Of a DNA stretch of 39,913 bases, positions 1 to 39,913 are shown piece by piece (positions within the stretch are counted from its first letter, which is position 1; each line of letters begins with the position of its first letter). The notes beneath the pieces were generated by a model. It searched no databases. It worked only from the letters and a program-made list of their open reading frames with translations, and was not told the origin of the DNA. Both the position numbers and the translations under genes were made by a program. The stretch comes from Candidatus Scalindua sp. (lineage in GTDB: Bacteria; Planctomycetota; Brocadiia; Brocadiales; Scalinduaceae), in contig JAIQZU010000031.1 in NCBI GenBank assembly GCA_021776915.1, forward strand, positions 1 through 39,913, in the 5' to 3' direction.

Positions 1-192
1 CGTTCCGTATGGGCCTTCGGTGAGCTTGCGTTCGGTCGCGACCACGACTTGATGGAGCCAGACGGGGACTCCAATGCCGGTGGCGCGCACGGCTTCGTCG
101 ACGGACTTGATCGTCTTGTTCAAGCCGTCGCTCGCGTCGTTAAGAGCGGACGCAGCTTCGGCAAGGCGGGAAAGAGTGGCATCGAATGCCAT
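1..192 (-). CDS. Hypothetical phage protein, 3' end cut by window edge
   Basis: This leftward frame starts at ATG 192-190 and stays open to base 1, giving 64 codons with no stop, so its C-terminus lies outside the window. A strong Shine-Dalgarno (AGGAGG, about 7 bases upstream) fixes the start. The visible part begins MAFDATLSRLAEAAS and is largely helical and soluble. I do not recognise it. It is the last visible member of the leftward operon, so that operon continues beyond the edge. Confidence 0.6.
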   Translation of the reverse strand, partial: MAFDATLSRLAEAASALNDASDGLNKTIKSVDEAVRATGIGVPVWLHQVVVATERKLTEGPYGT

Positions 193-308
193 GGGAAGTT
201 CCTCCTGGGATTGGTTCAATCGGTCTCCCCAGCCGTCAGGCCGGGGCGCCACCGTCAAGTGACGCAGTAAAAGATATCGTAGGCTTTGCGGCACGCCAGG
301 TCAGCGGG
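193..308. other. Short gap with a weak hairpin
   Basis: No convincing gene is seen here. Bases 227-246 can form a small imperfect hairpin (CCCC and GCC arms, one mismatch, 4-base loop) between the 32-residue membrane ORF and the edge gene. It has no T-run, so a terminator role is only possible. The last bases hold the ribosome-binding site of the edge gene. Confidence 0.3.
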
Positions 309-407
309 CTAGCGCCGCATCCACCAAGCCTCCCCCCATCCAACCCACCACATCCACCCGGCCAGCACCAGGACGGGAATGGAGAGCTTCCAAGCCGGGA
401 TATCCAT
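309..407 (-). CDS. Small membrane protein, 32 aa
   Basis: ATG at 407-405, TAG at 311-309. The product has a short polar N-terminus (MDIPAWK) and one hydrophobic, tryptophan-rich segment (residues 9-24 and beyond, seven Trp in total), ending in two Arg. That fits a single-pass membrane miniprotein with a charged cytoplasmic end. Its start overlaps the stop of the upstream 58-residue ORF (TGATG), which suggests coupled translation. A weak GAGG sits just upstream. Tiny Trp-rich membrane proteins in phages can be holin-like or exclusion factors, but nothing here proves either. Confidence 0.4.
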   Translation of the reverse strand: MDIPAWKLSIPVLVLAGWMWWVGWGEAWWMRR

Positions 408-583
408 CACGCCTCGTGGGCTTCGTGTCTCAGCTTCGTAGCCACAGCCAGCACCATACTCGGCGTGATGGGGCCCCGGGATGCAGCGAAGCGTTCGAGG
501 GTGACCGCTGCGTCCGATGCTGCGTCTCGGATCTTTCGTTCTCGGGCGTGGGCGTCTTGGGAGAGGGATTCGGGGGTGGGCAT
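407..583 (-). CDS. Hypothetical protein, 58 aa
   Basis: ATG at 583-581 and TGA at 409-407, the stop sharing its A with the next start. The sequence (MPTPESLSQDAHARER...) is charged, Ala-rich and predicted helical, with no recognisable domain. There is no good ribosome-binding site: the upstream bases are pyrimidine-rich. The case for a gene rests on the coupling overlap and protein-like composition. It lies 69 bases downstream of the 195-residue membrane protein in the same operon. Confidence 0.4.
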   Translation of the reverse strand: MPTPESLSQDAHARERKIRDAASDAAVTLERFAASRGPITPSMVLAVATKLRHEAHEA

Positions 584-652
584 TCCGGGAGGGTAGGAAG
601 AAGTTCGGGCGTCGACTTGAGTGCTAGGGGTCAGTGCGCGCGCTGAACTTCA

Positions 653-1240
653 TCACCGGCTCAATCGGCGGCGAAATGAAACCGGGGCAGGGCTTCCACC
701 GCTTCGGATTCCAACTAGAAAGTCTACGCCGGACTCGGTCTCGTCGAGCACTTCGACCCACATCGACCAGTCCAAGAAGCCGAATCCCATGATCGGCTTT
801 TGTCGTCGTTCGCTGGTTCCCATCACCAGCACCGGGCGATCTGGAGCGAATCCGATGGTCAAGTCCCCAAGGTCCATTCTCCGTACGGGTCCTGCGTTGA
901 TCAGAACCATCTCCCGAATCAGGAGGAAGTACTTCCCTTCGTTGTTCCTGGTTACCTCAAGACCGGACCAGTCGACGTGAATGCTGTCTGGGAGCCCTCC
1001 GGTGTCGAGAGTGATCTTGGCATCTCGATGGGCGTAGACCCCGTACCCCAGGTCGTACACCTCCGACACGCCGGCGAATTCAAGACGGTCAGACAGGTGG
1101 ACCAGGGTTCGACGAAGCTCCGTCCGAAGAGCTTCGAGATCGTCTGCAGTTGCCGGTGGGTTCACGCAAGTCTGGAAGAACGCGATGATCCCCAGGACAG
1201 AGCCGATGACTCCGATCGTTGCGAATACAGCCTTCCACAT
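653..1240 (-). CDS. Membrane-anchored hypothetical protein, 195 aa
   Basis: Residues 4-23 (AVFATIGVIGSVLGIIAFF) form a clear N-terminal membrane segment. A short helical stretch (residues 33-52) and a soluble beta-rich domain follow. The layout predicts a signal-anchor protein with its C-terminal domain outside or on the membrane surface. I do not recognise the family. No Shine-Dalgarno precedes ATG 1240; the 40-residue ORF just upstream stops 12 bases before it, so translation may depend on that gene. The order HerA-like ATPase, 40-residue membrane ORF, this gene may be a functional unit. Confidence 0.65.
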   Translation of the reverse strand: MWKAVFATIGVIGSVLGIIAFFQTCVNPPATADDLEALRTELRRTLVHLSDRLEFAGVSEVYDLGYGVYAHRDAKITLDTGGLPDSIHVDWSGLEVTRNNEGKYFLLIREMVLINAGPVRRMDLGDLTIGFAPDRPVLVMGTSERRQKPIMGFGFLDWSMWVEVLDETESGVDFLVGIRSGGSPAPVSFRRRLSR

Positions 1241-1252
1241 GAGGAGGGCATG

Positions 1253-1375
1253 CTAGCGCGGTTCCGGGTCGATCCGGTCGATTCTCTTCTCGATGCGACG
1301 CAGCACTATCGCCACGCCGACGAAGGCCAGCCCAAACCCCGCCACTGCGAGTGCCAAGAGTGACGTTGCAGTCAC
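1253..1375 (-). CDS. Small single-pass membrane protein, 40 aa
   Basis: GTG start at 1375-1373 overlaps the TGA of the HerA-like ATPase gene (GTGA). GGAGGA six bases upstream is a strong ribosome-binding site. Residues 3-26 form one hydrophobic helix (TSLLALAVAGFGLAFVGVAI), followed by a positively charged tail containing RRIEKRIDRID. The layout fits an N-out, C-in membrane miniprotein with a short amphipathic helix. The tight coupling suggests it works with the ATPase or with the next membrane protein. Function unknown. Confidence 0.6.
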   Translation of the reverse strand: MTATSLLALAVAGFGLAFVGVAIVLRRIEKRIDRIDPEPR

Positions 1376-3144
1376 AGGTTTCCTCCGTCCGGAAACAGTA
1401 GGTCCGCAGCCCTGACCATCCCCGGTTCCGGGTAGTTGACGAGACCCAGGGTCTTCAACCGACCTCGAGGGTTGTTGAAGCCACCCGAACCCGCCGCGTA
1501 GCCGGCTGCCTCCGCCAGCTCTTCAGCCGAGAGGGCCTCGGGGTAGGCATCGATGAGGGGCTGGAGAAGGCGTTGCTCGGGCCCGTCGAGCTTCCCAAGG
1601 ACTCGACGATGAAGCTCCTCGGCCGAGGCCGGAGCCTCCGGGGCGTTCGCAACCTCCCGGCCCGCATCGGTGAGCCTGATTCGATTCCCGGGTAGGTAGT
1701 CGACGAATCCTCCCGCCTTGAGCCGGCCTTTCGGGTTGTTGAAGCCCCCGCCCCCGAACCGATAGTTGGCCAGGAAGGCCACCGCGGTCTGGAGAGGATC
1801 CTCGATCCCGAGAGATTCCTCCCACGCAATCGCATCGACGATGCGCTGCATCGGGCCGTCGATCTCTCCGTTTCCGGTGCTGCGCGAAGCCGGGGACCCT
1901 TGCCTCCCGTTCCGGGCAGGAGGCACCGGCGACCTGGCGGCACGCGCCGGCTCCGGCGGGGCCTTGCCGAGCTCGACATTAAGCGGCGATCGGGCGGCCT
2001 CGACCGCCTTCTCTATTCCAGGGATCACTCCCTCCAGGGCCCGAACAATGGCCCGGGTCCCGGCTTCATGCTGGGCCACGATCTGGCGGATCTGCTTCTC
2101 AGCCTCCGCCGCACCTTCGCGCCTTGCCCTCGCGATGGCCGCCTCATCCGGCGGGCCGCCATCCTTGCGTGCCTTCCGGAGATCTCGCTCGAGCTCGCGA
2201 ACCTGCTTCTTGGCCTCCGCGAGGGTGCGGGCCTCTTCTTCGGCTTCGGCCGGGAGGTCGGTGAGCTGGTCAAGCACCCGGCGCACCTGGGCCCTCGGCG
2301 CCGGCGCTGCTGCCTGCCGTTGCCCCGCCTTGGGGTGGGTGGTGCTCACGCCGCCCACCTTCAGGAGAGCGACCTCTTCGGCGAGGGCCGGGCCGAAGGT
2401 GAAGAACTCGCCAGGCTTCAGCCGCTTCAGCTCCTGGTGGCGGGCCTTCTCGAAGCCAAGGGTCTCGGCCGCTCGGCGCACGTCGATGTCGAGTGCGAAC
2501 CTCCCCACCATCACGTTGATGGCCTCCGCCGCCGCATCCTTCGAGAGCTTGGCTAGGCGCTGGGTGGCGAGCACGCCGGCAAACCCCCGCTTTCGCCCTC
2601 GGCTCATCAGGTCCACGACGGCCGCGAGGCTCTCGGATTGTCCCTTCTCGGGAGCGAAGGCGTGGGCTTCGTCGATGATCACGAGGCAGGGCCGCCAGAG
2701 CTTCTTCGGGGAGTTGACCAGGCCCTCGAGGAACTTCCGCACGAACCGCACCCGCTCCCCCGGCTTCAGCTCGTAGATATCAAGCACGGCCGAGGCCCCG
2801 AGCTCGAGCAGACGCCGGGCCAGGAGATCTGCAGACCGGGGCTCTGCCGGACAGTCTCCTCCCTTTCCTGCGATCACGAAGTCATGCTTCTCTCGCAGGG
2901 TGGCGAACTCTCCCTCGGGATCGATCACCAGGACCATCACCTCATCGGCAACCTGTTCGATCAGCCTTCGGATCGCCCACGACTTCCCGCCGCCGGAGCT
3001 CGCGGTCAGGAGGAGACGGGTCTCCAGGAGCCGCGCCACGTTGATCGAAATGGGCTGGGATCCTGCCTTGCCGAGGGTTGCCTTCAAAGTGCTTCCATTC
3101 CAGCTGTCCGCTGTTGTATCGTTTTCAACACGCGGCGTGTGCAT
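1372..3144 (-). CDS. HerA/FtsK-like P-loop ATPase with tandem C-terminal modules
   Basis: The 590-residue product has a Walker A motif at 48-55 (ASSGGGKS) and a Walker B at 156-161 (IIDEAH), with a DPEGEF segment near 75-80. This is the layout of HerA/DUF87-type hexameric DNA-translocating ATPases. Residues about 310-400 are coiled-coil-rich and followed by a proline-rich linker. The C-terminus carries two related modules, each with the signature GGFNNPxGRLKxxGxVxY (starting near 466 and 554), resembling winged-helix repeats. The start ATG 3144 has GGAGGG only one base away, unusually close, so a downstream start is possible. Family assignment is by motif; the phage role (DNA translocation, replication aid or defence) is inference. 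Confidence 0.75.
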   Translation of the reverse strand: MHTPRVENDTTADSWNGSTLKATLGKAGSQPISINVARLLETRLLLTASSGGGKSWAIRRLIEQVADEVMVLVIDPEGEFATLREKHDFVIAGKGGDCPAEPRSADLLARRLLELGASAVLDIYELKPGERVRFVRKFLEGLVNSPKKLWRPCLVIIDEAHAFAPEKGQSESLAAVVDLMSRGRKRGFAGVLATQRLAKLSKDAAAEAINVMVGRFALDIDVRRAAETLGFEKARHQELKRLKPGEFFTFGPALAEEVALLKVGGVSTTHPKAGQRQAAAPAPRAQVRRVLDQLTDLPAEAEEEARTLAEAKKQVRELERDLRKARKDGGPPDEAAIARARREGAAEAEKQIRQIVAQHEAGTRAIVRALEGVIPGIEKAVEAARSPLNVELGKAPPEPARAARSPVPPARNGRQGSPASRSTGNGEIDGPMQRIVDAIAWEESLGIEDPLQTAVAFLANYRFGGGGFNNPKGRLKAGGFVDYLPGNRIRLTDAGREVANAPEAPASAEELHRRVLGKLDGPEQRLLQPLIDAYPEALSAEELAEAAGYAAGSGGFNNPRGRLKTLGLVNYPEPGMVRAADLLFPDGGNL

Positions 3145-3180
3145 CCCTCCAACAGAGAAGAAGAACGCCGCACCTTGAAT

Positions 3181-3215
3181 GAAGGCCCTCTGCCCGGATG
3201 CCGCAGGGGGCCTTC
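3181..3215 (-). terminator. 13-bp stem hairpin between ASCH and ATPase genes
   Basis: GAAGGCCCTCTGC (3181-3193) pairs with GCAGGGGGCCTTC (3203-3215), with one T-G wobble and a 9-base loop. It lies in the 118-base gap after the ASCH gene. No T-run follows on the minus strand, so it may act as an attenuator, mRNA-stabilising end or weak intrinsic terminator. Confidence 0.5.
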
Positions 3216-3262
3216 GTTCGTTCCGCCTGTAGGAGCCGCCCGGTTCTCGTGCCAGGCCCGGG

Positions 3263-3643
3263 TCATCCCTGCTCTCCTCGGGCGCGATCCCACCGAATCA
3301 GCAGACCCTCGAAGGGAAGGCCGTGGGTCTCTTCGAAGAAGCCCAGGAACTCGATCGCGAGGTGGAACCCATCAGCCTCGGCGAGCAGCTCGATCTCATC
3401 CGCATCGAGTCGGCGGTTTCCCACTCGAACCTCGTAGTCGTCATCGATCGAGATGGTTTCGGTTTCGATGCACTGGACCTCCCCCAGCTTCCGGCACGCC
3501 TTCGTTCGCGTGCCAGTGAAGAGGAACAGGGTGTCCCCGGGCTTCGGGTCCCTCTTGTCCTTCCGGTAGGCACGGATCGTCTGACACTTCTCGCCGGACT
3601 CGACAGCATCAGCGAATTGGGCTTGGAAGTTCAGCGCGGGCAT
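3263..3643 (-). CDS. ASCH/PUA-like domain protein, 126 aa
   Basis: The N-terminus (MPALNFQAQFADAVESG, then TIRAYRKDK and PKPGDTLFLF) matches small phage ASCH-type proteins with a PUA-like beta-barrel, a fold that binds RNA or modified nucleotides. The conserved parts are the strand before QTIR, the basic loop, and the GDTL strand followed by a G-T-R-T-K-A-C turn. The acidic C-terminal half ends RWDRARGEQG. AGGAGA precedes ATG 3643. It sits 13 bases after the methyltransferase gene in the same operon, a common phage pairing. The substrate is unknown. Confidence 0.65.
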   Translation of the reverse strand: MPALNFQAQFADAVESGEKCQTIRAYRKDKRDPKPGDTLFLFTGTRTKACRKLGEVQCIETETISIDDDYEVRVGNRRLDADEIELLAEADGFHLAIEFLGFFEETHGLPFEGLLIRWDRARGEQG

Positions 3644-3656
3644 GGCAGTTCTCTCC

Positions 3657-5045
3657 TCACGCCGCTGGCCGAGCCGCGGTGCGTTTGGCTGTGACGAAGT
3701 TCGCGGCCACGAGCGCCTGGGCGACCGCCGGGCAGACCGAGTTCCCGGCCATGCGGATCTGGTCTGTCCGCCCGAGCTTTCGCCCTTCGATCTCCGGTTC
3801 GATCCTGTACTCGTCCGGGAACCCCTGGGCCGTGTAGAGCTCCCGCGGCGAAAGCATTCGCATTCCGATGTCGGAGATCCGGTACTGGAGGCCGGCGACG
3901 ACCACGAGCCCGAAGCGATCTCGAGCCGTGACCGTGTGCAGCGGCTCGTTGACGGTCTGGCCGTTGGCGGTGCCGTAGTATTTCGTGAGGAAGGCCGAGA
4001 CCAGGGAGTGGTGATCCTTGGCCGTCACGGTTCCGATCGGCCGGCGCATGCCGTGGCCCACGACCCCGCCGTAGTGCTTCGCCAGGAAGGCGGCCACGAG
4101 GGCATGCTTCGACCCGCCGGCCACGACCGTTCCCAGGGGCTTGCCGAGGCCGGGCACCCGAGGAGCTTGGCCAGGCCGCTCCCCGTACCCGGTCTGGATC
4201 AGTGTCGCACCGGCCAGTCCGTCAGTGGTCTGCACCACGTAGGGATCAGGGTCGTCAACAACGAACCGCTGGACGCCCGCGGCCACCCGCTTCAGGGTCT
4301 TCTCGGCCAGCGGCCTTCGCACTCCTACCGCCTTCGCTTCCTCCTTGCGCAAGAAGATCGAAGGGCAGGGGAGGGACCAGTCGATGATCTCGGCTGCGGT
4401 GCGCCAGGGCTGCTCCTGCCCCGGACCGTGAGTGGGCTCCGGCCAGACGATGGGCTCGCCGTCTCGCCGGGCGATCAGGTAGAGGCGCTTTCGCTTCGTG
4501 GGCGCTCCGAAGTCGGCCGCCACCAGGGTACGCCACTCGAGTTCGTACCCGAGTGCGCGGAGCTGCCCCGTCCACCGGCGGAAGGTCGAGCCACGCCGGT
4601 CGGGGCAGGGCCGGCCATTCCGAAGAGGTCCCCAGGTCGCGAATTCCTCGACGTTCTCGAGCATTATCACGCGCGGCCGGGCCCGGGCCGCCCACCGCAG
4701 AACCACCCACGCGAGCCCGCGAATCTCTTGCTTCCTGGGCTTCGTCCCCTTGGCTCGGCTGAAGTGGGTGCAATCGGGCGAGAACCACGCGAGCGCAACC
4801 GGCCGGCCTCCGGTTGCCTCTTCTGGATCCACATCCCAGACGCTCTCGCAGAAGTGCCGCGTCCACGGATGGTTCGCCTCATGCATTGCAACCGCCTTCG
4901 CATCGTGGTTGATGGCGATGTCGATGGGACGGCCGAGGGCTTTCTCAATACCTGTCGAGGCTCCGCCGCCGCCCGCAAAGGAATCCACCACGATTTCGTC
5001 GAAGAGGCCGGCCTGAGTGCCGCTGGATCGCTCGGTCCAGCTCAC
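3657..5045 (-). CDS. DNA (cytosine-5) methyltransferase
   Basis: I place the start at GTG 5045, which overlaps the upstream stop (GTGA), giving 462 residues; the frame is open further upstream but only in shadow of the previous gene. Motif I is DSFAGGGG (21-28). The catalytic motif IV is SPDC with Cys92, followed by THFSRAKG, the phage variant of PCQ. Motif VI is ENV (130-132), motif VIII is KRKRLYLIA, and motif X is near the C-terminus (GNSVCPAVAQAL). Between VIII and X lie three related repeats of about 32 residues built on PLxTVTAxDxxxLV plus FLxKYYG, where the target-recognition region should be. It likely methylates phage DNA to evade host restriction; no cognate nuclease is seen. Confidence 0.88.
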   Translation of the reverse strand: MSWTERSSGTQAGLFDEIVVDSFAGGGGASTGIEKALGRPIDIAINHDAKAVAMHEANHPWTRHFCESVWDVDPEEATGGRPVALAWFSPDCTHFSRAKGTKPRKQEIRGLAWVVLRWAARARPRVIMLENVEEFATWGPLRNGRPCPDRRGSTFRRWTGQLRALGYELEWRTLVAADFGAPTKRKRLYLIARRDGEPIVWPEPTHGPGQEQPWRTAAEIIDWSLPCPSIFLRKEEAKAVGVRRPLAEKTLKRVAAGVQRFVVDDPDPYVVQTTDGLAGATLIQTGYGERPGQAPRVPGLGKPLGTVVAGGSKHALVAAFLAKHYGGVVGHGMRRPIGTVTAKDHHSLVSAFLTKYYGTANGQTVNEPLHTVTARDRFGLVVVAGLQYRISDIGMRMLSPRELYTAQGFPDEYRIEPEIEGRKLGRTDQIRMAGNSVCPAVAQALVAANFVTAKRTAARPAA

Positions 5046-5419
5046 GCCGCGCCCTTGTCGGGAGGGGTGGGAGAGCGGACCCATTCTCCGCTTACGCCGG
5101 CCATGAAGCGGTCCACCAGCTTCTCCTCGGCGAAGTGATCGAGGAACCGTTTCCCGGGCCACATACCTAGGCTCATTTCCCGGGCGCCATCGACCGTGGC
5201 GAAGTACACGCGGCGTCCGCCGTGGATGTCGAGGGTGTCATCGTGGACGACGTGGTTCTGATGGCCCTCATCCGCGGCCATTGCGGCGAGCCGTTCCATC
5301 ATCTGTTTCCGATGTTCACTCGTCGCGGCGATCACCATCACGGTCTCGGAACGCACGAATTCAGTCGTCGCGGCCTTGAGAACGGCCCGGAGCATGGCTT
5401 CGGTCTTGCCCGGCATCAC
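5042..5419 (-). CDS. Hypothetical protein, 125 aa
   Basis: GTG 5419 (or the adjacent ATG 5416) overlaps the upstream stop. The N-terminus (MPGKTEAMLRAVLKAA) resembles the second half of a Walker A loop followed by its helix, and a hydrophobic strand (VMVIAATSEH) comes after. The glycine-rich first half of a P-loop and a Walker B are absent, so ATP binding is doubtful. The C-terminal half has no known motif. It could be a remnant or specialised fragment of a phage NTPase. It directly precedes the methyltransferase. Confidence 0.6.
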   Translation of the reverse strand: MMPGKTEAMLRAVLKAATTEFVRSETVMVIAATSEHRKQMMERLAAMAADEGHQNHVVHDDTLDIHGGRRVYFATVDGAREMSLGMWPGKRFLDHFAEEKLVDRFMAGVSGEWVRSPTPPDKGAA

Positions 5420-5772
5420 TTCGCTCCCGGGAGTGCGGCACGGCGGTGCGGAAGGGGGTGGTGTGAGTGCCGGTACTGGGCGAGGGGATCGTCGATGTAG
5501 CGAGGCGTGGAATCGGTGTCCTCGTCTTCATCCAATAGGTCAGTGATTCGATCCCGTTCCCCGGGAGCGACGAGCTTCACGTCGTAGTCCATGCTGTGCG
5601 CATGCTCGGCGCAGTAGGGCCCGACGGCCTCATCCCACTCCTCGAGCAGCTCGACCATCCGCTTCTGCCACTCTTCGGGCATCTCTTGGATGAGGGAACG
5701 GGGGAGAACGAGGTAGCTGGCGTAGCTCAGCCCGAACCAGCCGTGCATCGGATCGCAGGTATCGACGGTCAT
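5416..5772 (-). CDS. Hypothetical protein, 118 aa
   Basis: I choose ATG 5772, which overlaps the upstream TGA (ATGA); the longer open frame upstream is a shadow of the neighbour. The product begins MTVDTCDPMHGWFGLSY, contains the helix WQKRMVELLEEWDE and ends in a His/Pro-rich tail. It looks soluble and acidic. The middle (PRSLIQEMPEEWQKRM) resembles small uncharacterised phage proteins. Function unknown; it is co-transcribed with the methyltransferase. Confidence 0.6.
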   Translation of the reverse strand: MTVDTCDPMHGWFGLSYASYLVLPRSLIQEMPEEWQKRMVELLEEWDEAVGPYCAEHAHSMDYDVKLVAPGERDRITDLLDEDEDTDSTPRYIDDPLAQYRHSHHPLPHRRAALPGAK

Positions 5773-6095
5773 GCGGAGGCTTCCTGCGCCCGGCGCTCCA
5801 CCTCGGCGTTCACGGCATCGTCGAACGCTTTCTGGTGGCGAGAGTCCCAGCCTTGGCGGAAATCCTCGTACCACTGGGTGCCAGGAGTCTCCTCCCTTCC
5901 GGCTCCCGTCATGAGCCGCACGCATTCATCGCCGGCCCGGGCCGCGACCACCCGGGTCTCCGGGCCGTCGCCCCAAGTGGCGCAGTGGGTCAGGCCGGTG
6001 CTGGGCTCGTACGCGACGATCACCACCGCATTCTTGCCGTAGGTGCGCCCGATCTCGGCGGCGGCCTCGACGGGGATCGGCTTGCCATCGGTCAC
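5769..6095 (-). CDS. Conserved small phage protein, 108 aa
   Basis: Start GTG 6095, supported by GGAG about 8 bases upstream; the frame is open further left but without a ribosome-binding site. The product begins with a helix (EAAAEIGRTYGK), then a strand (NAVVIVAYEP) and a turn with THCATWGDGPE, a pattern seen in small phage proteins of unknown role that sit near recombination or modification genes. The C-terminus is helical (AFDDAVNAEVERRAQEA). It is the first gene downstream of the attP region. Confidence 0.6.
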   Translation of the reverse strand: MTDGKPIPVEAAAEIGRTYGKNAVVIVAYEPSTGLTHCATWGDGPETRVVAARAGDECVRLMTGAGREETPGTQWYEDFRQGWDSRHQKAFDDAVNAEVERRAQEASA

Positions 6096-6135
6096 TGTTG
6101 CTCTCCGTCCTGATGACGGAGGTCGTGGAGCCATT

Positions 6136-6323
6136 TTGAGCCCGCTTGGAGCCCATACCCGTTGGGGATAAAGGGCTCTAGCTCATGCTCAGCGCGCTAG
6201 AAGGCAATTTTGGCCGAATCCAAACGAATTCGAGTCCCGTTGGGGACGCCACAACCTCTTTCTTTTCAAAGGGTTAGAAGGGCGGGCTCCAAGATTGAGC
6301 CCGCTTGGAGCCCCATTGAGCCC
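6136..6323. repeat. GAGCCC repeat cluster around attP (candidate integrase arm sites)
   Basis: A 19-bp direct repeat, TTGAGCCCGCTTGGAGCCC, occurs exactly at 6136-6154 and 6295-6313, one on each side of the attP core. A further inverted copy gives GGGCTCCAAG (6284-6293) against CTTGGAGCCC (6304-6313) and, in competition, GCGGGCTC (6282-6289) against GAGCCCGC (6297-6304). The hexamer GAGCCC or its complement also occurs at 6173-6178 and 6318-6323. Symmetric repeats around a core, next to an integrase gene, fit arm-type binding sites. The 3' copy could also fold as a terminator for int. Confidence 0.6.
6229..6251 (+). other. attP: Probable attP core matching a tRNA-Glu 3' end
   Basis: Read on the plus strand, these bases match the 3' end of a tRNA: T-loop TTCGAGT, T-stem half CCCGT, acceptor half TGGGGAC, discriminator G and CCA. 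The GGGGAC G CCA ending is that of bacterial tRNA-Glu. The 5' T-stem half needed for a complete T-arm is degraded (ACGAA), so this is not a tRNA gene but a captured tRNA end. It lies 79 bases past the integrase stop, the classical attP position. Phage genes flank it on both sides, so the DNA shown is not integrated at this site. Confidence 0.7.
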
Positions 6324-6329
6324 TAACAA

Positions 6330-7595
6330 TCATCGGCGCATGTCCTCGACCCGCTCCCGAGCGAGGTTCAAGTAGACATCTTCCGTCCCTGGGCTCGCAT
6401 GCCCGAGGAAGTTCCGCAGCATCGCGCCGGTTACGCCGGGCAGCATCGCGAGCTCCGTCGCGGCCGAGTGCTTCAGGTGGTAGGGGCTCACGTACTCGAC
6501 CTCCGCGTCGGTGCACGCCGTCTGCCACCGCTCGATGATTGACCAGTGTGACCACCGGCGCGCGCCAACCTTGCCCCGGGGGTTCACGAAGAGCGGCACC
6601 CCCTCGCGTCGTAGGCGTTCCTCGGGTGTGGCTTCAGCGATCCGCTCGTGGATCCAGTCAGCCAGGAGCACATTCGCTCCCACGGTCCGCGTCTGGCGGT
6701 TCTTCGTCGGTCCCCAGCCGGCGGCAGCCTCGGCCCCGTCCATCGAGCGCTCGATGCGTACACGAGCGCGCTTTTCGCCATCGACCTCCCATGTCTTGCA
6801 GTGAACCAGGTCGAGGGGCCGAGCCTCGCACGGTCGGATGGCGTGGTACAGGGCCAGATAGATGCCCTGGTCGGTGCGGGGCATGCCGGTGATGACGGCC
6901 AGCACGTCCTCGGGCTCCATGATCGCGGGCGGCTTCTTCTCCTGCTTCAGCCTCGGGAAGTCGGGCACCGCCCCGATCTTGCCGCGCCGGGCGAACCACT
7001 TCATGCAGCGCTTCAGATCGTCCAGCGCGTGGTTCGCGGTCTTGGCTCCGATCTCGAACTCCTCGCGCAGCCAGAGCGACCACTCCTCGAGCGCGCCATA
7101 GTTCACGGCGTCGATCGACCAGTCGCGCCAGAACGAGAAGTAGCCACCGTCCCGCTTGAGCTTCCGCTTCAGCTCGCGGAAGGTGCGCGGCCGGATGTCG
7201 CCTTCGGCCAGGCGCCGCTCCTCCATGTCGAGGAACAGGTTCATCACGGTCAGGACGCCTCGATCTTCCTTGGCCCGCTCGTCATAGGGAGCGATCGAGC
7301 GCTCCAGATCCTGGGTAGCCGCGAAGGTTGCGCGGATCCGCTTGAGCGCGATGTCCGCGAGCTCGGGCGTCATCGTGACCCAATGGTCACTGCCGACGGG
7401 GAACTTCCCGAGGTAGCGCCGCTCGCCCTGGTACTTGATCACGATCCGGGCCTTCCCGCCCGGTCGCACCTGGATTGCCCCGAGATCCCTCGCCAACAGC
7501 TCACCCTCCAGACTCGTGCCAGTCCGAAGAGAGGGAATCGCTTCTAGGCGGATTTCGCCAATCGGGCGCTCCAGACTGGGGGCGGGGTGGGTCAC
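6330..7595 (-). CDS. int: Tyrosine integrase
   Basis: Start GTG 7595 overlaps the stop of the DUF5131 gene, giving 421 residues. An N-terminal arm-binding-like region (about 1-75) is followed by a core-binding helical domain (about 95-210, with SFWRDWSIDAVNYGALEEW) and the catalytic domain. Catalytic candidates are Arg254 (AIRPCEA), Lys298 (PTKNRQT), the box YHLKHS (372-377), His399 (GHAS) and the nucleophile Tyr408 (EDVYLNL). The box is normally HxLRHS, so the His is Tyr and the second Arg is Lys here. With attP just downstream it should integrate the phage at a host tRNA-Glu gene. Confidence 0.88.
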   Translation of the reverse strand: MTHPAPSLERPIGEIRLEAIPSLRTGTSLEGELLARDLGAIQVRPGGKARIVIKYQGERRYLGKFPVGSDHWVTMTPELADIALKRIRATFAATQDLERSIAPYDERAKEDRGVLTVMNLFLDMEERRLAEGDIRPRTFRELKRKLKRDGGYFSFWRDWSIDAVNYGALEEWSLWLREEFEIGAKTANHALDDLKRCMKWFARRGKIGAVPDFPRLKQEKKPPAIMEPEDVLAVITGMPRTDQGIYLALYHAIRPCEARPLDLVHCKTWEVDGEKRARVRIERSMDGAEAAAGWGPTKNRQTRTVGANVLLADWIHERIAEATPEERLRREGVPLFVNPRGKVGARRWSHWSIIERWQTACTDAEVEYVSPYHLKHSAATELAMLPGVTGAMLRNFLGHASPGTEDVYLNLARERVEDMRR

Positions 7596-8638
7596 GCCGG
7601 GAACTCCTGGACGCGGAGATCCTCGGGCCACCCATGAGGGTCGGCGCCTTTCGAGTCGATCGGACGCATCTCGCCAACGTCGCTCTCTTCTGAAATGCCG
7701 GTCCATGCGTCGGTGAGGCTGATCGACTGCCAGTCCTTGAACTCGATCAGGGGCCTCTTCCCAAGCTGCTTCACGAATACCGGGACATCCGCCTCCCCGC
7801 ACTGCTCCACGATGGATCGGATCCACTCGACATTGCAGGGGCGGGCGCCTGGTCCTGATTCGCCTCCGACGATTATCCAATCGATGGACTCCAGGGCCTC
7901 GGTCATCGTTTCGTGTTCGCAGAGGCGGCACTGCCATGCATTGGTGTCGGGCTCGTGGTAGCCATCTTCATGCCGGCACCCGACAGCTTCCACCAGATCG
8001 AGCGGCCCGAGCAACGGCTCACAGCTCAGGAATCGCACAGCCGCAGGAGTCTGGAGCAGGAGAGGGATCCTCTCGTCTGCTCGCTTCTGGTCTTCAACGC
8101 TCACGCCTAGGTGGACGTTGGGGAGGGTCAGGTTCTCCTGGATGCCACCCCACCATGCGTCGAAGCCCATCATTGCGCCCGGACTCGGATTCTCGCGCCG
8201 CTCGATGATGTACTCGCACATCGCTCCGACCTTGAGCATCCACCACTCCTCGTTTCCAAGTAGCGAGCGCATACGCTCCGGTCTCTTTGTGAGCACCTGG
8301 AATGTGTGCTGCTCGGCCAAGGCCATCGTGGTGAACACGTCAGCGATGAACTCGTCCGGCACGCGCTCATGGAACAGGTCGCTCATCGAGTTGACGAAGA
8401 TCCTGCGGGGCTTCCGCCAACGAAGCGGTGCCTCTAAGCGATTCGGCAAGCATCGAACCTCTCCGTTCCACCGGGGCCCCTTGTCCCCCGCGGTCGTCAA
8501 TCCTTCGTGAGCAGGCTGCATTGCTCGATGGGCAACGCGCTCCGCATAGCAGTGCTCACAGCCAGGGGAGACCCGAGAGCATCCGACCGTGGGATTCCAG
8601 GTTGCGTCCGTCCAGGAAATGCCGGTCTTGCCGCCCAT
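7592..8638 (-). CDS. DUF5131 (phage Gp37/Gp68, three-Cys-motif) protein
   Basis: ATG 8638 shares its A with the upstream TGA; the product is 348 residues. The N-terminus (GISWTDATWNP) and Cys20, Cys27 and Cys30 in the pattern CxxxxxxCxxC followed by YAE are diagnostic of PF07505. RIFVNSMSDLFH, LTKRPERM, VHLGVSVEDQ, FLSCEPLLGPL and WIIVGGESGPGARP follow in family order. A likely lineage-specific insert carries extra Cys/His (CRHEDGYHE and CRLCEHE), possibly zinc-binding. The three-Cys cluster resembles that of radical-SAM barrel proteins; the reaction is unknown. It precedes int and follows a LexA-type regulator. Confidence 0.85.
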   Translation of the reverse strand: MGGKTGISWTDATWNPTVGCSRVSPGCEHCYAERVAHRAMQPAHEGLTTAGDKGPRWNGEVRCLPNRLEAPLRWRKPRRIFVNSMSDLFHERVPDEFIADVFTTMALAEQHTFQVLTKRPERMRSLLGNEEWWMLKVGAMCEYIIERRENPSPGAMMGFDAWWGGIQENLTLPNVHLGVSVEDQKRADERIPLLLQTPAAVRFLSCEPLLGPLDLVEAVGCRHEDGYHEPDTNAWQCRLCEHETMTEALESIDWIIVGGESGPGARPCNVEWIRSIVEQCGEADVPVFVKQLGKRPLIEFKDWQSISLTDAWTGISEESDVGEMRPIDSKGADPHGWPEDLRVQEFPA

Positions 8639-9012
8639 CACGCCACCCCAAGGGCCGAGCGGAACCGCTTCAGATCTTCCGGCATCGGGAGCCGATTGAG
8701 CCTCAGGGATTCTGCGATCGGCAGCGAGGCCTCTCGTAGTTCGCGAAGTTGATCCACCACCGAGCAATCCCGGAGCGCAATTCCCCGCGGAGCGTTTCGG
8801 AGCTTCGCCACGTGCCCTTTCTTGGCCAGCTGCATCACGAGGCCATGCGCTGTCGAGGTCGAGACTCCGCCCAAGTGCTCTGCGATCTCATCGTTCGTCG
8901 GCGCGTAGCCCTTCGCCTTCCACATCCTCTCGATGAAAGTGAGCACTTTCCTCTGGCCGGGAGTCAGAGGGGCCGGCACGCCGGCTGCGAATCCAGAGTG
9001 GACTTCGCCCAT
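8638..9012 (-). CDS. LexA-type winged-helix DNA-binding protein without protease domain
   Basis: ATG 9012 overlaps the upstream TGA (TGATG), giving 124 residues. The segment LTPGQRKVLTFIERMWKAKG, then YAPTNDEIAEHLG, STSTAHGLVMQLAKKGHV and RGIALRD reproduces the LexA N-terminal domain (PF01726). The Ser/Lys autoprotease domain of LexA is missing; the C-terminal 45 residues are a short helical tail. It may compete for SOS-type sites or regulate phage genes. The target is unknown. Confidence 0.75.
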   Translation of the reverse strand: MGEVHSGFAAGVPAPLTPGQRKVLTFIERMWKAKGYAPTNDEIAEHLGGVSTSTAHGLVMQLAKKGHVAKLRNAPRGIALRDCSVVDQLRELREASLPIAESLRLNRLPMPEDLKRFRSALGVA

Positions 9013-9137
9013 CACTTCTCTCCGTGCACGGGAAGGCACCGCTCACACCAGGGCCGGCCGTTGATGACGCGATAGATCTGCTTCTCCAAGGGCCGCACGT
9101 CTTCCTTGCACTGCGAGCAGACAACGAGAACAACCAT
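9012..9137 (-). CDS. Zinc-ribbon miniprotein, 41 aa
   Basis: ATG 9137 to TGA 9012, with TGATG overlaps at both ends. The product has Cys7-x2-Cys10 (VCSQCKED) and Cys31-x2-Cys34 (WCERCLP), a two-knuckle zinc ribbon, separated by PLEKQIYRVINGRP. GGAGG lies about 9 bases upstream. Small zinc ribbons of this kind act as nucleic-acid or protein adaptors. It sits between the coiled-coil protein and the LexA-type regulator. Confidence 0.65.
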   Translation of the reverse strand: MVVLVVCSQCKEDVRPLEKQIYRVINGRPWCERCLPVHGEK

Positions 9138-9604
9138 CACGAAGCCTCCGTGTATCGAAGGGCTCTGTGGAAGTTCATGACTTCACCAGCCCTCGGAACG
9201 GTCCGGGGCGGATGGAATTCGAACGCCGATTCGCAGCGTTCGGTCTCCTCGATCTCTGGGAAGTGCCCAGCGATTACGTCGGAGGCTCTCTTCAGTTCGT
9301 TGTAGGCGTCTCGGTAGGTGACGCCGGCTCGGCCGCCTTCGACCTGGTTCACGAGTACGGCCATGGCCTCGCCCTTGCCGAGGTAGGCCTCTTTGGCCAG
9401 GCGCTGAATCTCTCGTAGGTTTGCTTGGAGATCCTCGAGCTTGTCCTCGAGACGAGCATTCAACTCCCGGCAGGCGGCCAACGCGGCCTTCACGCCGCTG
9501 TGCTCATCGGCGAACTCCCGGACGGCGGCCGCGTCTACCGGCGCGCCGCAGCTCGAGGCGAGGAGCCTTTCGATTCTCTTGGCGATGGGGTCCTGGTGGG
9601 CCAA
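9137..9604 (-). CDS. Coiled-coil hypothetical protein, 155 aa
   Basis: The start is TTG 9604, preceded by GAGGGG at good spacing; no ATG or GTG fits better. A long helical region (about 25-75, including ACRELNARLEDKLEDLQANL and REIQRLAKEAY) predicts a coiled coil. The C-terminal part (YNELKRASDVIAGHFPEIEE) is also helical. No known domain. It overlaps the zinc-ribbon start by TGATG. Confidence 0.6.
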   Translation of the reverse strand: MAHQDPIAKRIERLLASSCGAPVDAAAVREFADEHSGVKAALAACRELNARLEDKLEDLQANLREIQRLAKEAYLGKGEAMAVLVNQVEGGRAGVTYRDAYNELKRASDVIAGHFPEIEETERCESAFEFHPPRTVPRAGEVMNFHRALRYTEAS

Positions 9605-9614
9605 AGCGATCCCC

Positions 9615-9983
9615 TCAGTTCAGCACCGAGGGCCGAAGCACCTCGGGCTCTCGTCTTCCCGTCTGCCACTCCCGGGCCTTCGCGCTCGGGTAGAGCTCGA
9701 TTCCACCGGGCTTGGCGCATCGCTCCAGCCATCCAGCGTCCTCGAGCTCCTTGGTGCGGCGATCGATCTGGACCGTGGTGAGCGGGAAGTCCTCGGCCTT
9801 CCCGAGATCGACCGCGGTCACGCCGGGCCACATGAGAACCTCATTCACGATCAGGCGAGCGTGGCCGCGAAGAAACGTCTTGGCCTTGTCTGCCGCGATG
9901 TGGCTGGAGATCGGATCGGAACGTCTTGCCCTCGGAGGCTCCGTCACCATGTTCCAATCGATTTCGAGCTGGTCTTCGCTCAT
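9615..9983 (-). CDS. Winged-helix phage regulator, 122 aa
   Basis: ATG 9983 follows GAGAAGGG. The segment RRSDPISSHIAADKA is the hallmark DPxxSHxAA motif of a widespread phage protein family. A winged helix follows (LIVNEVLMWPGVTAVDLG, then TTVQIDRRTKELEDAGWLER), with a helix, turn, recognition helix and a basic strand. Such proteins are thought to regulate early genes or assist replication; binding is inferred. It is the third or fourth gene of the leftward operon. Confidence 0.7.
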   Translation of the reverse strand: MSEDQLEIDWNMVTEPPRARRSDPISSHIAADKAKTFLRGHARLIVNEVLMWPGVTAVDLGKAEDFPLTTVQIDRRTKELEDAGWLERCAKPGGIELYPSAKAREWQTGRREPEVLRPSVLN

Positions 9984-10114
9984 CGAAAGACCCTTCTCTG
10001 GTGAGGGAGGAGGGCACCTGACTGGCAAGCGTTGAGGTGCTCCGTCGCACGGCGCATGGCTCGGTGGTGGGCGCGTCGCTCTCGACGTCGCTGCCAGAGG
10101 CGCCACCAGCTCAC
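9980..10114 (-). CDS. Arg-rich miniprotein, 44 aa
   Basis: GTG 10114 overlaps the TGA of the 47-residue membrane ORF (GTGA), and its own TGA overlaps the ATG of the winged-helix gene (ATGA). About a quarter of its residues are Arg (MSWWRLWQRRRERRAHHRAM). There is no separate ribosome-binding site. The two exact overlaps argue for a real coupled gene. High positive charge suggests nucleic-acid binding, which is unproven. Confidence 0.45.
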   Translation of the reverse strand: MSWWRLWQRRRERRAHHRAMRRATEHLNACQSGALLPHQRRVFR

Positions 10115-10254
10115 GAGCGCCACCGCCGGGAGATCGCGTACTCGCGCGCCACGAGAGATCCCACCATCAGAATCGGAACCACTATTCCGATGGCCATGTA
10201 CCAGTCGCTAGGAGATGCGCCCCAATCGATTCGCGTGAGGATGTCCCAGCTCAT
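10111..10254 (-). CDS. Small single-pass membrane protein, 47 aa
   Basis: ATG 10254 overlaps the upstream TGA (ATGA). Residues about 18-36 (DWYMAIGIVVPILMVGSLV) form one membrane helix, followed by a basic tail (AREYAISRRWRS) that predicts N-out, C-in. It lies second in the leftward operon, where lambdoid phages often carry small accessory proteins. No family recognised. Confidence 0.6.
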   Translation of the reverse strand: MSWDILTRIDWGASPSDWYMAIGIVVPILMVGSLVAREYAISRRWRS

Positions 10255-10520
10255 GCTGCAAGCTCATCGAGGTGAGCTGCATCTTCACAGAGACGATCCG
10301 CTGCACTCCTTGCCTGGAAGAGAGGGGCACCGTTCCGGGTGATCCCTGTTCTCACCAGCAGATTGATCTGCTTCAGCTGGCTGATGGCCCGGGATGCGTT
10401 CGTGAGACGGAAGCGCCTGCCAAGTTCGAGTATCTGCCTGTCTGTCTGGGGCTTCGCTTGAAGCTCGACCAGGGCCAGCAATTCGCCGGCGGGGTAGGGG
10501 AGTTGAATGGTCTGGTGCAT
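10251..10520 (-). CDS. Small winged-helix protein, first gene of leftward operon, 89 aa
   Basis: I choose ATG 10520 with AGGAG about 9 bases upstream; the longer frame would read through the promoter and operator. The product (MHQTIQLPYPAGELLALVEL..., then QILELGRRFRLTNASRAISQ, LKQINLLVRTG) looks like a winged helix: helix, helix-turn-helix, then a wing with LLVRTGITRNG. It is the first gene downstream of operators 1 and 2, so its expression should be repressor-controlled. Confidence 0.6.
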   Translation of the reverse strand: MHQTIQLPYPAGELLALVELQAKPQTDRQILELGRRFRLTNASRAISQLKQINLLVRTGITRNGAPLFQARSAADRLCEDAAHLDELAA

Positions 10521-10535
10521 CGGACGGGCTCCTAG

Positions 10536-10552
10536 GTTCGGGGAAAGTGAAC
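10536..10552. promoter_or_regulatory. Immunity operator 1
   Basis: GTTCGGGGAAAGTGAAC, an imperfect 17-bp palindrome with GTTC and GAAC ends. It overlaps the edge of a possible leftward -10 (TATGGT, minus strand, 10556-10551) at the head of the leftward operon. Three further copies flank the repressor gene. Confidence 0.7.
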
Positions 10553-10581
10553 CATACGGAGCGCGAACTCGCAAGCCTAAT

Positions 10582-10598
10582 GTTCGGGGAGCCCGAAC
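10582..10598. promoter_or_regulatory. Immunity operator 2
   Basis: GTTCGGGGAGCCCGAAC has perfect 7-bp arms (GTTCGGG and CCCGAAC) around GAG. It is the most symmetric of the four copies and lies 29 bases from operator 1, just upstream of where a -35 for the leftward promoter would lie. Confidence 0.7.
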
Positions 10599-10637
10599 TG
10601 TGGAGAGAATGCCTAGGCTACGCGGTGCCTTGGGCTC

Positions 10638-11066
10638 TTAGCTGCCGGTCGAGCGCTTGGAGCCGGGATTCTTGGAACGGAGGCGCCCTAAGTCGACTGT
10701 GTCGTGTGCGCCGTGAATGGCCGCTTTCGCCTCAGCCTTTCCGAGCTCAGCGAGCCATCGGATCTCAGCGGCGCCGATGGTATCGACCAAAGCGGCTGCC
10801 AGGCGGTCGACGTCTTTGTGTTTCGCCAGCAGGCGCTCCTCAAGCACCTTGGAGACGGGAGCGTCAATAGCCTCACAGAAAGCAAGGAAGAGGGGGAGAC
10901 TGAAGTTCCCGGTTCCCGACTCTGCGCCACTGATATGGCCCTTCGAGCAACCGATCGCGTCTGCGACCTCCTGCTGGGTCAGCTCCGCGACCTGGCGCCA
11001 CTTCCGCATCTGGCGCCCGACGTGCTTCGGGACATTCTGGGTCTTTTTTGACTTCTTGGCCGTCAT
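10638..11066 (-). CDS. XRE-family repressor (CI-type), 142 aa
   Basis: Start ATG 11066 is supported by GGGGGA just upstream; the in-frame upstream ATG abuts operator 3 and lacks a binding site. A helix-turn-helix of the XRE type spans about residues 17-75: VGRQMRKWRQVAELTQQEVA, then DAIGCSKGHISGAESG and FSLPLFLAFCEAIDAP. The C-terminal half is helical and Ala/Lys-rich with no LexA-type peptidase, so induction is not by standard RecA-driven self-cleavage. It is bracketed by pairs of operators, which makes it the likely immunity repressor. Confidence 0.8.
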   Translation of the reverse strand: MTAKKSKKTQNVPKHVGRQMRKWRQVAELTQQEVADAIGCSKGHISGAESGTGNFSLPLFLAFCEAIDAPVSKVLEERLLAKHKDVDRLAAALVDTIGAAEIRWLAELGKAEAKAAIHGAHDTVDLGRLRSKNPGSKRSTGS

Positions 11067-11111
11067 CGTTCCCCCGCAGGAACCACACAGCATCTCTTGG
11101 GGATGTGCCAC

Positions 11112-11128
11112 GTTTGGGGAAAGTGAAC
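11112..11128. promoter_or_regulatory. Immunity operator 3
   Basis: GTTTGGGGAAAGTGAAC differs from operator 1 at one position. It lies 46 bases upstream of the repressor start, where it could give autoregulation, and upstream of the -35 of the rightward promoter. Confidence 0.7.
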
Positions 11129-11136
11129 GTATTCCC

Positions 11137-11164
11137 TTGACGTCGGAGTGGTTCGAAGTTTAGT
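11137..11164 (+). promoter_or_regulatory. Rightward promoter for the Cro-like gene
   Basis: -35 TTGACG (11137-11142), a 16-base spacer and -10 TTTAGT (11159-11164). Operator 4 covers the -10. The predicted start of transcription is near 11171, so the mRNA would begin only a few bases before the cro ATG at 11176. Confidence 0.5.
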
Positions 11165-11174
11165 TTCCCCGAAC
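11158..11174. promoter_or_regulatory. Immunity operator 4
   Basis: In reverse orientation this is GTTCGGGGAAACTAAAC, two differences from operator 1. It spans from the rightward -10 to one base before the Cro-like ATG, so bound protein would block RNA polymerase directly. Confidence 0.7.
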
Positions 11175-11175
11175 C

Positions 11176-11418
11176 ATGACGGCGCAAGTTCTAAAGCCTG
11201 AGACGCATCCTCTTGTCCGATACGGGGAGCGCCGTGGGTGGTCTCGTCAGCAGACGGCGGACTTCTTCGAGGTTCCCTTCAGCACGTTCAAGCAACTCGT
11301 GAGTGGACACACGGGCGCCTCCTTCACCCGGGCCGAGGGCTGGGAAACCCGCACGGGAGGAGAGGTGCTCGCAGTCGAGGTGATGCGCTGGCAACAGCGT
11401 AATAGGAAGGCGGCATGA
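11176..11418 (+). CDS. Cro-like helix-turn-helix protein, 80 aa
   Basis: First gene of the rightward transcript, divergent from the repressor. Residues 12-45 (PLVRYGERRGWSRQQTADFF, then EVPFSTFKQLVSG) form a helix-turn-helix, and HTGASFTRAEGWETRTGGEV follows, reminiscent of Cro/YdaS-type proteins. There is no Shine-Dalgarno before ATG 11176 and the predicted transcript start is about five bases upstream, so it is probably translated from a leaderless mRNA. It should compete with the repressor for the four operators. Confidence 0.65.
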   Translation: MTAQVLKPETHPLVRYGERRGWSRQQTADFFEVPFSTFKQLVSGHTGASFTRAEGWETRTGGEVLAVEVMRWQQRNRKAA

Positions 11419-11468
11419 TGCGGGCCGTCCATGACGGATCCGGTCTCACCGGTCTGGTGGGAAGATGA
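11415..11468 (+). CDS. Possible 17-residue coupled ORF
   Basis: ATG 11415 overlaps the Cro-like TGA, and its own TGA overlaps the next ATG at 11465. GGAAGG lies about 4 bases upstream. The peptide is MMRAVHDGSGLTGLVGR. It may simply carry ribosomes from cro to the next gene. Confidence 0.25.
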   Translation: MMRAVHDGSGLTGLVGR

Positions 11469-11794
11469 GCGAAGCCGAAGCTGCGGGAGCACTACTGGCT
11501 CTTCTCTTTGGATTGAACATCCACGCGCTGGTCGTTGTGGTCGTTCTGTGCCGCCAGGTCCGTCGCCTCCAGCGGGTCGAGAGCCGCCTCGCGCAGCTCT
11601 GCAACTCGCCGAACGGCATTCTGGAGGTCGAGGTCATCGGGCACCCGCTGGAAGGTGAGATTGAGGTGACGGAAGAGATGATCGACGCTGGCGTTTTGGA
11701 ACTCATCGACTACGACGACGAACGTAGTTCCACGGCGGAGACAGCCGAACGGGTCTTCCGAGTCATGGCACATGCATCGAGACGGCGTGGGTAG
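11465..11794 (+). CDS. Membrane-anchored hypothetical protein, 109 aa
   Basis: An N-terminal hydrophobic helix (about 7-29, GALLALLFGLNIHALVVVVV) is followed by a basic cytoplasmic stretch (CRQVRRLQRVESR) and an acidic domain (EVIGHPLEGEIEVTEEMIDA). The layout is that of a small single-pass membrane protein. GGGAAG precedes the ATG. Early rightward position after cro suggests a role soon after infection, such as superinfection exclusion; that is inference. Confidence 0.6.
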   Translation: MSEAEAAGALLALLFGLNIHALVVVVVLCRQVRRLQRVESRLAQLCNSPNGILEVEVIGHPLEGEIEVTEEMIDAGVLELIDYDDERSSTAETAERVFRVMAHASRRRG

Positions 11795-12002
11795 CGTCAT
11801 TCGCCGCTACCTCCGCCACTGGGCGAAGGGTCTTCGCCGGGCCCTGGTCCCCCCGGCTGCTCCGGTTCAGTTCCCTCGTCTTCCGGGAGATCCTGCCCGG
11901 GACTTCCAGGAGATAGTCGACCGCGGTCTCCGTCAAGAACGCGAAAGCTTGTACGAAGAGATTCGGGATCGATTGCTGGAGGACCCCCGCTTTGCTCGTT
12001 GA
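11772..12002 (+). CDS. Hypothetical protein, 76 aa, overlaps an antisense gene
   Basis: Starts inside the end of the 109-residue gene at ATG 11772 (or GTG 11787). The basic N-terminal half (VIRRYLRHWAKGLRRAL) looks amphipathic and the C-terminal half is an acidic helix (RDFQEIVDRGLRQERESLY). Most of its length is antisense to the 136-residue minus-strand ORF ending at 11797. Codon patterns do not decide between them; both could be real convergent ends. Confidence 0.45.
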   Translation: MHRDGVGSVIRRYLRHWAKGLRRALVPPAAPVQFPRLPGDPARDFQEIVDRGLRQERESLYEEIRDRLLEDPRFAR

Positions 12003-12207
12003 TGAGATCAATCATCATCTGCAGCGACCCCTTCGTCAGCTCGGCCTCCCCGTTGAGGTTCGCGAGAGTGTTGATAAGGATCTGTCGGGCCTTGGCGATC
12101 GACAGGATGCCCTCCTGGTCGAGATGAAGAAGGATCGCGTGGAAAGCCAAATGGTGGCCACGAACCAATTCTGTCAAGAAGGTTCGGTAGTCGAGCTCCT
12201 GCGCCAC
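11797..12207 (-). CDS. Hypothetical protein, 136 aa, last gene of the lipoprotein cassette
   Basis: GTG 12207 lies 4 bases past the DUF4177 stop. The first 75 residues look like a folded helical domain (MAQELDYRTFLTELVRGHHL, then FHAILLHLDQEGILSIAKAR and QILINTLANLNG). The remaining part is a Gly/Pro/Glu-rich tail that is antisense to the rightward 76-residue ORF. The helical half is outside the overlap and is well supported; the tail may be a linker-like read-out. Confidence 0.5.
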   Translation of the reverse strand: MAQELDYRTFLTELVRGHHLAFHAILLHLDQEGILSIAKARQILINTLANLNGEAELTKGSLQMMIDLINEQSGGPPAIDPESLRTSFRVLDGDRGRLSPGSPGQDLPEDEGTEPEQPGGPGPGEDPSPSGGGSGE

Positions 12208-12210
12208 GAG

Positions 12211-12417
12211 TCACTGATCCCCGGCCGAGTCGGTGTCCCGGTAGAACACCAGCATGAAGGTGTCCTTCCCCAGGAGCAGGGTTTCCCCCGACAGGGCCCT
12301 GTCGAAGATCCAGCCTTCGCTGGCCTGCTCGTTCAGCTTCCCCTCCAGCTGCTCCGGCGTGAGGCGACCCTTCAGCATCGACTTCTGTTTCAACGGGACG
12401 ACCTTGTACTTGCGCAT
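12211..12417 (-). CDS. DUF4177 family protein, 68 aa
   Basis: MRKYKVVPLKQKSM, EQLEGKLNEQASEGWIFDRA and LLGKDTFMLVFYRD match the small DUF4177 family, a beta-alpha-beta domain of unknown function common in bacteria and phages. It is the middle gene of a three-gene leftward cassette behind the lipoprotein. ATG 12417 lies 18 bases past the lipoprotein stop with GAAAGGAAG as ribosome-binding site. Confidence 0.8.
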   Translation of the reverse strand: MRKYKVVPLKQKSMLKGRLTPEQLEGKLNEQASEGWIFDRALSGETLLLGKDTFMLVFYRDTDSAGDQ

Positions 12418-12435
12418 CAGCTTCCTTTCTTCAGC

Positions 12436-12870
12436 TCAGAGCCCGACGCTTTCACCGCCGAGGTTCGTCGATCGGTAGTTGAAGTCGACGACATGGTCGT
12501 CAACGAAGAAGACGTCGCAGGTGTAGGACTTCCCTTTGGAAGCGCTGGCTCGGGGAAGGACCGCTGCGGCAGCGCCTGCTCCAGGAACGAGGATCGCACC
12601 GACGACGATCAGCGGGAGCAGCAGGGTTCGCGTGTTCGACCTGGCGATCTTCCTGTTCTTGAAGTGCCAGTGCTCCAGGCCGGTAGACCCGTCGAATCCT
12701 GTGCTGGTCGGCTCCCCGCCCAGGATCTCGAGCACCTCATCCTTCGACAGCCCGACTTCGAGCTTCTCCGTGGAGTCGTAGTCGAATTCCCCGCCGGACC
12801 TGGTCCCGCCTGCGCTGATGCATCCGGAGCAGAGCAAGGCCACCGCCAAGATCGAGGCCGTGGTCTTCAT
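12436..12870 (-). CDS. BamE/SmpA-like lipoprotein, 144 aa
   Basis: A signal peptide (MKTTASILAVALLCSGC) ends in a lipobox-like SGC, giving lipidation at Cys17, although the -3 position is Cys rather than Leu. Residues about 29-58 (YDSTEKLEVGLSKDEVLEIL, then GGEPTST) match the SmpA/OmlA/BamE start of domain. A second hydrophobic segment (TLLLPLIVVGAILVPGAGAA) interrupts the domain, so the protein may also cross a membrane. AGGAG precedes ATG 12870. Phage lipoproteins of lysogens often block superinfection at the cell surface; that role is inferred here. Confidence 0.72.
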   Translation of the reverse strand: MKTTASILAVALLCSGCISAGGTRSGGEFDYDSTEKLEVGLSKDEVLEILGGEPTSTGFDGSTGLEHWHFKNRKIARSNTRTLLLPLIVVGAILVPGAGAAAAVLPRASASKGKSYTCDVFFVDDHVVDFNYRSTNLGGESVGL

Positions 12871-13067
12871 CGCGCGAACTCCTCCCCGCGGGCCCTGCGT
12901 CCCGTTTCTGTTGTTGGAACCAGGATCGTACCGCAGGCAACCCGCGGGGAGGCGTACCCCAAATGGGGTATGCGATCGGGGTGGGGTAGGGCGGCTGCGG
13001 GCACGGCTTCTTTGTACCCGGGATCGGACATGAAGGAACCTGAAGGAATCTTTCAGGTGGCTTCAGC
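12871..13067. promoter_or_regulatory. Divergent control region with three inverted repeats
   Basis: This 197-base gap separates the leftward lipoprotein cassette from the rightward replication operon. It holds a perfect 12-bp inverted repeat CCTCCCCGCGGG (12881-12892) with CCCGCGGGGAGG (12941-12952), a 16-bp palindrome TACCCCAAATGGGGTA (12955-12970) with an extra GGGGTA at 12983, and CCTGAA/TTCAGG arms (13039-13057) beside the Shine-Dalgarno of the CII-like gene. No convincing -35/-10 pair was found. The palindromes look like operators for the nearby XRE or CII-like regulators. Confidence 0.55.
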
Positions 13068-13451
13068 ATGAAGGGCGGATTTCTCACCGCGCTGGCTGCC
13101 TCTCTCGACGGCTGTCGAAAACAGGCCGCGCACGCGGTCTGGCCGGAGAGCACGCTGGAGCAGGCCGAGTCGCGTCTGTCGCGAGTCCTCAAGGGCGAGC
13201 TGAACCCTCCTCCTGACTTGGTGGATTTCGCCCTCCAAGCGTCCGGTAGGGACCAACTCGTTTCGTACGTGCAAGCTCGAGCGGCGCGGGATCCGTCTCG
13301 GATGAGAGCACAGGCGGTCGAGCTGCTCGAGGAGCTCCAGGCCGGTATGGATGCGGTGTTCGCGAGACTCCGCGAAGCGGATGAGATCGAAGGTCAACGG
13401 GCGCCACTGAAGGTCGAGACTCTCTCGCCCCGCCGCAGAGGCGCCGCATGA
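13068..13451 (+). CDS. CII-like phage regulator, 127 aa
   Basis: The N-terminal region (ALAASLDGCRKQAAHAVWPE, then TLEQAESRLSRVLKGEL and PDLVDFALQASG) resembles the phage regulatory CII/CP76 family, in which a helix-turn-helix is followed by a 'xxAxSRxSxxLNGEL' block. The C-terminal part is helical (QAVELLEELQAGMDAVFARL) and may oligomerise. AGGTGG lies 7 bases before ATG 13068. As first gene of the rightward replication operon it is placed like lambda cII. Family call is moderate. Confidence 0.55.
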   Translation: MKGGFLTALAASLDGCRKQAAHAVWPESTLEQAESRLSRVLKGELNPPPDLVDFALQASGRDQLVSYVQARAARDPSRMRAQAVELLEELQAGMDAVFARLREADEIEGQRAPLKVETLSPRRRGAA

Positions 13452-13888
13452 CGAACCACTGCCCCCACCCCCAGGAAAAGCGCGAGGTCCGTCGCTTCAA
13501 GAAAGGCGAGGGGAGCGTCTTCGCCTTCCAGTGCTTGGATTGCTTCCAGAAGATCGGCAGAAATATCCGTCCCGATGATCTCCCCGGAGGCATGCACCCG
13601 AAGGACGTTCCCTGGAAGAGCATCAGGCCGCAGTTCAGCGGACCAGGGAACTCGAAGCGCAGGGAATTCAAGGCCTACCTCGGCAGTGCTGCATGGAAGA
13701 AGCTCCGCGAGAAGGTTCTCCATCGCGACAACTTCACGTGCCAGGACTGCGGCGATCCAGCCACCGACGCCGGCCACATCACCTACGAGCGATTCGGGAA
13801 CGAGCTCCTCTCCGACCTGAAGGCCCAATGCTTCGACTGCAATCAGGCCGAGAGGGAGCAGCGGATCTCGGGAGGGCATGCGGCATGA
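13448..13888 (+). CDS. HNH endonuclease, 146 aa
   Basis: ATG 13448 overlaps the CII-like stop (ATGA). An N-terminal Cys pair (FQCLDCFQ) is followed by the HNH core: WKKLREKVLHRDNFTCQDCG, AGHITYERFG as the first H, and LKAQCFDCNQ as the N and zinc-binding half. Four Cys should bind structural zinc around the beta-beta-alpha-metal fold. In this operon position it may be a recombination or replication-associated nicking enzyme, or a homing nuclease that became fixed. Confidence 0.8.
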   Translation: MTNHCPHPQEKREVRRFKKGEGSVFAFQCLDCFQKIGRNIRPDDLPGGMHPKDVPWKSIRPQFSGPGNSKRREFKAYLGSAAWKKLREKVLHRDNFTCQDCGDPATDAGHITYERFGNELLSDLKAQCFDCNQAEREQRISGGHAA

Positions 13889-14091
13889 ACGCTCTCCTGA
13901 CGCTTCGCGAACGCAGGGGCTGGACTCAGGAGGAGCTGGCGGAGAAGTCGAGCGTAAGTGCACGAACCATCGGCATGCTCGAGAACGGCCAGTCCAAGCC
14001 ACACATGCCAACCCGTCGTCGCCTACTCCAGGCACTTGGTTTCCCGGTCCGAGATCACCGCATGGTGTTCGGGCCGATCAGAAAGGGGTGA
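13885..14091 (+). CDS. XRE-family helix-turn-helix protein, 68 aa
   Basis: ATG 13885 overlaps the HNH stop. The product is almost entirely one XRE domain: ALLTLRERRGWTQEELAEKS, SVSARTIGMLENGQSKPH, then TRRRLLQALGF. A small regulator acting on nearby palindromes (for example TACCCCAAATGGGGTA) is possible but not shown. Confidence 0.75.
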   Translation: MNALLTLRERRGWTQEELAEKSSVSARTIGMLENGQSKPHMPTRRRLLQALGFPVRDHRMVFGPIRKG

Positions 14092-14096
14092 GAACC

Positions 14097-14483
14097 ATGG
14101 GACTCGAGATCAAGCTCGAGGAGCTCGGCCTGGCCAATGTGGCTGGCGGCGAACTCGACGATCGCTTCAAGGAAGCGCTGCGGGAACGGCTTGGCCTGTT
14201 CCTGGAGCAGCGCCATCTGTACCGCACGAACAAGGACGGCGACTTGGCCATCAAGGTGGAAATGAGCGTCGAGTTCATCTTCGAGGAGTCGGGCTCAACG
14301 CTCGCATCGGTCGACCTTCACGTGAAGGAACCCCGCAAGAAGAAGAACGTGGGTTCGGTCCACGTCAACCGCGGGAAGTTCTTCCACATGGTGGAGCCGG
14401 TGCAGGGACCTCTCTTCGCGGAGGTCCCCGACAAGTCGAAGTCCGAAGAAACAGGCGCCGAATCGGCCCAGGGAGAGAGCTGA
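14097..14483 (+). CDS. Hypothetical early protein, 128 aa
   Basis: ATG 14097 follows AAGGGGTGAG. The product begins MGLEIKLEELGLANV and contains strands such as DLAIKVEMSVEFIFEES and ASVDLHVKEPRKKKN, with an acidic C-terminus. It looks soluble, alpha/beta. Adjacent to DUF2303, its position matches the small replication/recombination accessory genes of many phages. No family recognised. Confidence 0.6.
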   Translation: MGLEIKLEELGLANVAGGELDDRFKEALRERLGLFLEQRHLYRTNKDGDLAIKVEMSVEFIFEESGSTLASVDLHVKEPRKKKNVGSVHVNRGKFFHMVEPVQGPLFAEVPDKSKSEETGAESAQGES

Positions 14484-14484
14484 G

Positions 14485-15351
14485 ATGGAACTTCAAGAGG
14501 CAGTCAGTGAGCTGCGGCGAGCGTTCGCCGAAGCATCCCCCAAGCTGGATCCGATCGACGACCCGAGTGGCCGTGGTCGCCGAGTCGTCGCCGTGCGAGA
14601 AGGGTACAACCTCGAGTACCTGATGGGCCCCGAGCGCGGCCGCCGACTCCATCGCATCCACGACATCACCAGCTTCGCGGATTGGCTGAATCGTCACGCC
14701 GATCCGGATCGAACGGAGGTTCTCGTCGATGTGCATGAGGTCACCGCTCACCTGGAACCGGCAGACCCAGAAGGCGACATGGTCGTCTGCCAGCTGTCCC
14801 TGCACCCGCTGTTCCAGGCCTGGGAGGCGGTCTTCGGAAAGGTCCTCAACCAGAAGCTGTTCCACTATCAGGTGCGTGTCCTCTTCGACACGTTCGACGC
14901 GATCAACAATGAGAACACGGAGCTGACCTACGGATCCCTGCTCATGGGGAGCCTGGGGAGCCTGAAGGTGTCGTCGACCGGGACGCTGAAGACGGAACTC
15001 GACACCACCGGGATGATCAAGGTGCTGGCATCCGACCAGGGACGTTCGGTCGATAAACAGCTCCCTCCGGAGTTCTCCGTCACAGTGCCGATTATCGATG
15101 GTGTGCTGGATGGCGGGCTCGACGCCGCCAGCCACGGCGAGCTGAAGACCTACCGATTGGGGCTCTTGCTCGAGGTGGAGGCCGGGGAGTCCGGACTTGC
15201 CTTCACGGTCAACTGTCCGCAGCTGGCGGTGGCGCTCCGCGACGCTCGTCGCGATGCCGCGGAGTTTCTCACGGGTCTCCTGAAGGATGACTTCCTCGTG
15301 GGGCTGGGCGCCGCGCGGGTCGAGAGTGTCGCCGACGTGAACGCCGGCTAG
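14485..15351 (+). CDS. DUF2303 family protein (YfdQ-like), 288 aa
   Basis: HDITSFADWLNRHADPDRTE, VDVHEVTAHLEPADPEGDMV and VCQLSLHPLFQAWEAVF follow the order of DUF2303 proteins, which are common in early operons of tailed phages and prophages. The C-terminal domain has the conserved EFSVTVPIIDGV and RLGLLLEVEAG strands. The function is unknown; conserved company with recombination and replication genes suggests DNA metabolism. Length is near the family norm. Confidence 0.78.
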   Translation: MELQEAVSELRRAFAEASPKLDPIDDPSGRGRRVVAVREGYNLEYLMGPERGRRLHRIHDITSFADWLNRHADPDRTEVLVDVHEVTAHLEPADPEGDMVVCQLSLHPLFQAWEAVFGKVLNQKLFHYQVRVLFDTFDAINNENTELTYGSLLMGSLGSLKVSSTGTLKTELDTTGMIKVLASDQGRSVDKQLPPEFSVTVPIIDGVLDGGLDAASHGELKTYRLGLLLEVEAGESGLAFTVNCPQLAVALRDARRDAAEFLTGLLKDDFLVGLGAARVESVADVNAG

Positions 15352-15354
15352 CTG

Positions 15355-15561
15355 GTGGAGATCGACGCCGCGATCCGGCCGGTGGGCAATCGGGGGGCGT
15401 CATGGCATGTGGAGATCCGGGGGACTGAGTTCTCCGCCGAGGCCATGACGATCCCTGGGGCCCTCCGAAAGCTCGCGACTTCGCTCGAGGAAGAGGCTTC
15501 GCTCCAGGTGGAGGCGATGCTGAAGGAACGGCGCAGGGGTGGGCCGAAGAACGAGGGGTAG
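15355..15561 (+). CDS. Hypothetical protein, 68 aa
   Basis: GTG 15355 lies 3 bases after the DUF2303 stop. The product has a beta-rich start (AIRPVGNRGASWHVEIRGTE) and a helical second half (LRKLATSLEEEASLQVEAML). It resembles small dsRBD-like or hypothetical phage folds but no family can be named. No strong ribosome-binding site, so it is likely coupled. Confidence 0.5.
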   Translation: MEIDAAIRPVGNRGASWHVEIRGTEFSAEAMTIPGALRKLATSLEEEASLQVEAMLKERRRGGPKNEG

Positions 15562-15588
15562 GTCGCTACTTCTCGGAGGGGTGAGAGG

Positions 15589-16656
15589 TTGGCATCTGAG
15601 ACGGAGCCGTTTACCCGCTGGGTGAATGGCGTCTTCGAAGCCGTGATGCGCACGCCGCTCCCGGCACGGCATCTCCGCGTCTTCATGGCGCTGGTCCGAC
15701 TCACGTGGGGATGGAACCGGCAGCGCGACCGGATCGGCTCGCAGCAGCTCGCCCAGTACACCGACCTGGATCCCAGTGACGTGCGGAAGGTGCTGCGCGA
15801 CCTCGTGCGGTGGAAGATGATCACCCGCGAGGGTGGTGGCCGCGGCAAGACGCCCATCATTGGCATCGTGACGGACCCCGGACAATGGGAGAGCCCGACA
15901 CAGCGCCCCCCTCAACCCGTTCAAGGCGATCTCTTCCCGCCCGAAGGCGCCCAAGTGACCCCACTCCGAACGCCTGTGGCCGAAGATGGCCGAGGGGATT
16001 CGATCCCGGGGTGCACAGGACCCCGGTCCCCTGCGCCCCGGGGGTCGGGGTACGTACGCCCCGACCAAACGGGGCGTGGGCACCCCGACTCCAAAGAAAA
16101 GAAAGACAGTTCCCAAAGACACACAGACGTGCGTGTTCCGGACGTGGCCAAGGCCTGGCCGGAAATCCAGGAAGCCTTCGCCGCCTACGGCACTCCGCCC
16201 CCACGGGATCTCACCCGGAAGCGGAGACGTCTCATCGAAGCCCGGCTCATGGAGCACCTGGACCGCGGTCTCGAATGCTTGGCCCAGGCGGTGCACGGGT
16301 ACTGGGCGGCGGCAGCTCCAGCGAACGGCAACTGGGACCCCAAGCGCGGGTCCACGGTCCGGAACGTCTTCAGGCCAGAGAACTTCCCGGACTACCTCGA
16401 CGCCTACGACTCAGCCATTGCCTCCGGTGCCAGCCCGCCGTTCCGCACGAAGCCTCAGCCGAGCGAGACTCGGTCTACACACGGAGCGATTGTGGCGCGG
16501 CGAGAGGCGATCGAGGGCCTGTACCGCAAAGGCTTGCTGGAACGCCCGGACGAAGCGGCTGCGAAAGCGTGGGAGGCTCGTGGGAGACCCACGCATCCGG
16601 CCTGGTGGGACCCAGAGGGTGTCTACGTTCCGACCGGGCAGGAGACGCCGCCATGA
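15589..16656 (+). CDS. Lambda O-like replication initiator, 355 aa
   Basis: The start is TTG 15589 with GGAGGGG upstream. The N-terminal domain (TRWVNGVFEAVMRTPLPARH, LRVFMALVRLTWGWNRQ, LAQYTDLDPSDVRKVLRDLV) matches the phage replication protein O family, a winged-helix origin-binding domain. Residues about 115-185 are a proline- and charge-rich linker whose DNA carries the apparent origin. The C-terminal region (VAKAWPEIQEAFAAYG to about 330) is helical and would contact the host helicase loader. No phage P or helicase gene follows, so the host DnaB system is probably used. Confidence 0.8.
   Translation: MASETEPFTRWVNGVFEAVMRTPLPARHLRVFMALVRLTWGWNRQRDRIGSQQLAQYTDLDPSDVRKVLRDLVRWKMITREGGGRGKTPIIGIVTDPGQWESPTQRPPQPVQGDLFPPEGAQVTPLRTPVAEDGRGDSIPGCTGPRSPAPRGSGYVRPDQTGRGHPDSKEKKDSSQRHTDVRVPDVAKAWPEIQEAFAAYGTPPPRDLTRKRRRLIEARLMEHLDRGLECLAQAVHGYWAAAAPANGNWDPKRGSTVRNVFRPENFPDYLDAYDSAIASGASPPFRTKPQPSETRSTHGAIVARREAIEGLYRKGLLERPDEAAAKAWEARGRPTHPAWWDPEGVYVPTGQETPP
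16005..16115. other. ori: Candidate replication origin inside the O-like gene
   Basis: G/C-run inverted repeats cluster here: CCGGGG (16006-16011) with CCCCGG (16021-16026), and GTCGGGG (16044-16050) with CCCCGAC (16059-16065), plus another CCCCGAC at 16083-16089. A purine-rich A tract (16091-16117, AAAGAAAAGAAAGACAG) follows directly. Repeats plus an A-rich stretch inside gene O is the layout of lambda ori. Confidence 0.55.
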
Positions 16657-16898
16657 GCTGGCGGGATATCGGGCAGACACGGACACCCCGCGGTTCGGCG
16701 CGCAAGGTTGCGGCGAGCCCGAGGTGCTTCGCCTGTGGATGCCGTCTCTCGCGCAAGCACCTGAAGCCGTGGGAGCCGGCGAGGCACTGCCCAGCGTTCC
16801 CGGAGTGCGCGAACGGCAAGTGGGATTTCGTCGATGCCTTGGCCAGGGGAGCGAAGGCGAGAGCAGAAGCAAAGCGAATCAGGAGTTCAGCAGCGTGA
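16653..16898 (+). CDS. Small Cys-rich zinc protein, 81 aa
   Basis: ATG 16653 overlaps the O stop (ATGA). Cys residues at CFACGC and HCPAFPEC can bind one zinc ion. The first 20 residues and the C-terminus (ALARGAKARAEAKRIRSSAA) are strongly basic. The product looks like a small nucleic-acid-binding accessory of the replication operon. Family unknown. Confidence 0.6.
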   Translation: MSWRDIGQTRTPRGSARKVAASPRCFACGCRLSRKHLKPWEPARHCPAFPECANGKWDFVDALARGAKARAEAKRIRSSAA

Positions 16899-17164
16899 AG
16901 GACAGCGAGCTTCTCACCCTCTCGCTCGAGGAAGCACAGCAGCGGAAGTGGGCCGAGGGGCGGACGAAGCACGGGCCCGAGTGGTACGGCGAGCGTCCGT
17001 TGATCCAGGGATTCGGCGAGCTCGTGGACCTCTTGAACTACGTGGAGGAGGACGAGATACAGGGATTCATCACCCACGACCAAGCCGATGCCCTCCGAAT
17101 CGAGGTCCAGCGCCTGGCCGAAGCCGTCCGAATGCTGTGCCGCCCGCCCGGAGAACCCCTGTGA
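16895..17164 (+). CDS. Hypothetical protein, 89 aa
   Basis: GTG 16895 overlaps the previous TGA, with AGGAG 10 bases upstream. The sequence (KDSELLTLSLEEAQQRKWAE, then GFGELVDLLNYVEEDEI and DALRIEVQRLAEAVRML) is helical and acidic. WGRPLIQGFGE-type loops are not diagnostic. Function unknown; it overlaps the recombinase gene start by GTGA. Confidence 0.6.
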   Translation: MKDSELLTLSLEEAQQRKWAEGRTKHGPEWYGERPLIQGFGELVDLLNYVEEDEIQGFITHDQADALRIEVQRLAEAVRMLCRPPGEPL

Positions 17165-18186
17165 CCGCCGCATCTATGGTGCCGGAAAAGGACATTGTAA
17201 GGACCATGGGAAGTCAGCGGAAACCGAAGCAGGAACAGGCGGTTTGCGACTTCGCGCCGTACGACTACCCGCCGAGGTCCGGCCCGTTCGGAATCTGTCT
17301 CTCGCAGTACCGACCAGGTGCTTCGCGAAAGAGCGTGACGATCAGCCTTCGGCGAATCGCCCGGATTGCCTCGGCAGGGGAGGTGCCAGCCGAGAAGTTC
17401 GCCTGGCACCGGCTCCGCTTCGAGCACGTCGCTCGGATCCGTGAGCGTCTCGAGGGCGGCTACGCGCCGTCAACCCAGAACCACACGCTCTCGTGTCTCC
17501 GATCGATCATCCGAACGTGCTGGAGGTTGGAGCTGATCTCTGGCGAGGACCGAGAGCGGCTTTCCGACGTGAGGGGCTTCAGGGAGTCTGGCCAGCTGCG
17601 TGGCCGCGCGCTCAGTCACGCCGAGCTCGAGCGCCTGTTCGCGGCCCTGGCCAGCGGAGGCGACTCCACCCGCGTAAAGCGCGACGGCGCGCTCCTTTCG
17701 GTCCTCTTCGCCGCGGGGCTTCGACGGCAAGAGGCCATCAGCCTCTCCCTGCGTGACTACGACCCCAAGATCGGGACGCTCGCGGTAGCGGGGAAGGGCG
17801 GCAGGGCTCGCACGGGCTACCTACAAGCCGGCCCCCGGAAAGCCTTGGACTCCTGGGTCCGCGCTCGTGGCCGCAAAGCCGGCCCGCTGTTCTGCACGGT
17901 CCTCCGGTCCGGAAAAGTGGAGCCGCAACCAATGAGCCCGCGAGCCGTCTACAAGCTCTGCCATGCGTGGGCGAAGAAGGCCAAGATCCCAGCCTTCGCG
18001 CCACACGATCTCCGCCGCACCTTCGTCACGCATCTCCTGGATGCCGGCGTCGATCTCGGCACCGCCCAGGCGCTGGCCGGCCATGCGCTCGTGAAGACCA
18101 CAATTCTCTACGACCGGCGCGGTGAGAGCGCGAAACAGGCCGCCAGCCTGCGGTTGGCCTTTCCCGAAATCCACGCGAGGAGGTGA
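17161..18186 (+). CDS. Second tyrosine recombinase (XerC/D-like), 341 aa
   Basis: GTG 17161 overlaps the previous stop; ATG 17176 and ATG 17206 are alternatives. An N-terminal core-binding domain (about 70-150) precedes the catalytic domain with Arg188 (GLRRQEA), Lys212 (AGKGGRA), His282-x-x-Arg285 (HDLRRT), His308 (GHAL) and nucleophile Tyr317 (ILYDRRG). All six catalytic positions are intact, unlike the integrase on the other strand. It lies between replication genes and an excisionase-like gene, so dimer resolution, copy control or a second integration reaction are possible roles. Confidence 0.85.
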   Translation: MTAASMVPEKDIVRTMGSQRKPKQEQAVCDFAPYDYPPRSGPFGICLSQYRPGASRKSVTISLRRIARIASAGEVPAEKFAWHRLRFEHVARIRERLEGGYAPSTQNHTLSCLRSIIRTCWRLELISGEDRERLSDVRGFRESGQLRGRALSHAELERLFAALASGGDSTRVKRDGALLSVLFAAGLRRQEAISLSLRDYDPKIGTLAVAGKGGRARTGYLQAGPRKALDSWVRARGRKAGPLFCTVLRSGKVEPQPMSPRAVYKLCHAWAKKAKIPAFAPHDLRRTFVTHLLDAGVDLGTAQALAGHALVKTTILYDRRGESAKQAASLRLAFPEIHARR

Positions 18187-18190
18187 ACGC

Positions 18191-18697
18191 ATGAACCGAG
18201 GGCCCGATTCGGTCGTCCGGCGCTACTGGAGGCTACGCGAGTCACTCGCGGCGCCGAAAGCGGCGGTCTACTACGTCACCAGCGGCAGCACTTGGGCCGA
18301 GGACTGCGGGAACTGCGGAGGGAAGGCGCACATGCACCGCAAGGGAGTAGAGCGGTGCACGCGGTGCGGGTCGCAGTGGCCGGAGGTCGACGGGAAGATC
18401 CCCAAAGGCAAGAGGGCGAGTTCTAAACCTCGGCCTGGCGCGTACGAGGCCGGATTCGCGGAGCTCGGAACAATGGCCGCCTTGATCCAGAAGATCCCAG
18501 AGCCTGGCCGTACGGTCTATCTCTACCACCTCGACCCGGCACGAGGTGGGTGGCATTGGGCGGTTTCGCGAGCGGTAGCACTCGGCGTGCTGCAATCGCC
18601 GATTGGAGAGTTCGAGGCCCGCGGCCTGATTCGCGGAGCGCGGGGCGTGCTCGAGCTGTGGCTCGATATGGCTGCAGCAAGAGGGGAGGCGGTGTGA
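18191..18697 (+). CDS. Zinc-finger hypothetical protein, 168 aa
   Basis: ATG 18191 has GGAGG at ideal spacing. Four Cys (CGNCGGKAHMHRKGVERC and CTRCGSQ) form a zinc ribbon at about residues 39-60. A basic linker and a helical C-terminal domain follow (AGFAELGTMAALIQKIPE, WHWAVSRAVALGVLQSPIGE). The last-but-one position before the late genes, and the zinc knuckle, are compatible with a late activator or antiterminator of the Q type. No sequence match to Q is claimed. Confidence 0.6.
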   Translation: MNRGPDSVVRRYWRLRESLAAPKAAVYYVTSGSTWAEDCGNCGGKAHMHRKGVERCTRCGSQWPEVDGKIPKGKRASSKPRPGAYEAGFAELGTMAALIQKIPEPGRTVYLYHLDPARGGWHWAVSRAVALGVLQSPIGEFEARGLIRGARGVLELWLDMAAARGEAV

Positions 18698-18900
18698 CCT
18701 CGACGGGAGAAGATCGAAAGGAATGCCTGACGCTCACCCAGCTGATGGAGCGTTGGAACGTTGGCAGAGATACAGCGCGAGTGATGGCGCCGACCGTGCC
18801 AGGCGCGTTCAGGATCGGCCGCCAACTTCGCTTTCCTCTGTGGGGAGTTGAGCGGTATGAGGCGGAGAACCAGATCGTTCGAGAATCGATGACGAAGTAA
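18694..18900 (+). CDS. Excisionase/AlpA-like helix-turn-helix protein, 68 aa
   Basis: GTG 18694 overlaps the upstream stop, with GGGGAGG before it. The product is one winged HTH_17/MerR-like domain: LTLTQLMERWNVGRDTARVM, then FRIGRQLRFPLWGVERYEAE. That layout is typical of excisionases and small DNA-bending regulators. It ends the replication operon and may direct excision by either recombinase. Confidence 0.65.
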   Translation: MTSTGEDRKECLTLTQLMERWNVGRDTARVMAPTVPGAFRIGRQLRFPLWGVERYEAENQIVRESMTK

Positions 18901-18902
18901 GG

Positions 18903-18921
18903 CGATCTTTGACGATCTTTG
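18903..18921. repeat. 10-bp spaced direct repeat
   Basis: CGATCTTTG is repeated exactly at 18903-18911 and 18913-18921, immediately after the excisionase-like stop. The 10-bp period puts both copies on one DNA face, as expected for paired binding of a small HTH protein. Confidence 0.45.
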
Positions 18922-18994
18922 CCGGTTTCCGCGGAAGGGGGTTGTTTCCGAAATGGGATCTGCCAAGTTCGGCAATGATACGAGAGCTGCACAC

Positions 18995-19026
18995 GAGGCC
19001 CGCCGGATTCAATCCAGGCGGGCCTC
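18995..19026 (+). terminator. Strong hairpin terminator before the late region
   Basis: GAGGCCCGCC (18995-19004) pairs perfectly with GGCGGGCCTC (19017-19026), with GGAT/ATCC extending the stem inward. A T-containing stretch follows (GCTGCGTTTGGTTCTC). It separates the replication operon from the late genes and would be a natural target for an antiterminator. The rest of 18901-19124 shows no gene. Confidence 0.65.
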
Positions 19027-19124
19027 GCTGCGTTTGGTTCTCACCCTTGGGGCGCCCGGTAGGCTGAGTGCGGGGGGTGCTTGGGTTGCCGGGTGCCTTG
19101 GGTGCGCGCTGAGCAGGATCCACC

Positions 19125-19700
19125 ATGGACGAGTTCATCGATGTGAACATTCCCGAGGTGGTCCGAGACCTCGATCGTTTCAAGCGTGACCAAGTTCCAT
19201 TCGCCATGGCTTCAGGCCTGACCGCGACCGCGAAGGACGGCCAGAAGGAAGTTCATCGGCAGCTCGGTGGTCGATTCACCATTCGACGCAAGTGGGTAGA
19301 GCGAGGCGTCCGGATCCAAGCCGCGACCAAGCGCAAGCCCGAGGCGGCCGTCTTCTCGCGCGATGAGTTCATGGTCAAGCAGGAGAGCGGCTCGGTGGAG
19401 CGGGGCGTGTCCATTCCGAGGTCGGTACGCCGTAGCTCGCGGACTGTCGTTCCCCGTGGCCGATGGCCCGGTGCGCTACTGAAACGGCCCGACGTGTTCA
19501 TCAAGCGCTTGCCGCGCGGTGCGCGGGGCGTGTTCCAGAAGATGAAGAACGGGCGGCTCAAGCTGCTCTGGATCATCGAGGACGTCGCACGAGTGAAGCC
19601 CCGCTGGGGTTTTGGCAAGACCGTTCGGAAAACGGTGGCCAAGAAATGGGAGAAGAACTTCGGCCGGGCTTTGGCCCGCGCTCTCAGGACAGCGAGGTAG
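19125..19700 (+). CDS. Minor tail protein Z-like / HK97 gp10-like, 191 aa
   Basis: ATG 19125 with AGGA upstream. The N-terminal helix (PEVVRDLDRFKRDQVPFAMA, then SGLTATAKDGQKEVHRQLGG) precedes a very basic region (FTIRRKWVERGVRIQAATKR) and a C-terminal part (KMKNGRLKLLWIIEDVARVK, then ARALRTAR). This resembles lambda-type minor tail/tail-completion protein Z. In lambda Z lies between FII and U; here it is in front of the terminase genes. The call is by pattern and moderate. Confidence 0.5.
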   Translation: MDEFIDVNIPEVVRDLDRFKRDQVPFAMASGLTATAKDGQKEVHRQLGGRFTIRRKWVERGVRIQAATKRKPEAAVFSRDEFMVKQESGSVERGVSIPRSVRRSSRTVVPRGRWPGALLKRPDVFIKRLPRGARGVFQKMKNGRLKLLWIIEDVARVKPRWGFGKTVRKTVAKKWEKNFGRALARALRTAR

Positions 19701-19704
19701 CGGT

Positions 19705-20550
19705 GTGATCGACAGGGCATCCGGCGATCGCCCCGAACCTGAGGTGGAGTGCCTCCGTTGCTCGAAGATGACTGGCCTCTCGAGCTTCCCGATTCGCAGG
19801 GACAAACGCCGGACCCCTCCTGAATACAGGTCGGGCGTATGCAGGGATTGCCACGCGGAGATGAACCGCGACGGCACAGCGAAGTGGAAGGCGAAGAATC
19901 CCGGAAAGACCCAGGCCCAGCGAGAGCGGGCGTCAAGAATAAGGTCAGACCGGAGACGGCCCGCTCGTATTGCAAGGCAGGCTGCTAGCCGTGCTCGAGC
20001 CGAGGACCGGTCGATTCGCTTGGCAGCTGAGAAAGAGTTTCGACGGTGGTTCAACACGTTGGCTCCGAGATGGTGGGTGGATGCCTATCGCGCATCTCGC
20101 GCTCGGGAGCACTACAGGAACAACCCCGACATGCAGGTTGAGCGGGTTGGGTCGTACAAGCGTGCGAATCCTGAAAGGGTCCGTACGTGGTCACGGGCTC
20201 GGAGAGATAGAATCCAAGCCCAAGGAAATTTGTCGCCTATCGACTTGGCTGGTCTCCGAATGGCTGCCAAGTCGTGTGCGTATTGCGGGTGCGATCTTCA
20301 TGGCGTTCGCCGAGAGGTGGACCATATGGACGCGCTGTGCCTTGGCGGGCCGAACACCATCGACAACGTGGTCGTCGCCTGCTCTGACTGCAACTTGCGA
20401 AAAGGCAGCCTTACATTTGGAGAGTGGGTGGAGCGAGTTCCCGTGGAGCATCGTGCAAGAGTCCAGCGCGCGTACACAGGCCGAGATGCGGAACGGGTCC
20501 TTCTAGCGCCCCCCGCGCGGCCGGTACAGCAAGGGGCCGCTCTCCTTTAG
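19705..20550 (+). CDS. HNH endonuclease, 281 aa
   Basis: GTG 19705, preceded by GAGGT. An N-terminal zinc-type Cys set (CLRCSK and CRDCHAE) is followed by a long Arg-rich helical region (RERASRIRSDRRRPARIARQ...), then a C-terminal HNH core: CAYCGCDLHG, VDHMDALCLGG with the first His, and NVVVACSDCNLRKG. The layout resembles free-standing HNH homing enzymes. HNH proteins next to terminase genes can also assist cos cleavage. Codon use looks less GC-biased than in neighbours by eye, which fits insertion. Confidence 0.8.
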   Translation: MIDRASGDRPEPEVECLRCSKMTGLSSFPIRRDKRRTPPEYRSGVCRDCHAEMNRDGTAKWKAKNPGKTQAQRERASRIRSDRRRPARIARQAASRARAEDRSIRLAAEKEFRRWFNTLAPRWWVDAYRASRAREHYRNNPDMQVERVGSYKRANPERVRTWSRARRDRIQAQGNLSPIDLAGLRMAAKSCAYCGCDLHGVRREVDHMDALCLGGPNTIDNVVVACSDCNLRKGSLTFGEWVERVPVEHRARVQRAYTGRDAERVLLAPPARPVQQGAALL

Positions 20551-20577
20551 CGAGTGGCCCCGGCTAACCCCTTGCTG
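20527..20577 (+). other. Nested inverted repeats over the HNH stop codon
   Basis: The outer arms CAGCAAGGGG (20527-20536) and CCCCTTGCTG (20568-20577) are perfect complements. The inner arms GGGGCCGCTC (20533-20542) and GAGTGGCCCC (20552-20561) pair with one wobble. They share the GGGG, so the two folds compete. The TAG stop of the HNH gene lies in the inner loop and the small terminase start lies 18 bases beyond. A terminator, RNA switch or packaging-site element are all possible. Confidence 0.5.
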
Positions 20578-20594
20578 TTGTTGAGGTTTCAGCG

Positions 20595-21086
20595 ATGGCG
20601 CATTTGGTCAACAAGGCCGAGCTCGCGGATGTGCTTGGAATCAGCCTCCCGACGCTCAGCAACTGGGTGAAGGGAGGGCTCCCCGTCGTCTCTCGAGGCG
20701 GAAACGGGAGGCCTTGGGAGTTCGACCTAACAGCCTGTGTGGCGTGGGTTCGCAAGCGTGACATCGCCCAGGCGACGTCGGTCTCAGACGATTCGACGAT
20801 GGCCGAGGCCGAGCTTCGACACAAACGAGCGCAAGCGGCCATCCAGGAAATCGAACTCGCTGAGAAGCGGCGCCAGGTCGTCCGCGTCGAGGACGTCTCG
20901 GCGATGGTGGCGGACATGGTCACGTCGGTCCGGCAGCGAATGAGAGGAACCGGCGGGCGACTCGCGCCGAGGCTCGTGGGGGTGGAGGATGCCCGGGTCA
21001 TCCGCGCGACGGTCGAGGAAGACATCGACCAGACGCTCCGCGAGCTCGCAGAGTACGAACCCGAAACTGCTGAAGAGGCCGCCTGA
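20595..21086 (+). CDS. terS: Terminase small subunit, Nu1-like, 163 aa
   Basis: The N-terminal helix-turn-helix (MAHLVNKAELADVLGISLPT, LSNWVKGGLPV, GRPWEFDLTACVAWV) is the Nu1-type DNA-binding domain. A helical arm follows (MAEAELRHKRAQAAIQEIEL) and then the oligomerisation region. In lambda Nu1 this subunit binds the packaging site and recruits the large subunit. Start ATG 20595 is 45 bases after the HNH gene. Its C-terminus overlaps an alternative start of the large subunit frame. Confidence 0.85.
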   Translation: MAHLVNKAELADVLGISLPTLSNWVKGGLPVVSRGGNGRPWEFDLTACVAWVRKRDIAQATSVSDDSTMAEAELRHKRAQAAIQEIELAEKRRQVVRVEDVSAMVADMVTSVRQRMRGTGGRLAPRLVGVEDARVIRATVEEDIDQTLRELAEYEPETAEEAA

Positions 21087-21141
21087 CCGTTTCATCGAAG
21101 GCCGGGATTCCTTCCGGTCGGAACTCCGGCTGGCGGTCCGG

Positions 21142-23040
21142 ATGTTTCAGCCCCCTCCGCAGCTCACTGTCGCGGAATGGGCGGAGCTGAACCGAAAGCT
21201 CTCGAGCAAGACAGCCTCCCCTGGACCGTGGTCGAATCACGTGGCCCCGTACCAGGTGGAGCCGATGAACTGCGGCGCGGATTCAGTCGTCCGCATGCTG
21301 ACGCTGATGTGGGCCGCGCAGACCGGAAAGACAGACGGCGTTCTCGGGAACATCATCGGCTACCACATCGAGCACGATCCGCAGGGATGCATCTTCATGC
21401 ACCCGAATGATCAGGACGCGAGGGATTGGTCGAGGCAGAAGCTGGAGCCGATGATCTCGGAGTCGCCATGCCTGGCAACCCGAGTGGCCCCGCCTCGAGC
21501 GCGAGACAAAAGCAGCACGATTCTCCGAAAGGAATTTCCCGGCGGCTTCATCATGGCCATCGGGTCGAACTCGCCCAAGAATCTCCGCGGTCGATCGGCA
21601 CCGCTCATCTGCGAAGACGAAATCGACGGATATATCCTCGGGCCCGAGGGGGACCCGGGCGAGCTTCTCTGGCGTCGCGCCAACACGTTTCCGAGCCGGC
21701 GGAGGATCCGGACCAGCACGCCCACGCTGAAGGGACACAGCCGAGTCGAGGCTGCGTTCGAGGATTCCGACAAACGTTTCTATTGGGTTCCGTGCCCCGA
21801 TTGTGGGCACTTCCAGAAGCTCGCATGGGCCCAAGTGAAGTGGGACCAGGACGACGACGGCAACCACCTGCCTGCCTCGGCGCGCTACGAGTGCGAGGCC
21901 TGCGGGTTCGAGATCAAGGATCGCCACAAGCCGGACATGCTTCGGCGGGGGAAGTGGATCGCGGAGAAGCCCTTCCAGGGGCACGCCGGGTTCCACCTGA
22001 ACGGCATCTACAGCCCCTGGCTCACGTTCCAGGATCTCGTCGAGAACTTCCTTCGTGCCAAGCACACGCACGACCTGCAGAGCTTCATCAACACCGACCT
22101 GGCCGAGACATGGGAAGAGCCCGGGACTGGTCTGCCCGCAACGGATGTTCAGCAGCGATCCGAATCCTGGGAGCTGGCGGAAGGCGTCGAGGTTCCAGAG
22201 GGCGGCGTTGTTCTGACGATTGGCGTGGACCTGCAAGGTGGCCCGCCGGCGCGCGTTGAATACGAGGTTGTCGCATGGGGACGCGGCGAGGAGTCGTGGT
22301 CAATCCAGTACGGAGTGATCCTCGGAGATCCCGAGAGGGATCCGACCGTTCTTCAGGAGCTGGATGCAGTCCTGACGCGGCCTTGGATGCACCAGCGTGG
22401 CGTCGAACTCTTCATCCGCGCCGCGTGCATCGACAGCGGGTTCGCGGCACAAACGGTCTACGAGTTCTGCAAGCCGAGGCTTCGAAGGCCTACTCGAGAC
22501 GGAAGGCCTCAGTTCGTATTCGCCGTGAAGGGCCGCGCCGAGCCGTTCGGGCAACGCCGGCCGGTCTGGACCGAAAAGCCCGGCAAGACCCGCAAGATGC
22601 CCGGCGTCCTCGTCTGGACGGTAGGCGTAGATGCGGCGAAATCGAAAGTCTATGCGCGGCTTGGAGCGTCTGAGCCGGGCCCTGGATACTGCCATTTCCC
22701 GGAAGGCCGGCCTGACAGCTACTTCGAAGGACTTACAGCCGAACGCGAGGTGGTTCACTACCACAAGGGCCGGCCCTACCGGTCGTGGGAACTCATTCGA
22801 AAGCGGATTGCGAACGAGCCGCTCGACTGTCGGGTGTACTCATACGCCGGGATTGGTGCGCTTCAAGCGAAGCCGTTCCTCCTCTCCCTGGATGCCGAAG
22901 CCGACCGGATTGAGGCCATCGACCCGCGAACCCCAGTGTCGACAAAGGGCGATGGCGATTCTCCGGGGCGAGTAGCGACCAAACCACCGGCCAATTCACG
23001 CCGCGGCCGACGGGTCCGCTCAACGGGGTACACGGGCTGA
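21142..23040 (+). CDS. terL: Terminase large subunit, GpA family
   Basis: I take ATG 21142 (632 residues), 55 bases after terS; related proteins often have a short extra N-terminus and the frame is open upstream, so a non-standard start is possible. Walker A is WAAQTGKT (57-64) and Walker B LICEDEID (155-162). Zinc-ribbon pairs CPDC (218/221) and CEAC (251/254) are typical of GpA terminases. The nuclease domain starts near TIGVDLQGG. The protein cuts and translocates DNA into the prohead; GpA-type enzymes usually cut at cos. Confidence 0.92.
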   Translation: MFQPPPQLTVAEWAELNRKLSSKTASPGPWSNHVAPYQVEPMNCGADSVVRMLTLMWAAQTGKTDGVLGNIIGYHIEHDPQGCIFMHPNDQDARDWSRQKLEPMISESPCLATRVAPPRARDKSSTILRKEFPGGFIMAIGSNSPKNLRGRSAPLICEDEIDGYILGPEGDPGELLWRRANTFPSRRRIRTSTPTLKGHSRVEAAFEDSDKRFYWVPCPDCGHFQKLAWAQVKWDQDDDGNHLPASARYECEACGFEIKDRHKPDMLRRGKWIAEKPFQGHAGFHLNGIYSPWLTFQDLVENFLRAKHTHDLQSFINTDLAETWEEPGTGLPATDVQQRSESWELAEGVEVPEGGVVLTIGVDLQGGPPARVEYEVVAWGRGEESWSIQYGVILGDPERDPTVLQELDAVLTRPWMHQRGVELFIRAACIDSGFAAQTVYEFCKPRLRRPTRDGRPQFVFAVKGRAEPFGQRRPVWTEKPGKTRKMPGVLVWTVGVDAAKSKVYARLGASEPGPGYCHFPEGRPDSYFEGLTAEREVVHYHKGRPYRSWELIRKRIANEPLDCRVYSYAGIGALQAKPFLLSLDAEADRIEAIDPRTPVSTKGDGDSPGRVATKPPANSRRGRRVRSTGYTG

Positions 23041-23261
23041 TGGCGACGCAAACCTACCAGCAGCAGCTCGAGGAGGTACAGGCGGCGATCTCTGCAGTGC
23101 TGATCAGAGGCCAGCGCTACCAGATTGGAGACCGGACCCTGACCAGGGCAGACGTCGGAGACCTTCAGAAGAGGGAGAAATACCTGCGAATCATGGCGGC
23201 GCGTGAGGCGTCTGCCGGATCTGGCGGCATGCGCGTCCGCTACGGGACGCCGGTCTCATGA
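23040..23261 (+). CDS. gpW-like head-tail joining protein, 73 aa
   Basis: ATG 23040 shares a base with the terL stop. TYQQQLEEVQAAISAVLIRG, then RYQIGDRTLTRADVGDLQKR matches the small gpW/DUF6148-type connectors. In lambda, W seals the portal and prepares tail joining, and it lies between terL and portal exactly as here. Confidence 0.8.
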   Translation: MATQTYQQQLEEVQAAISAVLIRGQRYQIGDRTLTRADVGDLQKREKYLRIMAAREASAGSGGMRVRYGTPVS

Positions 23262-24910
23262 GCGCTTCTCCGGTGTCTGGGCCTACGAGAGCAGAGCGGC
23301 TGATGGCCCGGGTAGCACCGAAGGCCGCTGCACGCAGCGCGCTGGTTCGAATGGGGATGGAGTCGCTCTCTTCACTGTTCCAAGGAACTGGCGGGTATCG
23401 AGGCGCCAGCGGATCTCGTCGGGCTCTGCGGCAGTGGCCGACGCTCGCGCGCAGCGCAGACGCCGACACCCTTCCGAATCTCGACACTCTTAGAGCTCGG
23501 TCTCGCGACCTTGTGCGAAACGCTCCCATCGCAGCGGGCGCCCTCAACACCGTCGAGACATCGGTGGTTGGGACGGGCCTGAAGCTTCAGTCCAGCATCG
23601 ACCGAGAGGTCATCGGGCTGAGTATCGAGAAGGCCCGCGAATGGGAGCGCCTAGCCGAGCGAATCTGGCGGGTATGGGTGCGTCAGTGCGACATCACGCG
23701 CCAACAGCCCTTCTCGCACCTCCAAGGAATGATCCTCCGGTCTCAGCTCGAGAGCGGAGACCTCCTGGTCGTGCGGCGGTTCACGCGACGGAAAGGCGAT
23801 CTGCTCTCGACGAAGCTCCAAGTGATCGAGGCAGATCGCGTTTCGACGCCACGCGGGAAAGAGCAGGGAGGCCCGCAAATTTTCGACGGCGTCCAAGTCG
23901 ATTCGCTCGACGTGCCCGTTCGATATTGGGTTCAGAACCAGCATCCTCGCGACGTCGCATTCTTCAGGATGCGGTCCGATGAGTGGGTGTCCATTCCCGC
24001 GTTCTCCAGCCGGACCGGCGAGCGGATGGCCCTTCACGTTTTCGACCGGAACCGACCAGGCCTTCACAGAGGGGTGCCGTACCTGGCGCCGGTCATCGAG
24101 CTCCTCAAGCAGCTAGAGAGATACACCGAGGCCGAGATCGCGGCGGCCGTCATCTCCGCGTTCTTCACGGTGTTCGTGAAGACCGATTCGGAGATCGGTC
24201 TAGCGAACGAACAGACCGCAGGCGGTTCCGTTTCAGCAGATGGAACGGAAGGCGTGGACAGACCAGACGCCGACATCCGTATGGGCGAGGGTGCGATCGT
24301 TGACCTGGCTCCCGGCGAAGACATCCAGACCGCGAACCCATCTCGGCCGAACGCAGCCTTCGATCCTTTCGTTCTCGCTGTCATGCGCCAGGTTGGCGTC
24401 GCGCTCGAGCTGCCCTTCGAGGTCTTGGTCAAACACTTCCAGTCCAGCTACTCCGCATCCCGCGCAGCGATTCTCGAAGCCTGGCGGTTTTTCAGGCGCC
24501 GACGCAACTACCTCGTGATGCAGCTCTGCGACCCCGTATACGAGTGGGTGATTTCGGAGGCCGTGGATCGCGGATTACTCGCAGCGCCCGGGTTTTTCGA
24601 TGATCCGATTGTGCGCCAAGCATGGCTAGGTGCATCATGGACCGGGGATCCCCAGGGACACGTTCAGCCGGTCCAAGAGGTGAAGGCACTTCGGGCCCGG
24701 GTGGACGGGATGCTGATCAGCCCCAGCCAAGCGGTGGCGGAGGATTCTGGCGGTGACTTTGAAATGGTTGCTCGTCAGATCGCTCGTGATCGCGACTTCC
24801 TGACGGATCTTGGACTAGCCACTTCGCCGAAGCTCGAGCAGACGGTGGAACCGAAAGAAACCGGAGCCCCGCCCAAGCGCGGCCAGGATGACCCGGAGGG
24901 CGAGGCTTGA
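23258..24910 (+). CDS. Portal protein, lambda B family
   Basis: ATG 23258 overlaps the gpW stop. Conserved portal blocks include ALNTVETSVVGTGLKLQSSI, ERLAERIWRVWVRQCDITRQ, LLVVRRFTRRKGD, EADRVSTPRGKE and HVFDRNRPGLHRGVPYLAPV. The 550-residue length is near the family norm. The dodecameric portal is the DNA gate at one capsid vertex. Confidence 0.92.
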   Translation: MSASPVSGPTRAERLMARVAPKAAARSALVRMGMESLSSLFQGTGGYRGASGSRRALRQWPTLARSADADTLPNLDTLRARSRDLVRNAPIAAGALNTVETSVVGTGLKLQSSIDREVIGLSIEKAREWERLAERIWRVWVRQCDITRQQPFSHLQGMILRSQLESGDLLVVRRFTRRKGDLLSTKLQVIEADRVSTPRGKEQGGPQIFDGVQVDSLDVPVRYWVQNQHPRDVAFFRMRSDEWVSIPAFSSRTGERMALHVFDRNRPGLHRGVPYLAPVIELLKQLERYTEAEIAAAVISAFFTVFVKTDSEIGLANEQTAGGSVSADGTEGVDRPDADIRMGEGAIVDLAPGEDIQTANPSRPNAAFDPFVLAVMRQVGVALELPFEVLVKHFQSSYSASRAAILEAWRFFRRRRNYLVMQLCDPVYEWVISEAVDRGLLAAPGFFDDPIVRQAWLGASWTGDPQGHVQPVQEVKALRARVDGMLISPSQAVAEDSGGDFEMVARQIARDRDFLTDLGLATSPKLEQTVEPKETGAPPKRGQDDPEGEA

Positions 24911-26226
24911 GGCACGTTCTCAATGGCCCCTGGGCAATCCAGGACGCTGATCTTCGCCGACTTGCCGCCGCCGCCCAGCGTTTTCACTCGGACCCGAAGG
25001 CCTTTGGATTCTTCTTCGATGACGATCCGGAGGAAGCCGAGTCCAATGTGACTTCGGACGGGACCGCCGTCCTACCCGTGGTGGGGCCACTCTTCCGGCG
25101 ATCAGATCGCTTTTCGAAACGCTTCGGAGAGGCAACCTACGACCTTCTGCTCGAAGACGTGAACACAGCGCTCTCCAATCCAGAGGTCGAGCGGATCGTG
25201 CTCGACATCGATAGTCCAGGCGGTGATGCGCTGGGACTCTCGGAACTAGCCAATCGGATCTACGAAGGCCGGCAGGAAAAGGAGATCGTGGCGGTGATTC
25301 GCGCGCTTGGCGCATCCGCCGCGTATTGGATTGCGAGCAGCGCCGATCGAATCTTCATCGCTCCCGAGGGCATTGCCGGCTCGATCGGCAGCGTGATGAG
25401 AATCCTCGATTTCTCCCGCATGATGGAAATGGATGGCGTCGAGGAGATCGAGATCGTCTCCGCGCAGAGCCCAAAGAAGCGACCAGACCCGAAGACTGAC
25501 AGCGGTCGTTTGCAGCTGCAGCAAGAAGTCAACGCGGTTGCGCAGGTTTTTGTCAATGCCGTGGCGAAGAACCGCGGCGTTTCAGTGGATCACGTCTTGG
25601 CCGAGTTCGGCCAGGGCGGAGTTTTCGTAGGCGAGGCGGCAGTTGTCGCTGGGCTTGCGGATGGAGTGGCCACCCTCGACGAGGTGCTGGCCGGAACGGA
25701 AAACCAACAGACCTCGCGCGGCTTGCGAGGAGATCAGGAGGAGCCCATGAATCGGGTTCGAACCGACGAGATCAACGCGAGCTGGCTCGCGGAACACCTT
25801 CCGGAGGTGGCCGAATCCCTCCGCGCCGAAGGCCGCTCCGAGGGCGCGGACGCATTGGAGGCGGCCCGCACGGAAGCTCGCGAAGCGGGAACCACCGCCG
25901 AGCGGGAGCGAGTGGAGGGGATCCGCGCTGCGCTCGAGGGCACCGGACAGGAGGGCCTCTTCGAGGAGCTCGTGGCCGACTCCGAGGCGACGGCGGTAAC
26001 CGCCCACGAGCGGATCACCGCGGCTGTTCGCGAGACGCGCGCCGCGTCGGATGCGGCAGCGGCCGCTCGAATCGCTGCCCGCGAGGATGACGAAGGGGAT
26101 CTTCCGGAGGTCACCCCCAGCAATGGCGACGATCCGACGGCCGAGAATGACTCGGCCCGTCGTGTCGCCAACGTCGTGAGCATGGCCCAGCGAATGGGCA
26201 TTGCTCCGAAGGAGGAGGCCCGATGA
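24907..26226 (+). CDS. S49 prohead protease with C-terminal scaffold, lambda C-like
   Basis: The start is TTG 24907, overlapping the portal stop (TTGA). The protease half has the S49 features LDIDSPGGDALG, catalytic Ser137 in GASAAYW and a candidate general-base Lys190 or 191 in SAQSPKKRPD. The C-terminal region from about 281 to 439 is Ala/Glu-rich and helical, the scaffold part. The fused layout matches lambda C, whose 3' end encodes scaffold Nu3. Confidence 0.9.
   Translation: MRHVLNGPWAIQDADLRRLAAAAQRFHSDPKAFGFFFDDDPEEAESNVTSDGTAVLPVVGPLFRRSDRFSKRFGEATYDLLLEDVNTALSNPEVERIVLDIDSPGGDALGLSELANRIYEGRQEKEIVAVIRALGASAAYWIASSADRIFIAPEGIAGSIGSVMRILDFSRMMEMDGVEEIEIVSAQSPKKRPDPKTDSGRLQLQQEVNAVAQVFVNAVAKNRGVSVDHVLAEFGQGGVFVGEAAVVAGLADGVATLDEVLAGTENQQTSRGLRGDQEEPMNRVRTDEINASWLAEHLPEVAESLRAEGRSEGADALEAARTEAREAGTTAERERVEGIRAALEGTGQEGLFEELVADSEATAVTAHERITAAVRETRAASDAAAAARIAAREDDEGDLPEVTPSNGDDPTAENDSARRVANVVSMAQRMGIAPKEEAR
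25747..26226 (+). CDS. Nested scaffolding protein, in frame within the protease gene (Nu3-like), 159 aa
   Basis: AGGAGGAG (25736-25743) stands 3 bases before ATG 25747, codon 281 of the protease gene, so a separate initiation is very likely. The product (MNRVRTDEINASWLAEHLPE...) is Ala/Glu-rich and helical, suited to a scaffolding role. The same nested arrangement (C/Nu3) exists in lambda. This gene product would assemble with capsid protein and be removed by the protease. Confidence 0.75.
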   Translation: MNRVRTDEINASWLAEHLPEVAESLRAEGRSEGADALEAARTEAREAGTTAERERVEGIRAALEGTGQEGLFEELVADSEATAVTAHERITAAVRETRAASDAAAAARIAAREDDEGDLPEVTPSNGDDPTAENDSARRVANVVSMAQRMGIAPKEEAR

Positions 26227-26600
26227 GCCTCAAGCCCGAATTCACGCAGAACGCCGAGCACGTGCTCGACGAGCTCCTCGTTGGCGGTCCGGTCAAGACG
26301 CGGAGCGTCAACCTCACCGAGAACCAGGCGCAGGGCGCGCTGACGCGCGGGGCAGTCCTGGGCTTCGACGGCACGGACTATGCGCGCGTTCACCAGACCG
26401 GCGCGTTTGGCGCGGCCACGGCCCGGGCGGTCCTCGCCGAGGACGCCGATCCCAGCGGCGGAGACGTTCAGGCGCTCGTTTACGAGGCCGCCGATATCAA
26501 CGAGGACGCGGTCAGCCTGGGTGGCACCGTAACCGCAGACCAGGTCCGTGAGTCCCTTCGGGGTCTCGGAATCTTCCTGAAGAAGCCCGTCTCCCGCTAG
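26223..26600 (+). CDS. Head decoration protein, lambda D-like, 125 aa
   Basis: ATG 26223 overlaps the scaffold stop. VGGPVKTRSVNLTENQAQGA, LTRGAVLGFDGTDYARV, AVLAEDADPSGGDVQALVYE and FLKKPVSR follow the HDPD/gpD fold order. It trimerises on the expanded capsid surface and stabilises it. Confidence 0.88.
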   Translation: MSLKPEFTQNAEHVLDELLVGGPVKTRSVNLTENQAQGALTRGAVLGFDGTDYARVHQTGAFGAATARAVLAEDADPSGGDVQALVYEAADINEDAVSLGGTVTADQVRESLRGLGIFLKKPVSR

Positions 26601-26628
26601 CGCGGGACGGAAAGGAGACCCTGAAGTC

Positions 26629-27654
26629 ATGAATCTCTACAGCACCGACGAACTGGTGGGCGTGGTCGACAGCCTCAAGCGCCCTCAGCGGTTCCTCACG
26701 AATCGGTACTTCCCGAACGTTGTTCGCAGCACGAGCAAGTTCGTGCATGTGGACGTGGAGAAGAAGAAGCGCCGCATGGCCCCCTTCGTTTCTCCTCGGT
26801 CGCAGGGGAAGATCGTCGAGACGGAAGGGTTCCACACGAACACGATCCGCCCGGCGTACTTGAAGCCCAAGAACGCCTACGACCCGGAAAGCGCGATCGA
26901 ATCGCGCGGAATGGGCGAGGGCCTGACGGGTTCGGCCAGCCCGGCCGATCGCGAGGCGGCGTGGGTCGCGAAGACGCTGAACGACCATCTCGACATGCGC
27001 GACCGTCGCCTCGAGTGGATGGCCGCGCAGGCGCTGATCAACGCCCAGGTGACCATCACCGGTGAGGGTTTCGACGCCATTGTGGTCGATTTCCAGCGGG
27101 ACGCCGGACAGTCGGTGGCTCTCGCGGGCGCTGCGCGGTGGGGCGAGGCTGGCGTCGACGAGCTGGCCAGCCTCAAGGCGTGGTCCCTGCAGACGCAGCA
27201 GCTGATTGGTTCGCCGATCACCGAGTGGGTCATGGATCCCGAGGCGTTCGATCTGTTCACCCAAGACGCTCGAGTCCAGAGCCTTCTGGACAACCGGCGT
27301 GGAGGTGGCGATTCGGATCTGTTCCTCGGCCCGGCGGGTTCGGCGGATCCTCAGTTCCAGGGTCGGATCGGCCCCTGGGCGTTCTACACGTACCAGGACT
27401 GGGTCGTCGACCCGATCACCGACGTGGAGTCGCCGCTGCTTCCGGCCAACACCGTCCTCGGCGGCTCGCCGGCGATCATGGGTCGGCAGCACTTCGGAGC
27501 GATCTACGATCGCGCCGCTGGCTATCAGGCCCTCCCGTTCTTCCCGAAGATGTGGGAGATCGAGGATCCCTCGAGCCTCATTCTCATGAGCCAGAGCGCT
27601 CCGCTTCTGGCCCCGTGGCGCCCGGACGCCTCTTTCCGGGCCACGGTCCGGTAG
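26629..27654 (+). CDS. Major capsid protein, lambda E family, 341 aa
   Basis: GGAGA precedes ATG 26629. Key parts are NLYSTDELVGVVDSLKRPQR, FLTNRYFPNVV, VDVEKKKRRMAPFVSPRSQG, AYLKPKNAYDP and the C-terminal IEDPSSLILMSQSAPLLAPW, in the order found in gpE-family capsid proteins. The 341-residue length matches lambda E closely. It uses the HK97 fold and is next to protease, scaffold and decoration genes. Confidence 0.92.
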   Translation: MNLYSTDELVGVVDSLKRPQRFLTNRYFPNVVRSTSKFVHVDVEKKKRRMAPFVSPRSQGKIVETEGFHTNTIRPAYLKPKNAYDPESAIESRGMGEGLTGSASPADREAAWVAKTLNDHLDMRDRRLEWMAAQALINAQVTITGEGFDAIVVDFQRDAGQSVALAGAARWGEAGVDELASLKAWSLQTQQLIGSPITEWVMDPEAFDLFTQDARVQSLLDNRRGGGDSDLFLGPAGSADPQFQGRIGPWAFYTYQDWVVDPITDVESPLLPANTVLGGSPAIMGRQHFGAIYDRAAGYQALPFFPKMWEIEDPSSLILMSQSAPLLAPWRPDASFRATVR

Positions 27655-27666
27655 AGAAGGAAACCG

Positions 27667-28065
27667 ATGCAACTGCAAGCGAAGCAGAAGATCCAACTCG
27701 GGACCAAGCCGGGGTCGACGCGATCCGACGGGAAGAAGATCCCGCCGGAGGTCACCACCGTTCTTCCCGGTGAGTCCTTCGAAGTGGAGGACGGAGAGGG
27801 CGATCGGTTGGTCACCATTGGTGCGGCGGTAGACCCGTCTCAAGCACCCGCGGCCCCGGAATCCTCGGATGACAGCGGCGACGGAGGGGATGAGCGATCG
27901 TCCGCGATCCTCGAAGCCATGATCGGCCTCGACCCCGACGACGGGGACCTTTGGAACCAGGACGGCTCTCCGAAGGTCGCCGCGGTGCGCAACGCCGCGG
28001 AAGACGACACGATCACCCAGGAAGAGGTGAAGTCGATCTGGGGAGAGGGCCTGGAGCGCGAATAG
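27667..28065 (+). CDS. FI/gp35-position connector protein, 132 aa
   Basis: ATG 27667. The first 50 residues form a small beta domain (MQLQAKQKIQLGTKPGSTRS). An acidic Pro/Ser-rich linker follows, then a C-terminal module (ILEAMIGLDPDDGDLWNQDG, SPKVAAVRN, DDTITQEEVKSIW) that recurs in Mu-type phage proteins with a 'xxWTxxGxPxVxA' pattern. Position after the capsid gene is that of lambda FI or Mu gp35. Exact role unknown. Confidence 0.55.
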   Translation: MQLQAKQKIQLGTKPGSTRSDGKKIPPEVTTVLPGESFEVEDGEGDRLVTIGAAVDPSQAPAAPESSDDSGDGGDERSSAILEAMIGLDPDDGDLWNQDGSPKVAAVRNAAEDDTITQEEVKSIWGEGLERE

Positions 28066-28083
28066 CGCGCCAGGTGCCACCGC

Positions 28084-28410
28084 GTGCCGGTCGAGACCCC
28101 GGAAGAGCTCGAGGCGTTCTTCTCGCCAGAGGAGCACGGGGTTCTCGGCACGTTCACCCTCCCGTCGGACCCCACGCAAGACCTACCGGACCCCATCGCT
28201 GGAATCATGACCACCCCTTGGGCCTCGCTTGAGGGGGGAGGGATGGTTCCGGTCAACGGGGAGCAACGGGTCTTTCGGTGCGCGGAGCACCAGGTGCCCG
28301 GCGTGAAACGAGGGTGGTGGATCACGATTGGTGGGGGAAATCCCAGCCAGGTCGTAGACCGGAGGCCCTCGGGAGACGGCGTAGTCGATCTCTACCTCGG
28401 AGATGCATAG
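28084..28410 (+). CDS. Head-tail joining protein, FII-like, 108 aa
   Basis: GTG 28084. Residues containing GVLGTFTLPSDPTQDLPDPI, then FRCAEHQVPGVKRGWWITIG and SGDGVVDLYLGDA fit the phage head-tail attachment (FII) beta-barrel, in which short strands alternate with a long loop. It occupies the FII position after the capsid genes and before the tail terminator. Similarity is moderate. Confidence 0.55.
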   Translation: MPVETPEELEAFFSPEEHGVLGTFTLPSDPTQDLPDPIAGIMTTPWASLEGGGMVPVNGEQRVFRCAEHQVPGVKRGWWITIGGGNPSQVVDRRPSGDGVVDLYLGDA

Positions 28411-28413
28411 GCG

Positions 28414-29067
28414 ATGCCGACAGATCCGATCGAGATTGCGACGGGCGGTTTCTTCATAGGTACAGGCATAGGGGCTGCCTCACGGGGCCTCATCTCGAAT
28501 CCCTCGCAGGAGTCCGTCCCTACCGTCATTCGGCGGTACGTGAAGGGCATCCTGCAGGGGCAGAGCGCGGCCGAGGGTCGGGTGCATGCCACCCAGCTCC
28601 GGCCGCTGGAACTGACGCCGGGTGAGCATCAGATCCTGGTCTACACCGGCGACGAGGAAGCCGAGGCCATCTCGCAGTCGCACCTCGAGCACCGCCACAC
28701 GTTGGAGCTCCTGGTCGAGGTGATGGGGCTGGGCCCGGAGAATCCGGACGAGACGTTTGGCCAGCTCGAGGCGATCGCGCGGGTCGTATTGGTTCTCGTC
28801 CTGAACGACCAAGACCTGAGTGGCTGCGTCGATCGGGTCTCCTATGCCGGGCGCCAATGGCTGAAGGCCGACGAAGAAGCGGCGCAGATCGCGCAAGGGA
28901 TCCGGCTTCGCTTCAACGTCGTCTACCGAACCGAGTACGGAACCCTTGTCCCTGACGAGTTCCTCGAGCTCGGTCTGGGCATCGACACAGACGGGGACGG
29001 AGCCGTCGATCCCACCAAGGGATCCGGCCACGACATCGAAGACGTCATCAGCGTCCGGGCCACCTGA
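28414..29067 (+). CDS. Tail terminator / U-like protein, 217 aa
   Basis: ATG 28414. A short N-terminal motif (IEIATGGFFIGTGIGAASRG) precedes a U-like domain: VIRRYVKGILQGQSAAEGRV, RPLELTPGEHQILVYTGDEE and HLEHRHTLELLVEVMGLG. Tail terminators cap the tail tube and join it to the head. The position equals lambda U and Mu gp37 (DUF1834). The N-terminal motif recurs in the gp46-like protein at 36158. Confidence 0.65.
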   Translation: MPTDPIEIATGGFFIGTGIGAASRGLISNPSQESVPTVIRRYVKGILQGQSAAEGRVHATQLRPLELTPGEHQILVYTGDEEAEAISQSHLEHRHTLELLVEVMGLGPENPDETFGQLEAIARVVLVLVLNDQDLSGCVDRVSYAGRQWLKADEEAAQIAQGIRLRFNVVYRTEYGTLVPDEFLELGLGIDTDGDGAVDPTKGSGHDIEDVISVRAT

Positions 29068-29088
29068 GCCCGGATCGAGGAGAGATCC

Positions 29089-29274
29089 ATGGACACCGCG
29101 GTACTCGTACCGAAGAAGGGCCTCATCGTGCGCGACCCGATCTCTGGGAATGCGCTTCCGCCCGAGGGAATGCAGAAGCAGCTCTCCACGTACTGGCTCC
29201 GCCGGATGGCAGACGGTGACGTGACGAAGCAGACGAAAACCACCCGCACCCGGCCCGCTCGGGAAGAGGAGTAG
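29089..29274 (+). CDS. DUF2635 protein (Mu gp38-like), 61 aa
   Basis: LVPKKGLIVRDPISGNALPP, EGMQKQLSTYWLRRMADGDV is characteristic of DUF2635, a small protein coded just in front of the sheath gene of Mu-type phages. The C-terminus is polar and basic. Function unknown; its stop lies two bases before the sheath ATG. Confidence 0.85.
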   Translation: MDTAVLVPKKGLIVRDPISGNALPPEGMQKQLSTYWLRRMADGDVTKQTKTTRTRPAREEE

Positions 29275-29276
29275 CG

Positions 29277-30752
29277 ATGTCGTCCATCTCGTACGATGAG
29301 ATCCCGGCGAGCCTTCGAACCCCGGCCGTCCTGGCCGAAATCGACGAGTCGCAGGCTGTAACGGGCATCCAGGGGCTGCCCTATCGCATCCTGCTCATGG
29401 TCCACAAGATCTCGGCCGGAGTCGCCGCGGAGAACGTCGCGGTCCAGATCACGAGCGAACGCAGCGCGATCGAGCAGTTCGGCGAAGGGTCGATCGGCCA
29501 CCGCATGTTCAAGTCGCTCTTCTTGAACAACCTGATCACCGAAGCGTGGGGGATGGCGGTTGCGGAGCCGGCCGGGCCCGACATCGCCGCCGGTTCGATC
29601 ACCGTCACCGGGCCCGCAACGGCGAACGGCACGATCTTCCTGTACCTCGGCGGCCAGCGGATTCAGGTCTCGGTGCAGTCGGGTGATGCCAACACGGTCG
29701 TCGCCGCTGCGATCGTGGCCGCGATCACCGCGACACCGGAAGCTCCGATCTCCGCGGTAGATGCGGGGGCCGGCGTCGTCACCCTCAGTGCCAAGCATGA
29801 CGGCCTGGTCGGGAACGGCATCGACGTCCGGGTGAATTACCGGCGCGACGAGCAGCTCCCGGCCGGAGTTGGCCTCGTGATCGTCGAGCCGCAGGGCGCC
29901 ACGGCTGCGCCCGACATCGCGAGCGCGCTCGCGGGGATGGCTGCCGATACCCAATACCACGTGATCGGCTTCCCCTGGACCGACTCGGCCACTCTTGCTG
30001 CGATCGACGTCGAGCTCCAGGACCGATGGGGTGCGACGCGGGCAATCCCCAGCATTCTGATCGGCCATCGGGATGGCACTCACGCCGAACTGATCACGTT
30101 CGGCGATGCGCTGAACAGCCATCTGATGTCCTTCACCGGCGCGAAGAACAGCCCGACCCCTCCGTGGGAATGGGCCGCAGCGCGCACGGGTCAGATCGCG
30201 CAGGCAGGCAACCAGGATCCGGCCCGGCCCTTCCAGACGCTGCCACTCATCGGTGTGCTGCCGCCCGTCGAGGCCGACCGCTTCGCTCTGAACGAGCGAA
30301 ATCTCCTCCTGCATGACGGTGTCTCCACCTTCCGCGTGGATGCCGGTGGCCTGGTTCGCATTGGCCGCTCGATCACCACCTACCAGGAGACGGCATTCGG
30401 GGCTCCCGATATCGCCTACCTGGATGTGAACACCCCGCTCACGCTGGGCTTCATCCGAGAAGCCTACGTGAACCGGTTCTTGCAGAAGTATCCCCGCCAC
30501 AAGCTGGCCAACGACGGGACGAACTTCGCGTCTGGCCAAGCGGTGATCACGCCCCTGATCGCGAAGTCCGAGATCGTGGCGTTGTATCGGGAGCTCGAGC
30601 GGTCCGGCATCGTCGAAGACGCGGAGTCCTTCATCGATGGCCTGATCGTGGTGCGCAGCTCCAACGATCCGACGCGGCTCGATGTGGCGATGCAGCCGAA
30701 CCTGGTGAACGGGCTCCGGATCGTCGCTCTCAAGATCGAATTCCGGCTCTAG
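29277..30752 (+). CDS. Tail sheath protein, Mu gpL-like, 491 aa
   Basis: The N-terminus (MSSISYDEIPASLRTPAVLA) and the C-terminal region (LDVNTPLTLGFIREAYVNRF, then RLDVAMQPNLVNGLRIVALK) match Mu-family sheath proteins. A central inserted beta domain (about 95-185, GSITVTGPATANGTIFLYLG) is exposed on the sheath surface. The sheath contracts around the tube during injection. Confidence 0.92.
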   Translation: MSSISYDEIPASLRTPAVLAEIDESQAVTGIQGLPYRILLMVHKISAGVAAENVAVQITSERSAIEQFGEGSIGHRMFKSLFLNNLITEAWGMAVAEPAGPDIAAGSITVTGPATANGTIFLYLGGQRIQVSVQSGDANTVVAAAIVAAITATPEAPISAVDAGAGVVTLSAKHDGLVGNGIDVRVNYRRDEQLPAGVGLVIVEPQGATAAPDIASALAGMAADTQYHVIGFPWTDSATLAAIDVELQDRWGATRAIPSILIGHRDGTHAELITFGDALNSHLMSFTGAKNSPTPPWEWAAARTGQIAQAGNQDPARPFQTLPLIGVLPPVEADRFALNERNLLLHDGVSTFRVDAGGLVRIGRSITTYQETAFGAPDIAYLDVNTPLTLGFIREAYVNRFLQKYPRHKLANDGTNFASGQAVITPLIAKSEIVALYRELERSGIVEDAESFIDGLIVVRSSNDPTRLDVAMQPNLVNGLRIVALKIEFRL

Positions 30753-30761
30753 GAGGCCTCA

Positions 30762-31124
30762 ATGTCATTGCGCAAGATCGGCGTGGCGTATGCCACGGTG
30801 GATGGCGAACCCGTCGATGTGAAGGGCGCCGTCGAGTACAACCTCGGCCTCCCCATGCGGGAGGCGGTCGTGGGCGTCGGTGGCATGCACGGCGTCAAGG
30901 AAACGGACCGCGCCCCGTGGGTTCAGTTCACGGTGACACGTCCCGAGGCGAAGGTGCTGCAGAAGCTCCTGAACGCTCACGACGCCACCGCGACGGTGGG
31001 CTTTCGGGATGGCACGGTGTTCACCGTGGCCGAGTCCACCTTCGTAGGGGAGGGCGACATCAACTCGGAGGAGGACGAAGTCCAGCTCCGATACGAGGGC
31101 CGAAGCGGGGACTTCCTGCAATGA
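30762..31124 (+). CDS. Tail tube protein, Mu gpM-like, 120 aa
   Basis: KIGVAYATVDGEPVDVKGAV, EYNLGLPMREAVVGVGGMHG and FVGEGDINSEEDEVQLRYEG match the Mu-type tail tube family (PF10618). The protein stacks as hexamers to make the inner tube inside the sheath. Family length is about 118-120. Confidence 0.9.
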   Translation: MSLRKIGVAYATVDGEPVDVKGAVEYNLGLPMREAVVGVGGMHGVKETDRAPWVQFTVTRPEAKVLQKLLNAHDATATVGFRDGTVFTVAESTFVGEGDINSEEDEVQLRYEGRSGDFLQ

Positions 31125-31399
31125 GCAGCCGCGTCATCAAGCTCAAGACGCCCATTCCGATTCCGGGGACAGAAGGCGAAGTCCTCTCCGAAATCGAACT
31201 CCCCAAGCGACTTCTTGTGAAGCAGATGAAGCAGATGGACAGGGGAGATGGGGAGATTTCAAAGTCGGCCCTCTTGATCGCCGCCATCGCGAAGGTCAGC
31301 CCGGCCGTCATCGACGAGATGGAAGCTTCCGACTTCGAAGCGGTGAGCAGGCAGATCACAGGTTTTTTCGGGATCGGCTCAGAGGAGTCCGACACGTAG
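31121..31399 (+). CDS. Tail assembly chaperone, upstream frame, 92 aa
   Basis: ATG 31121 overlaps the tube stop (ATGA). The product (MSSRVIKLKTPIPIPGTEGE, IELPKRLLVKQMKQMDRGDG, LIAAIAKVSPAVIDEMEASD) matches the Mu-type tail assembly chaperone family (PF10109). Such proteins coat the tape measure during tail assembly. Near the 3' end the gene carries the slippery heptamer T TTT TTC, allowing a fused longer product. Confidence 0.85.
   Translation: MSSRVIKLKTPIPIPGTEGEVLSEIELPKRLLVKQMKQMDRGDGEISKSALLIAAIAKVSPAVIDEMEASDFEAVSRQITGFFGIGSEESDT
31363..31369 (+). promoter_or_regulatory. Programmed -1 frameshift site T TTT TTC
   Basis: In the zero frame the bases read GGT TTT TTC, so the heptamer TTTTTTC is in the X XXY YYZ phase required for tandem -1 slippage. 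Twelve codons (including the stop) remain in the zero frame, whereas the -1 frame is open to 31569. Confidence 0.8.
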
Positions 31400-31569
31400 T
31401 CATCCTGGCCGGGATCTCCGACCCGGACCTCTGGAACGTCATGGCCGGTCTGGGCATCCACTTCCATCAGCCGTCGAACGCGATCGACGAGTGGGAACTC
31501 TGGGAGTACGCCCGCTGGCGAGAGCAGCTCCTGAAGTACCAGAAGATGATCGAGAGGGGTAGCCGATGA
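31369..31569 (+). CDS. Frameshift-accessed C-terminal extension of the tail chaperone
   Basis: After a -1 slip at 31363-31369 the frame continues as RDRLRGVRHVVILAGISDPD and ends MIERGSR, giving 66 codons before the TGA that overlaps the tape-measure ATG. The full fusion from 31121 would be 149 residues. The -1 frame has an internal ATG (31441) but no good ribosome-binding site, so expression by frameshift is favoured. The pair corresponds to lambda G/GT in role. Confidence 0.75.
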   Translation, partial: RDRLRGVRHVVILAGISDPDLWNVMAGLGIHFHQPSNAIDEWELWEYARWREQLLKYQKMIERGSR

Positions 31570-33221
31570 TCCGTCCGATCACCGTCCACATCCTCGGCAA
31601 CAAGGTCAAGCTCTCCAAGACCCTGTCGGCGGCCTCGAGAAACCTCCAGTCGTTCGGCAAGTCCGCGAGGAAGGCAGGGCGATCGCTCACATTCGGTGTC
31701 ACCGCACCGGTCTTGGGCCTCGGTGTCACCGTGGTGCGAACTGCTGCTCAGTTCGAGAAGTCCATGAATCGGGTTGGCGCCGTCAGCGGCGCGACCGGAA
31801 AGGAAATGGCCGACCTGACCGCGACGGCGAGAGAACTCGGAAGTTCAACTCAGTTCTCGGCGAGCGAGGCCGCGGAGGCGATGGCGTTTCTGGGGCAGGC
31901 CGGTTTCAAGACAGACCAGATTCTGGGTGCGATCCCGGGCACGCTCCAGCTCGCTTCCTCAGCCCAGCTGGAACTCGGCCAAAGCGCCGACATCGTTACG
32001 AACATCCTGAGTGGCTACGGGCTCGAGGTGTCCGATCTTGCGCGAGTGAACGACGTCCTCGTGAAGACGTTCACAAGCAGCAACACGGACCTGGTGCAAC
32101 TCGGCGAGGCGATGAAACTCGCCGGGCCGATTGCATCCGGGATGAAAATCGAGTTCGAAGAGACCGCCGCCGCGCTCGGCTTGCTGGGAAACGCTGGCTT
32201 CCAGGCCTCGCTGGGGGGGACGGCGTTGCGCGGTGGCCTGCTCAGGCTGTCGAATCCCTCGAAGGATGCTCGGAAGGCTCTTGCAGAGATCGGCATTCCG
32301 CTGAAAAACCTGGTGGACAGCTCGGGAAACGTCCGGTCATTGGCGACTCTGGTCGAGGAGTTCGAGAAAAAGGCGGCCTCGGCTGGCCAGTTCAGTCGGA
32401 TCTTTGGCCAGCGCGCCGGCCCAGCTCTTGCCGTCCTTGTTTCCCAAGGCTCGGGCGCTCTCTCGAAGCTCACAGGCGAGCTCAAGGATGCAGGCGGGAC
32501 AGCACAGAGGATCTCCGAAGCACAGATGAAGGGTGCTGCCGGCGCCATGAAGGAGTTTTCTTCAGCGGTGGAGGGGCTCCAACTTTCCATTGCTACGTCG
32601 GGAATCCTGGAGTGGGTGACTGATCTTACGAAGAAGCTGTCCGGATTCGTGCAGCGCCTGTCGAAGACAAGCCCGGCGACCCTGAAGTGGGTGACGGTCC
32701 TTGCGTTGGCAGCCGCCGCGCTCGGGCCGGTAGTCGTCGGGATCGGTCTGGCCGCGCAGGGGATCGCTGCACTCATTCCCGTCATCGCGGTGATGAAGGC
32801 CGGGTTCCTTGCGTTGAACTTGGTCATGATTGCGAACCCGATCGGGCTCATCGTCGCCGGCGCAGCGGCGCTGATCGGGATCGGTGTGGTGCTGTTCAAG
32901 AAATGGGAGCCATTCCGAGACCTCATTCTCGGGATCTGGAATCGGATCAAAAACATCGGCAGCTTGGCCAGCTCTTTCGTGCCGGACTTCATTCGCGATT
33001 CGTTCTCTGGGGTCGGGCCAGGCCTCGGAGGCGTCGATGCTGATGGCGGCGCCGCAGCTCGCGGAGGTGTGTTCACTGCCCCGCCACAAGCTCAGGTCGG
33101 CGGCCGGGTTGAAATCGAGATCCGCGAGGATCGCCCAGCGCGCGTCCGCCGTTTGGAGTCATCGGCACCCGGGTTCGATCTTGACGTGCTGCAAGGGCCC
33201 GCACTCGCAGGCGCAGGATGA
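31566..33221 (+). CDS. Tape measure protein, 551 aa
   Basis: ATG 31566 overlaps the chaperone stop. The N-terminal TMP domain (KTLSAASRNLQSFGKSARKA, FEKSMNRVGAVSGATGKEMA, LGSSTQFSASEAAEAMAFLG) is typical of TIGR01760. Two or three hydrophobic segments lie at about 375-440 (VTVLALAAAALGPVVVGIGL and IANPIGLIVAGAAALIGIGV), which help membrane passage. Protein length sets tail length; 551 residues is short, suggesting a short contractile tail of roughly 80 nm by the usual rule. Confidence 0.9.
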   Translation: MIRPITVHILGNKVKLSKTLSAASRNLQSFGKSARKAGRSLTFGVTAPVLGLGVTVVRTAAQFEKSMNRVGAVSGATGKEMADLTATARELGSSTQFSASEAAEAMAFLGQAGFKTDQILGAIPGTLQLASSAQLELGQSADIVTNILSGYGLEVSDLARVNDVLVKTFTSSNTDLVQLGEAMKLAGPIASGMKIEFEETAAALGLLGNAGFQASLGGTALRGGLLRLSNPSKDARKALAEIGIPLKNLVDSSGNVRSLATLVEEFEKKAASAGQFSRIFGQRAGPALAVLVSQGSGALSKLTGELKDAGGTAQRISEAQMKGAAGAMKEFSSAVEGLQLSIATSGILEWVTDLTKKLSGFVQRLSKTSPATLKWVTVLALAAAALGPVVVGIGLAAQGIAALIPVIAVMKAGFLALNLVMIANPIGLIVAGAAALIGIGVVLFKKWEPFRDLILGIWNRIKNIGSLASSFVPDFIRDSFSGVGPGLGGVDADGGAAARGGVFTAPPQAQVGGRVEIEIREDRPARVRRLESSAPGFDLDVLQGPALAGAG

Positions 33222-34420
33222 GCTGGAGGGACAGATATCGAGACGCGAGCTACCGAGGTGCTCCGTTCTTCGTGGCCGTCTCGGAGCGCCGCGGCGGGAA
33301 GCGCGGCGAACTCCACCAGTACGCGGGCCGCGACACCCCGTATTTCGAGGAACTCGGCCGCGAGGCTCGGCGCTTCCCTGTGGAAGCGTATGTCGTGGGG
33401 GAAGACTACGACGAGGACCGTGATCGCCTGATCGCTGCCCTCGAAAGCCCTGGCTCTGGGTCGCTGGTTCATCCCTACCACGGCACGGAGAACGTCGTCG
33501 CACTCGACTTCACGATTCGAGAGAGCACCCGAGACGGCGGGATGGCTCAGTTTTCGATCCTCTTCGTGGAGGCGGGTCGCAATATCTTCCCGTCCGGGGC
33601 AATCGACCGGGCCTCCCGGGTGCTCGACGCCGTTCGAGGTGCTCTCGAGGCAATCGTCGGTGAGTTCGGGCGCATCTTCAACGTTCCTGCGACGCCCGAC
33701 TACCTCGGACAGGATGCGGAGCAGATCTCCCGAGACGCTGCCGACGAACTTCGGGCTGGTCTGAACGAGGCCGCCTCGGAGGACAGTGAAGCCGCCGCGG
33801 CTTATCGCCGGGACCTGACCCGGTTCTCGGCGAATGCACACCGGAAGGCCTCGAACGCGCAAGAATTCGGGGAGGAGATGTCGGCGCTCGTGACGGGCTT
33901 GTCCGGACTCGCAGAGCCCGGGAAGGCCTTCGAGCTCATGCTGCGAATCTCCGAGTTCGGGTCCGAACTCGAGGTCCTGACGCTCACGACTTCGATCCGA
34001 GAGACGCAGGAGCGGAATCGATTGGCGCTGCTGGGGCTGATCCGCCGCAGCGCGCTCGCCAAGGCCGCCGAACTCGCCGGCACCCGCACCTTTGCCAGCT
34101 ACGAAGAGGCCATCGCCTTCCGGACTGACATCACGCGGGCGCTCGATCTGGAGATCCGTGCTGCCGGCGCGATCGGCGACGATGAGAGCTTCGCTCGGCT
34201 GCGGGACGTCTTCGAAGCAGTGGCTCGCTCGATCACTGAGACCGCGGGGAGCCTCGCCCAGGTCGTTCGGCTACCCCAGGTCGAGTCGATGCCGGGCCTT
34301 GTGATCGGCTGGCGCATGTACCAGGACCCTCTTCGGGACGAGGAGATTGCGGCTCGAAACGGATCCGCACACCCTGGATTCCTTCCTGCGGGGGACTCTC
34401 TCGAGGTCTTGAGTGCCTGA
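33218..34420 (+). CDS. Mu gpN-like DNA circulation / baseplate protein, 400 aa
   Basis: ATG 33218 overlaps the tape-measure stop. MSWRDRYRDASYRGAPFFVA, RGELHQYAGRDTPYFEELGR, FPVEAYVVGEDYDEDRDRLI and YHGTENVVALDFTIRESTRD match the N-terminal domain of gpN (PF07157). In Mu this is a tail component whose original name came from DNA circularisation; it is now viewed as part of the tail tip. The C-terminal half is helical. Confidence 0.88.
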   Translation: MSWRDRYRDASYRGAPFFVAVSERRGGKRGELHQYAGRDTPYFEELGREARRFPVEAYVVGEDYDEDRDRLIAALESPGSGSLVHPYHGTENVVALDFTIRESTRDGGMAQFSILFVEAGRNIFPSGAIDRASRVLDAVRGALEAIVGEFGRIFNVPATPDYLGQDAEQISRDAADELRAGLNEAASEDSEAAAAYRRDLTRFSANAHRKASNAQEFGEEMSALVTGLSGLAEPGKAFELMLRISEFGSELEVLTLTTSIRETQERNRLALLGLIRRSALAKAAELAGTRTFASYEEAIAFRTDITRALDLEIRAAGAIGDDESFARLRDVFEAVARSITETAGSLAQVVRLPQVESMPGLVIGWRMYQDPLRDEEIAARNGSAHPGFLPAGDSLEVLSA

Positions 34421-35462
34421 GGATGTTCGCCTCATCGTGGAAGGCGAGGAGTTTGGGGGCTGGAAGAGCCTTCGGGTGACGCGCTCGATCGAGACGCTGG
34501 CCGGATCCTTCAGCTTCGAGCTTTCGGAGAAGTTCCCCGCCGATCCGACGCGCCGGCGTCTCCAGGCCGGCCTCGCCGCCGAGATTCGGGTGGCCGGCAA
34601 GCCTCTCATCGCGGGATACCTCGACGCCGTTGAGCGGAGCTACGATCGACAGCATCACGCGGTGACAGCGCGCGGCCGCGACGCCGCTGGCGACCTGGTC
34701 GACTGTGCACACGACTATTCCCCCGGCGCGTTCAGGGACATCGGCCTCCTGCAGCTGGCGGGAGAGTTTGCGAAGCCGTTCGGAATTGGCGTCCTGGCCG
34801 ACACTGAGATGGGCGAATCCTTCAAGGAGTTCCAAGTCCAGGTTGGAGAGACGGGCTTCGAGGCCCTCGCACGCGCTTGTCGCCTGCGGTCCGTACTCCC
34901 GATCAGCGATGGCAAGGGATCGATCGTTTTGGCTCGCGCTGGGAGTGTCCGAGCTCCGACTGCACTCGTCTTGGGTGGGAACATCCTCTCGGCTTCCTCC
35001 GTCGATTCGATGGAGGACCGGTTCTCGAAGTGGACCTATCGCAGCCAGGAGAGGGTTGTAGGGAAGGGCGGGACCAGGAAGGACAATACCTCGGAGGGGT
35101 CGGCCGAAGACTCCACGGTTCTGCGTCACCGGCCCATGGTCCGAGTTTCGAGGCAGCGTGCGGAAGCTGCGGTTCTGCAGCAGCGCGCTCAATGGTCGGT
35201 GAACGTCGCAGCGGGTCGGGCAAACAGAGTGCAATACGTGGTGGCGGGCTTTCGGCATCGCTCGGGATTCTGGGCACCCAATCAGCTGGTTCCCGTCGAG
35301 GATCCCTACGCCGGCGTTCGCGGAAGTATGCTCATCACGACGGCCTCGTTCGAGGCAGATCGAGAGAAGCAGGAGACGCAACTCTCAGTAGGGCGTCCCG
35401 AAGCCTTCCTCGCTGAGCCGATCCACCAAGGGAAAAAGGGTCAGGAGCTCTGGGGGGCGTAG
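34413..35462 (+). CDS. Baseplate hub protein, Mu gpP (gp44)-like, 349 aa
   Basis: GTG 34413 lies inside the end of the gpN-like gene. VRLIVEGEEFGGWKSLRVTR, ETLAGSFSFELSEKFPADPT, RVAGKPLIAGYLDAVERSYD and TARGRDAAGDLVDCAHDYSP match gpP hub proteins. Three copies form the ring above the spike. The C-terminal part is basic and carries the second hub domain. Confidence 0.88.
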   Translation: MPEDVRLIVEGEEFGGWKSLRVTRSIETLAGSFSFELSEKFPADPTRRRLQAGLAAEIRVAGKPLIAGYLDAVERSYDRQHHAVTARGRDAAGDLVDCAHDYSPGAFRDIGLLQLAGEFAKPFGIGVLADTEMGESFKEFQVQVGETGFEALARACRLRSVLPISDGKGSIVLARAGSVRAPTALVLGGNILSASSVDSMEDRFSKWTYRSQERVVGKGGTRKDNTSEGSAEDSTVLRHRPMVRVSRQRAEAAVLQQRAQWSVNVAAGRANRVQYVVAGFRHRSGFWAPNQLVPVEDPYAGVRGSMLITTASFEADREKQETQLSVGRPEAFLAEPIHQGKKGQELWGA

Positions 35463-35464
35463 GC

Positions 35465-36154
35465 ATGTCGCGAATCCTCAGGGCGCTCGAAAACCGTCTG
35501 CTGAACATGATTGGGCGCGGCGACCTGAAAGAGCTCGACGATGGCCAGGGCCTTCAGGTTCTCACGCTGTCGGGCATGCCCGGTGAAGAGCTCCGCGACG
35601 TGGAGCGAGTGCAGAACTACGGGTTCACCGGCGTCCCCAGCAAAGGGCACGCGGTCATGGTCTTCCCGCAGGGAGACCGCAACCACGCGATCGTGATCGC
35701 GCTCGATGACGTCGAGGGGAGGCTGACTGGGCTCTCGCCTGACGATGTCGCGATGTACGACGTGCGTGGAACCACCATCAAGTTCACGGAAGAAGGGGTC
35801 GAGGTCGACACCGATGAGTCCGTGAGGATCACGGCTGCGAAGACGATCAAGATCGAGACGATCGCCTCGGTCGATATCCAGGCCGGAGGAGCGGCCACCG
35901 TGAAGGCAGGTGGGAGCGCAACGGTCGAGGCCGGAGGATCGGCGGAACTCAAGGCTGGCGGATCAGTGGATGTGGAAGGCGAATCGGTGACGGTGACCGG
36001 CGGTGTGGTGAATGTCGTCGGCGCAGCCGTTGCGATAGAAGCCGCAACGATCGCGATCATCGGGGCTCTGCTGATCAACGGGATCCCGTACGCCGAGCAC
36101 GTCCATAGCGACGTCCAGAGCGGAAGCAGCGACACCGGACCCCCGGTGGTCTGA
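35465..36154 (+). CDS. Baseplate spike protein, Mu gp45 / P2 gpV-like, 229 aa
   Basis: ATG 35465. The N-terminal domain (LQVLTLSGMPGEELRDVERV, QNYGFTGVPSKGHAVMVFPQ) is the OB-fold of gp45. Residues about 130-195 are seven-residue-type beta repeats (TVKAGGSATVEAGGSAELKA) forming a triple-stranded needle. The tip has His212-x-His214 (EHVHSD), a probable metal-binding HxH as in P2 gpV and phi92 gp138. This is the membrane-piercing spike. Confidence 0.88.
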   Translation: MSRILRALENRLLNMIGRGDLKELDDGQGLQVLTLSGMPGEELRDVERVQNYGFTGVPSKGHAVMVFPQGDRNHAIVIALDDVEGRLTGLSPDDVAMYDVRGTTIKFTEEGVEVDTDESVRITAAKTIKIETIASVDIQAGGAATVKAGGSATVEAGGSAELKAGGSVDVEGESVTVTGGVVNVVGAAVAIEAATIAIIGALLINGIPYAEHVHSDVQSGSSDTGPPVV

Positions 36155-36157
36155 GCG

Positions 36158-36751
36158 ATGGCGACACCTACCGGACTGCAGATTGGTACTCGAGGCCTGG
36201 TGCCCGGGACCGGAATTGCCATCGGCAGCCGAGGTCTCGTACGGATGGTGTCGGCCGGCGTGAGCCAGGCTGGGGCCATCCCAGGTGTATCGCGTGTCTC
36301 CGGCCTGATGGCGGATGCACAGATTCGGTTCGACGAAGAGGGCCATTCGGGCGAGCTCGTCATGGGCGACGCGGACCTTGCGGTCGAGCGCGGCCTGGCC
36401 TCGTCCGTGATCATGAGCCTGTTTACGGATCGGCGCGCTCTTCCAGACGACCGCCTTCCATTCGACCATGACGACCCACGTGGATGGTGGGGTTCCGCCT
36501 TCAACACGGTTGAGATGGGTTCGAGGCTCTGGCTGCTCCACCGAGAGAAGAGCACCCAGGAAACGCTGAATCGTGCGCGCGAATTTTGCCGTGAGTCGCT
36601 CCAGTGGATGATTGACGAAGACGTCGCGGACCGGATCGATGTCGAGGCCTCGTATGGATCGATCGGTGTGATGGAGATCTCCGTGGCGGTCCGCCAGCCC
36701 ATCGCGCGGCTCGAGGAATTCATTTTCCAGTACGTATGGGGAGGGACCTGA
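36158..36751 (+). CDS. Baseplate protein, Mu gp46-like, 197 aa
   Basis: ATG 36158. DAQIRFDEEGHSGELVMGDA, LFTDRRALPDDRLPFDHDDP, RGWWGSAFNTVEMGSRLWLL and VGMEI-like C-terminal strands identify gp46 (gp25/lysozyme-related, PF07409 group). In Mu it forms part of the wedge. It has an extra N-terminal stretch (GLQIGTRGLVPGTGIAIGSR) similar to the start of the tail terminator. Confidence 0.85.
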   Translation: MATPTGLQIGTRGLVPGTGIAIGSRGLVRMVSAGVSQAGAIPGVSRVSGLMADAQIRFDEEGHSGELVMGDADLAVERGLASSVIMSLFTDRRALPDDRLPFDHDDPRGWWGSAFNTVEMGSRLWLLHREKSTQETLNRAREFCRESLQWMIDEDVADRIDVEASYGSIGVMEISVAVRQPIARLEEFIFQYVWGGT

Positions 36752-36754
36752 GCC

Positions 36755-37813
36755 GTGCCGTTCGCCCGCCCCGAGTTCGAACAGATTCTTGACCGCGCAC
36801 TGAGCGACATCGATGTGCGGCTTCCTGGCGGGGATAGCCGCCTCCCGCTTTCGATGCTGGGTGTCATTGCGACCGTCCACACCGGCGCCGTGCACGAGCT
36901 CCATGCCGCCGTTCAGACGGCCGCCAAGGATGCCTTCATCACGACCGCTTCTGGCGAAGTTCTGGAGCAACACGGATCGGTATGGGGGGTCTTCCGACGC
37001 GAGGCGATCTTCGCCGAGGGCAAGGTCCAGTTCACCGGCCAGGACCAGAGCAAGATCCCGGCGGGGCACCTCCTCCAGCGTGGTGATGGGCAGCAGTACG
37101 AGACACTCGCCGAGTCGGTCATCGTCGGAACGAGCACCATCGTCGAGGTTCGCGCTCTTGAAGCGGGCTACCTCGGAACGCTTGACCCCGGGCAGACCCT
37201 GCTGATTCCCGCTCTCCTGGGAGGAATCGATTCCACCGCGGCCGTGGTCCAGACGACATTGAAGGGCGCCGACCGCGAGTCAGACGATCGCTACCGGGCG
37301 CGCATCCTGGTCCGAACTCGAACTCCTCCGAGGGCCGGGAGCCCCAACGACTACACGAATTGGGCGCTCGAGGTCTCGGGCGTGACACGGGTCTGGGTGT
37401 TCCCTGAAGCATTCGGAGTGGGAACGGTGGGCGTCACGTTCACGCGCGACGATGACCCGGCTGGAATCATCCCGGACGCGGCCGACGTGCTGGAGGTTCA
37501 GAACTACCTCGACGAGCGACGCCCGGTGGGCGCGCGCGTGACGGTCCTTCAGCCGGTTCTTCGACCCATCGACGTAACCCTCCAGGTCTTCCCGGACACG
37601 CCCGAGCTACGCGGCTTCGCCGAGGCTGAGCTGAACGACCTCTTTAGCGAGAGCCGAGACGGAAACGCCGGCGGAACGGTCTATCTGACCCACATAGACG
37701 AGGCGATCTCAAGCGCACCCGGAGAGCAGAACCACGTCCTCACCGTTCCTGCGGCCGATGTCGTGCTGTCCGCGGCCGAGATTCCCGTCCTGGGGACGGT
37801 CACGTGGCTGTAA
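36755..37813 (+). CDS. Baseplate J protein, Mu gp47-like, 352 aa
   Basis: GTG 36755, four bases after the gp46-like stop. FEQILDRALSDIDVRLPGGD, LEQHGSVWGVFRREAIFAEG, KVQFTGQDQSKIPAGHLLQR and ESDDRYRARILVRTRTPPRA, SPNDYTNWALEVSGVTRVWV match the baseplate J/gp47 family. It connects wedge subunits and fibres. Confidence 0.9.
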   Translation: MPFARPEFEQILDRALSDIDVRLPGGDSRLPLSMLGVIATVHTGAVHELHAAVQTAAKDAFITTASGEVLEQHGSVWGVFRREAIFAEGKVQFTGQDQSKIPAGHLLQRGDGQQYETLAESVIVGTSTIVEVRALEAGYLGTLDPGQTLLIPALLGGIDSTAAVVQTTLKGADRESDDRYRARILVRTRTPPRAGSPNDYTNWALEVSGVTRVWVFPEAFGVGTVGVTFTRDDDPAGIIPDAADVLEVQNYLDERRPVGARVTVLQPVLRPIDVTLQVFPDTPELRGFAEAELNDLFSESRDGNAGGTVYLTHIDEAISSAPGEQNHVLTVPAADVVLSAAEIPVLGTVTWL

Positions 37814-38406
37814 GGAGATCCGAGGAAGCCTACGCCGACCTCCTCCACAAGCTGATGCCACCCGGGGTTGCGTGGCCAGAGAGTGGGGTCGGGAACTTCG
37901 CGGCGATCTGGGCCGCGTTCTCTGTCCAGCTTGCCGAGGTTGATAGCCGCGTCTGCGACCTCCTGGCCGAGCTCGATCCGACGCAAGCATTCGAGATGCT
38001 CGAGGAGTGGGAGTCCGATCTCGGGCTTCCCGAAAAGTGCAGGGTCCTCTCAGGCCCGACCAGCGAACGGCGCCAGGACATCCTCTCCAAGCTGGCAAGC
38101 GAAGAGGCCTACAACTCGCGCCAATGGCTGATCGACCTGGCCGCCGCCGTCGGCTTCACGATTACCATTACCGAGTTCGATCCCAGCGAGTTCCAGGTCG
38201 GCCTGAGTGCCGTCGGCGATCCGATCGAGCCCGGCTGGTATCGCCAGATCTTCCAGGTGAACGCAGCGTTGACGACGGTTCGCCCCTTCGAGACCGGACA
38301 TTCATCCGTTGGCGATGCCCTGCTCGAGTTCGGAAACGAGTTGCTCGAGTGCGTGATCCGGAACGCCATGCCCGCACACGTTCAAGTGATCTTCGCCTAC
38401 ACGTAG
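37804..38406 (+). CDS. Tail protein, Mu gp48-like (DUF2313), 200 aa
   Basis: GTG 37804 overlaps the end of the J gene. YADLLHKLMPPGVAWPESGV, LAEVDSRVCDLLAELDPTQA, FEMLEEWESDLGLPEKC and LIDLAAAVGFTITITEFDPS match DUF2313/gp48 of Mu (YmfQ). It links the baseplate to the tail fibre. Confidence 0.88.
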   Translation: MAVRRSEEAYADLLHKLMPPGVAWPESGVGNFAAIWAAFSVQLAEVDSRVCDLLAELDPTQAFEMLEEWESDLGLPEKCRVLSGPTSERRQDILSKLASEEAYNSRQWLIDLAAAVGFTITITEFDPSEFQVGLSAVGDPIEPGWYRQIFQVNAALTTVRPFETGHSSVGDALLEFGNELLECVIRNAMPAHVQVIFAYT

Positions 38407-38415
38407 GAGCCATCC

Positions 38416-39402
38416 GTGGAACGAATCAAGTCCACCGGCACAGTACCCGCACGTCCGGCACCGGACGCCGTAGGGACGCCCGGATATTTCAGTGAAGGGA
38501 ATCCCGGAGGAGGGACCCCGGCAGCCATCGTCACCGATGATTGGGCGAACGCTGTGCAGGAGGAGCTTGTCCAGCCCATCCTGGCAGCTGGACTCGCCCT
38601 CGACGAGTTGGACGACACCCAACTCCTCCAGGCCATCCAATTCTTCTCGGACCAGGCCGCTGGGCGGGCGAGCTCGGGCCTTCTTCACGGCCGGCTCGCT
38701 TACGGCGGGTCGAGTCTGGTGAGGCTCGACCGGGCCTACAACGGAAAGATCCTCGCCGAGATCGGCGGTGCGGTCATCGAGAAGAACGACGCTTCCCTGA
38801 ACTTCGATATCACGACGGACCTATTCGAGGGCGTCGAAACCGTCTCCACGTGGTACTACGTCTATCTCGAGAACGCGGCCGGGGTGCTGACGCCAAGGCT
38901 CAGCGCGACTCCACCCCTCCCGCTGACGCTCTACCACCCGTCCCAGCCCTACCGCTGCATTGGCGCTTTCTACAATAGTTCGAACGGGGACATCAAGCGG
39001 TTCCATTCGCCCGGCGACTCTGTCGGTGGCGTGATCATCGGGCAGCAGTTCGAGGACGTCTCGGACGCGACGTTCGTCCTTCAGCCGGGGACGGCGAGCC
39101 AAGCGTCATACATCGCGCTCGACTTGGCAGGAAGAATTCCCGCGATCGCGCGAGAAATCATTCTGAATACCTACGTCGCAGCCGACCTTTCGACTTGGCA
39201 CTACGGGCCAGAGTCGCTGATCGGGCAGACAACACCGTCAAGTCTACTGATTCGGGCGAACGTGGGCGGCGCGACCTGGGCCAGCCAGAACGCCGTCTTC
39301 CCGGTCCCAATCGAGAACCCGGCGGCGCCTCGGATTGCCTGGTGGCGAAACGCGGGCGTGAGTCCCATTTCGCACGAGATCTACGTCGTGGGTTGGAGGT
39401 AG
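38416..39402 (+). CDS. Tail fibre/collar protein, 328 aa
   Basis: GTG 38416 with AGGAG upstream. The N-terminal part (ERIKSTGTVPARPAPDAVGT, then GYFSEGNPGGGTPAAIVTDD, WANAVQEELVQPILAAGLAL) is the attachment region found in Mu-type fibre proteins. The C-terminal two thirds are beta-rich with no repeated collagen motif, and should be the host-binding tip. Host range cannot be predicted. Confidence 0.78.
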   Translation: MERIKSTGTVPARPAPDAVGTPGYFSEGNPGGGTPAAIVTDDWANAVQEELVQPILAAGLALDELDDTQLLQAIQFFSDQAAGRASSGLLHGRLAYGGSSLVRLDRAYNGKILAEIGGAVIEKNDASLNFDITTDLFEGVETVSTWYYVYLENAAGVLTPRLSATPPLPLTLYHPSQPYRCIGAFYNSSNGDIKRFHSPGDSVGGVIIGQQFEDVSDATFVLQPGTASQASYIALDLAGRIPAIAREIILNTYVAADLSTWHYGPESLIGQTTPSSLLIRANVGGATWASQNAVFPVPIENPAAPRIAWWRNAGVSPISHEIYVVGWR

Positions 39403-39404
39403 CA

Positions 39405-39893
39405 GTGGTCTTTCATCGATTCCTCGCGGACGGCACGTACGACGGCTACAGCGTTGGGCAGATCACCGCACCTCCTGGCGGGACCATCGTGCAGGGGGAC
39501 CAGATTCCGAATGGCGTTGACACCTCGACGGTCAAGCACGTCGGAAGTGGTGACATCGAGTACGTCGACAACCAATCACAGATCGAGGCCGCCCTCCAGA
39601 CGAACAACGTCTTGATGCAGATGGCACTGATCGCCATTGCCTCCCGCACCGTGATGGGCGCCATGGCTCGGGTTCTGGTCACGCTTGCAGACGGCAACGT
39701 TGGAGCAGGAGAGGATCAACTCATCATCGATCAGTTCAAAGGCCAGTACCTGACTGGCGGATTCGGAGACGAAACCGCTGCGGAGATCGGGAGCGGATTC
39801 ATTGCGAACCCGCTCTTCACCGTCGCGACCGTCTTCGCGAACCTGCCGCAGGCTTCAACGAAGTCCACGATCAACGGGACGATCATCCCGTGA
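39405..39893 (+). CDS. Hypothetical tail-fibre associated protein, 162 aa
   Basis: GTG 39405 with GGAGGT upstream, two bases after the fibre stop. It begins VVFHRFLADGTYDGYSVGQI and has a helical middle (AALQTNNVLMQMALIAIASR). Position directly after the fibre gene suggests a fibre chaperone or short second fibre. No family recognised. Confidence 0.6.
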   Translation: MVFHRFLADGTYDGYSVGQITAPPGGTIVQGDQIPNGVDTSTVKHVGSGDIEYVDNQSQIEAALQTNNVLMQMALIAIASRTVMGAMARVLVTLADGNVGAGEDQLIIDQFKGQYLTGGFGDETAAEIGSGFIANPLFTVATVFANLPQASTKSTINGTIIP

Positions 39894-39904
39894 CGGAGAG
39901 ACCC

Positions 39905-39913
39905 ATGCGCGTA
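39905..39913 (+). CDS. Start of a further gene, cut by right edge
   Basis: ATG 39905 follows GGAGAG, and the first codons ATG CGC GTA run to the window end. Only the start is visible, so no product can be given. It continues the rightward late operon. Confidence 0.4.

Follow-up and report, generated by a model that had tools for sequence, protein, structure and literature searches.

The window analyzed here, 39,913 bases in length, represents an entire contig (C25) of a 3.8-Mb assembly and displays the gene content of a myovirus, including integrases, a C5-cytosine methylase, replication protein O, a gpA terminase, a lambda-type portal, capsid E, a tail sheath, and a Mu gp45-like protein. Within it, an XRE/HTH repressor of 142 aa is encoded at 10638-11066 (minus strand; HTH_31/HTH_3), its gene flanked by two short non-coding gaps of 117 bp (10521-10637) and 109 bp (11067-11175). 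Beyond the first gap lies the first gene of a leftward operon (10251-10520, minus strand), which encodes an 89-aa protein with no assigned function and has an AGGAG preceding its ATG, while the second gap is followed by the first rightward gene (11176-11418, plus strand), encoding an 80-aa orphan protein presumed from its position to be Cro- or Mor-like. The leftward operon also includes a DUF5131 protein (7592-8647, minus strand; 2.1e-84; PHROG 2045, of unknown function) and a protein of 133 aa that has a LexA DNA-binding domain (8638-9039, minus strand; Pfam, 2.1e-14) but lacks a peptidase domain and may recognize host SOS boxes or have a part in induction. Elsewhere in the window, two different tyrosine recombinases are encoded at 6333-7550 (minus strand) and 17233-18183 (plus strand), the latter a XerC/D-like Phage_integrase match (1.1e-25). 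An exact 17-bp direct repeat, TGAGCCCGCTTGGAGCC, occurs at 6137-6153 and 6296-6312 in the gap adjoining the integrase gene; part of it recurs in inverted orientation at ~6281, and these repeats are possible attachment-site arm sequences.

The two gaps flanking the repressor gene contain four related 17-bp palindromes, which we designate as operators: L1 (10536-10552, plus strand; GTTCGGGGAAAGTGAAC), L2 (10582-10598, plus strand; GTTCGGGGAGCCCGAAC, a nearly perfect palindrome), R2 (11112-11128, plus strand; GTTTGGGGAAAGTGAAC), and R1 (11158-11174, minus strand; GTTCGGGGAAACTAAAC). The initial annotation had reported these four 17-mers with 0, 4, 1, and 2 differences relative to the one at 10536, and both the positions and the differences were confirmed. 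The outer GTTC/GAAC is retained in 6 of the 8 half-sites, the other two reading GTTT/AAAC, and the looser pattern GTTY-N9-RAAC has six matches in the window, the four operator sites among them. When up to one mismatch was allowed, GTTCGGGGANNNNGAAC matched only the four sites across the 39,913 bases, for an expected count of 0.11, and no shuffle reached four matches. We also applied a motif-independent scan, in which each 17-mer of the window was scored against the three most similar non-overlapping 17-mers found within 700 bp. The 17-mer at 10536 ranked at the top of the window with a summed distance of 7, compared to best values of 9 to 11 across 25 simulated windows, which preserved base-step composition only. 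This simulation is modest in its number of runs (n = 25), but the placement of the sites in two short gaps by one gene provides independent support. No other local repeat family in the window is as tight as these four sites, which are not a product of chance.

Start-to-start spacing is exactly 46 bp in both pairs, with 29 bp separating the sites, a feature absent from the initial annotation. Read as transcribed, the right pair is GTTTGGGGAAAGTGAAC-N29-GTTTAGTTTCCCCGAAC and the left pair GTTCGGGCTCCCCGAAC-N29-GTTCACTTTCCCCGAAC, and a pattern built for the operator pair matched these two places only in the window. One pair heads the leftward operon and the other occupies the divergent gap, i.e., a shared operator family flanks the repressor gene as the initial annotation had it, with L2 just 3′ of the repressor stop codon. 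A predicted rightward promoter, pR, is found at 11137-11164 (plus strand; TTGACG-16-TTTAGT, 9/12, sigma-70-like), its −10 element falling inside operator R1 and its −35 element downstream of R2. Since only six 9/12 placements were detected across both strands of the whole window (~0.15 per kb), a correctly oriented one in the 109-bp gap is unlikely to arise by chance. From this placement, transcription of the 80-aa gene likely starts ~4-5 nt ahead of its ATG, and the message would then be nearly leaderless. The predicted leftward promoter, pL (10546-10574, minus strand; TTGCGA-17-TTCACT), is a weak match (7/12) with the same geometry relative to the operators: L1 overlaps its −10, L2 lies upstream of its −35, and the operator overlapping the −10 has an identical orientation in the left and right pairs. 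None of these promoters was picked up by a stricter standard scan that demands A at the second −10 position, and no recognizable candidate was detected for the repressor gene's own promoter. The earlier description of a complete two-promoter switch was therefore overstated: pR is a good match, pL is weak, and the repressor promoter is not recognizable.

For the repressor itself, Pfam identified only the HTH domain (HTH_31, 6.8e-10) and no S24 peptidase in its 142 aa, in agreement with the original view of a repressor lacking a self-cleavage domain. Such non-cleaved repressors are well known, for instance in TP901-1 and N15, and the missing domain is not unusual (PMC10432266, PMC11149083). A motif-level search for an ImmA-like HExxH protease gave five HExxH motifs in open frames of the window, of which the one in the leftward operon runs antisense to the operon. 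The best PHROG match of the repressor was PHROG 1373 (transcriptional regulator), and the nearest solved structures by sequence were ClgR and the controller protein C.BclI; its own structure model (pLDDT 41) was of no use. Searches with the 80-aa rightward protein against Pfam (above cut-off), PHROGs, and NCBIfam assigned it to no family, and the phage and viral-contig collections gave no homologue. Two matches in genome contigs were rejected as chance, the one inspected (L093) falling inside a 369-aa open reading frame that we interpret as peptide chain release factor 2. A single-sequence model of the protein was all-helical at low confidence (pLDDT 66), with a possible HTH at residues 24-46 formed by helices 24-32 and 35-46, and a fold search with this model returned nothing significant. 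Without a family, homologue, or fold match, the label "Cro-like" initially given to this protein is a guess from its position. A second small XRE-type HTH protein (13885-14091, plus strand; HTH_3, 7.2e-13) is encoded in the rightward early region and represents an alternative Cro candidate.

Taken together, the HTH repressor and the four palindromes suggest, with a probability of about 0.82, that this locus serves as the immunity region of a temperate myovirus with a switch of the CI/Cro or CI/Mor type. The repressor would most likely bind the four 17-bp palindromes as a dimer. The inner operator of each gap lies over the predicted −10, and at the rightward promoter over the predicted start point as well, while the outer operator lies 46 bp away; bound repressor would thereby silence the leftward as well as the rightward early operon, provided that these promoters are the ones used. 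The 80-aa product would probably counteract the repressor, either through the same operators as Cro does or by acting on the repressor itself as Mor does. This last version, in which the operators are bound by the repressor alone, with the 80-aa protein as a Mor-like antirepressor that binds the repressor as in TP901-1, is a serious possibility, albeit one we would hold only tentatively. It fits a peptidase-less repressor divergent from a small orphan gene, the arrangement seen in TP901-1 (PMC11149083), and a protein that matches no recognized DNA-binding family. However, the two paired operator sets differ from the OR, OL, and OD of TP901-1, and the possible HTH in the low-confidence model of the 80-aa protein fits Cro or Mor alike.

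Other readings of the same sites appear less probable. The phage encodes two further proteins with clear DNA-binding domains, the LexA-type protein at 8638-9039 and the XRE protein at 13885-14091, either of which might bind the palindromes instead of, or in addition to, the repressor. We consider this unlikely, as the sites hug the repressor gene and are absent near both other genes, and as GTTC-N9-GAAC matches none of the LexA box forms tested. It is more improbable still that the palindromes are RNA-level elements, such as terminator or attenuator hairpins, or mere chance repeats. Although L2 is a near-perfect inverted repeat just after the repressor stop codon, none of the four positions showed a terminator-like site with a T run, and Rfam gave no match. 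The equal 46-bp spacing in both pairs and the presence of a −10 element inside the inner site also argue against this reading, and the repeat strength exceeds that of all simulated windows. At the other extreme, the locus might represent a symmetric four-operator switch with two identical 46-bp pairs, combining a non-cleavable repressor with an orphan antagonist that founds a new family, and perhaps linked to host DNA damage via the leftward-operon protein with only a LexA DNA-binding domain, an idea we regard as doubtful. Within the preferred reading of a CI/Cro- or CI/Mor-type immunity region, this is a real operator set in an ordinary kind of switch, arranged as is customary for those that maintain dormancy in a temperate virus, with a new sequence and spacing but a well-known kind of control.

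The phage and its operators stand apart in the collections searched. No phage record matched the window phage at the DNA level, and its terminase was ≤44% identical to any viral contig found. Repressor relatives were absent from the phage and plasmid collections and limited to four viral contigs (40-53% identity across 36-43 HTH residues), none of which carried the operators. The initial annotation's proposal to look for the same operator in related phages yielded no carrier among phage, plasmid, and viral-contig collections: scans of viral contigs returned seven single-site matches and one pair match, all isolated and compatible with chance. The phage contig has a G+C content of 64%, whereas ten contigs sampled from its assembly range over 37-43% and correlate negatively with the window in tetranucleotide composition. 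Because a prophage this unlike its host would be very unusual, the phage contig was probably mis-binned. The host-genome scan proposed in the initial annotation could thus be run only on an assembly that is compositionally foreign to the phage; it showed no excess of the operator over a reversed control, a result that does not bear on the real host. A two-mismatch copy (C24:29716) was considered chance, given its A+T-rich contig and the single match likewise obtained with the reversed control pattern. The analysis thus provides a compact operator sequence for a temperate myovirus without close relatives in the searched collections, and with it a handle for finding related prophages and the true host, while the understanding of phage switches is unchanged by this operator set.

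In lambda, operators are 17-bp quasi-palindromes of odd symmetry, one of which covers the −10 region. The sites in the window are likewise 17-bp, quasi-palindromic, and of odd symmetry, with an operator over the predicted −10 region, and here too the repressor gene lies between operator sets for the leftward and rightward early operons, such that repeated operators are present at both early promoter regions flanking it. Lambda, however, has three operators per set about 20-25 bp apart, instead of two per set 46 bp apart, and its CI would be expected to carry a C-terminal S24 self-cleavage domain that the 142-aa repressor lacks, while the rightward 80-aa protein is not recognizable as Cro. The phage-plasmid N15 also has a repressor that is not cleaved on DNA damage, and its induction requires an antirepressor or a peptidase encoded elsewhere (PMC10432266); no antirepressor was identified in the window. 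In TP901-1, CI is an HTH repressor with neither a peptidase domain nor an autocleavage site that binds palindromic operators, and Mor, the small product of the divergent gene, opposes it mainly by binding CI (PMC11149083). The window similarly combines a peptidase-less HTH repressor, palindromic operators, and a small divergent gene, whereas the three operators OR, OL, and OD of TP901-1 are replaced by four, arranged as two equal pairs that flank the repressor gene. Phage phi13 shares the TP901-1-like layout with three CI-bound operators, but its CI has a peptidase domain (PMC8516035), and no sequence relationship was shown between the window and either TP901-1 or phi13. TP901-1 is the closest system in logic, and the operator sets on either side of the repressor gene are lambda-like; in its equal 46-bp pairs the switch differs in detail.
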